A stretch of DNA of 64,000 bases from Rhodohalobacter barkolensis. GTDB lineage: Bacteria; Bacteroidota; Rhodothermia; Balneolales; Balneolaceae. The position numbers were made by a program, and so were the translations under genes. The notes beneath the pieces were generated by a model. It was not told where the DNA came from and made no database searches. It saw only the letters and a list, made by a program, of their open reading frames with translations. Location: the NCBI RefSeq assembly GCF_002834295.1, contig NZ_PISP01000006.1, forward strand, positions 124,001-188,000, in the 5' to 3' direction. Shown here in pieces: positions 1 to 64,000 of the stretch. How positions within the stretch are numbered: position 1 is the first letter of the stretch; every line of letters starts with the position of its first letter.

Positions 1-644
1 TTAGCCGACTCAAACGGATCATTAAACTGAACCGGACCGGGTTGTGCCGTTTTGGATATTGCATCATTTCCGATCAAGCCGAATACACCGATCCGTAGTC
101 CATTTTCCAGTTCTTTTACGAAGTGGTTTTGAATACCCCGTTCACTTAAGGGATGATCCTGGGGCGGCCTGACGTTGGTTCCCAGAATTACGGTTTGTTC
201 ACCGGCATCCGGATATCCTGCATCTGCCAAATAGCGCGCATAGACATCCGCACCATAATCAAACTCGTGATTGCCGATAGTAATCGCATCGTACCCCATA
301 TTTTGAAACAGGTTCAGTTCCGGAGCTAAACCCTCTCGCAATGGCAGCCAGCCAAAAGCAGGGCCGCCTAAAATATCCCCGCCCGAAAAAAGAAGAACCG
401 ACTCGCCTGCCTCCCTCTTTTCATTACGAACCATATTAATGGCTCCGGCCAGTCTGGCAATGCCTCCACCGGCTAAATTTCTATACTCAGGATGGTCATT
501 TACTGCCGGAATTGGAATTAGATGCGAATGTTCATCATTTGTGTGCAAAATCGTAAAACGCACCTCATCCTGTTGAATTTGCTGGCCATAGATTGTAAAT
601 GCTGCACTTGATAAAAGAACTAAAAATGTAAATTTGAGTTTCAA
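1..644 (-). CDS. 5'-nucleotidase/UshA-family metallophosphoesterase, C-terminal part cut by window edge
   Basis: The frame stays open to base 1, so this is the N-terminal ~214 residues of a longer protein. After a signal-peptide-like hydrophobic start, the mature part opens with ILHTNDEHSH, then GGDILGG and IGNHEFDYG. These are the metal-binding blocks (D-x-H, GD, GNH) of the CD73/UshA 5'-nucleotidase branch of calcineurin-like phosphoesterases, which release phosphate from nucleotides or related esters outside the cytoplasm. The start is TTG at 644: an in-frame TAA lies six codons upstream and no ATG is available between. It diverges from the M14 peptidase gene, with 85 bases shared as promoter space. 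Family is clear; substrate is not. Confidence 0.85.
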   Translation of the reverse strand, partial: MKLKFTFLVLLSSAAFTIYGQQIQQDEVRFTILHTNDEHSHLIPIPAVNDHPEYRNLAGGGIARLAGAINMVRNEKREAGESVLLFSGGDILGGPAFGWLPLREGLAPELNLFQNMGYDAITIGNHEFDYGADVYARYLADAGYPDAGEQTVILGTNVRPPQDHPLSERGIQNHFVKELENGLRIGVFGLIGNDAISKTAQPGPVQFNDPFESA

Positions 645-729
645 ATCTATTCGGGGCTTTTAGCAGTTATCGGTTTTGATTATGTTGTGTGACAATTTGC
701 TGCAAACAAATCAACAGGCTTATTAGATT

Positions 730-3255
730 ATGAAAAAACCGTTAAAAAGCATAAGTGCATTTCTGATCCTCTTTTTCATCTCAACCGGAGCGTTTGCTCA
801 GCTTCAGTCACCCGAAGAGTTCCTCGGATATGAACTTGGCGACCGATATACTCCACACCACAGAGTTTTGAGCTATGTGACCCATGTGGCCGAAAATTCC
901 GACCTGGTAACAATCCATAAATACGGGGAGACTTACGAACTTCGTGAACTCGTCTACCTGGTTGTTACTTCGGAAGAAAATCACTCTAATATTGAGGAAA
1001 TCAGGCTCAACAACCTCAAACTTACCGGGCTTGAAGAGGGCGAAGCTACAGATAATCAAAAAGCGATAACCTGGCTCAGCTACAACGTTCATGGGAACGA
1101 GACGAACAGCAGTGAAGCTGCCATGAAAACACTTTACGAGCTGGTTGACCCTTCGAACCGGGAAAGCAAGGCGTGGCTCAATGATTCTGTTGTAATTATA
1201 GACCCAATGATCAACCCGGATGGGCGGGATCGATATGTAAACTGGTTTAACGGTATGATTGGTACCGAATACAATCCCAACCCGATTGCCCGAGAGCTCA
1301 ACGAACCGTGGCCGGGCGGACGATCCAACCACTACTATTTTGATATGAACCGTGACTGGGCGTGGCAAACACAGGTAGAAACTCAACAGCGAATTGCCGT
1401 TTACCAACAGTGGATGCCCCACGTGCACGTCGACTTCCACGAAATGGGATATAACTCCCCATACTACTTTGCTCCCGCTGCAAAACCTTATCACAACGTG
1501 ATTACTGATTGGCAGACTGAGTTTCAAACTACCATTGGTAAAAATCACACCAAATATTTTGATGAAAACAGCTGGCTATACTACACCAGAGAAGTTTTCG
1601 ACCTTTTTTATCCCAGCTATGGCGATACCTGGCCAACGTACAACGGTGCCATTGGCATGACCTATGAGAAAGCCGGCGGCGGCAGTGCCGGTGCTGCTGT
1701 ATTAACTCAAGAAGGAGATACACTAACCCTTAAAGACCGGCTTACGCATCATCATGTTGCCGGAATTTCAACGATTGAAGTAACGGCTGTGAATGCGGAG
1801 CGAGTTGTTTCCGAATTTACCAACTACTTTAATAATGCAGCCAATGATCCTGCAGGCGCTTACAAATCATTTGTGATCAAAGCAGACAACAACCCCGATA
1901 AGGTTCACCACCTGCTCACATTCCTCGATAGTCAGAAAATCCGGTACGGTACAGCCGGGTCAAACCGAAATACGAATGCATACAATTTCAAAACAGGTGA
2001 GAATGAGCGTGTATCCATCTCTGAAGATGACATTGTTGTGAGCGTTTATCAGCCGCAGGGACAACTTGCTCGGGTCTTTTTTGAACCCAATCCGGAACTC
2101 GCAGACTCCCTCACCTACGATATTACAACGTGGGAAGCACACTACCGATTTGGGCTTGATGGATTTGCGCTTGAATCCAATATCAACCCGGAAGAAAATA
2201 TTTCACCGGACGATTACAGAAACAGTGAAGTGTCGGGCGCGGATGAACCCTATGCTTACGTTACCGACTGGGACAGCATGGATGACGCCCGGTTTCTGGC
2301 TGAGATTACCCAAAAAGGTGTAAAAAGCCGTTTCTCGAAGGTTGATTTTGAAATTGAAGGGCAGATCTTCAAAAAGGGCTCTTTGATTATTCTCAGAGGC
2401 AATAATGCGCATCTGGAGGATTCATTTGATGAGATTGTTCGTGCAGCCGCAGATAATCATAGCAGAGACCTCTTTGGGGCATCAACAGGGTTTGTAACCT
2501 CCGGTTCAGATTTCGGATCTAATAATGTCAGCTACATTGAAAAGCCTGAAGTCGCCGTGTTGATGGGTGAGGGTACGTCTTCACTAAGTGCCGGTGAAGT
2601 CTGGCACTATTTTGACCAGCAATTACGCTATCCAACCACGCTGATTGATACCGATGATTTCATGAGAGCTGACCTCTCTGACTACAACTCCCTCGTTCTT
2701 CCATCCGGATTTTACAATGGCGTATTAACGGACAGTGCCATTGAAAAAATCTCCAGCTGGGTTCGAAGCGGTGGAAACCTCATATTAATTGGTAATGCCA
2801 ACAGAAGTTTCACCAGCAGAAATGGCTTTCAGTTAACCCAAAAGCAGGTTGAATCATCCGAACCTACAACCGAAGAGCTGCTTGCATCGTACGGTGAACG
2901 ATCCCGGCGATCTATCAGCACAACAACCTCTGGATCTGCTTATGAAGTCACACTCGATACAACTCACCCGCTCGCTTTTGGGTATGATGAGGAGTATTAC
3001 ACATTAAAGCTGAGTGCAAATTCTTACAGCTATTTGGACGATGGATGGAATATTGGAACCGTTCGGGAAAATGCTTATCGAAGCGGTTTTGTAGGAGAAG
3101 AAGCGACATCGCAAATTGAAAACTCGCTCTCCTATGGAGTGCAGGATTACGGAAGTGGTCAGGTTGTTTATATGATCGAAAACCCGCTCTTCCGGGGCTT
3201 TTGGGAGAATGGAAAATTGATGGTTGCCAACTCCATCTTCTTTGTAGGAAACTAA
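730..3255 (+). CDS. Secreted M14-family zinc carboxypeptidase with C-terminal GATase1-like domain
   Basis: 841 aa. Residues 1-23 form a signal peptide ending AFA-Q, so the enzyme is exported. The M14 zinc site is visible: HGNE (His121, Glu124) and the third ligand in DFHEMG (about His237); NPDG near 162 and YEKAGG (Glu313, candidate catalytic acid) complete the carboxypeptidase fold. Residues about 600-840 resemble a glutamine-amidotransferase/ThuA-like domain (AVLMGEG...; LVLPSG; GGNLILIGN), a pairing known from large M14 peptidases in this group. It probably trims extracellular peptides. No sorting domain for type IX secretion is evident at the C terminus. Confidence 0.9.
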   Translation: MKKPLKSISAFLILFFISTGAFAQLQSPEEFLGYELGDRYTPHHRVLSYVTHVAENSDLVTIHKYGETYELRELVYLVVTSEENHSNIEEIRLNNLKLTGLEEGEATDNQKAITWLSYNVHGNETNSSEAAMKTLYELVDPSNRESKAWLNDSVVIIDPMINPDGRDRYVNWFNGMIGTEYNPNPIARELNEPWPGGRSNHYYFDMNRDWAWQTQVETQQRIAVYQQWMPHVHVDFHEMGYNSPYYFAPAAKPYHNVITDWQTEFQTTIGKNHTKYFDENSWLYYTREVFDLFYPSYGDTWPTYNGAIGMTYEKAGGGSAGAAVLTQEGDTLTLKDRLTHHHVAGISTIEVTAVNAERVVSEFTNYFNNAANDPAGAYKSFVIKADNNPDKVHHLLTFLDSQKIRYGTAGSNRNTNAYNFKTGENERVSISEDDIVVSVYQPQGQLARVFFEPNPELADSLTYDITTWEAHYRFGLDGFALESNINPEENISPDDYRNSEVSGADEPYAYVTDWDSMDDARFLAEITQKGVKSRFSKVDFEIEGQIFKKGSLIILRGNNAHLEDSFDEIVRAAADNHSRDLFGASTGFVTSGSDFGSNNVSYIEKPEVAVLMGEGTSSLSAGEVWHYFDQQLRYPTTLIDTDDFMRADLSDYNSLVLPSGFYNGVLTDSAIEKISSWVRSGGNLILIGNANRSFTSRNGFQLTQKQVESSEPTTEELLASYGERSRRSISTTTSGSAYEVTLDTTHPLAFGYDEEYYTLKLSANSYSYLDDGWNIGTVRENAYRSGFVGEEATSQIENSLSYGVQDYGSGQVVYMIENPLFRGFWENGKLMVANSIFFVGN

Positions 3256-3258
3256 CTT

Positions 3259-3336
3259 AGGTATTGGGTATTGAGCAGCGGTATCGAGATGCAAATTCAT
3301 GCATTTCTTGATACTTGCTACTCAGTACCTTCTACT
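3259..3336. repeat. Imperfect palindromic intergenic repeat (GGTATTGGG family), copy 1
   Basis: Lies between the M14 stop and the convergent helicase stop. It contains nested inverted segments around ATGCAAATTCATGCAT, with outer arms beginning GGTATTGGGTATTGAG and ending CTACTCAGTACC. A related element sits at 4958-5030. Its position between convergent genes would also allow it to act as a transcription end, but there is no clear T tract. Confidence 0.5.
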
Positions 3337-3340
3337 CTAT

Positions 3341-4630
3341 CTACTTCTCAAACTTCATCTTCATCAGTGCAGCTGCTATTTCGATAGGTGAAAAATCACC
3401 CTCTGCAAGCGGCTCAAGCTGATCAATATACTCTCGCAATCCACCTTTTTGAAGCACGTCCACAATCTCATCCAGGTGCGACTCCATCTTCGACAGTTGC
3501 ACCTCTTTGGATGATGGCATCGGCAACGGCATCAGCTTTGTACCGATAATTTTTTCAATGAAACGGATGCTTTTTCTCTTCCTTCCGGTAGAAAACGTAA
3601 TGGCCATACCGGATTTTCCCGCGCGTGCAGTACGTCCAATTCGGTGTACATAAAATTCCGGATCTTGCGGTACATCGTAGTTAAATACGATATCAATATC
3701 ATCCACGTCCAGTCCGCGAGCGGCAACATCGGTTGCAACCAACAGCTCAATCTTTCCGTTTCTGAATTTATTCATCACCTTGTCGCGAACATTCTGGCGC
3801 ATATCGCCATGAAGGGCATCAGCGGCAAATCCGCGAGCTTGAAATTCCTGTACAAGTGAATCGCATCTGCGTTTGGTATTTGAGAAAACGAGAGTCAGAT
3901 TGGCTCCCGTCATATCAATTACGCGTGAGATTGCTTCAACCCGCATAGAGTCGCGCACTTCCATGACGTACTGCTCTACACCTTCAGCTGTTTGAGCTTT
4001 GCCTTCCACTTTGATCATTTCGGGATGATCCATCCACTTATTCATGATATTCTTAATCGCTTTTGGAACAGTTGCTGAGAACATGATCGTTTGCGATTTC
4101 CCTTTACTGTAACTTAAAATCTGCTCCAGATCTTCGCGAAAACCCATATTGAGCATCTCATCGGCTTCATCAAGCACCACCATTTCGAGAGCTCCCAATT
4201 TGAGCGTACCGCGTTTCAGGTGATCGATGACTCGTCCCGGAGTTCCCACAACAATCTGAGCTCCTTTTTTCAGAGCTTTAAGTTGTCTGCTGATCGGTTG
4301 GCCACCATAAACCGGCACGGTAAATACACCGTTGACGTGCTTGGCAAGTTTTATCAGTTCGCCTGTAACCTGAATGGCCAGTTCGCGTGTAGGAGTTAAA
4401 ATTAAAACGCTTGGTGATTTGGAACCTTTGTTGGCCATCTGAAGAGCAGGTATTCCAAAAGCGGCCGTTTTACCTGTTCCCGTTTGAGCCTGTCCTACCA
4501 GGTCTTTTCCCGCTAATATTTCGGGTATACATTTTTCCTGGATGGATGTCGGAGCCTCAAAGCCCATATCGTTTACGGCTTTGAGAATTTCAGGCTGAAT
4601 TCCCAGCGCTGAAAAAGAAGAATTTTTCAT
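3341..4630 (-). CDS. DEAD-box ATP-dependent RNA helicase
   Basis: 429 aa from the ATG at 4630; a 22-residue upstream extension is possible but would start before the usual Q-motif spacing. All core motifs are intact: Q motif (TSIQ), motif I AQTGTGKT, Ia PTRELA, Ib TPGR, II DEAD, III SAT, IV LVFSNT, V ARGLDV and VI HRIGRTAR. The short C-terminal tail lacks the dsRNA-binding or basic extensions of long CsdA types. It probably unwinds RNA in ribosome assembly or mRNA decay in the cytoplasm. A second, degenerate member of the superfamily lies at 37274. Confidence 0.93.
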   Translation of the reverse strand: MKNSSFSALGIQPEILKAVNDMGFEAPTSIQEKCIPEILAGKDLVGQAQTGTGKTAAFGIPALQMANKGSKSPSVLILTPTRELAIQVTGELIKLAKHVNGVFTVPVYGGQPISRQLKALKKGAQIVVGTPGRVIDHLKRGTLKLGALEMVVLDEADEMLNMGFREDLEQILSYSKGKSQTIMFSATVPKAIKNIMNKWMDHPEMIKVEGKAQTAEGVEQYVMEVRDSMRVEAISRVIDMTGANLTLVFSNTKRRCDSLVQEFQARGFAADALHGDMRQNVRDKVMNKFRNGKIELLVATDVAARGLDVDDIDIVFNYDVPQDPEFYVHRIGRTARAGKSGMAITFSTGRKRKSIRFIEKIIGTKLMPLPMPSSKEVQLSKMESHLDEIVDVLQKGGLREYIDQLEPLAEGDFSPIEIAAALMKMKFEK

Positions 4631-5034
4631 TGTTTGTCTTTTGTTTGTAAGGAATGAAGGATAGAAATAGCCCCCTGATCGTGAAACATTATTCACCCCG
4701 GTTGCAGCAAAATCATCCTTTTTATCCTGTTATAAAATATCTGTCGCTCTCCACGCGCATCGCTCCGCTCTTGTGTTTTTTAAACATTTCGGAGATACTC
4801 CCTGGCCAAAAGCGCGTTTTACAAGCATTCAGGAGAGAACTACTGAAGAGTGGCAAAAAGGTACTGAGTTGGGCAGGTCAACGTCGAACGTCAGTTGAAG
4901 GTGCATAAGGTACGGAGAAGAATTGGATTTCCAACTATGGGATTTTATGGTTTAATGAGTAATAAGTATTGGGTATCAGGTAACAAGTACTCAATACTTA
5001 CTACTTAATACCTGATACCTACTACTCTTCAACC
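4631..5034. other. Intergenic stretch without a supported gene
   Basis: About 400 bases between the helicase start and the CstA stop. A forward frame at 4654-4908 encodes low-complexity, unmatched sequence with no ribosome binding site and is judged non-coding. The right end holds the interleaved inverted repeat at 4958-5019. The helicase promoter should lie here, but no convincing box was found. Confidence 0.5.
4958..5019. repeat. Interleaved inverted repeats (a-b-a'-b' order)
   Basis: Arm a (4958-4971) pairs with a' (4992-5005) at 13 of 14 positions. Arm b GGTATCAGGTA (4972-4982) pairs perfectly with b' TACCTGATACC (5009-5019). The order a-b-a'-b' means both stems can form together only as a pseudoknot. 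It lies immediately downstream of the cstA-like gene stop and is related in sequence to the element at 3259. Confidence 0.6.
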
Positions 5035-6759
5035 CTACTCACTACTCTTCTTCCGAAAAAGGGTATACGCTTCCAGTATGATCCAGATTGAAAATCCAAG
5101 TATGATAGCTCCAAAAGAGAAGAGCAGCAGATTGAAATCAGACTCGCCCAGCCCAGACCAATCAAAAATAACCTGCTCTACCATGGCCCAGAGAGTCATA
5201 AACAACACAAAGATCATTGGCACCAATGTGTAGATAATTGGACGACCGAGGCGTTTCAACCAGATGGTAATCAGCAGTAAACTAATTCCGGCCAGCAGCT
5301 GGTTTGATGTTCCAAATAGCGGCCATAGCAGATATCCGCCTGAGCCCAAACCCCGCGGGCCCTCCGGCAGCAGAACAAGTGCCGCACTTGCTCCCACAGC
5401 AATCAGTGTTGATGTGTGAAGCTTGGTCAGTGGTTTTACTTTGTACTCCTCACCCAGCTCGTTCAAAATATAGCGCATCAACCGAACAGAGGTATCGAGC
5501 GTGGTTGCGGCAAAGCTGATCACAATGACGGCAATAATCGTTTGAGCCGCTTCCAACGGAATGAGGAGTCCGGTCGCTAAATAGGCTGCGCCCTCTACAA
5601 AAATATTAAGACCGTTTGCGCCGGCTGCTTCAAACGAATGGTAGTTCTCTAAAAACTCTCCGGTTGTGTTGAAGTAGGTAACAATGGCCACGATGGTAAT
5701 CAGCGCCAGCGATCCTTCGCCGATCGCTCCCAGATATCCGACAAACCGGGCATCCGTCTCCTTATCCAGCTGCTTGGCCGTAGTTCCTGAGGATACCAGT
5801 CCGTGAAAGCCGGAAATCGCCCCGCAGGCAATCGTAATGAACAGGAGCGGAAACCAGCTTACATCACCGACATCCGTATTCGTCGGTGGAGCTGTAATTT
5901 CCGGACTGATCACAAAAAGTCCCAAATAGAGAATCACCAATCCCAGAATAAGCTGATATGCATTGATCAGGTCCCGTGGCTGAAGCAGCATCCAGACCGG
6001 CAGGGTCGAAGCAAAATAGACATAGACCATCAACACAATGATCCAGGTGAGAAAGGCTAACTCCACACCGGACAGACCCATAAGCGAAATGGCTTCTTCT
6101 CCGCCAAAATAGGAGACAAGGTCGATCTGCAGCACAGGAACGTAACTTGCAATAATAGCCGTAAAATACATCACTACCAGCACGATCACTGAAGGAATAA
6201 GCATACTGCCGCTCTTTTTGTATGCTCTGAAACCAATCCAGATGGCCAGCGGTATCTGAATAAAAATAGAGATAACCGTAGCCGGGAAACTGATAAAAAG
6301 GTTTGATATGACCCAGGCAAAGACGGCATTTACCATCAGCACCAAAATCAGGATAATGAATAGAAAGAGAAGCCGTCCCCGGCGACCCACCAGTTTATCA
6401 GCCAGCATTCCTACAGATTGTCCTTTGTGACGAACCGAGAGCACCATGGTTCCAAAATCGTGAACACCGGCCGCAAAGATAGTTCCAAAAACCACCCAGA
6501 GCATCGCTGGAACCCAGCCCCAGTAAACGGCAATAGCCGGACCAACAATGGGAGCAGCACCGGCAATGGATGTAAAATGATGACCCAAAAGTACAAACTT
6601 GTTGGCCGGCACATAATCTCTTCCATCGTTGAATTCGTGCGCCGGAGTCATGAAGTCCGGATTGAGCTGATAGATCTTTTCAGCCAAATACTTTGAGTAG
6701 TATCGGTAACCGATAAAGAAAAGAATGAGCGATAAAGCAGCGACTAAGCTTGCCGGCAC
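5035..6759 (-). CDS. CstA-family carbon starvation transporter
   Basis: 574 aa, almost entirely hydrophobic, with more than a dozen membrane segments. Family landmarks are DYVPANKFVLLGHHF (about residues 48-62), AGAAPIVGP, ISGFHGLVSSGTT and FGTSNQLLAG, all close to CstA/BtsT blocks. CstA proteins import peptides or pyruvate when carbon is scarce. It is shorter than E. coli CstA (about 700 aa), as are many family members. Start is GTG at 6759, forced by an in-frame stop just upstream. No small DUF466 (YbdD-like) partner follows. With the nearby peptidases a role in peptide use is plausible. Confidence 0.9.
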   Translation of the reverse strand: MPASLVAALSLILFFIGYRYYSKYLAEKIYQLNPDFMTPAHEFNDGRDYVPANKFVLLGHHFTSIAGAAPIVGPAIAVYWGWVPAMLWVVFGTIFAAGVHDFGTMVLSVRHKGQSVGMLADKLVGRRGRLLFLFIILILVLMVNAVFAWVISNLFISFPATVISIFIQIPLAIWIGFRAYKKSGSMLIPSVIVLVVMYFTAIIASYVPVLQIDLVSYFGGEEAISLMGLSGVELAFLTWIIVLMVYVYFASTLPVWMLLQPRDLINAYQLILGLVILYLGLFVISPEITAPPTNTDVGDVSWFPLLFITIACGAISGFHGLVSSGTTAKQLDKETDARFVGYLGAIGEGSLALITIVAIVTYFNTTGEFLENYHSFEAAGANGLNIFVEGAAYLATGLLIPLEAAQTIIAVIVISFAATTLDTSVRLMRYILNELGEEYKVKPLTKLHTSTLIAVGASAALVLLPEGPRGLGSGGYLLWPLFGTSNQLLAGISLLLITIWLKRLGRPIIYTLVPMIFVLFMTLWAMVEQVIFDWSGLGESDFNLLLFSFGAIILGFSIWIILEAYTLFRKKSSE

Positions 6760-6838
6760 AGTTCGATGGGTTTATAGAGCGTTGTCGGATTCAACCTTCA
6801 AAATAAACTTTTAGATTAAATGTGCAATTTTGGAATAG

Positions 6839-6855
6839 GCCACGGAAGCACGGAA
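6839..6855. repeat. Outer inverted repeat, left arm (GCCACGGAAGCACGGAA)
   Basis: The 17-base word here is repeated in inverted orientation at 7566-7582 with one mismatch. The two arms enclose the palindromic repeats and the four-helix-bundle gene. Confidence 0.65.
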
Positions 6856-6875
6856 TTCACTGAGTTGGAGCTTTT

Positions 6876-6950
6876 GAACCGCAGAATATCGAATTTAGAA
6901 GTTAAATTACTTCATTATTCGACATTCAGTATTCTGCGGTTCGACATTCT
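6876..6950. repeat. CCGCAGAAT palindromic repeat, copy 1
   Basis: Begins GAACCGCAGAATATCGAAT and ends ATTCTGCGGTTC; the ends are inverted copies, so the element can fold into a long imperfect hairpin. Closely related copies occur at 7399-7485 and 58129-58216. This copy lies upstream of the four-helix-bundle gene. Confidence 0.8.
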
Positions 6951-7037
6951 CTCACCCTATTCTATTGAAACAAAACTGTAAGGAATCTGCTCTTCACGTT
7001 TCATACATACAAAGAATAAAGCGAAAAGAGTATAAGT

Positions 7038-7391
7038 ATGAAAATTTATGACCTTGAAGACCGATTAATTGATTTTGCAGTACACATCATTAAAGTTGCA
7101 GAACAACTTCCGAAAAACTACACCGGCAATCATTTAGGTAAACAAATAATCAGATCTGGCACGGCTCCCGCGCTCAATTACGGTGAAGCCCAGGGCGCCG
7201 AATCGAGAAAAGACTTTATCCATAAGATGAAAATTTCGCTAAAAGAACTCCGGGAAACTTTCATCAATTTGAAAATCATCAAAAAGTCGGGCCTGATTGT
7301 AAATTATCAAACATTTACTGAAGCCCTGAAAGAGTGTAACGAATTGATTTCCATTTTTGTGAAAAGTGTGAAAACTGCGGAAAAAACATGA
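7038..7391 (+). CDS. Four-helix-bundle protein (23S rRNA intervening-sequence/S23 family)
   Basis: 117 aa, rich in helix formers, with the family pattern DLEDRLIDFAVHIIKVAEQLP then HLGKQIIRSGTAPALNYGEAQGAES, typical of the S23/IVP four-helix-bundle family. Such proteins were first noticed in 23S rRNA intervening sequences but are usually free chromosomal genes of unknown role; relatives serve as accessory proteins in diversity-generating retroelements (Avd), but no reverse transcriptase or variable repeat is seen here. The gene is enclosed by two palindromic repeats and an outer inverted repeat, suggesting it may move or expand as a unit. Confidence 0.85.
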   Translation: MKIYDLEDRLIDFAVHIIKVAEQLPKNYTGNHLGKQIIRSGTAPALNYGEAQGAESRKDFIHKMKISLKELRETFINLKIIKKSGLIVNYQTFTEALKECNELISIFVKSVKTAEKT

Positions 7392-7398
7392 TAGACTA

Positions 7399-7485
7399 AA
7401 CCGCAGAATGTAGAACTCTGAATATCGAATTTCGAAGTGAAGTTACTTCATTATTCGCATTCAGTATTCTGCGGTTCGACATTCC
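7399..7485. repeat. CCGCAGAAT palindromic repeat, copy 2
   Basis: Begins eight bases after the four-helix-bundle stop codon and ends GCGGTTCGACATTCC. It matches the copy at 6876-6950 across most of its length, with an extra block near the left arm. Confidence 0.8.
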
Positions 7486-7520
7486 CTCAAATCACTCATT
7501 CAATAAAAATAACACCCCTC

Positions 7521-7582
7521 GTCCCGACGAAATGCAATCGGGACACTCCCCTCAAGGGGAGATTTTTCCGTGTTTCCGTGGC
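7521..7582. repeat. GTCCCGA hairpin and outer inverted-repeat right arm
   Basis: GTCCCGA (7521-7527) pairs with TCGGGAC (7538-7544), followed by a CCCCT/AGGGG hairpin and then TTCCGTGTTTCCGTGGC (7566-7582), the inverted partner of 6839-6855. It lies just downstream of the M16 protease stop. Confidence 0.65.
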
Positions 7583-7586
7583 TAAA

Positions 7587-10409
7587 CTAGTCGTTCAACA
7601 AAACCGCATCTCCGTACCCCAAGTCTCGCAGCCTGTCCAATTGTGTACGGGCGTCGCCTACAATCACGTAATACATACGGTCGGGGTTGGCGTATTTCCT
7701 TGCCAATTCACTAATCTCCTCACGGCTCATTTCGCGAACAACATCCTGCTGATCGTTGATATAATCGGCCGACCATCCGTTGGCGCTCATGGTTTGAAGA
7801 ATTCCCAGTTTTGCCCCAAGGGTTTCAAATGCCCGGGCATTGCTCTTCAGCAAGAAGCTCTGTGTGTTATCCAGATCCTGCTCAGTAAATGTATCCGGGT
7901 AGTCTGCCATGATATCTCGGATCAATTCAAGAGCTTCAAAAGTAATATTGCTTCTCACGCCACTGCCTACAGAAAACGGTCCAGGCAGATTACTGCCTGA
8001 AAATCCGGACCCAATGCCGTAGGTGTAACCTTTTCCTTCACGGAGCTCTTGCGTGAGGCGCGATGCAAATCCGCCGCCACCAAGAATGTAGTTCATCACC
8101 GTTGCCGGGTAGTAATTTTCATCCGTTTCAGGCATCGCCAGGTAACCAATTCTCAAAACCGACTGCGACGCATTCGGTACGTCATAGAAATAGACCTGTG
8201 ACTGCTCAGGCGGCTCAGGCGTGTCAAAATCAGGGATTTCAACCGGTTTGGCCTCCCATTGTGATTCCAGATCAGAAAGCGAAGTTGTAGCGGTGCCCTG
8301 ATCAATAGATCCGGCAATATGAAAGTTGGCAACAGACGGTGAAATATTTGTTTCATAATACGCTTTCAAATCATCCAGAGTGATCGACTCCACACTCTCT
8401 TCGGTACCCAGGCTGCTAAATGAGAGAATATGACCTTCTCCATAGAGAAGCTTATTGAACTCATTTGTAGCGATGCTGTTTGGATTCGACTGCTGCTGGG
8501 CAATACGACTCAATACACTCTGTTTTGCAAGGTCAAACTCACGCTCATCCCAGCGGGGCTCGAGCAGAATCTCCTCAACCAGGTCGAGGGTTTCATCATA
8601 ATTTCTGGCAAGTGCATTTCCGGAAATTGTAAATGACTGACGCCCCGAACTTACATTGATGCTCGCACCAAGCAGATCGATCGCCTCTTCCAGCTCAGCC
8701 GGAGTCTTGTTCGCAGTACCCCGGGTCATTACATCAGCCAGCAGATTCGATACACCCACTTTCTCGGGATCTTCAACCATCAGCCCTCCGTCAATCCGTA
8801 TATTGAACTGGACCAAAGGAAGTTCGCTGTTCTCAATTCCATACACGTTCATGCCGTTACTCAGCTCAGAAGTCCAAACCTGCGGTACGGTAATTTCGGG
8901 CTCCGGACCGTATGGCGGCTCCTCCGATCTGTCAAAAGAGGAAGGGGTGCGCTCATATTCCGTATCCTCCGGCAGAACAAAATTCTCACCTTCAGCTCCC
9001 TGAACAATCTCCTCGGTTTCAATGTCTGCCTCCACAGATTCATCCAACACCAAGTCTGTCTGTCCGCGGGGAACAAAGCTGGTGGCCACATAGTGTTTAT
9101 CTTTGATGTATTGCTGATACACGCGGTCAACGTCTTCAAGAGTTACATCCAGTGTTTTCTGAATATCTTGATTGATATACCCCGGATCGCCGGCAAAAAT
9201 ATTGTACTGAGCCAGCTGAAACGCCTTTCCTAAAACGCTTGAGAGTCCGCTGTAGAAGCGGGTCTCAATTCCTGCTTTAGCACGCTGTAAATCCTGTTCT
9301 GTAAATCCGTTTTCCTCGTAGCGGGCGAACGCCTCTTCAACTCCAGCCAGTGCATCATTTAAATTTACACCGGAATATCCCCGTACCTGAACGGTTATCT
9401 CCCCGGCCAGTTCAGAGTTGCTGCTATACATATTTGCACCGGAGGTGAGCTCTTTCTCCTCAACGAGTACTTCATAAAGCGGAGCGGTTCTTCCGTCAGA
9501 CAGAAGCTGAGTCAAAATTTGCAGTGCGTATGAATCATCGCTGTAGTTTTCAACACCCGGCCAGGTCAGACGAAGTTCCGGAAGTCTGGAATAATTATCC
9601 TCGTGATAAACTCTTTTAGTTTCATCCAGAACAGCCGGCTGTTTTTCAAGAGGCTCAATTTCTTCTCCGGCCGGAATTTCATCAAAATATTTCTGAACCC
9701 ACTCTCGGGCCTGTTCGGAATCAAAATCACCTGCAATCACAAGAGTAGCGTTGTTCGGCACATACCAGGTATTGTAGAAGTTCACCACATCATCCAGTGT
9801 AGCCGCCTGAAGGTCATTCAGTGAGCCGATCACCTGCCAGTTGTAAGGGTGTTCCTCGGGGTAGAGATTTTTTCCGATTACATATCCGGTATGGCCATAC
9901 GGTGCGTTATCCACTCCCTGACGCTTTTCATTTTTTACAACCTGTTTCTCTTTCTCCAATACCATTTCATTCACCGTGTTGATGAAGTAACCCATCTTAT
10001 CAGCTTCTGCCCAAATCATCTTCTCGAGGGCATCATTCGGAACGGTTTGAAAATAGTTGGTACGATCCCGGCTGGTGGATCCATTGGCACCCGACCCTCC
10101 AATTCTCGCACTCATCTGATCCAATCCGCCCCGTCCCAGGTTTTCTGATTCAAGAAACAGCAGATGCTCAAACAGGTGAGCAAAACCGGTTCGCCCGGGA
10201 AGCTCGCGTGCAGATCCAACATGGAACGTGAGAGCTACGGCAGTGACCGGATCGGAATCGTCCTTATGGAAAATGACTTCCAGTCCGTTGTCGAGCGTGA
10301 ATTTTTCATACTCTACAGAGAAATCGGTTTCAGATGATGAACTGCAAGCGCTTGCCAAGAATAGCATAGCACCCAGAATGGTGGCAAAAATCGGATAGGA
10401 TAACTTCAT
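7587..10409 (-). CDS. M16-family zinc metalloprotease lipoprotein (two M16 repeats)
   Basis: 940 aa. The N terminus has a hydrophobic segment ending LASAC, a probable lipobox with Cys22 as the lipidated residue, placing it at the envelope. The inverted zinc motif HLFEH (His78, Glu81, His82) and a downstream acidic helix near 155 mark an active first M16 half; the second half (from about 520) has the M16 fold sequence but lacks HxxEH, as is usual in pitrilysin-type proteins that carry active and inactive halves on one chain. It likely degrades peptides in the periplasm. Confidence 0.93.
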   Translation of the reverse strand: MKLSYPIFATILGAMLFLASACSSSSETDFSVEYEKFTLDNGLEVIFHKDDSDPVTAVALTFHVGSARELPGRTGFAHLFEHLLFLESENLGRGGLDQMSARIGGSGANGSTSRDRTNYFQTVPNDALEKMIWAEADKMGYFINTVNEMVLEKEKQVVKNEKRQGVDNAPYGHTGYVIGKNLYPEEHPYNWQVIGSLNDLQAATLDDVVNFYNTWYVPNNATLVIAGDFDSEQAREWVQKYFDEIPAGEEIEPLEKQPAVLDETKRVYHEDNYSRLPELRLTWPGVENYSDDSYALQILTQLLSDGRTAPLYEVLVEEKELTSGANMYSSNSELAGEITVQVRGYSGVNLNDALAGVEEAFARYEENGFTEQDLQRAKAGIETRFYSGLSSVLGKAFQLAQYNIFAGDPGYINQDIQKTLDVTLEDVDRVYQQYIKDKHYVATSFVPRGQTDLVLDESVEADIETEEIVQGAEGENFVLPEDTEYERTPSSFDRSEEPPYGPEPEITVPQVWTSELSNGMNVYGIENSELPLVQFNIRIDGGLMVEDPEKVGVSNLLADVMTRGTANKTPAELEEAIDLLGASINVSSGRQSFTISGNALARNYDETLDLVEEILLEPRWDEREFDLAKQSVLSRIAQQQSNPNSIATNEFNKLLYGEGHILSFSSLGTEESVESITLDDLKAYYETNISPSVANFHIAGSIDQGTATTSLSDLESQWEAKPVEIPDFDTPEPPEQSQVYFYDVPNASQSVLRIGYLAMPETDENYYPATVMNYILGGGGFASRLTQELREGKGYTYGIGSGFSGSNLPGPFSVGSGVRSNITFEALELIRDIMADYPDTFTEQDLDNTQSFLLKSNARAFETLGAKLGILQTMSANGWSADYINDQQDVVREMSREEISELARKYANPDRMYYVIVGDARTQLDRLRDLGYGDAVLLND

Positions 10410-10478
10410 GTGCTGTGTACATTTGGTTGAGTTGTCAGAGTTTGAATGTACACGATTTAGAGTGAAGAATTTGTAAAA

Positions 10479-10700
10479 TTAGTTTCTTCTGAACCTAAAT
10501 CCACTCTTCGGATCTTTCCCTTCTTTCTGTTGATAACTGTTTATAATAACCGTGAGTGCTGCTGCTCCGGTTAAAAGCACTGTAATCGTACTGGTATCCC
10601 AAACCAACCAAATCAGCAAAGTAATCGCAAACAGCCCGATGCTAAAGATGTATTGAAATCTCGTGACTTTTTTCTCCTCATCCTTTCTGAGTATTGGCAT
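10479..10700 (-). CDS. Small two-TM membrane protein, unknown
   Basis: 73 aa. A charged N terminus (LRKDEEKKV) is followed by two hydrophobic stretches at about 16-34 and 38-53 and a basic tail ending RFRRN. No family was recognised. It starts with ATG and lies between two leftward genes, 69 bases upstream of the M16 gene start, so they may be cotranscribed. Confidence 0.55.
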   Translation of the reverse strand: MPILRKDEEKKVTRFQYIFSIGLFAITLLIWLVWDTSTITVLLTGAAALTVIINSYQQKEGKDPKSGFRFRRN

Positions 10701-10820
10701 AACAAAAAATTATGAGTTCCAGTTATGATGAAAATAGAGTTTCATAATGAAGCAAAAAAGATGTCCACAGACCACCTATTTTCATTCAAACTAGATACGC
10801 AACCTTGACCACAAAAATAT

Positions 10821-11783
10821 TTATGACGATTCTTTTGACTTGGAAACCCCCGGGGTAATCAGGTCACGCATTCCCTTTGCACCTGTCGGTTCCGGAATCT
10901 GGTAGGACCACTCTCGTCCTAAAACTTTATCTATGATGGCTCGCTTCGAATCATCAGAGTCTTTTATTGTTGAAGCGATTTTATAACAGATCACAACCGA
11001 ATGGTTGTGCATTTCCCGATTGTATAAATTGTTCAGCTGAATGGACGTGCTGCGGTATACCCACAGGAATAGAGCTGAAACAAATTCAATGATAGCTGAT
11101 CCGCCAATAACCAGAATATTAAAGTTAGCAGGGTCAGGCCGTGTAATATTCAGTTGTTCTACCGGAGCAATATACATTGTGATACCGATCAACAATAGAA
11201 TAAAACCCAGCCACATGGCCAGCACACCATGGCGGAAGCTTCGTTTTGATTGATTCAATCCAATGGTATAATAGGCCTCCAGATCCGTTCGGCTGTTTTT
11301 CAACAGTTCCAGAAGATCGCCGGTGTCGGTTCCGCTAAATCGTTGAATGGCCACTTCTTCGCTTTCACGAGCTGTTTGGCGAGCCTTTACTACTTCGGGG
11401 TCTTCTGCTTCCAGGGTGATATCAAGCAGTACATTGCTGATTGAACCGGCAATCATAGCTGCCCATATTGGCATCACAAAAAGAAATAAAAATCCGAATG
11501 CAGCCGGCAGAAAATGCCACCAGGCTTCAAATGTCCAGACCCAAAGTTCCGGTATAAAAATAAACCAGCACACATAGGCGACCGGTAAAACGCACAAAAA
11601 AGCCAATGCAGTTATCATCCAGCCGGCCCAAATAAATTTTGGGTGATTTAGCAGTGATCGGCGCAACAGTTCAGAAAAACGATCTCCAAGTCCTTTCCTT
11701 TTCTGAACATTATTTTCCTGTTCTGAAAAATCTTTCTTTGTGTTCGGAGCTGAATCTAATTTGGTATTATTTGTTGTACCCAT
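10821..11783 (-). CDS. Membrane protein with TRADD-N-associated-like two-TM domain
   Basis: 320 aa from ATG 11783 (preceded by AGAGGG); a TTG six codons upstream is the alternative. A soluble N terminus (1-50) precedes two TM segments (about 54-78 and 92-118), an acidic linker with EAEDPEVVKARQTARESEE, then a helix (155-180, LNQSKRSFRHG) and two more TM segments (185-206, 222-244: GGSAIIEFVSALFLWVYR) followed by a helix with QLNNLYNREMHN. The last block resembles the two-TM domain described next to TRADD-N domains in bacterial conflict-system work (Kaur, Iyer, Aravind and colleagues). I recognise this by pattern only. No effector or nuclease gene adjoins it, so an immune role is inference. 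Confidence 0.6.
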   Translation of the reverse strand: MGTTNNTKLDSAPNTKKDFSEQENNVQKRKGLGDRFSELLRRSLLNHPKFIWAGWMITALAFLCVLPVAYVCWFIFIPELWVWTFEAWWHFLPAAFGFLFLFVMPIWAAMIAGSISNVLLDITLEAEDPEVVKARQTARESEEVAIQRFSGTDTGDLLELLKNSRTDLEAYYTIGLNQSKRSFRHGVLAMWLGFILLLIGITMYIAPVEQLNITRPDPANFNILVIGGSAIIEFVSALFLWVYRSTSIQLNNLYNREMHNHSVVICYKIASTIKDSDDSKRAIIDKVLGREWSYQIPEPTGAKGMRDLITPGVSKSKESS

Positions 11784-12048
11784 ATTCCCTCTTTTTTTCA
11801 ACCCGGCTCAAAATTGAACTGCGTTAAGCCATGGCCATTTATTTTTTAAATGAAGTACGAACATCTCTATCAAATGGTAATAATGTGAATTTAAAAGATT
11901 CAAACCATTAGAAATTTTATCAGTGCGGATTGAGTCTGCCGGCCATAGATCCACTTTACGATTATTACCTCCGTTACATTATCTTGGTAAAAGATTACCG
12001 GTTTCTAAAGTATTCAACACCTAACGCAGTTGTAAGAATTTTGATATT

Positions 12049-14019
12049 ATGGATCTACCTGAGAAAGAGATGCGCTACCTGAAACTGCTTGCCCAACAAT
12101 ACCCGACTATTCCGGCAGCCTCTACCGAAATTATCAATCTGAGTGCAATCATGGAGTTGCCAAAAGGTACAGAGCATTTTATCTCGGATATACACGGAGA
12201 GTATGAATCGTTCTTACACGTGCTTAGCAATGGGTCAGGCTCGATTAAGAGACGCATTGAGGAGATTTTCCAGGATACCCTGCTGAAACAAGAGAAACAG
12301 AATCTGGCAACACTGATCTACTATCCGCAGAAAAAACTCCCGCTCATTTTAAAAAATGTAGATTACAAGGACGAATGGTATCGAATTACTCTTTTCAGGC
12401 TGATTAAAATTTGCCGAATCTCTTCATCAAAATATACTCGCAGTAAAGTGCGGAAAGCCCTGCCAAAGGATTTTGCCTATATCATCGAAGAGCTTTTGCA
12501 TGAACAGGAAAGTGCCGTTAACCGCCAGGAATACTACAACAGTATTATTAAATCCATTATCGATACCGGTCGTGCAGAGGCATTTATTATTGCCTTGGCT
12601 GAACTGGTTCAGCGGCTGGCCATTGCCCGCCTGCATGTGATCGGGGATGTGTATGATCGCGGGCCGGGCGCACATATCATTATGGATACTCTGCTCGACT
12701 ATCACTCGGTCGATTTCCAGTGGGGAAACCATGATATCGTCTGGATGGGCGCCGCTTCAGGCAGTAAAGCCTGTATTGCCAATGTGATTCGTGTCTCTCT
12801 TCGCTACTCGAATATGGAGACACTCGAAAACGGCTATGCCATTAGTATGTTGCCGCTGGTATCGCTTGCGATGGATGTTTACGGAGACGATTCCTGCGAG
12901 CAATTCAGACCCAAGGGTACAACAGACGAATTTACCGAAAATGAACAGCTCTTAATGGCGCGAATGCACAAGGCTATTACCGTAATTCAGCTGAAGCTGG
13001 AGGGGCAGATTATCAAAAGACGTCCACAATACGGAATGAAAGACCGCTTTCTCTTGGATAAGATTGATTTTGAGGCGGGTACAATTCAAATCGGAAACAA
13101 ATCTTATCCCTTGCTGGACAATCATTTTCCAACTATTGATCCGGCTGATCCCTACACTCTCTCGGAGCAGGAAGAGTTGGTGATGGAAAAAATCTGTCTC
13201 TCATTTGCCAATAGCGAGCGGCTTCAGGAGCATGTCCGGTTTCTCTTTTCAAAGGGAAGTATGTACTTAAAATACAACGGTAACTTGCTCTACCACGGCT
13301 GCATTCCTATGACTAAAAGTGGAAAGCTTCGCCACTTTACCTTTGATGGCACAGACCATAGTCCCAAAAAATTCATGGACCGACTCGAGCGCCTTGCTCG
13401 TCAGGGGTATTTTACGAGCAATAATCCCGAAAAAAAACAGTATGGGCAAGATACCATGTGGTATTTGTGGAGTGGAGACCAGTCTCCGCTTTTTGGCAAA
13501 TCGAAGATGGCCACCTTTGAACGCTATTTCATCAGTGACTCCGAAACTCATACCGAAGAGATGAATCCCTACTATGATTTCCGGACGGATGAAGAGGTTG
13601 CCAAAAAGATTATAACCGAATTCGGGCTTGATCCCACAAACGGCCACATCATCAATGGACATGTTCCGGTTAAAGTGAAAAAGGGCGAAAGTCCCGTTAA
13701 AGCAGGCGGTAAATTATTGGTTATTGACGGTGGTTTTGCCAAAGCGTACCAATCAAAAACCGGAATTGCCGGTTATACGCTTATTTTTAACTCCTACGGG
13801 CTTCTTCTTGCCGCTCACGAATCCTTTGATTCTACACAGATTGCGATTGAAAAAGCACAGGATATTCATTCGAAAACAGAGATTCTTGAGCAAAACAGAA
13901 AAAGAATCCGGGTTCGGGATACGGATAAGGGTCAGGAAATCGGAGAAAAGATAAAAAATCTGAAAAACCTGCTGAAGGCTTACCGCTCCGGTGCAATCAA
14001 AGAGTCGTATAAACTTTAG
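12049..14019 (+). CDS. fbp: Fructose-1,6-bisphosphatase, class III
   Basis: 656 aa, the normal length for the Bacillus-type class III enzyme. The calcineurin-like metal motifs are ISDIHGEY (Asp47, His49), GDVYDRGPG (199-207) and WGNHD (225-229), with a late GHVP (about 543) and IDGGFA. The enzyme hydrolyses fructose-1,6-bisphosphate in gluconeogenesis, consistent with the peptide-catabolic gene set nearby and with ppdK at the window's right end. Start ATG at 12049 gives the expected N terminus; no strong ribosome binding site. Confidence 0.95.
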   Translation: MDLPEKEMRYLKLLAQQYPTIPAASTEIINLSAIMELPKGTEHFISDIHGEYESFLHVLSNGSGSIKRRIEEIFQDTLLKQEKQNLATLIYYPQKKLPLILKNVDYKDEWYRITLFRLIKICRISSSKYTRSKVRKALPKDFAYIIEELLHEQESAVNRQEYYNSIIKSIIDTGRAEAFIIALAELVQRLAIARLHVIGDVYDRGPGAHIIMDTLLDYHSVDFQWGNHDIVWMGAASGSKACIANVIRVSLRYSNMETLENGYAISMLPLVSLAMDVYGDDSCEQFRPKGTTDEFTENEQLLMARMHKAITVIQLKLEGQIIKRRPQYGMKDRFLLDKIDFEAGTIQIGNKSYPLLDNHFPTIDPADPYTLSEQEELVMEKICLSFANSERLQEHVRFLFSKGSMYLKYNGNLLYHGCIPMTKSGKLRHFTFDGTDHSPKKFMDRLERLARQGYFTSNNPEKKQYGQDTMWYLWSGDQSPLFGKSKMATFERYFISDSETHTEEMNPYYDFRTDEEVAKKIITEFGLDPTNGHIINGHVPVKVKKGESPVKAGGKLLVIDGGFAKAYQSKTGIAGYTLIFNSYGLLLAAHESFDSTQIAIEKAQDIHSKTEILEQNRKRIRVRDTDKGQEIGEKIKNLKNLLKAYRSGAIKESYKL

Positions 14020-14745
14020 ATCGTGAATTTGGCATATATATTCTGAGTTTCTCACTTTTCGGTCAATTTCTGAAATTTATTTTTCTCATGATTAAGGTTG
14101 CTTCGCTAATCCGTTTAGTCTGATAGATATTCTAAACCTGCTCTGAGTTGTACCGCCTCATTTCTTCCTATTTTTCTACCAGCGCCCTCTATTCGGCGAT
14201 GATTATTGTACTACCTTAATACCCCGGGTTTCGCTACGCTTCACCCGGGGCTATAATCGGCCGCTCTTTCAGAGCTCAAAACCGATTATAAAAAATTATC
14301 TATCATTTAGCGCTGTACATGAACACCTCCCCTCTAGAGAGGGGAATGAGGGGTGTGTTTAACAAGGTTTCTTCAAGATTACAATCTCTACTTCCCTGAG
14401 AATTCTGGATGTTTTATCCTTCCCTACCTGGGTAACATTGATGTTTTGGAAATCAGAGTGCTGAATCAATAAGATCGAGTTCTGCAAGAGCGAGCAGATA
14501 GTAGCCCCAAGCGTTAGCTTGGGGTGCATGATTGGGATATTATCACGCCGAACAGAGTGCAACATTTAGATCTTTGATCTTCGTAGAGGCGTTACCACTG
14601 CAAATATTATTCTTCACCTTATTTTTTGATATCCGGTTTCAATCTATAGCATGGATTGGCTGATTTGAAGGCATGGAAGAAGTACTGTTTTCTCTTTATC
14701 ATGCTTATTCTATCATCATCAGTTAGCACCGGCAAAATTCAAGGT
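14020..14745. repeat. Composite repeat region, copy A (no gene)
   Basis: 726 bases without a supported gene. From about 14129 it aligns by eye with 15889-16430, and its tail (about 14560-14705) also aligns with 15735-15886. It carries a CCCCGGGT/ACCCGGGG hairpin near 14222-14252, a CCTCCCCTCTAGAGAGGGG block near 14327, and a CCCCAAGC/GCTTGGGG hairpin near 14504-14523. A short reverse frame at 14359-14565 runs through these hairpins and is not believable as protein. Confidence 0.75.
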
Positions 14746-15162
14746 TCAGGCTTTTCCCAGTTCAGGAGTATTTTTATGCACTGTCTCCTTATCCGCTTCC
14801 AAAAGTTTAAGCAACATCGTCATTGAGCCCCTGATACCGTAGTACTCTTTAGTTGGGAAAATAACGCCCGCAAATGAAATCAAGATATACCCATAACCTA
14901 GATACACGTCAAAAGGTCCAAATGATGATGTATTAACCAAATACAAATTAATTAAATGCATGGATCCGAGCAGAAAAAACATAAGCACCATGGCCATAGA
15001 ACCCCAGTAGGCTTTTTTTGCTCTTTGAAGGAGTTCTGTAGCAAATTCCTCGAACCTCTCTTCATTCAACAGTTTCTTGTCTCTGTATAGCAGCTCCATC
15101 AGCTTTCCCTGATTTTCAATTTCCTGCTCAAAGTACTCTTTGATTTTTTCTTTGGGTACCAT
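14746..15162 (-). CDS. Duplicated cassette 1, second gene: two-TM protein, unknown
   Basis: 138 aa. An N-terminal charged helical part contains RDKKLLNEERFEEFATELL; TM segments lie at about 52-72 and 84-104, then KEYYGIRGSMTMLLKLLEADKE. The 130-aa product at 16434 shares the KKLLNE-FEEFA, KEYY-RGSMT-LL-LLEAD frame over its whole length, so the two are paralogues. It follows its partner gene (15175) with a 12-base gap, the same arrangement as in the second cassette. No known family recognised. Confidence 0.7.
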   Translation of the reverse strand: MVPKEKIKEYFEQEIENQGKLMELLYRDKKLLNEERFEEFATELLQRAKKAYWGSMAMVLMFFLLGSMHLINLYLVNTSSFGPFDVYLGYGYILISFAGVIFPTKEYYGIRGSMTMLLKLLEADKETVHKNTPELGKA

Positions 15163-15174
15163 TGCCGTATCCTT

Positions 15175-15639
15175 TCAATTATTTTTGTCCAATTTATTCA
15201 CAAATTCAATTTCTTTTCTATTGCACGTTTCAGACAGAGTTGTACTTAACCGGTCTAAATTTTTGAACCGTAATGTGAATGGAATTTTCATTGAACCTGT
15301 GATCCCTGTTTTTGCATACTGAAGATTAATCTTTTTTTTCTCCAATTCTACTTTTTCAAGGTACGCCCACGTAAATGAACTTTCTAAAGGATTTTCAGAG
15401 CTGATTTTTTCATCATCAATAATTATTGCCGATAAAGGTTTTTTATTTCCAAATATTACGCTTGATCCTGCAACCACTGCGTAAACACCTAAAAAGATGG
15501 CAGCAAATAATTCGATATCAAGACCCAAGCCTTGATAATTGTAAACCACTTCAGACAATACAAACAAACCGAGCAATATCATGATGAGGTAATAAATTTT
15601 CGCGTATTTATCATCACCGGTAAATCTTAGGCTATTCAT
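15175..15639 (-). CDS. Duplicated cassette 1, first gene: two-TM protein with possible PH-like tail, unknown
   Basis: 154 aa. Two TM segments (about 15-35 and 40-63) are followed by a soluble part with SSFTWAYLEKVELEKKKIN, LQYAKTGI and KIPFTLRF. The strand-rich pattern before a final helix recalls small bacterial PH-like (bPH/DUF304-type) domains, but this is a weak impression. The 156-aa product at 16840 is its paralogue (SSFTW, VEL-K-KI, QYAKTG, IPW). It is transcribed first of the pair. Confidence 0.7.
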   Translation of the reverse strand: MNSLRFTGDDKYAKIYYLIMILLGLFVLSEVVYNYQGLGLDIELFAAIFLGVYAVVAGSSVIFGNKKPLSAIIIDDEKISSENPLESSFTWAYLEKVELEKKKINLQYAKTGITGSMKIPFTLRFKNLDRLSTTLSETCNRKEIEFVNKLDKNN

Positions 15640-16433
15640 AACCTCTTCTTTTTATTTATTTTGTGAAAAATGATATTAAAAATTTACACTTTCAATTAGA
15701 AAATCAGGTGTAAGAATGGGATAATACAAAGCCGAATAGAGCGTAAATTTATATCACGAATCTAAGTTGAGGCGTTGCTGGTGCAAATACTATTCTTTGC
15801 GCTATTTTTTGATGCCCGGTTTCAAACTGTACCGTGGATTGGCTGATTGAAGGCTTGAGGAAAGATATATTTCTATTTACCCGCATTAATATTCTAAACC
15901 TGCTCTGAGTTGAACCGCCTCATTTTTTTCCTATTTTTCTACCAGCGCCCTCTGTTCGGCGGTGAATTTTACTCGAACTGTTACCCCGGGTTATGCTGCG
16001 CTTCACCCGGGGCTATGATCGAACGCTCTTTCAGAGCTCAAAACCAATTATAAAGAATCATCGATCATTTAGCGCTGTACATAAACACCTCCCCTCTAGA
16101 GAGGGGATTGAGGGGTGTGTTTAGCAAGATATCTTCAAAATCACAATATATGTTCCACTGAGAATCATGGATGTTCTTTAACCTTACAGCAAACTAAGTC
16201 CGGTGACTATCACAGCCAAACTAATTCCAACGGCACTCATGTTTCGGTAGCTAAGTAAATGAATCAATATTTTGAGCTCTGCAGAAACGAGAAGATAGTA
16301 GCCCAAGCGTCAGCTTGAGGTGTAAGATTGGGAAATTATTACGCCGAACAGAGTACAACATTTAGATTTCTGATCTTCATAGAGGCGTAACCACTGCAAA
16401 CATTATTCTTCACCTTATTTTTGACAAACGGTT
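15640..16433. repeat. Composite repeat region, copies C (partial) and B (no gene)
   Basis: 15640-15705 resembles 17311-17376, the stretch upstream of the second cassette, so the promoter area is duplicated too. 15735-15886 repeats the tail of copy A (GGATTGGCTGATT...). 15889-16430 repeats copy A from TATTCTAAACCTGCTCTGAG onward, including CCCCGGGT/ACCCGGGG, CCTCCCCTCTAGAGAGGGG and a decayed CCCAAGC/GCTTGAGG hairpin; it also carries an extra block near 16180-16260 absent from A. No coding frame is supported. Confidence 0.75.
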
Positions 16434-16826
16434 TCAAACGGTTTCAAGTTCGGAAGTGATTTGAGGCTCGTGCTCTTCATCCGCTTCCAGCAGATACAGT
16501 AACAGCGTCATAGACCCTCTAACTTGATAATATTCTTTTGTTGAAATAACCAGAAATGAGACACCAAGAAAAATATATGATAATCCAATCCACAAAGGAG
16601 ATCCGGGAACGAGCAGATTTGATTGATAAAGGACACCGATGGATACAAAACATAAAGCAACAGCAAACATAACACTGAACGATTTTTTACTACGCTTTAA
16701 AATAGCCCGGGCAAACTCCTCAAATTTGCCCTCATTAAGCAGCTTCTTATCCTTAAAAAGGAATTTTAATTTGAATCCATCTAATTCAGACTCAATAAAG
16801 CGGACTAATTTTGTTTTGTCCATCAT
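16434..16826 (-). CDS. Duplicated cassette 2, second gene: two-TM protein, unknown
   Basis: 130 aa, paralogue of the 138-aa product at 14746: shared KDKKLLNEGKFEEFA near the N terminus, two TM segments (about 48-68 and 78-98), and TKEYYQVRGSMTLLLYLLEADEE near the end. Starts with two consecutive ATG codons; the first is used here. It sits 13 bases after its partner. The stop codon lies right at the edge of the repeat region, inside a GGTTTCAAACGG duplication. Function unknown. Confidence 0.7.
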   Translation of the reverse strand: MMDKTKLVRFIESELDGFKLKFLFKDKKLLNEGKFEEFARAILKRSKKSFSVMFAVALCFVSIGVLYQSNLLVPGSPLWIGLSYIFLGVSFLVISTKEYYQVRGSMTLLLYLLEADEEHEPQITSELETV

Positions 16827-16839
16827 AGCTTTCAGATTT

Positions 16840-17310
16840 TTATGTTTTCAGTTTAGATTCAAATTCCACGTTTTCCTTACTGCAACGATCAGAGATTGCT
16901 TTTTCGAGGTTTTTCATTTTATCTGAATGAATACGAATCATCCATGGAATCCCTAAACTATTCTTTAGTCCGGTCTTTGCATATTGAACTTCTATTTTGT
17001 TTTTATGAAGCTCTACATGTTTAAAGTTTTTCCAGGTGAATGAACTGTCCCAAACTGAAGTATTGGATTTAATCCCGGTATCATCGACAACAATCTCAGT
17101 GATTTTTGGTTTGTAAAACCCCAATAGATGGCCTGCACCGGTAAAAAGCGCCAATGCCCCCAGAAAAAAGCTGAGATACCAATCACTTTCCAATTGCCCT
17201 ACAGCATAAAAGTATGCATGACCTCCAATTAAAACTGTACCTAAAAAAGCCATAAAAATTGAATACCACCACAAAAGGCTTACATTTTGCTTCACCCTAA
17301 TTTCTGCCAT
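16840..17310 (-). CDS. Duplicated cassette 2, first gene: two-TM protein with possible PH-like tail, unknown
   Basis: 156 aa, paralogue of the 154-aa product at 15175. Two TM segments (about 12-33 and 42-64) precede a soluble domain with VDDTGIKS, SSFTWKNFKHVELHKNKIE, VQYAKTGL and IPWMIRI. The membrane part is more diverged between the copies than the soluble part, suggesting constraint on the cytoplasmic domain. It probably forms a complex with the next gene's product; this is inferred only from conserved pairing. Confidence 0.7.
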   Translation of the reverse strand: MAEIRVKQNVSLLWWYSIFMAFLGTVLIGGHAYFYAVGQLESDWYLSFFLGALALFTGAGHLLGFYKPKITEIVVDDTGIKSNTSVWDSSFTWKNFKHVELHKNKIEVQYAKTGLKNSLGIPWMIRIHSDKMKNLEKAISDRCSKENVEFESKLKT

Positions 17311-17472
17311 AACACTCTATTTTTATTTCTTTTGGTAAATGATGTGATAAAATTTTCACTCTTTCCATTAGAATTGTGACACACACCTGAATCAAATAAT
17401 CCCGCCACGTGTTTCTCTGATGAACTTTGTATCTTTTTGATTCTGACGAAATTTTGAGACCAAATTTATTCT

Positions 17473-18723
17473 ATGGCCCGTAAAGAGTTTGAAATCCCCG
17501 CGATATTTAAATCGCCCATCATCCGGAAGGTAAAAGAGGCAAATAAAATTACCGACCCGCGCAAGAAAGACCTTGCCCCTACAGAACTGAATTTCGGTCC
17601 GGTTACCTTTCTGATTCCCCGCCATTTCGGTTTCTGCTACGGCGTGGAGAACGCCATTGACATCGCCTACCGGACGGTTGAGGAAAATCCCGATAAAAAC
17701 ATCTATCTGCTCAGCGAGATGATTCACAACCCTACGGTGAATGAAGATCTGCAAAAACGCGGTGTTAAATTTCTGTTTGATACGGACGGATCGGTTCGAA
17801 TTCCGATTGAGGATCTCTCAGAAGATGATGTTGTGATTGTGCCCGCATTCGGAACCACGATTGAAATTGGTGAGAAGCTAAAGGCCAAGGGTATTGATCC
17901 CTATCAGTACAACACAACCTGCCCGTTTGTTGAGAAAGTTTGGAAACGGGGGAATCAGCTTGGAAAGAAGGGATACAGCCTGGTGGTACACGGAAAGCAT
18001 CTCCACGAAGAAACACGCGCAACCTTTTCACACAGCGCCGATCATTCTCCAACCGTAGTTGTACTGAACCCGGAAGAGGCACAGATCCTGGCCGACATCA
18101 TGACCGAAAAACGCCCGATCGAAGATTTTGAGAAATATTTTGGCCATAAGAGCACGGATGGGTTCAATCCGCTGAAAGATCTAGAGTTTTTTGGGGTGAT
18201 CAATCAAACCACGATGCTCGCTACCGAAACTCAGCAGGTGATGGAGATTTTGAAAAAAGCTTCCAAAGAGAGATTTGGAGAAGAAAATGTGGCCAATCAC
18301 TTTGCCGACACATCCGACACGCTCTGCTATGCTACCAACGAAAATCAGTCAGCCACCTACGCGCTGGCTGATGCCAAGCCGGACATTGCTATTGTTGTTG
18401 GCGGTTACAACTCATCCAATACCATGCACTTGGTGGAAATCCTGGAACATCACTGCCCAACCTATCATATTCGTGATGCCGAAGAGTTCGATTCATCGGA
18501 AAAAACCCACCACTTCAATCAGTGGGAAAAAGAGATGAAAGAGACAACAAATTGGCTTCCTAAAGATCAGGATAACTTAAAAATTGCACTCACTTCAGGT
18601 GCTTCCTGTCCGGATGTACTGGTAGATGAAGTGATGCTAAAGGTTCTATCTCTGTTTGATGATACAAAAGACGTGGAAGAGGTGATTCGACCTTTTGAAG
18701 AGAAGTTGATTACGGAAGGATGA
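17473..18723 (+). CDS. ispH: 4-hydroxy-3-methylbut-2-enyl diphosphate reductase
   Basis: 416 aa, the long form common in this group (E. coli IspH is 316 aa). The three cysteines that hold the iron-sulfur cluster are present: Cys55 in FGFCYGVENA, Cys150 in NTTCPFVEKVW and Cys379 in GASCPDVLVDEV. It makes IPP and DMAPP in the last step of the MEP isoprenoid pathway. The extra N-terminal ~40 residues precede the core GPVTFLIPR. Convergent with the cdaR-like gene. Confidence 0.95.
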   Translation: MARKEFEIPAIFKSPIIRKVKEANKITDPRKKDLAPTELNFGPVTFLIPRHFGFCYGVENAIDIAYRTVEENPDKNIYLLSEMIHNPTVNEDLQKRGVKFLFDTDGSVRIPIEDLSEDDVVIVPAFGTTIEIGEKLKAKGIDPYQYNTTCPFVEKVWKRGNQLGKKGYSLVVHGKHLHEETRATFSHSADHSPTVVVLNPEEAQILADIMTEKRPIEDFEKYFGHKSTDGFNPLKDLEFFGVINQTTMLATETQQVMEILKKASKERFGEENVANHFADTSDTLCYATNENQSATYALADAKPDIAIVVGGYNSSNTMHLVEILEHHCPTYHIRDAEEFDSSEKTHHFNQWEKEMKETTNWLPKDQDNLKIALTSGASCPDVLVDEVMLKVLSLFDDTKDVEEVIRPFEEKLITEG

Positions 18724-18745
18724 TCACCTTTTTTAAGACCCGCTC

Positions 18746-19750
18746 TTAATCCGGAATAATATTAAAGTAGGAGACACGCTGAGGCTGGAAGCTTCTTAGA
18801 CGGACATCAAAATCATCCGTAATTTTTTCCACTTGTGGTATGATGTATCCCGTATTATCCTGTTCCATATCCTCATAATTTACAAACGCTGCAAATGGAC
18901 GTACTCCCTGAACATCTGAATACTGATGAATAGGCACATCAAACCGAACAGTAATAGATGACGGATTGAATGAAACGGCTTTTCCGGATGGCAGATTTTG
19001 GGTTCTCACCGGTACCCTGACTTCAGCTTCTGTAAACTCTGCGACATCTGCACGGAACGTAATTCCCTGAACATCCAGCAAAACGTTGCCCTCGGGTTGT
19101 TTTAACTGTACTTCGCGCTCCAAACTTCTGGACACATTATTAAAAGAAACCTCTTCTGTTTCCCACTCTGAAATCTCTTCTAACCTCGATTCCGCACCGG
19201 TCAGAGTTACACTATCCGGACTGATCACCGGCTCACCTATTAATCCGTATTGATTTTGTAAACTCAGATCGAACCGGGGAACAATCGGGACTCTTTTTGT
19301 CGCTTTTTCTTCTGTTTCAATCGTGAGCATGATGGGTTCAACCTGCATCACGTTCAAATCTGCAAATGTACCCGACATATTACGGATCTGTTCAAAGAGA
19401 TTAATTTGTCCGGACTCTGCACTTAAGTTCACCATCGGAGGATTGCTGTAGAGAGAAATCAATTTCCAGCCTTCTCCGGTTACATTTACCGTTGCATGAT
19501 CCGGAACTTCACTGCGGAGGGCAAGGTTATCAGGCAGATTTACGAGCTCAATCGGCACCTCAACAGAGATATTGAAATCCCTGTTCATATTCACCACAAA
19601 CCAAAGGCTAAGTGCAAAAACAAACGCGATACTGAATGCAATGACCTTCTCGCGGGCAAAGAAATTTTGCTCGTCCGGATCTTCAGCTTCTGCATCGTTT
19701 GATGAGAAGAATACCTTTAAACGGTCTGATAAGAAGTTCCATAAATTCAT
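18746..19750 (-). CDS. YbbR-domain (CdaR-like) membrane protein
   Basis: 334 aa. One TM segment at about 34-54 is followed by tandem extracytoplasmic beta-rich repeats (VEVPIELVNLPDNLAL; PDSVTLTGAESRLEEI; VRVPVRTQNLP), the YbbR pattern. CdaR regulates the diadenylate cyclase CdaA in Firmicutes; no cdaA gene is next to it here. It lies 22 bases downstream of the DUF721 gene, in a leftward run recF-DUF721-ybbR, so cotranscription is likely. Confidence 0.8.
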   Translation of the reverse strand: MNLWNFLSDRLKVFFSSNDAEAEDPDEQNFFAREKVIAFSIAFVFALSLWFVVNMNRDFNISVEVPIELVNLPDNLALRSEVPDHATVNVTGEGWKLISLYSNPPMVNLSAESGQINLFEQIRNMSGTFADLNVMQVEPIMLTIETEEKATKRVPIVPRFDLSLQNQYGLIGEPVISPDSVTLTGAESRLEEISEWETEEVSFNNVSRSLEREVQLKQPEGNVLLDVQGITFRADVAEFTEAEVRVPVRTQNLPSGKAVSFNPSSITVRFDVPIHQYSDVQGVRPFAAFVNYEDMEQDNTGYIIPQVEKITDDFDVRLRSFQPQRVSYFNIIPD

Positions 19751-19772
19751 ATGCTAAATATGCAGATTTAAT

Positions 19773-20069
19773 TTAAGCTCGCACAACTATTTCTTTAACT
19801 ACTTTTGAGCCCACTTTATCATTCAACCGCTTAACTATCGAAAACCGGTTAGCGTGAATTTCGTGTCTCCAAACATCACTTTCAACATTTACAAAAAGCT
19901 TATCCCCCTCAAACCTCAGATTTTTCGTAACACCATTAATTTTCTCTCCCACTACCTCGGGCCAGAAATGAAGCACCATACCTCTGCGAAGCTCCGTCTT
20001 TTGCGGAATTTTTTTCAAGAAACTCTTCAGCAAATGTTCTATCGATTCCGGTTTTTTGCCAAATGCCAT
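19773..20069 (-). CDS. DUF721 (DciA-like) protein
   Basis: 98 aa from ATG 20069; a GTG at 20075, directly abutting the recF stop, is an alternative. The sequence LLKSFLKKIP...FWPEVVGEKI...VESDVWRHEI matches the DUF721/DciA family. DciA loads the replicative helicase in many bacteria that lack DnaC/DnaI. Location next to recF and near dnaA fits a replication role, though the exact function in this lineage is not established. Confidence 0.85.
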   Translation of the reverse strand: MAFGKKPESIEHLLKSFLKKIPQKTELRRGMVLHFWPEVVGEKINGVTKNLRFEGDKLFVNVESDVWRHEIHANRFSIVKRLNDKVGSKVVKEIVVRA

Positions 20070-20075
20070 AATCAC

Positions 20076-21206
20076 TTAAAATTTTGTTGAAACATTACCA
20101 TCCTGAACAGTAAACCATGCATTCTGTTCCACGCCTTCAAACTGGCTAACTGTAAATGGCCGGTCGGTTGCTGAAGTTATAAACGTTTGTCCGCTGTGTT
20201 TCGTCAGTGTTTCCGTAATCACATCAATTTTATGCTGATCTAAATTCCCAAAAACATCATCCAGCAGCATGATCGGCAAGTCATCCAGCTCGTCTGTGTA
20301 ATAAAAGAGCTGTGCCATCTTTAGTGCCATCGAAAAAAGTCTGTGCTGACCCTGAGAACCATATTTACGAAGCTCCATATCATCCAGATAAAATACCACT
20401 TCATCACGGTGCGGGCCAATCAGTGTCTGTTCACGTTCAGCTTCTTTCTCAAAATTGTCTTCCAGCAGTTCGTGATACTTTTTCTGAATACTTTCTGCTG
20501 ATGACAGGTCTTCACAGATCGTTTGATACTGCAGGGATGGCTCCAATTTCAATTCCGAAATAGTTCTGTACTGAAGGGCAAGGTACCTTTTAAACTGCTT
20601 GAGCACTTCAGAACGTTTATAAATGATAGAAGCCCCGATCTCTGTGAGCTGTTCATCCCAAGGCTCCAGGTAGGTTTGCAGCATCGAGAGAGAACCGCGA
20701 AACTCCTGAAGCAGTTTATTACGCTGCTTCCTGATTTTTCTGAATTTCAGTAAATCACGAAGATACCTTGGTGAAATCTGACTGATCAAAGAATCCAGAA
20801 ATGATCGGCGTTCGGCAGGTCCGTCGCTGGTCAGTTTCTTATCCTCGGGACTCAGCACCACTACAGGAACCATCCCAATCAAATCTGAGAGGCGATCCAA
20901 TGGGCTGTCGTTCACAAAAATCTTTTTGCCATCACCCTTTGAGTAACTGCAGCTCACTTTAAAGGATGAGCGAATTTCCCCTTCAAAATCTCCATCAATC
21001 ATAAAATATTTTTCATCATGATGAGGCACATACATATCACTTGAGGCTACAAAACTACGGCTCATGCAGAGATAGTGAATAGCATCGATCAAGTTTGTTT
21101 TACCCGACCCGTTTTGACCGGTAATCAGGTTGATGTGCGGAGCAAACCGGACTTCTGTCTCAATATGATTTCTAAAATATCGTAGCTTGAGGCGATTTAT
21201 TCGCAT
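20076..21206 (-). CDS. recF: DNA replication/repair protein RecF
   Basis: 376 aa. Walker A GQNGSGKT (30-37), the SMC-type signature SQGQHRLFSMALK (about 280-292) and Walker B LLDDVFGNLD are all present, along with FVNDSPL and TLIGPHRDE blocks typical of RecF. It helps load RecA at gaps. The usual dnaA-dnaN-recF order is broken: dnaA is 6.7 kb away on the other strand and dnaN is not in the window. Start ATG at 21206. Confidence 0.95.
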   Translation of the reverse strand: MRINRLKLRYFRNHIETEVRFAPHINLITGQNGSGKTNLIDAIHYLCMSRSFVASSDMYVPHHDEKYFMIDGDFEGEIRSSFKVSCSYSKGDGKKIFVNDSPLDRLSDLIGMVPVVVLSPEDKKLTSDGPAERRSFLDSLISQISPRYLRDLLKFRKIRKQRNKLLQEFRGSLSMLQTYLEPWDEQLTEIGASIIYKRSEVLKQFKRYLALQYRTISELKLEPSLQYQTICEDLSSAESIQKKYHELLEDNFEKEAEREQTLIGPHRDEVVFYLDDMELRKYGSQGQHRLFSMALKMAQLFYYTDELDDLPIMLLDDVFGNLDQHKIDVITETLTKHSGQTFITSATDRPFTVSQFEGVEQNAWFTVQDGNVSTKF

Positions 21207-21285
21207 GTTCTTTTCTTCATGAATTTCATCAGCAGAACAAAATACATGAAATATTGTTCACTCTCAGAAAGATAAATCGAACCTT

Positions 21286-22821
21286 TCAATCACCGGCCAT
21301 TTCATCGAGCGCACTATAAATCCCGTTTGTCCAGCCATAGCCATCCTGAAACGGATAATCGCCACCGCCATCTTCTTGATCGAGATCCAGAACGTTATAT
21401 TTTTCAACCATTTTTCCGGTTTGCTGAAATACACGATCATTCAGCTCTCTCCATCGCCTGCTAATTTCGTTCGATAAGCTTTCAAAGCCATAATTTTTTA
21501 ATCCAACAACTGCCATCCACTGCATTGGCGCCCAACCATACGGAGCGTCCCACTGCATACCTGATTCTTTTAAGGAGGAAACCAACCCACCTTTCTTCAG
21601 AAACTTTCTTTCAAGGTGCACTGCAACTTTTGCAGCCTGATCTTTTGTTGCCATACCAAAATAGAGTGGATAAAGAGCAGCAAGTGACCAGCTGTTTGTT
21701 TGTTCCTTCTTTTGAAAGTTATAGTCGAAGAAAAAGCCATCTGCATTACTCCACATCAACTCAAAAATCGATTTCTTTCGCTGATAAGCCTTTTTCTCAA
21801 ATTCACGGGATTTTTCATCATTCCCCACTTTTGAGTTCCACTTGGAAATCTTTCGCTCTATAACCCAAAGTAAAGTATTAAGATCTACGGGCAGAATATC
21901 CGTGGTAACCAACGATCCCATACCATTTCCATTTTCGGTCCACCGACTGCTAAAATCCCAGCCCGATTCACTGGCTGCACGAATGTTTCTAAAAAACAGA
22001 CTTTGATTGGACCCATTCAGATTTTTCCCGGCATCCAGATCACGACTCCAGGACTCTTGACGTGGAACGATGCGTTCCGACCAATATCGGTTCAAATTAT
22101 GGTTGGAAACGACTATTTCATCATCCGGGCCTTGCCTCTTTTCAAATTCCAGTTGAACAGAACGACTCCCCTTTACATCAGAATTATCCATCCAAAAATC
22201 ATACTCCTGTTCAGCGACTGGAAGCACTTCGGCGATCAAATCATCGCCATAAAGGTTGATCGCCATATCAGCTAACGGGACATAGAACGGCGGCTGTGAG
22301 CGATCAGTCAAATAAACTCTGTTCCCTGCCGGGATATAACCGAACTTTTTAATGAGATGATTAAAATTTCGCACCATGTTCAGGATCATGTGTTCATGCC
22401 CGTCGGCACGTAATCCCTGAGCTATGAAGAAACTGTCCCAATAGTACACTTCCCTGAAGCTGCCACCGGAAACCACATATGGATGCGGCAGCGGTATAAG
22501 TGAATCAAACTCCGATACCGCTTTATCGGGCTTTCTGAAAAGTTCACTCCAAAGGAACTGAATATGCTCTTTTGTAACTTTTTTCCGCTTAATGTCCAAT
22601 ACCTGATGAAACTCTTCCGGTTGTTCAAAATATGTCAGGATAAAAGTTTTCAGGTCAAAAATGGGTTCATCCTTGAGCTTTTCCCATAATCGTAAAATTC
22701 GTTCCGGATCATCTTTAGGAATCATATCCACAAATTGCTTACAATCAGAAAAAATGCCTTTCTTCTGTACAGCCTCAAATAGCTCGCCTGCAAGTTGTAT
22801 GCGTTTAATCTGTGGATCCAT
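21286..22821 (-). CDS. Cytoplasmic trehalase, GH37
   Basis: 511 aa from ATG 22821 (a TTG six codons earlier is possible). GH37 signatures are SGGSFREVYYWDSFF (about 118-132) and MQWDAPYGWAPMQW. Catalytic residues judged by comparison with E. coli Tre37A: the acid Asp in GWDFSSRW (about Asp289) and the base Glu in VEKYN (about Glu473), both present. The glycine loop reads GGGDYPFQDG instead of the more usual GGGE. There is no signal peptide, so it probably splits intracellular trehalose, a compatible solute, into two glucose molecules. Confidence 0.93.
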   Translation of the reverse strand: MDPQIKRIQLAGELFEAVQKKGIFSDCKQFVDMIPKDDPERILRLWEKLKDEPIFDLKTFILTYFEQPEEFHQVLDIKRKKVTKEHIQFLWSELFRKPDKAVSEFDSLIPLPHPYVVSGGSFREVYYWDSFFIAQGLRADGHEHMILNMVRNFNHLIKKFGYIPAGNRVYLTDRSQPPFYVPLADMAINLYGDDLIAEVLPVAEQEYDFWMDNSDVKGSRSVQLEFEKRQGPDDEIVVSNHNLNRYWSERIVPRQESWSRDLDAGKNLNGSNQSLFFRNIRAASESGWDFSSRWTENGNGMGSLVTTDILPVDLNTLLWVIERKISKWNSKVGNDEKSREFEKKAYQRKKSIFELMWSNADGFFFDYNFQKKEQTNSWSLAALYPLYFGMATKDQAAKVAVHLERKFLKKGGLVSSLKESGMQWDAPYGWAPMQWMAVVGLKNYGFESLSNEISRRWRELNDRVFQQTGKMVEKYNVLDLDQEDGGGDYPFQDGYGWTNGIYSALDEMAGD

Positions 22822-23129
22822 TATTAAAGTTCGATTCAAATTACCGTCCGTTTTAAGCCCTCGTACTGTTTCAGCACTTTGTAAATGATATCTGTTGCAA
22901 GTTCGACGTTAGCCCTGTCTTAAATGCAAAAAGAGTTTTTAAATTGAAGCCCAAGTATTTGGGAGAACACACATTCTGAAAATGTACTGTACAGAATCGG
23001 TTTTTTAAAAGCTGATTTTGAGATTAGCAGATTTTAATCAGCCTCAGTGTTGAATAAAAAGATGGGGAATAAAAAAAAGGGACAGTTAACCTGTCCCTTT
23101 ATAAAATTAATCAACTCACAAAAAGTGGT
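22822..23129. other. Intergenic stretch: trehalase upstream region and enolase 3' end
   Basis: 308 bases between the trehalase start and the enolase stop (both leftward). The right end contains the enolase terminator at 23071-23100. The remainder is AT-rich and presumably holds the trehalase promoter; no gene, strong box or repeat was recognised. Confidence 0.5.
23071..23100 (-). terminator. Rho-independent terminator after enolase
   Basis: Stem AAAGGGACAG (23076-23085) pairs with CTGTCCCTTT (23091-23100) around a 5-base loop; on the minus strand it runs into eight T residues. It lies 30 bases downstream of the enolase stop codon. Confidence 0.9.
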
Positions 23130-24431
<1,302 letters not shown>

Positions 24432-24487
24432 TTAGTTTATATGTATGTTTAAGTTAATGCTAAATCTATTCATCTAGAAATATAACG

Positions 24488-25174
24488 ATGAAACCTATTC
24501 TTCTGTTCGATATAGACGGCACACTTCTTCATGTGAGAAAAAAATTCCTACATGAAGTTATACATCAAATATTAAAGGAGTTTAAACTCACTTCAGTTTC
24601 TTTAAAAAATCGATCTTTTGCAGGGCGAACAGATCGGGATATATTTTCTGAGCTTATTTTGGAGCACTCTCAAACCGATGATCTTTATGATTCCATCTCT
24701 TCCAGATATATCTCTTTAATGACTGAGAACTTATCAGCTACTGACGTTGAAGCAATAGATGGTATTTTTGGCATGATTGAATTTGCCCAAAAACACGACC
24801 TGCATATTGGACTTTGTACGGGGAACTACAGAGAAGTGGCACAAGCCAAGGTGGAAGCTATTGGTTTGGAAGGAACGTTTTTGTTTGGAGGGTACGGTTG
24901 TAATCATCACGATAGAATTCATTTGCCAAAACTGGCAAAACTTGAATATCAGGATGTTTTTAAAAGAACTGCCCGCGCTGAAGATTTTATTATCATCGGC
25001 GATACCCCTAACGATATTCGTTGCGCACGACATTTTGGTGCCCGGGTCATCGCAGTTACAACCGGGAGTTTTAGTTTTGATCAGTTAACAGATCACAAAC
25101 CTGACTTAATCCTCGATTCTTTGGAAGAACCTGACAAGTGGATGCCCAAATTTACCACAACCAACCAAAAGTGA
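24488..25174 (+). CDS. HAD-superfamily phosphatase (phosphoglycolate phosphatase-like)
   Basis: 228 aa. HAD motif I is LLFDIDGTLL (Asp8 nucleophile, Asp10 acid), motif II GLCTGN, and motif IV IIGDTPNDIRCA, with a helical cap between. The pattern fits the Gph-like branch, which dephosphorylates small sugar or glycolate phosphates; the true substrate cannot be read from sequence. It diverges from enolase and overlaps the 3' end of the convergent next gene by 23 bases. Confidence 0.85.
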   Translation: MKPILLFDIDGTLLHVRKKFLHEVIHQILKEFKLTSVSLKNRSFAGRTDRDIFSELILEHSQTDDLYDSISSRYISLMTENLSATDVEAIDGIFGMIEFAQKHDLHIGLCTGNYREVAQAKVEAIGLEGTFLFGGYGCNHHDRIHLPKLAKLEYQDVFKRTARAEDFIIIGDTPNDIRCARHFGARVIAVTTGSFSFDQLTDHKPDLILDSLEEPDKWMPKFTTTNQK

Positions 25175-26024
25175 AAGTAATTTGCGGTGTGCCAAAGAAT
25201 TTTTGCGGTTCAAAAAATTCTTCTACAACCAGCTGACCATTTTCCCAAACATACGGGCTTTGGTTTGGACCGGTTCTCTCTTGAATAACCGGTTGGTTGG
25301 GCTGCATCATTTGAATGCCATCCGCGAAATAGTAGAAGTAGTAACCAAACTCAATACTGTTCAGGCGGGAGAAATTACTGCCAATATCTACACCAATTTT
25401 CAACTCTCCGGCAGCACCCCAGTGCCAGTCACCGTCTCCCATTCCGGAAAATACATCATTTACCCGCTCGGGCTGGGCAAATCGTACAAACAGCTCTCCG
25501 TTATCTTCAAAAAATTGATATTCGTTTCCTGTTTCGCGATAACCATTCCCATTACTGTCATCAAAATAGGGATAGGTAAATGCGGCAACCGGTCCTGCTG
25601 AGGCACTTACAAAAAAGCGGTAATTTTCCTGAATAATATCCGGGAATATCCTCTGTCTGAATCCGGCCATTAGTGGAAATGCCAATCCTCTTTGAAATTT
25701 ATTGGGTACAATTTGTTGCCCAAAAAAGAAATCAGTAAACGTTTGTTCGCTTTCATCACGCAGCCCGGTAAAACCCAATTTGAATATAATTTCAGATTGG
25801 GGAGCAACAACTTTCCGATATTCGCCACCCAGTCCAAATCCAAAATTGTTCATGTTGACACTTATTCCAAACCCGGAACTATACTCATCCGAGAGAGTTA
25901 TAAGGTCTCTGGGTACTTCTACAACTTCAGGTTCTTGAATTTGAGCTTTTGCTTCGGGGAGTAAAAATAGTGTTAAAATGAGTGATAGAAAGCCGGTTTG
26001 CAGTAAATAGTATCGTTTGTTCAT
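25152..26024 (-). CDS. Exported protein, possibly outer-membrane beta-barrel, unknown
   Basis: 290 aa with a signal peptide (about 1-27, ending AKA-Q). The mature part has alternating aromatic/glycine strands (GFGISVNMNNFGFGLGGEYR; FGTPQITFTFGW at the end), which suggests a small beta-barrel. A loop DDSNGNGYRETGNEY looks like a calcium-binding-type acidic turn. No family recognised. Its C terminus ends in an aromatic residue (W), as in many outer-membrane proteins. Confidence 0.65.
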   Translation of the reverse strand: MNKRYYLLQTGFLSLILTLFLLPEAKAQIQEPEVVEVPRDLITLSDEYSSGFGISVNMNNFGFGLGGEYRKVVAPQSEIIFKLGFTGLRDESEQTFTDFFFGQQIVPNKFQRGLAFPLMAGFRQRIFPDIIQENYRFFVSASAGPVAAFTYPYFDDSNGNGYRETGNEYQFFEDNGELFVRFAQPERVNDVFSGMGDGDWHWGAAGELKIGVDIGSNFSRLNSIEFGYYFYYFADGIQMMQPNQPVIQERTGPNQSPYVWENGQLVVEEFFEPQKFFGTPQITFTFGWLW

Positions 26025-26222
26025 ATCAAGGATAATTCTGAATAAGTTTATTGCGTAACGCTTTTAACATCAAATCCATTGCATTCAACAATAAGCCAAG
26101 GTCAATAATTTTATTGAAAGATGCTTCTTTTATAAAACCGTATTTGATTATTGTTGTATTTAGGCTTTTATTCAGGCAGAAATTTCTCTTTTTCATACGA
26201 TAATTCAACCAGCTAGGTGATT

Positions 26223-26615
26223 ATGAGTACAGTCACAAAATACTTGGTCTACGGTCCAAACAAGACTCTTAGAAGGATACCCTCTAAACTTTTCGAAGCT
26301 TTAGAACCGAAGTATCTATACAAATACAACTCTTCAGCTAATAATGATGAAATTTATGTAGCTGTTTATGAGCAATATGAAAAACAGATCAACGCCACCA
26401 TTACGCTCACTGCCATCCTGGAATGCAACGACGACCATACGCGAGTTGAGCTTAAAAAGTCTGGCGGGCGAATGGGATTTCGTGGCAGCTCACTATCTGA
26501 GGAGAAGAGTGCAGAATCTGACGTCATAGACTTCATCATGGATTTCTCTAAACGATTTGGACTTTCATTGCAAGAAGAGGTGGCATCTCCGGCTTCCGAA
26601 GAGGAAGAAGATTAA
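26223..26615 (+). CDS. Conserved-looking small cytoplasmic protein, unknown
   Basis: 130 aa from ATG 26223 (GTG two codons earlier is possible; AGGTG precedes the ATG). It is soluble, with mixed strand and helix, and ends in the acidic tail EEEED. The stop is only six bases before prmC, so the two are likely cotranscribed. No family was recognised. Confidence 0.65.
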   Translation: MSTVTKYLVYGPNKTLRRIPSKLFEALEPKYLYKYNSSANNDEIYVAVYEQYEKQINATITLTAILECNDDHTRVELKKSGGRMGFRGSSLSEEKSAESDVIDFIMDFSKRFGLSLQEEVASPASEEEED

Positions 26616-26621
26616 CCCTTC

Positions 26622-27491
26622 ATGAGCAGTAATTCCGAAAAAGTCTGGACGGTCCTTTCAATGCTGGAGTGGGCCACGGACTATTTTGAAGAAAAAAAGA
26701 TTCAGAACCCAAGACTTAGTGTTGAATGGCTGCTGGCCCATGTCCTTGAAATCAACCGCCTGGACCTTTACTTAAATTTTGATCGTCCACTCTCACCTTC
26801 CGAACTTGATCAACTTCGGCCATTGGTAAAACGCAGAGGCTCGCATGAACCTCTACAGTACATCACAGGAAGTACAGATTTTTTAAACTGTACCATTCAA
26901 GTGAATCAACATGTTCTGATTCCCAGAACAGAAACAGAACAGTTGGTCGAAATCATCCTGAATCGATTTCCTAAAAACAGAAACCTATCTCTACTGGATA
27001 TTGGTACGGGAAGCGGTTGTATTCCCATTGCCATTAAAAAGGCTCGTCCTGAGTGGAGCTGTACAGGCGTGGATATTTCATCCGAAGCTTTAGAAGTTGC
27101 CAATAGTAATGCAGAGTTCAATCAGGTGGATGTTGAATTTCTGCGGGCCGATTTAAACTCAATATCCGGTGAACCCACATTCACCAATCAACATTGGGAT
27201 ATCGTCGTTTCTAATCCTCCATATATCACCCATCCCGAAAAAGAGGAGATCGACCCACAGGTTCTTGAATTTGAGCCGGAACTTGCCCTTTTTCACAACT
27301 CTCCCCTTCATCTCTATAAAAAAATAAGTGAATTTTCTGCCAAAGCCGGGGCAACACTTTTTTTAGAGTGTAACAATAAGTTTGCTGCGGACATCAAAGA
27401 CACTACACTCTCATTTTATGAAAGCGCAGAGCTTCTTCAAGACTATGATGAAAATGAACGCTTTGTAGTAGCCATAAATCCACGTAACTGA
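26622..27491 (+). CDS. prmC: Peptide chain release factor N5-glutamine methyltransferase
   Basis: 289 aa. SAM-binding LLDIGTGSGCIPIAIKK (about 124-140), the acidic VDIS segment and the NPPYI catalytic motif (about 194-198) that places the glutamine side chain are all present, after the helical N-terminal domain (GSHEPLQYITG). It methylates the GGQ loop glutamine of RF1/RF2. It lies directly upstream of the putative origin. Confidence 0.95.
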   Translation: MSSNSEKVWTVLSMLEWATDYFEEKKIQNPRLSVEWLLAHVLEINRLDLYLNFDRPLSPSELDQLRPLVKRRGSHEPLQYITGSTDFLNCTIQVNQHVLIPRTETEQLVEIILNRFPKNRNLSLLDIGTGSGCIPIAIKKARPEWSCTGVDISSEALEVANSNAEFNQVDVEFLRADLNSISGEPTFTNQHWDIVVSNPPYITHPEKEEIDPQVLEFEPELALFHNSPLHLYKKISEFSAKAGATLFLECNNKFAADIKDTTLSFYESAELLQDYDENERFVVAINPRN

Positions 27492-27561
27492 CACTCACTC
27501 AAACGGTTTTTCCACTCTTTTCAACTATTTCCACTGCAAGCCACTTATAGATCGCACACAA

Positions 27562-27570
27562 TGTGGATAA
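27562..27570 (-). promoter_or_regulatory. DnaA box 1 (TTATCCACA on minus strand)
   Basis: Perfect match to the DnaA consensus; followed after two bases by the weaker word TTGTGGAAA (27572-27580). Confidence 0.8.
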
Positions 27571-27723
27571 CTTGTGGAAAAGTTTTTTATTCGGGTTAAT
27601 CAAAGTTTCCTTTATACTAAATTTGCGTTATGCAATTGTTAAGCGGTGTCAAGCGGAATTTGGTAATTTGTTTAAAAAATACTTAATTGTTTGGCATTCA
27701 GTAATTTATGGTATTTATAAGAA

Positions 27724-27732
27724 TGTGGATAA
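27724..27732 (-). promoter_or_regulatory. DnaA box 2
   Basis: Perfect match to the DnaA consensus on the minus strand, at the end of an AT-rich run. Confidence 0.8.
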
Positions 27733-27820
27733 CTTTGGGAAAACCGTGTAAGATTTTTTTGATTTCAGGGTAATAAATTCACATTTTCCTTTCAGCTATT
27801 ACAGCAGTCTCTCTTCTCTT

Positions 27821-27829
27821 TGTGGATAA
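27821..27829 (-). promoter_or_regulatory. DnaA box 3
   Basis: Perfect match to the consensus, 46 bases before the dnaA start codon, where it could also mediate autoregulation of dnaA. Confidence 0.8.
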
Positions 27830-27874
27830 CTGCTCACTATTAAAAAATTTTAAGGTACCCGGAGGTTGTTAACG

Positions 27875-29320
27875 TTGGATACACTTACCGCAGAAAGTGC
27901 TTGGAGTGAATGTTTAGAAATTATTCAGGATAATATTAGTTACCAGAAGTACAAATCCTGGTTTGAACCGATCAATCCTGTTAAGCTTGAAAATGACACT
28001 CTAACCATACAAGTACCCAGTCAATTTTGGTATGAATGGCTGGAAGAGCACTATTATAATATGTTGCGGTCTACTATCGCAAAGGTTCTCGGAAGAGAGG
28101 GTAAATTGGAATACTCCGTTCTGGTTGAAAAATCTGACCGGATGGAAGACAATCGATCAGTTATGCTTCCGCAGCGCCCAAGTCCTCCAAATAATCCTCA
28201 ACAGGTTAATACATTTTCAGATTATCACCCAGGCAAAATTGAAAACCCGTTTGTAATACCGGGCATCAAGAAAGCAAATATCGAGTCGAACCTGAACAGC
28301 AACTACGTTTTTGAACGATATATTGAAGGGGACTGCAACCGACTGGCTCGATCTGCGGCCATGGCAATTTCTGAAAATCCGGGGAAAAATTCATTCAACC
28401 CATTGTTTGTTTATGGTGGCACCGGCCTGGGAAAAACTCATCTGATTCAAAGTATTGGCAATAAGATCAAGCAGGATTTTGGAGACGATTTTGCCGTGAT
28501 GTACGTCTCATCAGAAACGTTCACAAACGAATTTGTTCAGGCAATCCGAAACAATCGCGCCAGTGAATTCACTACATTTTACCGGAATATTGATGTTTTA
28601 ATTGTAGATGACATTCAATTTTTTAGCGGTAAAGAGAAAACACAGGAAGAGTTTTTTCACATCTTCAACGCACTCCATCAGGATGGAAAACAGATTATTT
28701 TAAGTAGTGATCGTGCTCCAAAAGATATTCCAGACATTGAAGATCGCCTGATTTCCCGGTTTAGCTGGGGGTTAAGTGCAGACCTTCAAATACCTGAATA
28801 TGAAACCCGGTTTGCGATTCTGGAACGTAAAGCCAATGACAATGGGATCACTCTCGATCCAAATATTCTGGAATTTATCGCTCACAACTTTAAATCGAAT
28901 GTCAGGGATCTCGAAGGTGCCATAATAAAACTTCTGGCAACGGCCTCCCTCAAACATGTTGATGAGATCGACCTCACGCTGGCAAAGAATGTTCTCAAAG
29001 ACATGGTGAAGAGTTCACACACTCAGATCTCTATTGAATCCATTCAAAATTATGTGTGCGAACATTTTGGAATAGACACCAACAAGGTTCGTGAAAAAAC
29101 CCGTAAACAGGAAATTGTTGAGGCGCGACAAATCGCAATGTTTCTTTCCAAGAAATACACCAAATCGAGCCTTAAAACGATCGGACTGCAATTTGGCGGA
29201 CGTGACCATTCAACGGTTATTCACGCGATCTCTACGGTAGAGGAGAGGCTCTCCACAAGCCCGAAGCACAAGCGTATCATCAGCGAACTTGAACAAAAGA
29301 TTGAAGTTGCCAGCCTTTGA
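27875..29320 (+). CDS. dnaA: Chromosomal replication initiator protein DnaA
   Basis: 481 aa from TTG 27875. An earlier in-frame TTG at 27866 is only one base from GGAGG (27861-27865), whereas 27875 has a 9-base spacing, so the later start is preferred. Domain I (1-85), a short Pro/Asn-rich linker, AAA+ domain with Walker A GGTGLGKTH (181-189) and Walker B VLIVDDIQFF, and the C-terminal DNA-binding signature FGGRDHSTVIHA are all present. It opens oriC, which lies immediately upstream. Confidence 0.97.
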   Translation: MDTLTAESAWSECLEIIQDNISYQKYKSWFEPINPVKLENDTLTIQVPSQFWYEWLEEHYYNMLRSTIAKVLGREGKLEYSVLVEKSDRMEDNRSVMLPQRPSPPNNPQQVNTFSDYHPGKIENPFVIPGIKKANIESNLNSNYVFERYIEGDCNRLARSAAMAISENPGKNSFNPLFVYGGTGLGKTHLIQSIGNKIKQDFGDDFAVMYVSSETFTNEFVQAIRNNRASEFTTFYRNIDVLIVDDIQFFSGKEKTQEEFFHIFNALHQDGKQIILSSDRAPKDIPDIEDRLISRFSWGLSADLQIPEYETRFAILERKANDNGITLDPNILEFIAHNFKSNVRDLEGAIIKLLATASLKHVDEIDLTLAKNVLKDMVKSSHTQISIESIQNYVCEHFGIDTNKVREKTRKQEIVEARQIAMFLSKKYTKSSLKTIGLQFGGRDHSTVIHAISTVEERLSTSPKHKRIISELEQKIEVASL

Positions 29321-29367
29321 TATTACTGCTCCCGCCGTTTTTCACCACTTGATTTCCTACAGTTTTT

Positions 29368-29748
29368 ATGCAAAAATCTTCAGCCACCCAAGATGTTATT
29401 ACAATAAAGTCGATTCAATTTCATGGAAAGCACGGGCATGCAGAGATTGAGAGGGTAAAAGGAAATCAGTTTGAAGTAGACGTCACGGCCAAAGGGTATT
29501 TCAAAAATTCTATCAAAAACGAAGAACTCCACAAAACCTTCGATTACTCCCTTGCAGAAAAGACAGCTGCAAAAGTCATTCATGGTCCTTCCAAAAAACT
29601 GATTGAGACACTCTGTTACGAGATCGGGGAAGAGCTTTTCAGTAAAACTGAATTCGTTACTGAGTTAAACGTTACCGTTCGGAAATTGAATCCGCCAATC
29701 GATACACCGGCAGAGTACGCTCAAATCACAATGACATGGAAACGGTAA
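29368..29748 (+). CDS. folB: Dihydroneopterin aldolase
   Basis: 126 aa. Typical FolB: ITIKSIQFHGKHGHAEIE near the N terminus, the TFDYSLAEKTAAKVI helix, LIETLCYEIGEEL and NPPIDTPAEYAQI. It cleaves dihydroneopterin to hydroxymethyl-dihydropterin in folate synthesis. Its last 13 bases overlap folK, the next enzyme in the pathway, so translation is probably coupled. Confidence 0.92.
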   Translation: MQKSSATQDVITIKSIQFHGKHGHAEIERVKGNQFEVDVTAKGYFKNSIKNEELHKTFDYSLAEKTAAKVIHGPSKKLIETLCYEIGEELFSKTEFVTELNVTVRKLNPPIDTPAEYAQITMTWKR

Positions 29749-30221
29749 TCATTGCTGTAGGTGCAAACCTGGGAGACCGCCTACAAAGTTTCAAATCTGC
29801 TTCAACATTTTTAGAATCGATCTCTGGCACACCCGTTGAAAAAGCCTCCATCTGGGAGTCGGAACCGGTTGGTCCGGCTAAATACCCTTTTTTTAACAGT
29901 GCAGTAAAGATAACTACAGATTTTGCACCCAAAGTGCTCTTGAAAAAATTGAAGGCCTTCGAGAAAGAGGCCGGACGAACGCAGACAGAGAGGTGGGGAC
30001 CCAGAGTCCTGGATTTGGACATCATTCGGTATGGAAACTTGGTGATTGATGATGATACCCTTATTATTCCACATCCGGAATATCAAAAGCGCCTTTTTGT
30101 TCTTTTACCCATGATCGAAATTGATCCGGATTGGGTTGACCCGCAAAGTGGCATCCCAATTCAACAATTGGCTCATAAGGCGCCCCGAATGGAGATTGAA
30201 AAAACCGACATCAGCTGGTAA
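29736..30221 (+). CDS. folK: HPPK (2-amino-4-hydroxy-6-hydroxymethyldihydropteridine diphosphokinase)
   Basis: 161 aa. Landmarks are AVGANLGDR at the start, the RWGPRVLDLDII block with metal-binding aspartates, and IPHPEYQKRLFVLLP. It adds pyrophosphate to the FolB product. Overlaps folB and is followed 25 bases later by the deoxynucleoside kinase gene. Confidence 0.95.
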   Translation: METVIIAVGANLGDRLQSFKSASTFLESISGTPVEKASIWESEPVGPAKYPFFNSAVKITTDFAPKVLLKKLKAFEKEAGRTQTERWGPRVLDLDIIRYGNLVIDDDTLIIPHPEYQKRLFVLLPMIEIDPDWVDPQSGIPIQQLAHKAPRMEIEKTDISW

Positions 30222-30246
30222 CTACGACAAGGATTTAGCAAACAAA

Positions 30247-30891
30247 ATGCCCAACCAATTTGACTTTATCGCCATTGAAGGCGTTATAGGAGCCGGTAAA
30301 ACATCGTTAGCGAAACTAATTGCCGAAAGCAGCAATGCCCGTTTGGTGCTGGAAGAGTTTGAAGAGAATCCATTTCTTCCTCAGTTTTACGAAAATCGAG
30401 AGCGCTATGCTTTTCAGACACAACTCTCATTTTTAGCCAGCAGATTTAAACAGCAGCAACGAATGCTTAGCCGCGATCTTTTTGATGGCGGTATAGTTTC
30501 GGACTATATGTTCGAGAAAGATCGGATTTTTGCCCGGCTAAATCTCGGTGAAGATGAGATGAATCTCTATGATAACATCTACAATATTATGACAGGGATT
30601 TCTGCCAAGCCGGATCTTGTTATCTACCTGCAGAGTAATGTAGATCGGTTGATGGAAAATATTGAGCAGCGTGGACGGGATTATGAAAGACATATCACAC
30701 CCGATTATTTACAAGAGCTAAGTAATGCCTATAATCAGTTTTTTTACCACTACAATAAAGCACCGCTGATGATCATTAACTCTTCAGAGATTGATTTTGT
30801 AAACAATCCCAATCATCTGTCGTATATTGAAGAACAGATTTTTATACAACCAATTCGAAGCAACACACACATTCATATTATACCTGACTAA
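30247..30891 (+). CDS. Deoxynucleoside kinase family protein
   Basis: 214 aa from ATG 30247; the frame extends upstream into folK but the P-loop spacing favours this start. P-loop IEGVIGAGKTS (8-18), a glutamate after the first strand (LVLEEFEENPF), DLFDGGIVSDYMFEKDR, and the lid-like arginine region QRGRDYER identify the dNK/dGK/dCK family of deoxyribonucleoside kinases (nucleotide salvage). Which nucleoside it prefers is not readable. It shares an operon with folate genes, a combination seen in related bacteria. Confidence 0.88.
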   Translation: MPNQFDFIAIEGVIGAGKTSLAKLIAESSNARLVLEEFEENPFLPQFYENRERYAFQTQLSFLASRFKQQQRMLSRDLFDGGIVSDYMFEKDRIFARLNLGEDEMNLYDNIYNIMTGISAKPDLVIYLQSNVDRLMENIEQRGRDYERHITPDYLQELSNAYNQFFYHYNKAPLMIINSSEIDFVNNPNHLSYIEEQIFIQPIRSNTHIHIIPD

Positions 30892-30894
30892 TTA

Positions 30895-31110
30895 ATGCTT
30901 ATCCGCTGGTTACTTATAGCCCTTTTTATCTATCTGGTTATTAAATTAATTAAGGGGCCTAAATCAAAAAATAAACGAAAATCACCTTTTCCGTTTGATG
31001 GTTTTCAACAAGGGTCGACAAAGCAACGAAAACGGCCCAATTTAGATCAGATTGAAGAAGCGGAATTTGAAGATATAACCGAAAAAGAGAAAAAGACTGA
31101 TAATTCATGA
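30895..31110 (+). CDS. Small single-TM protein, unknown
   Basis: 71 aa. A TM segment (about 3-20, IRWLLIALFIYLVIKLI) is followed by a basic, then acidic soluble tail. It starts three bases after the kinase stop, and its stop overlaps the next start (ATGA), so it belongs to the fol operon. It may correspond to the small DUF4834-type proteins, but I cannot confirm that. Confidence 0.65.
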   Translation: MLIRWLLIALFIYLVIKLIKGPKSKNKRKSPFPFDGFQQGSTKQRKRPNLDQIEEAEFEDITEKEKKTDNS

Positions 31111-31649
31111 GTTTCGAAGAAAAACATAAACAAGGATACGAGCTTTTACACGAAAGAGATCTTGATAAAAGCCTCGATACCGCCAGGCAACTTCAGAGAA
31201 TGAATCCTGACGCACCGGAAGGATTTACTCTGGAAGGGGAAGTAATGCAGAAGCTGAATCAATGGGACTCGAGTATCAAATCATTTACTGAAGCCATTGA
31301 AAAAGACGACGATAATGGCCGGCTCTATAACTTAAGAGGCTACTCTTACCTGAATGATGACGATGCTGAAAAAGCACGCGAAGATTTTGAACGGGCTATT
31401 GAGCTTGAAGATATACCTGCTGCACATAGAAATATGGTTCTGTACAAGGTAATGGCAGGTAAAGGAAATGAAGCCATCACCTACCTTCTCGACAGAATCC
31501 GGACAGATCCGCGCGATGTAGAAAACTGGATTCTAATGGGCGACCTTATGAAAAAAGGCGGTCATGATGAAAAGGCAAAAACCTATTACGAACAGGTTCT
31601 GAAAATGGACCCTGAAAACGAATATGTAAAAAGCCTGTTGGAAGAGTAA
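31107..31649 (+). CDS. Tetratricopeptide-repeat protein
   Basis: 180 aa, soluble, with about four TPR units: GYELLHERDLDKSLDTARQL, TLEGEVMQKLNQWDSSIKSF, LYNLRGYSYLNDDDAEKARE and ILMGDLMKKGGHDEKAKTYYEQVL. No signal peptide. It overlaps the previous gene by four bases (ATGA). TPR proteins act as protein scaffolds; the partner is unknown, with the preceding small membrane protein an obvious candidate. Confidence 0.88.
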   Translation: MSFEEKHKQGYELLHERDLDKSLDTARQLQRMNPDAPEGFTLEGEVMQKLNQWDSSIKSFTEAIEKDDDNGRLYNLRGYSYLNDDDAEKAREDFERAIELEDIPAAHRNMVLYKVMAGKGNEAITYLLDRIRTDPRDVENWILMGDLMKKGGHDEKAKTYYEQVLKMDPENEYVKSLLEE

Positions 31650-33956
<2,307 letters not shown>

Positions 33957-33978
33957 TTCTCAAATCGGTTAACAGTTT

Positions 33979-34014
33979 AAAAAACCCGAATCTCTTGGTT
34001 CGGGTTTTTTTATT
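33979..34014 (+). terminator. Rho-independent terminator after icd
   Basis: AACCCGAA (33983-33990) pairs with TTCGGGTT across an 8-base loop, followed by a T run. It starts 23 bases after the icd stop. Confidence 0.9.
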
Positions 34015-34112
34015 TAGTTCTATGATTTCGCTTTTCTATTCTATATAAAAACCTGTGAATTTTATGAATACATAAATTTACTGGACCAACATTTCTAAAG
34101 TCTGAACTCCAT

Positions 34113-34153
34113 AAAAAAAGCCTCGATCTGAATTATCAAATCGAGGCTTTTTT
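34113..34153. terminator. Bidirectional terminator downstream of secG
   Basis: GCCTCGAT (34120-34127) pairs with ATCGAGGC (34140-34147), flanked by A7 on the left and T6 on the right, so it can stop transcription in both directions. It lies 22 bases past the secG stop. Confidence 0.88.
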
Positions 34154-34174
34154 AAAATTTTCTTTTGAAGAAAT

Positions 34175-34534
34175 TTACTCTTCTATATCCAGATCTTCCT
34201 GTTCAGGCACTGCTGACTGAGTTTGAGATGGTGCAGAAAATTCGGATGGATCAACATTTTCCATCGCAGATTGCTGAATGGTGCTTTGTCCACTGCCGCC
34301 ACGATCAATCGCAAAGTTAGCCAATACACTCAAAGCTAAAAAGAGTGCTGCTAAAATGGATGTTGTTTTTGAAAGCAGATCAGCTGTTCTTCGCGCACCC
34401 ATAGATGCACCACCTGCCATTCCGGCTGCAAGGCCGCCGGATAAACCTTCTTTCTGTCCGGGTTGAAGCAAAATAACTACAATTAACAGAAAGCAGATCA
34501 GAGTAATAATTGAAACAATAATTCCGTATAACAT
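34175..34534 (-). CDS. secG: Protein translocase subunit SecG
   Basis: 119 aa. Two TM segments flank the diagnostic LLQPGQKEGLSGGLAAG and SMGARRTADLLSKTT loop; the C-terminal ~40 residues form an acidic Ser/Gln-rich tail ending EEQEDLDIEE-like sequence, common in this group. Part of the SecYEG channel in the inner membrane. Start ATG at 34534. Confidence 0.94.
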   Translation of the reverse strand: MLYGIIVSIITLICFLLIVVILLQPGQKEGLSGGLAAGMAGGASMGARRTADLLSKTTSILAALFLALSVLANFAIDRGGSGQSTIQQSAMENVDPSEFSAPSQTQSAVPEQEDLDIEE

Positions 34535-34661
34535 ACTGTATAAATCTTTTCTTTAATTCAGAGAACTCTAAAGATATAACTAATTGTACTTTTAAAAAAG
34601 GTATTTATTAAATAACGTACAGCCCGATATTTATTGCAAAAATTAGTACCATTCTTTTGAT

Positions 34662-35585
34662 ATGGATAATGAAATTCAAACCAGTTTAACTGACTTTTTC
34701 CGCCAGATTCCATCAAACTTCAGTCATGTGATTGAGTCTGTTGTAATCATTATTGTTCTCATTCTTGTCCATATCATTATTAAACGCATCGTAAGGCGCC
34801 AAACAGATGATGAAGCAATTCGGTATAAGTGGCGCAAGAATTTAGCGTATATCCTCAGTTTTTTCGGATTTATTATTATCGGAAGAATTTGGTTTGAGGG
34901 AGTTGGGTCGCTGGCCACATTTTTAGGGCTGCTCTCAGCCGGCTTAGCTATTGCACTGCGCGACCCCGTAACCGACATGGCCGGCTGGGTATTTTTAATA
35001 TGGAGAAAACCGTTTCAGGTTGGCGATCGAATTCAGATCGGAGATACCAAGGGTGACGTCATCGATATTCGGTTCTTTAAGTTCAGCCTCCTCGAAATCG
35101 GGAACTGGGTAAGTGCAGATCAAAGTACCGGAAGAGTCATTCATATGCCCAATCATTTTATTTTAAGAGAATCCATTTTCAACTCTACCAGCGATTTCGA
35201 TTTCCTATGGAATGAAATCCCTATTGTTGTCACATTCGAAAGTGATTGGAAACGTGCCAAAGAGATTTTAACTGATATCGTCCAGAACCATATGGAAGAT
35301 TATGTTTTGGATGCTGAAGAGCAGGTCCGGCGTGCCACAAAATCATATCTGATCCGATATAAAAATTTAACCCCAATTGTCTATACAGAAGTAGTGGATA
35401 TCGGGGTAAAACTTACCATTCGCCACCTTTCTCACGCGCGTAAGCGCCGGGGAATCAACCAAACTATTTGGGAAGATATTTTGGATCGATTTGATCAGGA
35501 AGACAGCATCGATTTTGCATATAGCACACTTCGTATCTATCAAAATCAAATTGAGGGCAAATCCGGTTTAATGCCGGACAGTTAG
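34662..35585 (+). CDS. MscS-family mechanosensitive ion channel
   Basis: 307 aa. One or two TM segments (about 22-43 and 63-82) lead to the pore-lining helix FLGLLSAGLAIALRDPVTDMAG (about 86-108), then the beta domain with FQVGDRIQIGDTKGDVIDI and an alpha/beta C-terminal region. It should open on membrane tension during hypo-osmotic shock. Starts ATG, divergent from secG. Confidence 0.92.
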   Translation: MDNEIQTSLTDFFRQIPSNFSHVIESVVIIIVLILVHIIIKRIVRRQTDDEAIRYKWRKNLAYILSFFGFIIIGRIWFEGVGSLATFLGLLSAGLAIALRDPVTDMAGWVFLIWRKPFQVGDRIQIGDTKGDVIDIRFFKFSLLEIGNWVSADQSTGRVIHMPNHFILRESIFNSTSDFDFLWNEIPIVVTFESDWKRAKEILTDIVQNHMEDYVLDAEEQVRRATKSYLIRYKNLTPIVYTEVVDIGVKLTIRHLSHARKRRGINQTIWEDILDRFDQEDSIDFAYSTLRIYQNQIEGKSGLMPDS

Positions 35586-35603
35586 GTAAAAAATTCTTAC
35601 CGT

Positions 35604-36227
35604 TTATTTTGGTATGGGCTGAACCAGTTTCTCGTTGTTGTTGGAAGGATCGTTCACCTTCTCACTCACCCGCAGAACAGAAAGATCCGTTAACAGAAAC
35701 AAGCTTTTTGCTTCATCAATCAGCTCTGAAACATCACTTTCACTTTTGTCATCAAGCCACTTCCCGGATAGATTTTGATCCAGTAAAAGCGGCATTGTCT
35801 CCGACATTGGGTTTATCAATACATTTGAAGGCTGCGTTACCATTTTAAAAAATCCATTTTTCTCATCAAACAAGCCGGCAACAGCCATTAGCGGTTCATT
35901 TAACATTCGAACAAAGAATGGACTTCCCTTCTCTTTATCATCCTTCCAAACATAAAAACCACTCAGTGGCACAACGCATTTTATCATACCGGTGCTGGAA
36001 AGATCATCTACGGCTTCTTTTGCTCGAACCGTTGTATCCTGAGCGGCTTCACCTCCCCAACGAACCCTCTCTATTGTCAACTCACCGTCTTTTCTGAACA
36101 CAATGGGAATATGCTGTCCCGGAGATAGGTTATAATGAGGCTGAAAAATATTATCCCTGTTCGATTCTAAGTTGAAATAGTTTTCGACAGATTCTTTACC
36201 GGCAAAAAAGGCGACACGTTTAGCCAT
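35604..36227 (-). CDS. SRAP (YedK/HMCES)-like protein lacking the catalytic residues
   Basis: 207 aa. The fold is recognisable: QPHYNLSPGQHIPIV, ERVRWGG, IKCVVPLSGFYVWKDD, PFFVRMLNEP and MPLLLDQ match SRAP blocks in order. However the Cys2 that crosslinks abasic DNA is Ala2 (start MAKR, not MCGR), the conserved Asn of NARAET is Thr66, the Glu of GFYEWK is Val93, and the His of HDRMP is Ser142. In YedK these residues (C2, N75, E105, H160) form the active site. It is therefore probably a non-crosslinking member. No alternative start restores a Cys. Confidence 0.8.
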   Translation of the reverse strand: MAKRVAFFAGKESVENYFNLESNRDNIFQPHYNLSPGQHIPIVFRKDGELTIERVRWGGEAAQDTTVRAKEAVDDLSSTGMIKCVVPLSGFYVWKDDKEKGSPFFVRMLNEPLMAVAGLFDEKNGFFKMVTQPSNVLINPMSETMPLLLDQNLSGKWLDDKSESDVSELIDEAKSLFLLTDLSVLRVSEKVNDPSNNNEKLVQPIPK

Positions 36228-36308
36228 AATTTATTTTTAACTTTTGTATTGTTTGCTAACAAGATTCTATTTTCATAAAACAGATTACTTAATGATAAGC
36301 GTTCAATA

Positions 36309-37172
36309 GTGAAAATTCTCTTTTATAATTCATACGAAAATCGTCTACGGTCATTTTGGAGAATTTTAGTAGTTACCGCCATTTTACTTGCCATACTGGC
36401 CTCCGTAGGATATTGGGGCTTGGGCGGTTACAGTTTTACCATTGTGCTCGCATTAGCTATGATCGGAATTTTGTGGTTAGGTTCCCAAAAATTAGATCAG
36501 CGGCCACTCTCTGAATACGGCTTTGAGTATTCTGTTGCTTGGGTAAGAGATTTCGTTGCCGGTAATCTTCTTGCTGCTTTGGCAATGGGAGGTATCGTAC
36601 TCATACATCTGGGTATGGACTGGGTTGATATCTCATTAGGTCAGTTCAAAAACCCCGGTTATGAATTCTATTATGGAATGGCAATAAGCTTGTTCTTTAT
36701 GGCAGCCGTAAGTTTTTGGGAAGAAACCTACTTCAGAAGCTATCTGATTCGAAATCTTCAGGAGGGTCTTCATTTCACTAAAAGCGGGAAAACGTTTGCT
36801 GTAATTGGAGCAGTTATTTTATCATCTGTGTTTTTTGGACTTACTCATCTTGGAAATCCTAATGCCTCGTGGATTTCAACTTTAAATATATCAATTGCTG
36901 GAATGGTGTTCGCATATCCTTATATTATAACAAAGAGTATAGCTATTCCGCTTGGAATGCATCTGTCCTGGAATTATTTTCAGGGCGCGGTTTTTGGATT
37001 ACCGGTCAGCGGCAACCAATTTGAACATATGCTTATGGTTGCAGAAGCAACCGGTCCTGAAAGCTTTACCGGAGGAAGCTTCGGGCCCGAGGCTGGAGCT
37101 GCAGGACTTTTAGGGCTGATGATTTTGCTGACGCTGAATGAAATCTATATAACCGTATTTTATAATAATTAA
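36309..37172 (+). CDS. CPBP-family intramembrane glutamic endopeptidase (Abi/CAAX-like)
   Basis: 287 aa with about eight TM segments. CPBP motif 1 is EETYFR (EExxxR, about 140-145), motif 2 FGLTHLGNPN, and motif 3 HLSWNYFQG (HxxxN). Such proteases cleave within or near the membrane and include bacteriocin-immunity and prenyl-protein-processing members; the substrate here is unknown. Start is GTG at 36309. A second CPBP protein is at 59647. Confidence 0.88.
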   Translation: MKILFYNSYENRLRSFWRILVVTAILLAILASVGYWGLGGYSFTIVLALAMIGILWLGSQKLDQRPLSEYGFEYSVAWVRDFVAGNLLAALAMGGIVLIHLGMDWVDISLGQFKNPGYEFYYGMAISLFFMAAVSFWEETYFRSYLIRNLQEGLHFTKSGKTFAVIGAVILSSVFFGLTHLGNPNASWISTLNISIAGMVFAYPYIITKSIAIPLGMHLSWNYFQGAVFGLPVSGNQFEHMLMVAEATGPESFTGGSFGPEAGAAGLLGLMILLTLNEIYITVFYNN

Positions 37173-37273
37173 ATAAATGGCTGCCGGTACTATTCAGGGC
37201 TGAGCCATATACCGGATAAATGATGCCGGTGTTTTATAATTGAAATATTGACTAAATAAGTGAGGTTACAACG

Positions 37274-38644
37274 TTGTCGTTTAATCAATTTCGACTAAGT
37301 TCCGATATTTTGAAGGGGTTGAAAGATGTTAAAATTGAAAGCCCCTCACCACTACAAAAGAAAATATTTAAAGCTGTACAAGAAGGATCCGATCTCGTAA
37401 TAAATACTTCAACAGACGATAAACCGGAAGTGGGTTATCTGATTAATCTGTTGAATGATATTGCAAAAACTGATCGACGTCAGGGTACCAAAGGCATAAT
37501 TTTAGCACCAGACAGTGAGCGCGCCAAATTCTTGGACGAGTGGATCTGGGCTATTGGATATCATGCATCGATAGAGAGTGCATGCATTACATCTGATGGA
37601 AATCCAAAGGAGCAGTTAAATGCACTATCTGCAGGACCGGTAGTTGTAGTAGCTACCCCTGAGGAGTTGTCAGGACTGCTGGAAGACGGAAAAATTGTAT
37701 TTCGTGAGGTACAGCAGTTAATCGTTGATCAGGCTGAAAAGGTCCAGAATTGGAATGCTGTTGAAACAGTTTCTACTCGCATCATTAGCAAATGTCAGCG
37801 CATCTTTACTGCAGCTAAGGATAGCAAAGATCTGCGAGAGGCTGAGGATAAGCTTCTCACCGAACCGCAATTGGTAACGCTCTCCAAAAAATCACCACCC
37901 GCTGATAAACCTAAAGAGGAGAAAAAGCCTGAGATTACCAAAGATCTGACTCAGTATTACATCAACGTGCCGCCAAGATCTAAAATCTCGACCTTGATGG
38001 CCCATCTGGATAACAACAAGAGTGATACCGTTGTTATTTTTACGGCTTCGCGAAGAACTGCTGATCGACTCTATAAAATTTTAAGAAAGAGCAATCGCCG
38101 GGCTGTCAGCATCCACGATCAACTGGCTAAAGATACGTTTGAAGAACGTTTTAACCGGTTTACTTCGGGTGATGTCCAGCATCTCATCATTGGTGACATG
38201 ACTGCGAAAGATTTGCCTTTGGAGCATGCTACTCAGGTTATTAATTATGATGTACCAGAAGAAGTTGAAGAGTATAAACTGAGGGCAGAGCTTGTCGGTG
38301 ACGGCAAAGCGACCCGAATCCTCTCTTTGGTTTCTAAACAAGACAGAGGAGATATTCAGGTAATTTGTAAATCACTGGGTTATGCCCCTGAAGAGGTTCC
38401 ACTTCCGAAGAGTGTTAAGGATAAAATTTCCTCAAACAAAAAAGGGAAGCGCAACGGAAGCAAGCGTGACAAATCTAAGAATCAAAAAAGTGGAAAAGGC
38501 AAAAAGCGTGGCTCAAAAAGACAGGAGAGCAAAAAACAACATGGGCTGCCGCGACCAACTTTTGATCAACTTGAAGGTGGACGAACCGGCAAAAAGAAAG
38601 AGGAGAAAGGGCTTGTTGGCTTTTTCAAAAAGCTCTTCTCTTAA
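37274..38644 (+). CDS. Degenerate DEAD-box-like protein without ATPase motifs
   Basis: 456 aa, start TTG 37274 with GAGGT 8 bases upstream. The layout follows DEAD-box helicases: Q-like SPSPLQKKIFKAV, Ia-like ILAPDSERAKF, Ib-like ATPEEL, domain 2 DTVVIFTASRRTADRLY, SIHDQLAKDTFEERFNRFTSGDVQHLI and ATQVINYDVPEE. But motif I reads INTSTDDKP instead of AxTGxGKT, motif II is VDQAEK instead of DEAD, motif III is TAA, motif V lacks RGxD and motif VI (HRxGRxxR) is gone. The tail (about 395-456) is very Lys/Arg/Ser-rich, probably RNA-binding. Likely an RNA-associated pseudohelicase; its intact frame argues against decay. Confidence 0.8.
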   Translation: MSFNQFRLSSDILKGLKDVKIESPSPLQKKIFKAVQEGSDLVINTSTDDKPEVGYLINLLNDIAKTDRRQGTKGIILAPDSERAKFLDEWIWAIGYHASIESACITSDGNPKEQLNALSAGPVVVVATPEELSGLLEDGKIVFREVQQLIVDQAEKVQNWNAVETVSTRIISKCQRIFTAAKDSKDLREAEDKLLTEPQLVTLSKKSPPADKPKEEKKPEITKDLTQYYINVPPRSKISTLMAHLDNNKSDTVVIFTASRRTADRLYKILRKSNRRAVSIHDQLAKDTFEERFNRFTSGDVQHLIIGDMTAKDLPLEHATQVINYDVPEEVEEYKLRAELVGDGKATRILSLVSKQDRGDIQVICKSLGYAPEEVPLPKSVKDKISSNKKGKRNGSKRDKSKNQKSGKGKKRGSKRQESKKQHGLPRPTFDQLEGGRTGKKKEEKGLVGFFKKLFS

Positions 38645-38664
38645 CAGATAGTTTCAAACAACTA

Positions 38665-38697
38665 AAGGTGATCAGATTAATTTTTGACCACCTTTTT
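38665..38697. terminator. Weak hairpin between convergent genes
   Basis: AAAGGTG (about 38664-38670) can pair with CACCTTT near 38687-38693, followed by a T run. It would terminate the helicase-like gene from the left. Confidence 0.5.
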
Positions 38698-40190
38698 TAT
38701 TCGTCAAACATATCTTCAAAAGCTTTCTTACTATCCGGAGCCGGTGTTGTAAACAGACTCACTATCCATGTGGCCAACATTGAAGAGATAAATCCCGGAA
38801 TCAGTTCATACATCAAATCTTTTAAACCTGGCGTTAAATACCAAGCGACAGTCACCAGTGTTCCGGTAATCAAACCGGCAAAAATTCCGGCCCTGGTAGT
38901 TCCTTTCCAATAGAGAGCCAGGATTGAAGTTGGTCCTATGGCTGCACCCAAACCCGCCCAGGCAAATAACACCAGCCAAAAAACCAGGTCTTCGGCGTAG
39001 AAACCAAAAATCAACGCCAGTACAACAATTGCAAACACTACTATTCTGCTATATAGCACCAACTTAGCTTGTGGAACTTCCACACCTTTTTTGATTATCT
39101 TTTCATATAGATCACGAACCACGCTGGAAGCGGCTACAAGTAGCTGAGAGTCGGCTGTAGACATTATTGCAGCAAATATTGATGCAAGAACAACCCCAAA
39201 AAGTATAGGGTGCAGATGAAGCTGAGCCAGCATTGGAAATAGATTCTCTGTATCTGAGGCAGGGAGCATCTCTACTTCAGGAAAATAGACCCTGCCCGCT
39301 AATCCAACAAAAACAGCACCCCATGCCATAAATACATTCCACGTGGTACCCACTACAGCTACATATTTAAACTGCTTAGGGTCATCAATAGACATATATC
39401 GGGCAAGTATATGCGGGTTTCCCGGCGAACCCAGTCCAATTCCCAGAAACCCGATTGCAGCACCTACTGATATCGCAAATGGATCAACATAGATTGCGTC
39501 CATCGAAAGTAGAGTATTGATCATTTCGGTGAGGCCGCCAAAATTAAGGATTGCTACTACGGGCAACATCACTAAAGAGAGTATCATGAAAATAGCCTGA
39601 AACATATCGGTAAGGCTCACAGCCAAAAATCCACCAACAATTGTATATACAAGAACAATGAATGCCGTAAGTAAAATACCTGAACCGGTATCTATTCCGA
39701 AGCCTGAGGCAAATGCTTTTCCGCCCGCAACGAACTGAGATGAAATATATCCGATCATAAAAATCAAAAAGATCGCAACGATTGTCATGCGAAGTTTTCC
39801 ATCATGATCATTGAACCTCTCCGCAAAAAAGTCCGGAATGGTTATACAATTTCTTTTTTCGGTAAAATTCCGGAGTCGGCGACCGTAATAGAGAAAAAGA
39901 AAAATTTCGACAACAATATACCCAAGCACAGCCCATATAGCTGATGGACCTCGCGCATAAGCCATACCTGTCACGCCCAAAAGAAGCCAGGCACTACGCC
40001 CTGAAACTACCGCTGACAAAGCAACCACAAACCTGTTCATTTTCCGGCCACCGATAAAATATTCGGAAATGCCCCGAGAAGAGAAGCGGGAAGCATAAAT
40101 TCCAACTCCCACTATCAGCACCAAATAACCGATAAATGCAATGACTGCACTCGAATCCAGTGAAACAGAAATAATCTGTGTTTCATCCAT
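38697..40190 (-). CDS. Sodium:solute symporter (SSS family, PutP-like)
   Basis: 497 aa with about 13 TM segments. SSS landmarks: RGISEYFIGGRKMN after TM1, SGRSAWLLLGVTGMAYARG (PutP-like), GRRLRNFTEKRNCITIPDFFAERF and ASIFAAIMSTADSQLLVAAS. The closest recognisable match is the proline permease branch, importing an amino acid or similar solute with Na+. Its ATG is inside an 8-base overlap (ATGGATGA) with the 31-codon ORF upstream, indicating translational coupling. Confidence 0.92.
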   Translation of the reverse strand: MDETQIISVSLDSSAVIAFIGYLVLIVGVGIYASRFSSRGISEYFIGGRKMNRFVVALSAVVSGRSAWLLLGVTGMAYARGPSAIWAVLGYIVVEIFLFLYYGRRLRNFTEKRNCITIPDFFAERFNDHDGKLRMTIVAIFLIFMIGYISSQFVAGGKAFASGFGIDTGSGILLTAFIVLVYTIVGGFLAVSLTDMFQAIFMILSLVMLPVVAILNFGGLTEMINTLLSMDAIYVDPFAISVGAAIGFLGIGLGSPGNPHILARYMSIDDPKQFKYVAVVGTTWNVFMAWGAVFVGLAGRVYFPEVEMLPASDTENLFPMLAQLHLHPILFGVVLASIFAAIMSTADSQLLVAASSVVRDLYEKIIKKGVEVPQAKLVLYSRIVVFAIVVLALIFGFYAEDLVFWLVLFAWAGLGAAIGPTSILALYWKGTTRAGIFAGLITGTLVTVAWYLTPGLKDLMYELIPGFISSMLATWIVSLFTTPAPDSKKAFEDMFDE

Positions 40191-40278
40191 TTTTTCGGGG
40201 GTTTTGTGCTGCTAGATAGAGCGTGAAAAGAATTGTCAATACCGGCAAAACAAACATAATCAGATAGAAAGAGATCAT
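40183..40278 (-). CDS. 31-aa single-TM protein overlapping the symporter start
   Basis: Read by hand: starts ATG at 40278, begins MISFYLIMFVLPVLTILFTL and ends AAQNPRKNG, stop TGA at 40185-40183. One hydrophobic helix (about 2-24) with a positively charged tail, which would sit in the cytoplasm. The stop overlaps the symporter start by 8 bases. Small hydrophobic partner proteins are known beside some SSS transporters (for example DUF997/YhdT with PanF, DUF3311), but this one is shorter and was not matched to a family. It may be a subunit or a coupling leader. Confidence 0.6.
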   Translation of the reverse strand: MISFYLIMFVLPVLTILFTLYLAAQNPRKNG

Positions 40279-40419
40279 TGCAGTGTCGTTTGATTTACGG
40301 TTCCATTCAGTTAAGAACTATTTTTTTGAAAGAAGTGCAACTTTATTATTTGAGGTGCGTAGTGGAAAAAAGATGATGTTTTGGTTAATGACAGAAAAAC
40401 GACTGTCTCTAAATAAAGA

Positions 40420-40449
40420 AAACCCGACACTGTGATAAGTGTCGGGTTT
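40420..40449 (-). terminator. Rho-independent terminator after glutamate dehydrogenase
   Basis: AAACCCGACACT (40420-40431) pairs perfectly with AGTGTCGGGTTT (40438-40449) around a 6-base loop, with A/T-rich tracts on both sides. It lies 11 bases past the gdh stop. Confidence 0.9.
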
Positions 40450-40460
40450 ATTTTTTTTGA

Positions 40461-41867
40461 TCAAGGAAAAATTCCCATTCCTTTATACATAAAACCTACT
40501 TTATTTATTGCACTGATAAACGCTGCCGTTCTCAAGTCAACATTATGCTGCTTGCGCAGTTCATTTATTTCGTTGTAGGCGTTAACCATTGTCTCTTCCA
40601 GGCCTGAGTCCACAAGCTCGCGTTCTCCTCCACCTTGAGCCAATACGGCAAGTTCGTCTTCAGTGAACTTTCTGTCCGAAATGGTTTCAATTACGGATAG
40701 AATTTTTTTGTAACTGTTCTCTTCGAATCGCTTACCCATCCGGCCAAATCGAACGTGCTGAATATTTTTCAGCCACTCAAAATAGGATACCGTTACACCA
40801 CCCGCATTCAGGTAGTTATCCGGGATAATTAAAGCACCGCGTTCTTTAATGATTTCATGAGCTTTATCTGTAGTCGGACCGTTCGCAGCTTCACCGATAA
40901 TTTTTGCCTTAATTTTTGGGGCATTCATTTCAGTAAGCTGGTTCTCCAATGCCGCGGGAATCAAAATGTCGCACTCTTCTTCAAGAACAGCATTATTGGA
41001 TTTCATGGCACTTGCTTTGTCGTATCCTGAGATACCACCATTATTCTCCTTTTTATAAGCCATAAGGTCCTCGAGATCTATACCCCTATCGTTATAAATG
41101 GACCCGTCAAATTCTGCAACCCCGATCATTTTTGCACCGGCTTCAATCATGTACATCGCGGTATGATACCCCACGTTACCCAATCCCTGTACTATAAATG
41201 TTTTACCTTCAATCCCCTTTTCGAGACCAAGCTCCTTCATGTCTTCTTTGCTGTCACATGCCTCTTTAATACCAAAATATACACCCCGGCCTGTCGCTTC
41301 AGTGCGTCCGCGAATTCCGCCTTGACCCACAGGTTTTCCGGTTACGCACCCTTCTGCGTTGATGTCATTGCTTAATTGGCGATAGGTATCAAAAATCCAA
41401 CCCATTTCACGCGCTCCTGATCCCATATCCGGTGCCGGAACATCATTGCCGGGCCCAATAAAACTCTTTTTATAAAGCTCAAAGGTATATCGGCGGGTAA
41501 TTCTTTCAAGCTCTGTTACTGAATATTTTTTTGGATCAATTTTTATACCGCCTTTTGCGCCACCAAACGGCACATCTACAACCGCACATTTATAAGTCAT
41601 TAAAGCTGCCAGTGCCATGGTTTCATCTTCGTTAACCATGGTGCTGTAACGAATACCACCTTTCGTTGGCATTTTATGGTGGCTGTGCTCTACACGATAT
41701 CCATCAATAACTTTAATTGAACCATCGTCCATCTCTACAGGAAATTGAATATGAAGCACGTCGTTACACGCTTTCATCTGACTCAGTAATCCCTGTTCAA
41801 TTTTAGTGTAAGCAGCCGCCCGGTCGAAGGCTTTGTTTACCTGATCGTAAAATTTGTATTCACTCAT
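40461..41867 (-). CDS. Glutamate dehydrogenase (Glu/Leu/Phe/Val family)
   Basis: 468 aa. The signature VPFGGAKGGIKIDP holds the catalytic Lys (about Lys105); HSHHKMPTKGGIRY is the substrate-binding block and QGLGNVGYHTA the dinucleotide-binding turn. The middle insert (GCVTGKPVGQGGIRGRTEATGRGV) is typical of the hexameric family. It interconverts glutamate and 2-oxoglutarate plus ammonia; cofactor choice is not readable. It fits an amino-acid-using lifestyle. Confidence 0.95.
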   Translation of the reverse strand: MSEYKFYDQVNKAFDRAAAYTKIEQGLLSQMKACNDVLHIQFPVEMDDGSIKVIDGYRVEHSHHKMPTKGGIRYSTMVNEDETMALAALMTYKCAVVDVPFGGAKGGIKIDPKKYSVTELERITRRYTFELYKKSFIGPGNDVPAPDMGSGAREMGWIFDTYRQLSNDINAEGCVTGKPVGQGGIRGRTEATGRGVYFGIKEACDSKEDMKELGLEKGIEGKTFIVQGLGNVGYHTAMYMIEAGAKMIGVAEFDGSIYNDRGIDLEDLMAYKKENNGGISGYDKASAMKSNNAVLEEECDILIPAALENQLTEMNAPKIKAKIIGEAANGPTTDKAHEIIKERGALIIPDNYLNAGGVTVSYFEWLKNIQHVRFGRMGKRFEENSYKKILSVIETISDRKFTEDELAVLAQGGGERELVDSGLEETMVNAYNEINELRKQHNVDLRTAAFISAINKVGFMYKGMGIFP

Positions 41868-41961
41868 TATTTATAATCGTATTGTTATGGTAGTTTAAAT
41901 TTAACCTTTTTGAATTGTCGCAAATAAGCTCTTCACTTCCAAATTATAGGGAGCTTTTAAC

Positions 41962-42480
41962 TTACAGGTTCCGTTCAAAGATAATCTTCCATTCACCCGG
42001 TGTAAAGTTAAGATCTACAAGAGCTATAGATTGTATGTGCAATTTTTCAAGATCGGGACACATCTCCTTGATCTGTTTTAAGTTTATTTCGCACTGATCC
42101 AATGTGCTGTATAGCAGAGAAAGATGAAAGCCCTCTCTTTTGGCAAACTTTCCGCCTAAGATTCTGTCGACTTTTTTGGAGTATTGTTCTATCAAAAACC
42201 GGTCATCAAGAGGAATGGTCACTTTTTGAAAAGGAGACGACCCAATTACCGGTTCCCCCATCACTGCCTTTGAGGGCTTTAGTTCGTCTGCCAGCGTTTC
42301 CATAGTCTCAACTATAGATTTCTGATTCTGCTTTGGAAATCTGGAAAGAGTAATGTGAGGAGTAAAAGACGGACTATCATAAATGTCCGCAAGGCGGGAG
42401 ATTAAATCAGAGTAGAGAGTAGAGTGCTCAGGCCCGGGGAGCAACCAAATAACCAGACCTGAGGTTTTAGGAAATTGCAA
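41962..42480 (-). CDS. 2H phosphoesterase (2'-5' RNA ligase/cyclic phosphodiesterase-like)
   Basis: 172 aa. The two HxT/S motifs that define the family are PHITLSRF (His42, Thr44) and FHLSLLYS (His119, Ser121). Members hydrolyse cyclic or 2'-5' phosphodiesters in RNA and nucleotides. Start is TTG at 42480; an in-frame stop five codons upstream rules out an earlier one. Substrate unknown. Confidence 0.85.
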   Translation of the reverse strand: MQFPKTSGLVIWLLPGPEHSTLYSDLISRLADIYDSPSFTPHITLSRFPKQNQKSIVETMETLADELKPSKAVMGEPVIGSSPFQKVTIPLDDRFLIEQYSKKVDRILGGKFAKREGFHLSLLYSTLDQCEINLKQIKEMCPDLEKLHIQSIALVDLNFTPGEWKIIFERNL

Positions 42481-42502
42481 TGAATCGATCTCAGAAACTT
42501 AA

Positions 42503-42775
42503 TCAAGCTTTAGCGTCAATCCTGTTTTCAGGATGAAAACTGAATACATTCACCAAAAACAGAAATGCGATTGAACCAATTGCTGCATAAACCAGGGGAG
42601 CAAATAACCCGATAGCAATCACAGACAGACCAATTATCAAAGAACCGATCACGCCGCCGATAACATTTCCAATCATACCAATACCACGCTTAATCATAAC
42701 CAGATCCATGATATAGCCGATCATAAGACCTATTGAAATTAACCAGTAAATTGTAGCTCCGTTTAACTCTTCCAT
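42503..42775 (-). CDS. Small three-TM membrane protein, GlsB/YeaQ/YmgE-like
   Basis: 90 aa. Three hydrophobic stretches, the first two separated by MIKRGIGMIGNVIGGVIGSLIIG, a glycine-spaced pattern like the transglycosylase-associated (YeaQ/YmgE) family. Function in that family is poorly known; often stress-induced. It lies 22 bases upstream of the 2H phosphoesterase gene on the same strand. Confidence 0.65.
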   Translation of the reverse strand: MEELNGATIYWLISIGLMIGYIMDLVMIKRGIGMIGNVIGGVIGSLIIGLSVIAIGLFAPLVYAAIGSIAFLFLVNVFSFHPENRIDAKA

Positions 42776-42851
42776 TCAATCAATGCTTATATTTGTATTA
42801 CCTTTCAGTGGCACATAAGGTAATAAATTCTGATTTTTTTCCCCATAGCAG

Positions 42852-43970
42852 ATGCATAAAAGTTTAACTTCAAAAAATGATTCCCCTGTCCGCAAAATCA
42901 TCCATGTGGACATGGACGCATTTTATGCATCTGTTGAACAGAGAGACCATCCGGAGTATCGAAATAAACCTTTGGTTGTTGGTGGATCTCCTCAGGGACG
43001 GGGAGTTGTGGCCGCTGCAAGCTACGAAGCCCGTAAATTTGGAATTCATTCCGCAATGCCCGCCTCAAGAGCCGTCAAGCTCTGCCCGAATGCCATTTTT
43101 GTAAAACCCAGATTTGATGTTTACAGAGAGGTTTCTCAACAAATACGGGAGATCTTTTTCGACTACACCGATTTGGTTGAACCACTCTCCCTGGATGAAG
43201 CGTATCTTGATGTAACCGAAAATTTTAAAAATAATCCTTCAGCTACCCTGATTGCACGCGAAATCAAAAAAAGAGTGAAAGCAGAAACAGGGCTCACAGC
43301 CTCCGCCGGTGTCGCTTCAAACAAGTTTTTGGCAAAGATCGCCTCTGACCTGGATAAACCTGACGGACTGAGCGTGATCACTCCTGAAGAGGCCAAGGAG
43401 TTTATTGAAAAACTACCGATCGGTGACTTTTACGGCGTTGGGAAAGCAACTCAAAAAAAGATGACTTCGTACGGAATCAAGACCGGTGCAGACCTTAAGA
43501 AGTGGGATGAAGTGGACCTCGTAAAACAGTTTGGGAAATCGGGGCATCACTACTACCGCATTGCACGCGGAATAGATAACCGTCAGGTAAAACCAAATCG
43601 TATTCGCAAGTCGATCGGAAAAGAGCGAACGTTTTCTGATGACATATCTGACTTGGAGTGGATCGGAAATTTTCTGGAAGAACTATCCGTTAAAATTTCA
43701 GATTCGATGAAGAAGCTCGATGCTACGGGCAAAACCATTACATTAAAAGCACGCTACAAAAATTTTGAAACCGTAACCCGAAGCAGCACCTTGCATCACT
43801 TTACAAATGATCCGGATGAGATCGCAAAAATAGCTAAGATGTTACTTAAAGAGACAGAAACCGGTGCGCGTGAAGTTCGACTGCTCGGCATCTCCGTATC
43901 CTCCCTCAACCTCACGGAAGGCGGAGTTATCGGTGAGCAACTCGAAATACCTTTTCGGGAGGTTTTGTAG
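42852..43970 (+). CDS. dinB: DNA polymerase IV (Y family)
   Basis: 372 aa. Starts with an N-terminal tail then HVDMDAFYASVEQRD (metal-binding aspartates), the nucleotide-binding SYEARKFGIHSAMPASRA, SLDEAYLDVT (catalytic Asp-Glu) and GVASNKFLAKIASDLDKP, followed by the thumb and little finger. It copies past lesions with low fidelity. Its stop is immediately followed by the next start, so the YdjM-like gene is in its operon. No LexA-type box was recognised upstream. Confidence 0.95.
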   Translation: MHKSLTSKNDSPVRKIIHVDMDAFYASVEQRDHPEYRNKPLVVGGSPQGRGVVAAASYEARKFGIHSAMPASRAVKLCPNAIFVKPRFDVYREVSQQIREIFFDYTDLVEPLSLDEAYLDVTENFKNNPSATLIAREIKKRVKAETGLTASAGVASNKFLAKIASDLDKPDGLSVITPEEAKEFIEKLPIGDFYGVGKATQKKMTSYGIKTGADLKKWDEVDLVKQFGKSGHHYYRIARGIDNRQVKPNRIRKSIGKERTFSDDISDLEWIGNFLEELSVKISDSMKKLDATGKTITLKARYKNFETVTRSSTLHHFTNDPDEIAKIAKMLLKETETGAREVRLLGISVSSLNLTEGGVIGEQLEIPFREVL

Positions 43971-44972
43971 ATGGATCCGATCTCTCAAGGCCTGGTCGGT
44001 GCAACGGCCGCTCAATCCGGAGCCGATAAAGAGAAACTCAGGCCCGCTGCTTTTGCCGGAGCTGTTTCTGCCATGATTGCTGACCTGGACTACTATATTC
44101 ACATCCCATCCGATCCGCTATTTAATATCGAAATTCACAGACAGTTTAGTCACTCTTTGATTTTTATTCCCGTAGGTGCCCTCATCGCTTCCCTTCTTCT
44201 TTGGTGGTTTTTAAAAAAGCATCTCAGTTTTAAAGAGCTCTATTTGTATTCCATTTTAGGATATGCCACGGCCGGACTCCTCGACACCTTTACCAGTTAC
44301 GGAACTCAGCTACTCTGGCCTTTTCTCGAGACGCGTTTTGCCTGGAATTTAATTTCAGTAGTCGATCCGATCGTCACTGTCGGTTTGATACTTTTTGTCG
44401 GATTAGCCCTTCAGAAGAAAGAGAAAAAGTACGTTTGGCTCGCAGGTGGCTGGCTCATCTTTTTTCTACTGTTTGGATGGATTCAACACCAGCGAGCGGA
44501 ATCAGCCGCAAAAAATCTCGCTGAAAGCCGCGGACATACCATCGAAATGATGGTGGTTAAACCTACAATTGCGAATCAAAGGGTTTGGAGAGTTAACTAT
44601 ATCTCAAACGACACAATCTATACAGACGCCATTCGAACCGGCCTGATTTCCGGAATTGATATTTACGAGGGAGAATCTGCACCGCGAATAATAATCGAAG
44701 AGGAGTTTTCTACATTTGAAGGTACCGTTATGTATAGGGATCTTCTGCGATTTAAAAACCTATCCGAAAATTTCCTGATTCGCCACCCCGAACAACCGGA
44801 TGTTATTGGCGATGCGCGCTATTCAATGCTGCCAACACAACTCATACCGCTTTGGGGAGTCGAAGCAGACACCACTCAAACCGACAATCATCTGCCGTTT
44901 CTCTATTTCCGCGATGCCAGTGATGAGGTTCGGGAGAGCTTTATGAATATGTTGTTGGGGAAGCATTTGTAA
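43971..44972 (+). CDS. YdjM/DUF457-family membrane-bound metal-dependent hydrolase
   Basis: 333 aa. N-terminal DPISQGLVGATAAQ, DLDYYIHI and HRQFSHSLIF hold the conserved Asp/His residues of the family; four or five TM segments follow (about 50-175), then a C-terminal soluble domain of ~150 residues. In E. coli ydjM is an SOS gene; here it begins at the base after the dinB stop, repeating the link to DNA damage. Substrate unknown. Confidence 0.88.
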   Translation: MDPISQGLVGATAAQSGADKEKLRPAAFAGAVSAMIADLDYYIHIPSDPLFNIEIHRQFSHSLIFIPVGALIASLLLWWFLKKHLSFKELYLYSILGYATAGLLDTFTSYGTQLLWPFLETRFAWNLISVVDPIVTVGLILFVGLALQKKEKKYVWLAGGWLIFFLLFGWIQHQRAESAAKNLAESRGHTIEMMVVKPTIANQRVWRVNYISNDTIYTDAIRTGLISGIDIYEGESAPRIIIEEEFSTFEGTVMYRDLLRFKNLSENFLIRHPEQPDVIGDARYSMLPTQLIPLWGVEADTTQTDNHLPFLYFRDASDEVRESFMNMLLGKHL

Positions 44973-44999
44973 CTTTTAAATCGTTGAATTTGGCAATCG

Positions 45000-45140
45000 A
45001 TCCTTCCCCTCATTTTTAAGGAGGGGATTGAGGGGAGGTTAAAAATAGGTCCATAAAATAATTTTAGCTTTATGAACACCTCTTTGGGGGCCACAACCAC
45101 CCCCGGCCCCTCCTTGCCAAGGAGGGGAGTTTTTTTATTC
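45000..45140. repeat. Palindromic GC-rich intergenic repeats (AAGGAGGGG family)
   Basis: Holds TCCTTCCCCTC...AAGGAGGGGATTGAGGGGAGG on the left and a perfect CCCCTCCTT/AAGGAGGGG hairpin (45107-45127) followed by GTTTTTTT on the right. The same word family occurs at 14327, 16087 and 7545. The right hairpin could terminate the dinB operon. No gene in this gap. Confidence 0.7.
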
Positions 45141-45229
45141 CTTTTATAAAAAATAACACCGTCCCTAAAACTATTTGCGGGTTTGCCTCGTCTTTACACT
45201 AAACAGGAACAGAAACCGGATTCGGGGTT

Positions 45230-45805
45230 TTGGAAAAACAGCATGATTCATATGTAGCAGAGTTTGTGCAGAACGGGCATGACAAGTCTTTTCAGATTAT
45301 TGCTGAACATTGGTATCCGGCGATTTACCGGTTTGCCTACAGCTATTTTGGAAACAGAGATGATGCATCCGAAATCGCTCAAAAAACCCTGATAAAAGTG
45401 TATCAAAACATTCGGTCGCTCAAGGAGGTCGGCTCATTCAAATCCTGGATCTACCGGATTGCCAATAATCTCTGCCTGGATGAATTGAAACGTGCCGGCA
45501 GAAGAAAGTCCGAATCATTGAGTCTTATTCCGAAAGAGTTAAAACTCTCGGAATTAACGCCGGTCACTGAAATTGAATCAAAAGAGTTGAACAGTCTGAT
45601 TCATCAAGCATTGAATCGGCTGCCGGAAGAAGTTCGTGCCGTTGTCATCTTAAAACAGTTTGAAGAGATGACCTTCAGTGAAATTGGTGATACTCTCCAA
45701 ATTCCCGAGGGTACGGCCAAAACAAGAATGTATAAAGGATTGGACCTGCTCGGTTCAATTTTAAAACAATGGAATATTGAAACCGACTATCTGAATTATG
45801 ATTGA
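45230..45805 (+). CDS. ECF-type RNA polymerase sigma factor
   Basis: 191 aa, start TTG 45230. Region 2: RFAYSYFGNRDDASEIAQKTLIKVYQNI and the SFKSWIYRIANNLCLDELKR helix; region 4: LNRLPEEVRAVVILKQFEEMTFSEIGDTLQIPEGTAK. This two-domain form without extra sensors is a group IV (ECF) sigma factor. Its last 8 bases overlap the next gene, which looks like its anti-sigma factor. Confidence 0.92.
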   Translation: MEKQHDSYVAEFVQNGHDKSFQIIAEHWYPAIYRFAYSYFGNRDDASEIAQKTLIKVYQNIRSLKEVGSFKSWIYRIANNLCLDELKRAGRRKSESLSLIPKELKLSELTPVTEIESKELNSLIHQALNRLPEEVRAVVILKQFEEMTFSEIGDTLQIPEGTAKTRMYKGLDLLGSILKQWNIETDYLNYD

Positions 45806-46454
45806 CGAAAAATCACAACAAAAACTGATGGACTATCTCTTTGATGAGATGAATTCTGATGAAAGGAAAGAATTTGAACAAAAGATTCAAAACAGTGAAG
45901 AGCTCCGGAACAAACTGAATGAACTGAAAGCTACTCAGTCTGTCATTGGAAATTACTCACCGGAGGAACCTCAACAACCCGGCATCATTTTTCAGGATCA
46001 TTCCAGAAAAACAGAACCATCCGGAAAATCCCGGTGGGTCCAAACTGCCGGCTGGGCTGCCGCAGCGGCTTTATTGATTACAATTTTCATCGGCCTGTTC
46101 AGTTCAGTACAGTTTGGGCAAACGGAACAGGGATACTATCTAACCTTAGGAAACCCACCGCTTGAGGTTGAACAGGAAGGAATTTCTGAGGAAGAATTAA
46201 ATGAAATTATTGCACAGATAAGGACGGAAAACTCACTCATGATGAACTCGATGATGGAGCAGATGCAGCAAGATCAAAATGCTCAGTTTAACGAGTCGCT
46301 GACCGCTTTGGCCGATTATTATGAAGAGCGGCGGAACAGGGATCTGATGCTTTTCACAGAAGGACTGCTGCAACTCGAAGAGTCGACCGCCAATCAGATT
46401 GATCAGACCAACCGGGCATTAAACGGAATTATCTACGCGCTGAGTAACGAATAA
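45798..46454 (+). CDS. Probable membrane anti-sigma factor
   Basis: 218 aa. The cytoplasmic N-terminal part begins DEKSQQKLMDYLFDEMNSDERKEFEQKI, the usual anti-sigma N-terminal helix, but has no HxxxCxxC zinc motif. One TM segment (about 84-103) is followed by a periplasmic domain with a long helical stretch (about 125-200, EEELNEIIAQIRTEN; MMEQMQQDQNAQ). Overlap with the sigma gene supports the assignment; direct evidence of binding is lacking. Confidence 0.75.
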   Translation: MIDEKSQQKLMDYLFDEMNSDERKEFEQKIQNSEELRNKLNELKATQSVIGNYSPEEPQQPGIIFQDHSRKTEPSGKSRWVQTAGWAAAAALLITIFIGLFSSVQFGQTEQGYYLTLGNPPLEVEQEGISEEELNEIIAQIRTENSLMMNSMMEQMQQDQNAQFNESLTALADYYEERRNRDLMLFTEGLLQLEESTANQIDQTNRALNGIIYALSNE

Positions 46455-46474
46455 CGAAAATTAAATCTAATGTC

Positions 46475-47752
46475 ATGAAAATATTTAAATTTATTGTATA
46501 TACACTTATATACCTGTTACTCTCTTTTATTTCAGTTCAGGCTCAGGATGAAGCTTTAGACCGAGAAATGAGGATTGCAGAGAGTATTCTGGGTGAAATA
46601 TTTACAGAAGTCCCACAGCCACCGATTCCATTCTTATTTGCACGTAACGGGCATGTCTCTTCGGAATACCTACCGGGTTACGGTGTTCATTTGAGCGTGG
46701 GTGAAAATTTATCATCCAGATCCATCAGCGTTTCGGGATCTGTGCGCATAGAGCGTAAGAATAACAGCGACGAAAGTGAAACCGTAGAGAGCCATTCAAC
46801 AAGTGAAGCAGTTGAGGAGAAAGTAATGGAGTATATCACTCAGTACGCTTCAACGATCCAGAGTTTACCGGAAGATGAAGTACTGAGAATCTCTTACGGA
46901 CTAAAGAGAACTTCTGATGCCACCATCGCAGTCATCACCGGTCTGCAGGAGTATACTCACGACATTCCAAAATTGAGTTTTGTAGTTAAATCTGAAGACT
47001 TAAAACAACATCGCGAGGGCAATCTTTCTGATCGTCAGCTTCTTGATCGGGTTGAAAAACAAGATCTCAAAGAATATTCGGACATCAGGGATTTAAATAT
47101 TTTTGCCTCCGTTTTGGAAACATCCCTCAACAGTACCGAAACCGAACAGCTTCGGGTTAATCGAGTTCCATCTTACGAATATCTGCCGGGACTGGGTGTG
47201 CAATATTACATGACAATTTCCGGACAGTCATCCTTTAACTTTTCCGGCCTGTTTGATATGGCTCGCGAAATTGATTCACTCAATTTTGATGATGTTGATA
47301 TAAATATTGATCTCGGAGACCTATCGAATGACAGCATAAGATCAAACACATTTGCATTTCGTATGCCGGATAGTTCATCGTTTGAATTTAATATGGACTC
47401 TCTCAGTTTCAACTCTGAAGAGTTCAGAAAACAGATGGAAGAAGTTCGGCAGAGAAGTGAAGAGATCCGGAAACGTGGTGAGGAGGTTAGAAGTGAAATA
47501 GAAATTCAGATGAACCAACAAAACGGTGCTGATCTTTCCGGGGATGTTGAAAAGATTAAAGCCGCTATTCTGGAAACAATTCAGGATTATGGCAGCACGT
47601 TGCGCACTTTGAAAAACGATGAGATGCTTTTGATTACCATTGACTGGCGCGGGCGAAATGAGAGCCTGCCCGAACAAACAAAAATCCGAATTTCGAAACA
47701 GGATGTATTGAACGGAAATGAGCCGCTTATGGAAGATCTCAGCCGCAGATGA
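46475..47752 (+). CDS. Exported protein with internal duplication, third gene of sigma operon
   Basis: 425 aa with a signal peptide (about 1-23, VQA-Q). Two halves resemble each other: EYLPGYGVHLSV (64-75) against EYLPGLGVQYYM (235-246), then VEEKVMEYITQYASTIQSL (113-131) against VEKIKAAILETIQDYGSTL in the second half, each followed by a DE-[VM]-L-x-I strand. A Glu/Arg-rich helix (about 320-350) separates them. No known family recognised. Operon position suggests it is a sensor, a regulator of the anti-sigma factor, or a target of the sigma factor. Confidence 0.7.
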   Translation: MKIFKFIVYTLIYLLLSFISVQAQDEALDREMRIAESILGEIFTEVPQPPIPFLFARNGHVSSEYLPGYGVHLSVGENLSSRSISVSGSVRIERKNNSDESETVESHSTSEAVEEKVMEYITQYASTIQSLPEDEVLRISYGLKRTSDATIAVITGLQEYTHDIPKLSFVVKSEDLKQHREGNLSDRQLLDRVEKQDLKEYSDIRDLNIFASVLETSLNSTETEQLRVNRVPSYEYLPGLGVQYYMTISGQSSFNFSGLFDMAREIDSLNFDDVDINIDLGDLSNDSIRSNTFAFRMPDSSSFEFNMDSLSFNSEEFRKQMEEVRQRSEEIRKRGEEVRSEIEIQMNQQNGADLSGDVEKIKAAILETIQDYGSTLRTLKNDEMLLITIDWRGRNESLPEQTKIRISKQDVLNGNEPLMEDLSRR

Positions 47753-47777
47753 TGCGTGAGATGACCTCTCACAAAAA

Positions 47778-47815
47778 GAAAGCCTCGTTCGGATTACTCC
47801 GGACGAGGCTTTTTA
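47778..47815 (+). terminator. Rho-independent terminator of the sigma operon
   Basis: AAAGCCTCGT and ACGAGGCTTT form the stem with an inner CGG/CCG, followed by TTTATTA. It begins about 25 bases after the stop at 47752. Confidence 0.88.
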
Positions 47816-47822
47816 TTAGTAC

Positions 47823-47880
47823 ACCGGTCAGCCTGACCGGTTATCTCCGTCACTATACCCCGGCCTAGCCGGCCAGTATA
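47823..47880. repeat. REP-like hairpins left of the RAYT gene
   Basis: Hairpin 1: ACCGGTCA, loop GCC, TGACCGGT (47823-47841). Hairpin 2: TATAC-C-CCGGC, loop CTA, GCCGG-CCA-GTATA (47854-47880). Hairpin 1 has the same CCGG[AT]CA-N3-TG[AT]CCGG plan as the hairpin right of the gene. Confidence 0.8.
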
Positions 47881-47957
47881 CTTTTTACCCGTTGCTTTTA
47901 ATAATTAACAGACTAATATTTAGCTAGGGACTAAAGAGAGAATCAAATTAGATAGTC

Positions 47958-48602
47958 ATGCCTTTTTACAAAAGAAATCTTCCGCATTGGCAAGAACCGG
48001 GAGCTGAATATTTTGTAACATTCCGGTTGGCGGGTTCTCTTCCAAAAAACGTGATACAACAACTGAAAAAATCAAGAGATACTTTCAAAAAGAACTTTTC
48101 TCATAAGACCGATTATCGATCAAAAACCCGTCAGCTTGAAGCCTCACTTTTTAAAAAATATGAGTCTATTTTAGACCGGCAAAGCACAGGGCCAGTATGG
48201 TTGAGCAACAAAAATATTGCTGACATAGTAAAAGAGGCTCTTCATTATCGTGACAATAATGAATATGATTTATATGCCTTTTGTATTATGAGTAATCATG
48301 TACACGTGGTCTTCAGAGAACTTTATTCGAATCAAGAAGATCAGAAGATTGAGGAGGCTTTTCCGGTGACAAAAATTCTGCAAGGCTTAAAATCTTATAC
48401 AGGATTGATGGCTAATAGAGAGTTAAACAGAACCGGTTCTTTCTGGCATGAAGAAAGTTATGATCGGTTGATCCGAAATGCCAAGGAGCTTTACAATTCC
48501 ATCCAATATACTCTCAATAACCCGGTAAAAATTAATTTGGTGAAAAATTGGCGCGACTGGCAATACAATTACTGTAAATCTGAGTTTGCAGAAGGGCTTT
48601 AG
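47958..48602 (+). CDS. REP-associated tyrosine transposase (RAYT, IS200/IS605-like TnpA_REP)
   Basis: 214 aa. The HUH motif is NHVHVV (His114, His116) and the nucleophile is probably Tyr168 in HEESYDRLIRN; WQEPGAEYFVTFRLAGSLP and GSFWHE are also typical of RAYT. Such single-copy transposases are thought to bind and move short REP hairpins rather than themselves. Hairpins of one plan lie on both sides of the gene. Intact frame; likely functional. Confidence 0.93.
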   Translation: MPFYKRNLPHWQEPGAEYFVTFRLAGSLPKNVIQQLKKSRDTFKKNFSHKTDYRSKTRQLEASLFKKYESILDRQSTGPVWLSNKNIADIVKEALHYRDNNEYDLYAFCIMSNHVHVVFRELYSNQEDQKIEEAFPVTKILQGLKSYTGLMANRELNRTGSFWHEESYDRLIRNAKELYNSIQYTLNNPVKINLVKNWRDWQYNYCKSEFAEGL

Positions 48603-48608
48603 GAGAAT

Positions 48609-48631
48609 ACCCCGGACAAGCTGTCCGGGAT
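48609..48631. repeat. REP-like hairpin right of the RAYT gene
   Basis: CCCGGACA (48611-48618), loop AGC, TGTCCGGG (48622-48629), 8 bases after the RAYT stop. Also convenient as a terminator between the convergent RAYT and osmC genes. Confidence 0.8.
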
Positions 48632-48640
48632 ACATGTTTC

Positions 48641-49075
48641 TTACCCATTCAGCGTATAATCGAGTGTGATCTCGCAGGCCAATACCTTAGAAACAGGACA
48701 GCCTTCTTTGGCACCCTTCGCTATTTCAGCGAATTTATCTTCAGATATTTCCGGTACTGAGGCATTCAGTATCAAATCGATTTTGGTAATCGCCCAGCCC
48801 TCATCTTCTTTATCCAGTGATAAATTTGCATCCACATTAATTTCATCAGCTGTAAAACCGGCTTTGCCCAATTCTACACTCAAAGCCATTGCAAAACATC
48901 CTGCATGGGCAGTAGCAATCATCTCTTCGGGGTTTGTACCTTTTTTGCCATCTTCATTTTCAAATCTCAATTTTACGGAGTAGGGCTGCTCATCAAATGC
49001 ACCGCTTTGTGTAGTTAACAATCCTGACCCTTCTAATCCTGATCCTTTCCAAACTGCTTTTCCCGTTCTTTTCAT
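48641..49075 (-). CDS. OsmC-family organic hydroperoxide reductase
   Basis: 144 aa. The two redox cysteines are Cys60 in AHAGCFAMALS and Cys126 in GCPVSKVL, in the usual OsmC spacing; GTNPEEMIATAH precedes the first. The RTGKAVWKGSGLEGSG start fits the OsmC rather than the Ohr branch. It reduces organic peroxides in the cytoplasm with thiol cofactors. Confidence 0.93.
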   Translation of the reverse strand: MKRTGKAVWKGSGLEGSGLLTTQSGAFDEQPYSVKLRFENEDGKKGTNPEEMIATAHAGCFAMALSVELGKAGFTADEINVDANLSLDKEDEGWAITKIDLILNASVPEISEDKFAEIAKGAKEGCPVSKVLACEITLDYTLNG

Positions 49076-49338
49076 AGTCGTCTTTTTTTATGGTTTGTTT
49101 TTATTCATTGATAGAAAAATAATAGCGAAAAAATCGTTCATAATTGACAGTGATCTAAATCCAAAAGTCTGAAATCAAATCATTTTAGAAGAATTTGATT
49201 TTCCATTACCGATTGATTTTACATGTGTTTAAGGCCTGCAAACTGCGTAATTGAATAAATAAAATCTGGATGAACAGTAACTTTTGATAGGCTGAATTCG
49301 TAGAGCGGAGTAAATCGAAAACAATTTGGCGCAGTATT

Positions 49339-50457
49339 ATGGCAAAACGAAAAACAAAAAAACGAATCTGGATTGCACTCGCAATAGTCATCATTTTTGG
49401 CGGAGGGTCTTTTTTCTATTTGAACGGACAATCGTCCGGTAATGAGATTGAAGAGGAACCGCACGTTATTGCAGAAATTGGAACCGTTGTTGAAAAAGCA
49501 CTGGCTGTCGGCACCATCGAGCCGGACAATGAAATTGAGGTCAAATCAAAAATCTCCGGTGTTGTAAATCGAATTTATGCCGAACCGGGTGATTTTGTAC
49601 GCGAGGGTGAACCGCTGATTGAGGTACGACCCGATCCGACACCTCTGGAACTCGCCGAAGCTAAGAGAAGTCTGGAGAGAACTGAAATAGAAAAAGAGAA
49701 TCTATCCAAAGAGCTGGAAAGAATGGAAACACTTCTTGCCAGAAATTTAGTCTCTCAACAGGAATACGATCGAATTGCTCAGCAGTTTGATGATGTAGAG
49801 GTTCGGGAACAGATCAACAAAGAACGGCTGGAACTGTTGGAAAGCGGACGGATTATGATGGGTGAAACGCTCATTGAGTCTGTAATCCGGGCGCCGATTG
49901 ACGGCTACATTCTCGAAAAAATGGTGGATGTAGGTGAACCGGTTGTTCCGCTTACATCTTATCAGGCCGGAACTGCATTGATGAGTATTGCAGGAATGGA
50001 GCAGCTTCTCTTTAAGGGAACCGTAGACGAAATTGATGTCGGTAAAATGGAAGAAGGTATGACCGCAGAAATCAAGATCGGTGCGCTGCCCGGGCAAGTG
50101 GTCATTGGAGAAGTTTCCCGAATCTCTTTAAAGGCGAAGCAGCAGGATAATGCCACCGTATTCCCGATCGAAATTCGAATCGTCGATACGCAGGGTTCTG
50201 TTCTGAGAGCCGGATATTCGGCTAATGCTGACATCATCATTGAACGCGTAGAGAATATTATAACGATTCCTGAGCGGGTAGTCGTAATGCGGGAAGGAAA
50301 ATCATTTGTAGAAGTTCCCGGTGACCAGCCCGGAAGCCGAGTTGAAAAAGAAATCGAGCTTGGTTTAAGTGATGCCATTACGGTTGCCGTTCTGGATGGA
50401 ATGGAAGAGGGCGAAAAGATTCTTGAACGACCTACAAAAACTTTATCTGTTCGATAG
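49339..50457 (+). CDS. Membrane-fusion/HlyD-like periplasmic adaptor
   Basis: 372 aa. One TM anchor (about 9-27), a split lipoyl half (VKSKISGVVNRIYAEPGDFVREGEPL), a coiled-coil hairpin (about 103-168, ELAEAKRSLERTEIEKENL...), the second lipoyl half (RAPIDGYILEKMVDVGE) and beta-barrel/membrane-proximal domains. Adaptors of this MacA type link an inner-membrane transporter to an outer-membrane channel. Two MacB-like permeases follow directly. Confidence 0.92.
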   Translation: MAKRKTKKRIWIALAIVIIFGGGSFFYLNGQSSGNEIEEEPHVIAEIGTVVEKALAVGTIEPDNEIEVKSKISGVVNRIYAEPGDFVREGEPLIEVRPDPTPLELAEAKRSLERTEIEKENLSKELERMETLLARNLVSQQEYDRIAQQFDDVEVREQINKERLELLESGRIMMGETLIESVIRAPIDGYILEKMVDVGEPVVPLTSYQAGTALMSIAGMEQLLFKGTVDEIDVGKMEEGMTAEIKIGALPGQVVIGEVSRISLKAKQQDNATVFPIEIRIVDTQGSVLRAGYSANADIIIERVENIITIPERVVVMREGKSFVEVPGDQPGSRVEKEIELGLSDAITVAVLDGMEEGEKILERPTKTLSVR

Positions 50458-50513
50458 GAATCGGCTAAAAAAACCAAATTTCGCTACTTCAAATTTCACT
50501 TTAAATATCCCTC

Positions 50514-51743
50514 ATGACTCTTTTAAACCATATCGCCGAACTTTTTCGAAATCTCAATCAACAGAGATTGAGAAGTTTTCTTACCATTTTCGGCATCATG
50601 TGGGGTACTGCCACGCTGATTCTGCTTCTGGCTTTCGGGATGGGTTTTCGTGACCAAACCGTACTTAATATGCGTGGCATGGGCGATCAGCTGGCCATTA
50701 TGTTTCCGGGACAAACCACGAAAGCATTTGAAGGTTATGGCATTGGCCGGCCCATTCGCTACCGGGAGTCGGATGCACAGCTTCTTCAGGATCAGATTGC
50801 GGACATCAATATTGCTACTCCGGAATATATGAGTGGAATTGAAATTTCGAATGGAGACAGACGCAGAAACTCCCAGGTTGGCGGTGTCTATCCGGTTTAT
50901 CAGGATCTGCGCAACGTTTTTGAAGAGCCCGGAGGCCGCTGGCTCAATGAGAATGACATCAAAGATCGAAGACGAGTCATTTTTCTGGGGAATCGCTTGG
51001 CTGAAAACCTTTTTGAAGATGAAGACCCGGTTGGAAAACAGGTTTTTGTCCGCGACACTCCGTTTACGGTAATAGGAGTTCTGCAGGATAAAATTCAAAA
51101 TTCATCCTATTCCCAGCGCGATATGGACCGATCATTTATACCCGCCACAACTTTTTCAGCCATGATGGGTACAGATCTGATTAACAATATTCTGTATGTA
51201 CCCAAAGATCCTTCATTGGCAAAACAGGTTCAGGATCAGGTGTATGAAGTAATGGGCCGTAAACACCGCTTTGATCCGTCAGACCGGGATGCACTCGGAA
51301 TCTGGGATACCAACGAATTCTGGGATTTTATAAATGTTCTCTTTTTGGGAATCAACGGATTCCTGGGACTCATCGGATTTTTCACCCTAGCCGTGGGTGG
51401 TATCGGCGTGGCAAACATTATGTTTGTAGTGGTTCAGGAGCGGATGAAGGAGATTGGTATTCGAAGATCCGTTGGTGCTAAACGACATCATATCATGGGT
51501 CAATTTTTTGTGGAAACCTTTATGATCATTGGGATGGGTGCAGCAGCCGGGTACGGAATTGGCTGGCTGTTGGTTGAAGCAACACAAAACATCCCAATCA
51601 AAGAGTTTGTCGGCGCTCCCTACTTCTCACCTGAGGTTGGCCTTATTGCCTTCGCCGTGCTTGGGTTTGTAGGTTTTGCTGCAGGTATGCTTCCGGCCTG
51701 GCGCGCTTCCCGCCTTGATATTGTTGAATGTTTAAGGAGATAA
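50514..51743 (+). CDS. MacB-like ABC transporter permease 1
   Basis: 409 aa. An N-terminal TM (about 18-42, RLRSFLTIFGIMWGTATLILLL), a large periplasmic domain (MacB_PCD, about 60-270), then three TM segments of the FtsX fold (GGIGVANIMFVVVQERMKEIGIRRSVGA). There is no ATPase domain on this chain. It starts 56 bases after the adaptor gene. Confidence 0.92.
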   Translation: MTLLNHIAELFRNLNQQRLRSFLTIFGIMWGTATLILLLAFGMGFRDQTVLNMRGMGDQLAIMFPGQTTKAFEGYGIGRPIRYRESDAQLLQDQIADINIATPEYMSGIEISNGDRRRNSQVGGVYPVYQDLRNVFEEPGGRWLNENDIKDRRRVIFLGNRLAENLFEDEDPVGKQVFVRDTPFTVIGVLQDKIQNSSYSQRDMDRSFIPATTFSAMMGTDLINNILYVPKDPSLAKQVQDQVYEVMGRKHRFDPSDRDALGIWDTNEFWDFINVLFLGINGFLGLIGFFTLAVGGIGVANIMFVVVQERMKEIGIRRSVGAKRHHIMGQFFVETFMIIGMGAAAGYGIGWLLVEATQNIPIKEFVGAPYFSPEVGLIAFAVLGFVGFAAGMLPAWRASRLDIVECLRR

Positions 51744-51747
51744 AACC

Positions 51748-52992
51748 ATGTGGATTTCACTTTTCAGAGAATTTTTCGCCGATTTAGGAAAACAGAAACT
51801 TCGATCCTTTTTGACGATTGTTGCCATCGCTTGGGGAACACTATCTGTTGTACTTTTATTGGCGTTTGGCCGCGGTTTGGGCAACAGTCTTTCAGAAGGA
51901 CTGCTGGGTGCCGGCAATCAGGTTATTGTGATATACGGTGGCCAGACCAGCATGAATTATGAGGGCCTTGGAATTGGACGATCGATACGATTTACAGAAG
52001 ATGATGTTGACCAGATTAACCAGGCCGTGCCGGGTATTGCATTCTCGAGTCCGCAATACGGCCGATGGGGCGCCCGGCTGCAGTATGGCGAGGAGATTAC
52101 AAATACTTTTATGGAAGGTGTAAATCCCGATTTTGAAATTATGCGAACTATGTATCCGGCCGGTGGCGGACGATTCATTAACGAACGTGATGTGGATGAA
52201 CAGCGGCGGGTACTTTTTCTTGGAGATGAGATCGCCACCCAACTATTTAAGGATGAAGATCCGATCGGCAAACAAGTTAAACTGGACAATATGCCATTTA
52301 CCGTAGTTGGCGTGATGAAACCCAAAATGCAAACATCGATGAATAACGGTCCGGATGCCAACCGAGCCATCATTCCCTACACAACATTCAGAAATGTATA
52401 TGGGAACCGAAATGTAGGATCTATTTTGGTACGCCCCGAAGATCCATCTCTTCAGGAATCGATTAAAACAGGTGTCGTTTCACTGCTGTCGTCCAAATAT
52501 AAATTTGATCCGGCCGATGAACAGGCGATCCCCATGTGGGATTTTATCGAGCAGGAGGAGATGAATCAAAAAGTGGCCACCGGAATGGAGATTTTTCTCT
52601 TTACCGTTGGGTTTTTTACGCTGATGATTGCCGGAGTGGGCGTTGCAAATATCATGTTTGTGGTTGTGAAAGAGCGTACCAAAGAGATTGGAATCAAACT
52701 TGCGGTGGGTGCACGGAAAGTTCACATTATCATCCAATTTATATTTGAATCACTTTTCATCTCGTTTCTGGGAGGCAGTATTGGCTTGGCTATCTCATCA
52801 GCCATCGTTTTTGGAGTTTTAGCTTTGGATATGACCACCGGTGCCGGTGAATTTCTCGGAAAACCTCAGATCTCAGAAATGGCTGTAATCGTTACCGTTG
52901 GTGTACTTGCCATTATCGGCCTGCTTGCCGGAATTTTCCCCGCCCTGAAAGCCTCTAAAGTTGATCCGGTAGAATCACTTCGGTATGAGTAG
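51748..52992 (+). CDS. MacB-like ABC transporter permease 2
   Basis: 414 aa, similar in plan to the previous gene (KLRSFLTIVAIAWGTLSVVLLLAFG; YEGLGIGRSIRFTEDDV; GVGVANIMFVVVKERTKEIGIKLAVGA), 4 bases after it. The pair probably forms a heterodimer that acts with the adaptor at 49339. An ATP-binding subunit, expected in such systems, is not encoded next to them. Confidence 0.92.
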   Translation: MWISLFREFFADLGKQKLRSFLTIVAIAWGTLSVVLLLAFGRGLGNSLSEGLLGAGNQVIVIYGGQTSMNYEGLGIGRSIRFTEDDVDQINQAVPGIAFSSPQYGRWGARLQYGEEITNTFMEGVNPDFEIMRTMYPAGGGRFINERDVDEQRRVLFLGDEIATQLFKDEDPIGKQVKLDNMPFTVVGVMKPKMQTSMNNGPDANRAIIPYTTFRNVYGNRNVGSILVRPEDPSLQESIKTGVVSLLSSKYKFDPADEQAIPMWDFIEQEEMNQKVATGMEIFLFTVGFFTLMIAGVGVANIMFVVVKERTKEIGIKLAVGARKVHIIIQFIFESLFISFLGGSIGLAISSAIVFGVLALDMTTGAGEFLGKPQISEMAVIVTVGVLAIIGLLAGIFPALKASKVDPVESLRYE

Positions 52993-53089
52993 GTTTTAAC
53001 ATTGGCTTAACATAAAATTGATGATTTGGTTATATCTTTGACCTGTCGTAAAATAAATAAGCCGTTATAAAATCCGTTATTTGATTCTC

Positions 53090-54172
53090 ATGCAATCAGT
53101 TATGAAGCACATTGCAGCTTTAGCACTATTTTTGTGTCTGCCATTCTCAATAAACGCACAATCCGCCCTAAACGACTTTGGGTTTAGCGGACAATTCTTC
53201 TTTTCCTACGAACACTCCTTCGAAGAGAGTGACGTTAACAGCGAATTTCTACTGAAACGAGGCTATATCACATTTCGGCGGGATATTTCTGAGCGCGTTG
53301 GTGTTCGCTTTACACAAGATGTGTCTGTAGACAGGGCCGGAGACGGTGAGGGAAACATTGAACTTCGTCTGAAATATGCCTTGGTGCACGTAAATATGAA
53401 CGACACCCGGCTGATCAAAAATTCAAGCATCGAGTTTGGTGTGGTAAGCCGGCCGTGGATCGATTTTGAGCAGAGTATTAACGATTACCGTAGCCAGCGA
53501 TCAATGTTTTTGGATGACAACAATATTTATAGCTCTGCAGATTACGGGATCACTTACGCGGGGCAACTCGGTGATGATCTCCCTGAAGATTCTCAAACCG
53601 GATTAACGTCAGATGGCGGACGTTACGGGAGTTTCAGTATCGGGATATACAACGGTGGGGGATATGCCGCACTTGAAAAAAATAACAACAAAATGCTTGA
53701 AGGGCGCCTCTCCCTCAGGCCACTACCTGACCAGATGCCCGGTTTTCAGGCCAGTATATTGGGCGCTTATGGAAAAGGAAATATCCCCGAAAGCCCGGAC
53801 TTTGAAAACGCAGGACTCGCATTTTCGTATGAGTCGGAAAAATGGGCATCCATTCTGCAGGGATTTACCGGGAAAGGTGACGGTGCAGGTCAACTCGTCA
53901 ATCTGAACAATGAATCTTTCAGGCTGAAAGGGTGGAGTATGTTTAACGAGTTTAAACCGTTTGAACAACCTGTCAGTCTCACATTACGTTATGATGAACT
54001 GATCAATACGGATCTGGATCGCTGGCACTCACGGCGATTTGTTAGCGGAATCGTCTACATTTTTTCAAATCGCTCAAAAATAATGTTCGATTATAACCGT
54101 GCCTGGGATCATCTGGATGCCGATACCCACGCCTATGATATCATCGAAGTGGTCACTGAAATCAGGTTTTAA
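53090..54172 (+). CDS. Porin-like outer membrane beta-barrel protein
   Basis: About 360 aa from ATG 53090 (ATG 53102, giving MKHIAALALF, is also plausible; TTG 53081 less so). A signal peptide ends INA-Q. The mature protein has the layout of phosphate-selective porin O/P types: GFSGQFFFSYEHSFEES, FLLKRGYITFRRDISERVGVRFTQDV, ELRLKYALVHVNM, and ends IIEVVTEIRF with the terminal Phe of outer-membrane barrels. Substrate unknown. It is 97 bases past the permease genes and may share their transcript. Confidence 0.82.
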   Translation: MQSVMKHIAALALFLCLPFSINAQSALNDFGFSGQFFFSYEHSFEESDVNSEFLLKRGYITFRRDISERVGVRFTQDVSVDRAGDGEGNIELRLKYALVHVNMNDTRLIKNSSIEFGVVSRPWIDFEQSINDYRSQRSMFLDDNNIYSSADYGITYAGQLGDDLPEDSQTGLTSDGGRYGSFSIGIYNGGGYAALEKNNNKMLEGRLSLRPLPDQMPGFQASILGAYGKGNIPESPDFENAGLAFSYESEKWASILQGFTGKGDGAGQLVNLNNESFRLKGWSMFNEFKPFEQPVSLTLRYDELINTDLDRWHSRRFVSGIVYIFSNRSKIMFDYNRAWDHLDADTHAYDIIEVVTEIRF

Positions 54173-54224
54173 AAAACCCATTCGCATCCGGTGATTTGAA
54201 GTTGTCTTTCAGACAAATGTGTTA

Positions 54225-55103
54225 TTATTCAAAAAGCGACGAACTTAAGTACCGGTCTCCCCGGTCGCAGGTGATACAGACTATTACACCTTCATCCAGA
54301 GTCTCAGCAATTTTCAGTGCTGCAGTCAATGCACCACCACTGCTCATTCCTGCAAAAACTCCTTCTTCCTTCGCCATACGCCGTGCCATCTCAGTTGCCT
54401 CCTTCTGGCTTACATCCACGATTTGATCTACCCGCTCGGCTTCGAAAATTTTAGGCAGATATTCTGGCGACCATCGGCGAATTCCGGGAATAGAGGAACC
54501 TTCGGTGGGCTGAGTCCCCACAATTTGTACATCCGGGTTTTGAGATTTCAGATATCTTGATACCCCCATGATGGTTCCGGTGGTTCCCATGGCGGAAACA
54601 AAGTGAGTGATCTTCCCATCTGTATCACGCCAGATTTCAGGCCCGGTGGTCTTTTCATGCATTATATAATTATCAGGATTGGCAAACTGATTCAGCTGAA
54701 AAAATCCATGCTCTTCGGCCATCTCCTCAGCAAGCTGACGGGAGTACTCAATCGTCTTTTCAGCCGGTGTGAGTATCACCTCAGCACCATACGCCTTCAT
54801 CGACTTCACGCGCTCCTCTGTGGCATTCTCCGGCATCAGGAGTTTTATTTCCAACCCCTTCATCGCAGCAATCATCGCTAGGGCAATTCCGGTGTTTCCG
54901 CTTGTTGCTTCCACAAGAGTATCTCCCGGCTTGATGTCGCCCCGCTCCAAAGCTCCGTTGATCATCCCCAATGCCGCACGATCTTTCACACTCCCGCCGG
55001 GATTTTGTCCCTCAAGCTTACAGTAGATCTTTACATCCTTATTTACAGGAATCTGTTCCAGCTCAATCAACGGCGTATTGCCAATCAGTTCTTCGAGTTT
55101 CAT
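54225..55103 (-). CDS. cysM: Cysteine synthase, CysM type
   Basis: 292 aa from ATG 55103. PLP Lys40 is in NPGGSVKDRAALGMI and the phosphate-binding loop is TSGNTGIALA (about 68-77); the late GMSSGGAL binds cofactor phosphate. The short length and the PGGSVKDRAA start point to CysM more than CysK. It joins O-acetylserine with sulfide or thiosulfate. The serine acetyltransferase that supplies O-acetylserine is the next gene upstream on the same strand. Confidence 0.9.
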   Translation of the reverse strand: MKLEELIGNTPLIELEQIPVNKDVKIYCKLEGQNPGGSVKDRAALGMINGALERGDIKPGDTLVEATSGNTGIALAMIAAMKGLEIKLLMPENATEERVKSMKAYGAEVILTPAEKTIEYSRQLAEEMAEEHGFFQLNQFANPDNYIMHEKTTGPEIWRDTDGKITHFVSAMGTTGTIMGVSRYLKSQNPDVQIVGTQPTEGSSIPGIRRWSPEYLPKIFEAERVDQIVDVSQKEATEMARRMAKEEGVFAGMSSGGALTAALKIAETLDEGVIVCITCDRGDRYLSSSLFE

Positions 55104-55590
55104 AGATAGAATGTTTTTTGCTAATCTTTGACCTGACAGCGTTTGCAAAACCTGTCAGTGTCTTGCTTTTATTTTCATCATTTTTTTGTCAACGCTGACA
55201 GATCCAGTAGGTGCTGTCAGGTTTATTAAATTCCAATCTGACAGCGTAACGACGGCTGTCGGTTCCTGTAAGCGTCCAATGCTTTTTCTTCACAACACTG
55301 ACCTATCCAGTGGGTGCTGTCAGGTTTATTTAATTCCGACCTGGCAGCGTGCAAAGCACCTGCAAGCGTCCAATGCTTTTTCTTTAAAACGCTGTCAGAT
55401 TGTTTCCGGCCATGAATGACCGGCTCGTATATTCAGCCTAAAGAGGGCTGACTTTTTTTGATCTGATACAACTTTGAACCCGTGATTGGGTTCAATATAC
55501 GAGCGTGGGATTTATCCCTCGAAAAAGTTCAATCAAATATTGCTTTTCCATCCAAACGCTGACAGATCCGGTTGGTGCTGTCAGGTTTTA
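55104..55590. repeat. Tandem and palindromic CTGACAG repeats between epsC and cysM
   Basis: 487 bases, no gene. Two imperfect tandem units (about 55191-55293, 55294-55387) start AACGCTGACAGATCC..., carry GGTGCTGTCAGGTTTATT, and end AGCGTCCAATGCTTTTTCTT. A shorter copy lies at 55555-55590 and CTGACAG/CTGTCAG arms recur at 55132-55158. A separate inverted pair GCTCGTATATT (55423-55433)/AATATACGAGC (55494-55504) encloses AACCCGTGATTGGGTT. The same unit occurs at 61125-61160. Confidence 0.8.
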
Positions 55591-56415
55591 TCACTTAAAC
55601 GTTATCGTATCCGTTTTACCTTCAGTGTTCGTCATCTTCGCCTGGTAGTAAATTTTTGAGTTTGCCGGCACACTTTTGGTCAGCCAAACATTACCGCCAA
55701 TAATGCTGTTCTCGCCGATCACCGTTTCACCGCCCAAAATAGTTGCCCCGGCATAGAGCACCACATTATCTTTTATAGTAGGGTGACGTTTTTTCTTGGC
55801 ATCTTCCTTCTTCACACTCAATCCACCTAGTGTCACCCCTTGGTAGATTTTTACTTTTGAACCGATAATTGTCGTTTCGCCAATCACAATTCCGGTGCCG
55901 TGATCAATACAGAAGTAGTCGCCAATCTCTGCTCCCGGGTGAATATCGATACCTGTTTGGCGGTGAGCATGCTCCGAAATAATGCGAGGGATTAAATTAA
56001 CACCAAGCTTTAGCAAAAGGTGAGCGATTCTGTGTGCCGCAACAGCATAAAATCCGGGATACGTTCTAATTACCTCTCCACGAGTCTTTGCGGCGGGATC
56101 ACCCATATAGATCGCCTCAATATCCAGCAACAGTTTGGATCGGGTTACCGGCAACGCTTCAAAAACATCCTTCTCCAAATCCTTCACCCCGCTCTTAACG
56201 CACTCCTTATTGTGATCAAAGATGGTCCTCAGTCTCTTTTTCAGTTCATCAAGTCGTTGAGTGATTTCATCGGCATCTTCAAACCGATCCATGGCAAATT
56301 CAGGAAACAGAACCCCAAGAAGCTCATCAAAAAACTGGATCACCATTTCCGGTGGCGGGCATTTGGAGGCCTCTTTGTGTGACTTTAAAAGCTCATCAAT
56401 AAACTCTTTATCCAT
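55591..56415 (-). CDS. Serine O-acetyltransferase, EpsC type
   Basis: 274 aa. An N-terminal helical region (1-120), then DIEAIYMGDPAAKTRGEVI and RIAHLLLKLGVNLIPRIISEHAHRQTGIDIHPGAEIGDYFCIDHGTGIVIGETTIIG, the catalytic His and the left-handed beta-helix hexapeptides. Makes O-acetylserine for cysteine synthesis and lies upstream of cysM, so the pair forms a pathway unit despite the repeat-filled gap between them. Confidence 0.93.
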   Translation of the reverse strand: MDKEFIDELLKSHKEASKCPPPEMVIQFFDELLGVLFPEFAMDRFEDADEITQRLDELKKRLRTIFDHNKECVKSGVKDLEKDVFEALPVTRSKLLLDIEAIYMGDPAAKTRGEVIRTYPGFYAVAAHRIAHLLLKLGVNLIPRIISEHAHRQTGIDIHPGAEIGDYFCIDHGTGIVIGETTIIGSKVKIYQGVTLGGLSVKKEDAKKKRHPTIKDNVVLYAGATILGGETVIGENSIIGGNVWLTKSVPANSKIYYQAKMTNTEGKTDTITFK

Positions 56416-56597
56416 TCTCTATAATCTTGAATTAAATATCCTTTAGTAAACATATGAAATTCATTAACAACCTTTCTGCAGTTCTCGTTTGAGAATTCCA
56501 TTGTCTGTTTTGTTAAAAATAATTCTGGGAAGCCTAATCAATTCATAATCTGAAAAATTTTATGTAGAATCGTGCAAGAGGTTCTCATTAAACTAAA

Positions 56598-58118
56598 ATG
56601 TTCATACTCATGAAATCAAAAGTACTTTCCTCCATATATACATTACCGTTCCTCATTGGAATGATGATTTTCAGTTCTTTTTCCGATGGAATTGCACAGC
56701 AAAATTGGAACACCTCAACCGAAAAAGAGGAACGGCCTCTTTTTACAGAGCACTTTACTCCGCAGGAGTTTGCCGAACGCCGAAATGATGTTTACGAAGC
56801 CATTGGCAGTGATGCTTTTGCAATTGTCCAGGGAGCACCCATGCCGATGGGATTTCAGTTTTTTCGCCAGAATAATGAATTCTACTATCTCTCCGGCATT
56901 GAATCGCCCTATGCGTACATGATTCTGGATGGAAAGTCCGGTTCCGCAACGGTTTATCTGCAGGATCAAAATGAGCGAAGGGAGTACGGTGAGGGAAAAA
57001 TGCTTTCCTATCAGGACGCTGAATTGGTGAAAGAGCTTTCCGGAATTGATGATGTGAAGCATATCACTGAATTAGAAGAGGATATTGAATGTTTAAACAG
57101 TGGCTCGAATTATTCATTTGTATATACACATTTAAGCCCTTATGAAAACTTAGGGGTGACTCGATCGATCGCAAACCGTACGTTAACAGACAGAGAAAGC
57201 GATCCATTTGATGAGCGCCCCGGACGACATCAGGAGTTTATCAATCATCTTGAAGAACTGACCGGAAATTTGGAAATGGAAAACCTGGACCCGATTACCG
57301 ATGAGATGAGAAAGATCAAAAGTCCGGCAGAAATCGAGCTGATAACCATTTCAAGTGACCTGCAGGCGGAGGCCATTATGGAATCAATACGATCTACAGA
57401 AGTGGGTATCAAAGCGTATGAGATGGAAGCTATAGCCCGCTATATCTATTGGAAAAACGGTATTGAAGGAGAAGGGTACTATGCGCTGACTCACATCGGC
57501 CCGGACGCGTACATGAATCACTACCACGGCAGTGAACGACCGGGTCGCGATGGAGATATGATCCTGATGGATTACGGACCTGTTTACAACTACTACACAA
57601 GCGATATGGCAAGAATGTGGCCTGTTAACGGTACATTTAATCCTGTTCAGCGGGAGCTTTACGGTTTCTACTTAGAATGGTATGAGACGATTTTAAACAA
57701 TATTGAGATCGGACTCACTCCTCAGGAAATAATGCAGAATGCACTGGCAGAGTTCGATTCTGTATTTGCTGAAATGGAATTTTCAAAAGAGCTTTACAGG
57801 CAGGCAGCTGAAGATTTTATCAACTCATATAGAGATAGGGCACAAAATCCGGGAATGGGCTTGGGGCATGGTGTTGGTCTTGCCGTGCACGATGTTGGTG
57901 ACTACTCCACACCGGTTGAACCGGGAATGGTTTTTGTGATAGAACCACAGTTCAGGGTTCCGGAAGAAAATATTTATGTACGTCTGGAAGATATGATTGT
58001 CGTTACCGAGGAAGGTGTAGAGATCATAACCGATCATGTACCACGAGATATAGAAGGTATTGAAGCGTTGATGCGTGAGGAGGGAATGCTGCAGAAGTTT
58101 GATATAAAATTGGAATAA
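56598..58118 (+). CDS. Secreted Xaa-Pro aminopeptidase-like M24B metallopeptidase
   Basis: 506 aa with a signal peptide (about 1-34, GIA-Q), so the protein is periplasmic or secreted. The five M24 metal ligands can be placed: two Asp in LMDYGPVYNYYTSDMAR, His in GLGHGVGLAVHD, Glu in VIEPQ, and Glu in RLEDM. The N-terminal non-catalytic domain (about 50-240) is of the AMP_N type. It removes N-terminal residues before proline. Start ATG 56598; ATG 56610 also possible. Confidence 0.93.
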   Translation: MFILMKSKVLSSIYTLPFLIGMMIFSSFSDGIAQQNWNTSTEKEERPLFTEHFTPQEFAERRNDVYEAIGSDAFAIVQGAPMPMGFQFFRQNNEFYYLSGIESPYAYMILDGKSGSATVYLQDQNERREYGEGKMLSYQDAELVKELSGIDDVKHITELEEDIECLNSGSNYSFVYTHLSPYENLGVTRSIANRTLTDRESDPFDERPGRHQEFINHLEELTGNLEMENLDPITDEMRKIKSPAEIELITISSDLQAEAIMESIRSTEVGIKAYEMEAIARYIYWKNGIEGEGYYALTHIGPDAYMNHYHGSERPGRDGDMILMDYGPVYNYYTSDMARMWPVNGTFNPVQRELYGFYLEWYETILNNIEIGLTPQEIMQNALAEFDSVFAEMEFSKELYRQAAEDFINSYRDRAQNPGMGLGHGVGLAVHDVGDYSTPVEPGMVFVIEPQFRVPEENIYVRLEDMIVVTEEGVEIITDHVPRDIEGIEALMREEGMLQKFDIKLE

Positions 58119-58128
58119 CAGCGAAGCT

Positions 58129-58216
58129 GAACCGCAGAATATCGAATATTGAATATCGAATGATGAAGTTTAAAAACTTCTACATTCGGCGTTCATTATT
58201 CTGCGGTTCGATATTC
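58129..58216. repeat. CCGCAGAAT palindromic repeat, copy 3
   Basis: Starts GAACCGCAGAATATCGAAT and ends ATTCTGCGGTTCGATATTC, matching the copies at 6876 and 7399. Lies between the convergent pepP-like and mnmE genes. Confidence 0.85.
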
Positions 58217-58224
58217 TTTTCTCA

Positions 58225-59601
58225 TTATTTCCCGATACAAAACCGCGAGAATATCGAATCGAGAACATGTTCATTCGTAATCTCCCCGGTAATCGCACCC
58301 AGCTCTTTGAGGGCGGAACGCAGATCGATGGAGAGAAAATCGCCGGTCATGCCCTGGTCGAGTGCCTGGATAGCTCGCTGCACGTTCTCCCGTGCTTTTT
58401 GCAGAGCGTCGCGATGGCGGGAGGAGGTGACCAACAGACTGGAGGTGTCGTAATCTTTGTTTTCAAGCGCCCGTTGCTTCATCAATTTCTTGAGGTCATC
58501 GATGTTCTGCTCTTCCAGCGCGGAGATTTTCAGATCATAATCGATTCTCTCTTCCTCTGAAGTGTCTTCCAGGTCAAGTTTTGTCCCAATCAGTAAAAAT
58601 GGAGTTGCAGCAGCCCGTTTTTGAAATCCTGCTACCTCTTCACGTTCTTCCGGATCGAGCGGGAGTGAAAGATCTTTCAGGTAGACAACAAGGTCGGCCT
58701 GCTCAAATGCTTTTTGCGAACGTTTTACCCCTTCGGCTTCAATCACATCTTCTGTATCCCGAAGTCCGGCTGTGTCAATCAGCTTGAACAGGAGTCCTTC
58801 GTAGCTCCAGTCTGCATCAATCGTATCGCGTGTGGTGCCGGCAATTTCTGTTACAATAGCTCGCTCAGATCCAACCAGCGTATTCAGCAGAGTAGACTTC
58901 CCTGCATTCGGCCTCCCGATAAAAACGGTCTTCACTCCATCCTTCACCAACCGCCCGGTTTCGTAGGTATCGAGAAGCCGGGCAATCTCTTCGTTCACAT
59001 CTGAGAGAAGTTTCCGAAGCTGCTCTTTATTGGCAAACTCCACATCCTCTTCTATAAAATCGAGCTCCAGTTCCACCATGGCCGTAGCGTCAATGATCTG
59101 CTGACGAAACTCCTTGATATGCTTGCCCAAGCGTCCTTCAAGCTGCTGATGTGCCGCATCCACCGCCTTGATGCTCTTGGCGTGAATCAGATCGGCTACA
59201 GCTTCGGCCTGATCCAGGTCCAGTTTGCCGTTCAGAAATGCCCGTTGGGTAAATTCGCCGGGCTCAGCGGAACGAACACCCTGTTCCAAAATGGTTTCCA
59301 GAACAGCCTGTGTTACCAGCACTCCGCCGTGGCATGAAACCTCAACCGTATCTTCGCCCGTGTACGATTTTGGAGATCGGAAGATTGTGGCCAAAACTTC
59401 ATCCACAATCCGGCCATCCTTTTTGACGATCTTCCCAAAGTGAACCGTATGGGAATCTGCCTTAGTGAGATCCTTTCCTTTGAAGCAGTTCTGAACCTTC
59501 TCTAACGCTCCTCTACCGGAGACGCGGATCACGGCAATTCCACCTTCTCCCACGGGAGTTGCGATGGCGGCGATAGGTGATTGTTGGTTGATATCAGTCA
59601 A
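58225..59601 (-). CDS. mnmE: tRNA modification GTPase MnmE
   Basis: 458 aa. N-terminal folate-binding part (AAIATPVGEGGIAVIRVSG), GTPase motifs G1 GRPNAGKST, G3 DTAGLRDT and G4 TKLD, and the C-terminal FCIGK with the conserved Cys. It modifies wobble U34 with MnmG. Start is TTG at 59601; an in-frame TAA three codons upstream excludes others. Confidence 0.96.
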   Translation of the reverse strand: MTDINQQSPIAAIATPVGEGGIAVIRVSGRGALEKVQNCFKGKDLTKADSHTVHFGKIVKKDGRIVDEVLATIFRSPKSYTGEDTVEVSCHGGVLVTQAVLETILEQGVRSAEPGEFTQRAFLNGKLDLDQAEAVADLIHAKSIKAVDAAHQQLEGRLGKHIKEFRQQIIDATAMVELELDFIEEDVEFANKEQLRKLLSDVNEEIARLLDTYETGRLVKDGVKTVFIGRPNAGKSTLLNTLVGSERAIVTEIAGTTRDTIDADWSYEGLLFKLIDTAGLRDTEDVIEAEGVKRSQKAFEQADLVVYLKDLSLPLDPEEREEVAGFQKRAAATPFLLIGTKLDLEDTSEEERIDYDLKISALEEQNIDDLKKLMKQRALENKDYDTSSLLVTSSRHRDALQKARENVQRAIQALDQGMTGDFLSIDLRSALKELGAITGEITNEHVLDSIFSRFCIGK

Positions 59602-59646
59602 GTAGTTTTAAACCGTAAGAGTTATTCAAAATTTATTTGGGGAAAG

Positions 59647-60549
59647 TTATCGATCAATATCATCAATGTCTTCATTTGTTTTCAATGGAAATGGTTCAGC
59701 CTCGTGTACAATTTTCCAATTATCTTTCAGAAACCAGATCAGCCACCCAAAAGAACTCACAAAAAGGAGCACTCCGATCCAGATGTTTTCCAAATACGGA
59801 TCAATTTTTTCCCAAGAGTCTACATTGAAGGATTCATCAAAAAAGATCAAAGGCATGACTGCTCCATTGTTGGCTGCGTGGACTAAGAAGGGAAGCAAGA
59901 GAGAGCGGGTTCTCAAATAGAGAATACTAAGCACCAATCCGAAAACAAAGGCTCCGATCACATCCATGTGCAATACTCCAAATAAAAAAGAGGAGAAAAA
60001 AACAGCACTTTTATACCCATATTTTGCACCGAATCTTTCAACCATAATACCTCTGAAAATAATTTCCTCAACAAGCGGAGCAAAAACGGCCACTACAAAA
60101 AAAATTAAGCCATATTGTAATAATGATGTATCAGGTCCAACATCAAACAGTTCCGCACTGTTTAGCCAATCAAAATACCATTCAGCTAACTCCGGACTGA
60201 TTGTGTTAAACACTAATATGGTGACCCAAACCACTCCAAACGTCATGATAATTAAAGGCACAAAAAACCAGACTTGCCTCAGATCGGACAGCGCTCCATC
60301 AAAAATTGCGACACTGGAAAGGTCATATTTTTTTATGAAATACAGATAGATCAGAAAAGGGACAACGTATAAAACATAAAAGGTCAAAATTTCAGCATTG
60401 GTACCAGACAGTTTATTGTACCCAATCGCAATAAAAATTGAACTCAATAACAGAAACAGGAAGGTTACAATGGCTGCTTTTTTGATCCGAACTTTACTAA
60501 AACGCTCTCTTACATCTCTTTTTTGGTCTGATTTCATGGACATCATCAT
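59647..60549 (-). CDS. CPBP-family intramembrane glutamic endopeptidase 2
   Basis: 300 aa from ATG 60549; several ATGs (60546, 60543, 60537) follow closely. About eight TM segments. Motif 1 is EEIIFR, motif 2 FGVLHMD, motif 3 HAANNG. Same family as 36309 but not a close copy. Substrate unknown. Downstream of mnmE's start, opposite only in the sense of order: both are read leftward with a 45-base gap. Confidence 0.87.
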   Translation of the reverse strand: MMMSMKSDQKRDVRERFSKVRIKKAAIVTFLFLLLSSIFIAIGYNKLSGTNAEILTFYVLYVVPFLIYLYFIKKYDLSSVAIFDGALSDLRQVWFFVPLIIMTFGVVWVTILVFNTISPELAEWYFDWLNSAELFDVGPDTSLLQYGLIFFVVAVFAPLVEEIIFRGIMVERFGAKYGYKSAVFFSSFLFGVLHMDVIGAFVFGLVLSILYLRTRSLLLPFLVHAANNGAVMPLIFFDESFNVDSWEKIDPYLENIWIGVLLFVSSFGWLIWFLKDNWKIVHEAEPFPLKTNEDIDDIDR

Positions 60550-60805
60550 TATTTTCAGGTGACATAAAAACAATAGGTTAATTGTATAAAAATATCAAAT
60601 TTACTCAGAAGGAGTCGCTACTTATTCATCCATTCGATATGCAGACAACCATCAATGTACCTCGGTTGATTGGAGTCTATTGTGTACTCTCACGTTTCTT
60701 ATTGTAATTGATGTAAAACATTAGAAATTTGATGCATCTGAGAAATGATTTTACAATTTTTTTATTCTCAGGCTAAATAATATCAAGAACGTAAAGGAGA
60801 AAGAG

Positions 60806-61084
60806 ATGGACCTATTCGTGGATATCCTGTTATTAACATCAATCGCTTTGTTCATTGTTGGATTTTCGGGCTTCTTTATCAAATCACTCCAAATCAATGA
60901 AAAAGTCCGGTACTATTTCGTCGCGTCAATTTTAATGTTCAGTCTCTCACTGGCCATTGGTTGGGAGTCTGCTGTAACTGCATTTAATGAGGGGTACGAG
61001 GCGGGCAGGCAAGACTGCTGTGAGGAAAATGTAACAGCCGTAGATTCTGTGGAAACTGATGAACTCGACATGAGTACCGAATAA
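60806..61084 (+). CDS. Small two-TM membrane protein, unknown
   Basis: 92 aa, with an unusually good ribosome binding site for this genome (AAAGGAG about 8 bases before ATG). TM segments at about 4-26 and 38-58, then an acidic tail with a paired CC (DCCEEN) near residue 72. No family recognised. Confidence 0.65.
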   Translation: MDLFVDILLLTSIALFIVGFSGFFIKSLQINEKVRYYFVASILMFSLSLAIGWESAVTAFNEGYEAGRQDCCEENVTAVDSVETDELDMSTE

Positions 61085-61124
61085 CCATCTGTATTTCAAA
61101 AACACAGATTAAATTTTCTCTATA

Positions 61125-61160
61125 AACGCTGACAGATCCGGTGGGTGCTGTCAGGTTTAT
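61125..61160. repeat. CTGACAG repeat, dispersed copy
   Basis: AACGCTGACAGATCCGGTG then GGTGCTGTCAGGTTTAT, nearly identical to 55555-55590. It ends at the first base of the pdxH stop codon (61160-61162). Confidence 0.85.
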
Positions 61161-61864
61161 TATGGAGCCAGTCTGAATATTTTCCACTCTCCATCTTTCT
61201 TTTTATAACAAATCCGATCGTGAAGCCGGTTCAGTCGTCCCTGCCAAAATTCAATCCGGTTGGGTTTTACCCGAAATCCACCCCAGTTCTCCGGCCTTGT
61301 AATTTTTCCTCCGCTAAACTTCTTTTCCATCGCTTTTAGTTGCTTTTCCAAAGTCTTTCTGGATTCAACAGTTTCACTTTGAGATGATGCCAAAGCGCTC
61401 AACTGACTGGCAGAAGGCCGCTTGCTGAAGTATGCATCCGACTGTTCTTCAGAAACCTTCTCCGCCTGACCTTCAATGTGAATCTGCCTCATAAGCTCGG
61501 GCCAGTAAAACGTAATAGAGACCTGCGGATTCTCTAAAATCTGCCGTCCTTTCCGGCTGCCGTAGTTGGTATAGAAAACAAATCCGTTCTCATCATATCC
61601 TTTCAGCAATACGGTTCGGCTCGATGGTTTTCCATCCTGATCAGCCGTTGCCAGGATCATCGCGTTGGGATCGGTTTTAATTTTGTCGACGGCTTCATCG
61701 AACCAATCTGCAAATTGTCTAATCGGATCCTCACTGACATGTTCCTCCAAAAAGGGTTCTCCGGCATACTCACGCCGCAGCATCTCCACGGCCTGACGAG
61801 CGGCGGTCTTTGGCTTTGACACCTCATCCTTAGCCGGAATCCATCTTCTGAAAAAACTAAACAT
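61160..61864 (-). CDS. pdxH: Pyridoxamine/pyridoxine 5'-phosphate oxidase
   Basis: 234 aa. FMN- and substrate-binding blocks are SSRTVLLKGYDENGFVFYTNYGSRKG, VSITFYWPELMRQIHIEGQAEKVSEE, SRxQ-like SALASSQSE and WGGFRVKPNRIEFWQGRLNRLHDR, which is strongly diagnostic. Makes PLP in the cytoplasm. It ends directly next to the dispersed repeat. Start ATG at 61864. Confidence 0.95.
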   Translation of the reverse strand: MFSFFRRWIPAKDEVSKPKTAARQAVEMLRREYAGEPFLEEHVSEDPIRQFADWFDEAVDKIKTDPNAMILATADQDGKPSSRTVLLKGYDENGFVFYTNYGSRKGRQILENPQVSITFYWPELMRQIHIEGQAEKVSEEQSDAYFSKRPSASQLSALASSQSETVESRKTLEKQLKAMEKKFSGGKITRPENWGGFRVKPNRIEFWQGRLNRLHDRICYKKKDGEWKIFRLAP

Positions 61865-61876
61865 AACTTATATGAG

Positions 61877-62863
61877 TTATTCTGCCGGTTCAGCTTCCAT
61901 CTCTTCGGAAGCTTCAACAACATCATCCAATTGAGTATCCAGATCCTCAAGTACGCCGATAATGGTTTCCACAGCCATCAGGTAAAAATCAGGATTTGTG
62001 TTTTCATAGGTGTCCGTGGGCGCGTGGTAGTGGGGATGATCCTCAACTCCAAAGTAGACAAACGGTATTCCTTTTGCGTGAAACGGCCCGTGATCGGACG
62101 ACATCGTCCAGTCCTGCGGCCACTCATCAGAATCGTAACCAAACAGTACATTAATAGGGGCATCGGCAGTAGATTCTGCAATCATCGGTTTCAAAAATGG
62201 ATAGTGGTAGGTGCCAACCGCGTAGAGTTCATTTTCAAAGTTATTGCTGATCATATCCATGTTTACATTCATCACTATCTGATCGAGCGGAACCACCGGA
62301 TTATCAACAAAATAGCGCGCGCCGCCCAAACCCTGCTCCTCGGCATCCAGCGCGATAAAAATGATGCTGTTTTCCGGTTCTACATTTGTAAAGTGGCGAG
62401 CTGCCGCCATCAAACCGCCGGTACCCGAGGCGTTGTCATCCGCGCCGTTGTAAATCTCATCTTCCCGTACTCCAAGGTGATCGTAGTGCGCCGTTACCAC
62501 AATATATCGATCCGGATTCGTACTGCCTTCCACATAGGCGATCAGGTTCACCGCATCTACAAATTCCTCTTCAGATCTCGGACTCGAATGATCAAAAAGG
62601 TGTCGGTAGCTGTCGCCAAACATTTTTAAGCCCAAATCTTCAAATCTCTCTTCGATATATTCCTGAGCCATTCGGTTACCTTCGGTATTGGTTTTGCGGC
62701 CTTCCAGCTCGTCTGAGGCAAGGTACTCCAGATCAGCCAGAACCTGCTCTGTATCTACAATAGAATACGGTTCCGGTTCTTCTTCAATCTGATTACAAGC
62801 TCCAAGAAATGCCAACAATAAAACAGGCAGTAAGTAGCGAAAATTTTGGTATGGTCTATTCAT
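61877..62863 (-). CDS. M28-family zinc aminopeptidase lipoprotein
   Basis: 328 aa from ATG 62863. A lipobox FLGAC gives Cys23 as the lipid site, so it is envelope-anchored. Metal-binding segments: VTAHYDHLG (His, Asp), NGADDNASG (Asp), ALDAEEQGLGG (Glu-Glu), and HYHAPTDTYE (His). An N-terminal region (EYLASDELEGRKTNTEGN) is typical of M28 peptidases of this group. It presumably trims peptides in the periplasm. 12 bases upstream of pdxH on the same strand. Confidence 0.92.
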   Translation of the reverse strand: MNRPYQNFRYLLPVLLLAFLGACNQIEEEPEPYSIVDTEQVLADLEYLASDELEGRKTNTEGNRMAQEYIEERFEDLGLKMFGDSYRHLFDHSSPRSEEEFVDAVNLIAYVEGSTNPDRYIVVTAHYDHLGVREDEIYNGADDNASGTGGLMAAARHFTNVEPENSIIFIALDAEEQGLGGARYFVDNPVVPLDQIVMNVNMDMISNNFENELYAVGTYHYPFLKPMIAESTADAPINVLFGYDSDEWPQDWTMSSDHGPFHAKGIPFVYFGVEDHPHYHAPTDTYENTNPDFYLMAVETIIGVLEDLDTQLDDVVEASEEMEAEPAE

Positions 62864-63041
62864 GATTTTGATCCATTTTGTGATGTATTTTCTGATATGA
62901 AAATAGGGTATTTTAACTAATATTAAGAAGGAGATTGCACTTGTAACTATATTTTGCATTGGCCGTACATTAATTCAGCATTAGAGCCTCCATTGAAAGG
63001 TTTGATCATTCAAGTTGCTCGCTTCACGAATTTCAATTGGT

Positions 63042-63740
63042 ATGAGTTCAAATAAGAATAATCTTAAAAACAGTCTGAGAAATTCAGAGCCCGATCCTCT
63101 GGACGACTATCTGGACCGTGCAGAAAAGCGAACTTCTATTAAGCAGGAAGAGCCTGAAATACCCAAGCCCCGAAAAAACTATTTTGGCATTATCGTATTA
63201 ATTGTAGTCGGGTTCTTTCTTTTGAGAGGTGTATCCGGCATCTCTTTTAATCCCATTTCCTCCATTTTTCAAACCGTAACCACCAGTCAGCCCAGCGAAG
63301 ATCTTTTAAACCGAATGAACAACAGAATGGTGGAGATGGGTTACGCCGGACTGAACCATGATGATCTCCGAGATCTTCGCAGCAAGGGAGTAACAGCCAC
63401 TTATATTTCAAATGTCCGGGCACTTGGGTTTACGGATTTAACATTAGATGAAGCCGTGAGCCTTGCACAAGCTGACGCATCCTCAGCGTTTATAGCGATG
63501 ATGATCGAATTGGGTTACGAGCCCACTGTGGAAGATTTGGTTAACCTCAGGAGCGCCGGAGTAACCGCATTCTATACCAGTAACATACATGACCTTGGCT
63601 ACCGTGATGTAACCATGGAGCAGCTCATCCGGATGCAGCGGATCGGTGTCACAACCGCTCTTATCGAACGTCTGCAGGAAGAGAACGGCGAAGACATCCC
63701 CCTGGAAGATATTATCCGATACCGGATTAGTAATCAGTAG
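63042..63740 (+). CDS. Single-TM protein with ~29-residue repeats, unknown
   Basis: 232 aa from ATG 63042. A basic/acidic cytoplasmic N terminus (1-46), one TM (about 48-62), then four repeats starting near residues 100, 129, 158 and 186, each about 29 long, with the plan G[YF]x[DP][LV][ST]x[DE]x[LA]xxLxxxGVTxx[FY]. A partial fifth ends the protein. I recall similar GVTPEF-type repeats in C-terminal parts of BlaR/M56-like proteins; that is family memory, not a match. A peptide- or signal-binding role is possible. Confidence 0.75.
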   Translation: MSSNKNNLKNSLRNSEPDPLDDYLDRAEKRTSIKQEEPEIPKPRKNYFGIIVLIVVGFFLLRGVSGISFNPISSIFQTVTTSQPSEDLLNRMNNRMVEMGYAGLNHDDLRDLRSKGVTATYISNVRALGFTDLTLDEAVSLAQADASSAFIAMMIELGYEPTVEDLVNLRSAGVTAFYTSNIHDLGYRDVTMEQLIRMQRIGVTTALIERLQEENGEDIPLEDIIRYRISNQ

Positions 63741-63775
63741 TGAATCTTTACTGCAGTTTCTCGAACAAGTACAAA

Positions 63776-63808
63776 AATCGACGGTCACTTTTAAAGTGAC
63801 CGTCGATT
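63776..63808. terminator. Bidirectional terminator between the repeat protein and ppdK
   Basis: AATCGACGGTCACTTT (63776-63791) is the exact complement of AAAGTGACCGTCGATT (63793-63808), followed rightward by AGTTTTT and preceded by A5. It serves both convergent genes. Confidence 0.92.
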
Positions 63809-63818
63809 AGTTTTTAAT

Positions 63819-64000
63819 TCATTCCAATGCAGCCTGAGCCGCAGCGAGCCTGGCCACCGGCACCCTGAATGGTGAACAGGAAACGTAGTTCAGTCCCTGC
63901 TTGTAGCAGAAAGCAACGCTTTTAGGGTCTCCTCCGTGCTCACCGCAAATTCCTACCTTTAGCTTTTCATTCTGCTCACGCCCTTTTTTCGTGGCAAGTT
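63819..64000 (-). CDS. ppdK: Pyruvate, phosphate dikinase, C-terminal end (cut by window edge)
   Basis: Only the last ~60 residues are present: [21 protein letters not shown]-like sequence then [25 protein letters not shown] and stop. The [10 protein letters not shown] and [19 protein letters not shown] blocks are the C-terminal active-site region (with the catalytic Cys) of PPDK. PPDK interconverts pyruvate, ATP and phosphate with PEP; with class III FBPase and enolase in the window it supports gluconeogenesis from peptides. Confidence 0.93.

Follow-up and report, generated by a model that had tools for sequence, protein, structure and literature searches.

Background

A 2022 count gave only two proposed pseudohelicases, PriA of Deinococcus radiodurans being the first and Utp25 the second (PMC9539457). 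Utp25 is a pseudohelicase of the eukaryotic SSU processome and an essential ribosome-assembly factor (PMC9539457); the D. radiodurans PriA has poor Walker motifs and no ATPase, yet retains binding to nucleic acid and to a partner helicase (PMC4504706). This agrees with the view taken in the initial annotation of the locus described here, namely that retained pseudoenzymes of this class are uncommon in bacteria. In the open-access literature, neither a bacterial DEAD-box pseudohelicase or pseudoenzyme family nor a paper covering both DEAD-box proteins and Balneolaceae was found. Here, I describe a gene in a stretch of 64,000 nucleotides of Rhodohalobacter barkolensis (contig NZ_PISP01000006.1, positions 124,001 to 188,000; hereafter the window, to which the coordinates refer), whose product, judging from sequence, synteny, tree and selection, is almost certainly a retained pseudoenzyme that has lost both ATP binding and ATP hydrolysis. 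The organism belongs to the Balneolaceae, a family of salt-loving bacteria.

The Balneolaceae pseudohelicase has its nearest precedents in Utp25 and the D. radiodurans PriA. With Utp25 it shares a predicted DEAD-box fold with vestigial motifs, a proposed origin by duplication and divergence, and retention without a working helicase site; unlike Utp25, which by description is eukaryotic, it goes back to an RhlE-type gene of bacteria and carries tail motifs of its own, and no Utp25 match was listed in the Pfam scan of the window protein. PriA is likewise a bacterial helicase retained despite the loss of its ATPase, but it is a DNA helicase of another family with milder motif loss, and it replaces the active enzyme whereas the Balneolaceae protein sits beside an active paralogue. 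As for the RhlE/CshA-type helicases, the likeness extends to the two RecA lobes, the basic tail, the TTG start, the amphipathic C-terminus and a positional counterpart in the sister family f3, while the differences are the loss or alteration of the ATPase motifs other than the Q motif, a linker of free length and a tail motif of its own; by its sequence, the protein would be inactive as a helicase. The locus would offer a bacterial DEAD-box case with a readable history, that is, an active counterpart at the locus in f3, an active paralogue within the genome, and around 80 species with the inactive copy.

Gene and domain layout

The intact reading frame at 37274-38644 is as given in the initial annotation. 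The two-domain DEAD-box layout described there is borne out by Pfam matches above cut-off to DEAD (7.6e-11) and Helicase_C (1.6e-11), and in phmmer residues 2-365 are matched by CshA and eIF4A-type helicases. The protein misses the NCBIfam equivalog cut-offs for CshA (134 bits vs 646) and RhlE (111 vs 743), which is a weak test, since the active gene at position 3341 of the window likewise falls below its cut-offs. No Rfam match for a structured RNA was obtained at the locus. The features are as follows.

37274..38644, + strand: pseudohelicase gene, 456 aa (ORF and translation, Pfam, motif alignment)
37262..37266, + strand: Shine-Dalgarno-like GAGGT, 7-8 nt upstream of the TTG start (read in the sequence)
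37274..37888, + strand: RecA1 lobe, aa 1-205, relaxed, Q-motif F3 and Q28 kept (AlphaFold, VIA, conservation)
37400..37426, + strand: former motif I (P-loop), reads INTSTDDKP (orthologue counts)
37727..37738, + strand: former motif II, reads DQAE (orthologue counts)
37811..37819, + strand: former motif III, reads AAK (motif alignment)
37889..37948, + strand: inter-lobe linker, its start low-confidence or disordered (AlphaFold, linker-length comparison)
37949..38428, + strand: RecA2 lobe, aa 226-385, best-kept part (conservation)
38192..38218, + strand: former motif V, reads GDMTAKDLP (motif alignment)
38279..38302, + strand: former motif VI, reads LRAELVGD, YRAELVG in much of the family (orthologue counts)
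38429..38545, + strand: basic tail, aa 386-424, predicted disordered (AlphaFold, composition)
38546..38590, + strand: conserved tail motif LPRPTFDQLEGGRTG (orthologue counts, tail search)
38609..38641, + strand: C-terminal amphipathic motif GLVGFFKKLFS (orthologue alignment, hydrophobic moment)

An AlphaFold model built with 51 orthologues has a mean pLDDT of 84.8, with values above 90 across most of both lobes and a disordered tail. Residues 1-383 match CshA, DDX6 and eIF4A (Foldseek, VIA), and RecA1 alone superposes on the CshA N-terminal domain at 1.6 A over 198 residues; superposing the full length gives a high rmsd, which a different lobe orientation would explain, and that orientation is unreliable in both models (pTM 0.50 and 0.43). 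The second model, of a member of the DEAH clade, has the same layout at lower confidence and a low-confidence helix at the C-terminal end. The structural comparison that had been proposed as a check thus turns out in favour of the initial annotation, both lobes being predicted as RecA-like and together giving the two tandem RecA-like domains of an SF2 helicase core.

Ancient loss of the ATPase motifs

At the aligned motifs I, II, III, V and VI, three further DEAD-box genes, retrieved from the genome with the pseudohelicase as query, read AQTGTGKT, DEAD, SAT, TDxxARGxD and HRIGRTxR; the window protein reads TSTDDKPE, DQAE, AAK, GDMTAKDLP and LRAELVGD, and lacks the GKT, DEAD, SAT and HRIGRxxR that mark motifs I, II, III and VI of an active DEAD-box ATPase. 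The alterations first described for motifs I, II, V and VI are confirmed, the earlier reading of motif III as TAA being one residue off. Some elements survive, namely the two Q-motif residues (Phe and Gln), the Phe of motif IV and the leading Asp of motif II.

Among 73 full-length Balneolaceae orthologues the P-loop GKT is found in none (0/73), the arginine finger of motif VI is replaced by Leu (70) or Met (3), and motif V and the two motif VI arginines are gone from all or almost all. Motif II is more variable: its Glu is kept in 29/73 and its first Asp in 72/73, a DEAH/DEAD-like form survives in some clades, and one clade retains DEAH. The upstream Phe and Gln of the DEAD-box Q motif are present (Phe3 in 72/73, Gln28 in 73/73); the motif IV Phe (F256) and NYDxP are near-invariant and R337 occurs in 73/73. 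As to the RNA contacts of RecA2, the QxxR arginine is kept in 11/73 and the motif V threonine in 0/73, and the GG is lost. Since intact motifs occur in none of the 73, the motif loss is ancient and conserved, and is not the recent decay to which orthologues with intact motifs would have pointed.

The conservation of Phe3, Gln28 and the first motif II Asp would also suit a nucleotide-sensing switch, with an adenine nucleotide bound via the retained Q motif and not hydrolysed. However, these residues may be structural, GKT, motif V and the motif VI arginines are missing throughout or almost so, the motif II Glu is missing in most rows, and the freed linker (see below) makes an in-register closure of the lobes doubtful, all of which makes such a switch very improbable. 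What the data support is an ancient, selected and syntenic family that has lost its ATPase apparatus, from which I infer that the pseudohelicase acts without ATP.

Distribution and selection in Balneolaceae

A search of 92 Balneolaceae genomes gave an orthologue match at E<=1e-50 in 77, with no stop codon within any of these matches. Five further genomes, in which the gene seemed absent at first sight because this threshold is too strict for divergent copies, hold very divergent ones (G106, G110 and G111 of the reduced genus g5, G112 and G113 of g32), so that the orthologue is present in at least 82 of the 92, usually at a single conserved locus. For G002 a fragment lies at the start of a contig, and G001, G091 and G097 are not judgeable (incomplete genome or contig end). 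In g5, no copy was detected in five genomes (G031, G104, G105, G108, G109) and a sixth, G107, carries at the conserved locus a broken one with several stops (L179:8529-9880); the pseudohelicase is therefore dispensable there.

Orthologue pairs with unsaturated synonymous sites have dN/dS values of 0.027-0.113. As to pseudohelicases of this origin elsewhere in the class, family-profile scores leave a gap between Balneolaceae (at least ~400 bits) and canonical helicases (at most 288). A recent pseudogene or a sequencing error was considered and is ruled out by the family-wide conservation and dN/dS. A functionless gene in slow decay might leave just such traces as the broken G107 copy and the five g5 genomes lacking a detectable one, but the low dN/dS (0.03-0.11), the conserved start and Shine-Dalgarno sequence, the lack of stops in the matches of the 77 genomes and a newly conserved tail largely refute it for most of the family, and it can hardly be credited. 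It is rather the retained pseudoenzyme of the initial annotation that dN/dS, synteny and family-wide retention sustain.

Locus and origin

Upstream of the pseudohelicase gene, the window contains the following genes, used in the gene-order comparison.

36309..37172, + strand: CPBP/Rce1-like membrane protease, upstream neighbour on the same strand
35604..36227, - strand: SRAP protein, synteny marker
34647..35585, + strand: MscS-type channel, synteny marker
34175..34552, - strand: SecG, synteny marker

The order SecG(-), MscS(+), SRAP(-), CPBP(+), pseudohelicase(+) is that of the window and of most of the Balneolaceae wherever the contig shows the locus. Family f3, a sister family within the order, has the SecG/MscS/SRAP/CPBP block with an intact DEAD-box helicase (600-660 aa) as its last member, and f2 has an intact DEAD-box gene next after CPBP. 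In f1, f2 and f3 alike, the protease gene immediately precedes the DEAD-box gene; this arrangement predates the loss of the ATPase and possibly reflects a functional link.

An intact RhlE-type helicase is encoded elsewhere in nearly every Balneolaceae genome; in R. barkolensis it is the closest paralogue, an active RhlE-type helicase outside the window (G000:C1:950373). The complete DEAD-box paralogue pointed out earlier at 3341 is real and of the DeaD/CshA type; as a parent of the pseudohelicase it is ruled out by the paralogue search and the tree, not being the closest one.

In a tree of 58 proteins, the pseudohelicases form one clade (support 100/100, long stem of 1.82) that adjoins the Balneolaceae RhlE-type helicases (node 89/85), with the helicases of f3, f4 and f5 outside; upon removal of the longest branches the support for joining pseudohelicases and canonical helicases is 92/83. 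The tree favours the Balneolaceae helicase as sister, but alternatives, including a grouping with the f3 locus gene, are not rejected (AU p 0.136). The tree and the intact f3 gene at the corresponding locus make it firm that the pseudohelicase goes back to a duplicated active helicase; the exact timing is less certain. An RhlE-type DEAD-box helicase would have duplicated at or before the base of the Balneolaceae, whereupon the copy at the ancestral SecG/MscS/SRAP/CPBP locus would have lost ATP binding and hydrolysis and been retained as a pseudoenzyme.

Shifted constraint and the conserved tail

Constraint has moved along the protein: RecA1 is relaxed, RecA2 held, the linker freed, and the tail has gained motifs. 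In the 11 genomes that hold both helicase and pseudohelicase, mean pairwise identity is 69% (helicase) vs 43% (pseudohelicase) for RecA1, 68% vs 60% for RecA2, and 28% vs 46% for the tail. The inter-lobe linker measures 12-13 aa in 32/32 canonical helicases vs 20-207 aa in the pseudohelicases, whose lobes would no longer need to close on ATP, leaving the linker free in length. In one clade (L083, L085, L087, L088, L091, L105, L108), the long, acidic-looking linker contains one to three spaced copies of KLxxASVxVVL.

The basic tail, as proposed at the outset, is there (17 K/R in the 39 residues 386-424), but the two conserved motifs in which it ends had been overlooked: LPRPxYDxLSGGRxG and, at the very end, GxxGFxKKLF, forms of both being found in 72 of the 73 orthologues. 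A tail search of 296 genomes of the phylum matched only Balneolaceae, once per genome, bar one weak match (E 0.03). In one sequence (L079, from G092), the frame departs from the conserved tail upstream of the LPRP motif, through either a frameshift or an assembly error. The terminal motif was probably inherited, since a looser version of it is found at the C-terminus of the order's canonical RhlE-type helicases; those of Balneolales (L145-L174) have short amphipathic C-termini such as GIWSKVKDIF or GIWGIIKSFI, with a possible shared role in docking or at the membrane.

Catalytically dead paralogues often regulate active relatives, and the pseudohelicase may likewise be a dedicated regulator of G000:C1:950373, whether by competing for its RNAs or its docking site or by pairing with it. 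The paralogue is the closest relative of the pseudohelicase within the genome, the two co-occur in the same genomes, and both have amphipathic ends (GIWGIIKSYIP in the paralogue vs GLVGFFKKLFS), from which a shared dock could follow. Their genes are unlinked, though, no dimerisation domain was found, and the paralogue lacks a counterpart of LPRPxYDxLSGGRxG; such a regulator is unlikely.

The hydrophobic moment of the amphipathic terminal motif is 0.62-0.75; in most rows it exceeds 0.64, the 95th percentile for windows of these proteins. Together with the C-terminal helix of the second model and the adjoining CPBP membrane protease in f1, f2 and f3, this is what a membrane-targeting helix would lead one to expect, by which RNA or RNPs would be tethered to the inner membrane, perhaps near the protease. 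Such a moment is not exceptional, however, and a protein-binding motif would look alike; the end helix is of low confidence, and the genome has no RNase Y match above cut-off, only RNase E/G. I regard membrane tethering as the main role as still less likely than regulation of the paralogue.

Proposed function

Loss of the ATPase parts, strong selection and a conserved tail of its own point to a protein that is probably an RNA-associated adaptor and not an enzyme. In this reading, RNA or an RNP would be bound by the RecA2 lobe together with the basic, disordered tail, and the pair of conserved motifs in the tail would dock a partner protein or the membrane. RNA binding, which the tail had originally suggested, fits the basic residues and is plausible, but it is not certain because the QxxR arginine and the motif V threonine are mostly gone. 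Taken as a whole, an ATP-independent RNA/RNP adaptor derived from a duplicated RhlE-type helicase is the best explanation and a reasonably probable one; for the role itself, an adaptor is slightly more likely than another non-catalytic function. A more specific proposal, tentative and at somewhat less than even chances, is a clade-specific, ATP-independent RNP scaffold that, once duplicated, abandoned the RecA1 site, freed the linker, which in one clade took up short repeated motifs, and evolved a docking tail, and would be a bacterial counterpart of Utp25. The pseudohelicase would allow a test of which portion of a DEAD-box protein functions independently of ATP, and the two short tail motifs should identify a partner.

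Translation starts

The good ribosome binding site of the initial annotation corresponds to the GAGGT before the TTG. This start codon is shared by 71/73 orthologues, with GTG in 1, and GAGG or AAGG upstream is conserved as well. The canonical RhlE-type genes of the order (L145-L174, L184, L002) appear to have a TTG at the same position and no Shine-Dalgarno sequence in 30/32; the pseudohelicases share the TTG but have a strong Shine-Dalgarno sequence. This pattern could reflect a conserved regulation at the level of the start codon.
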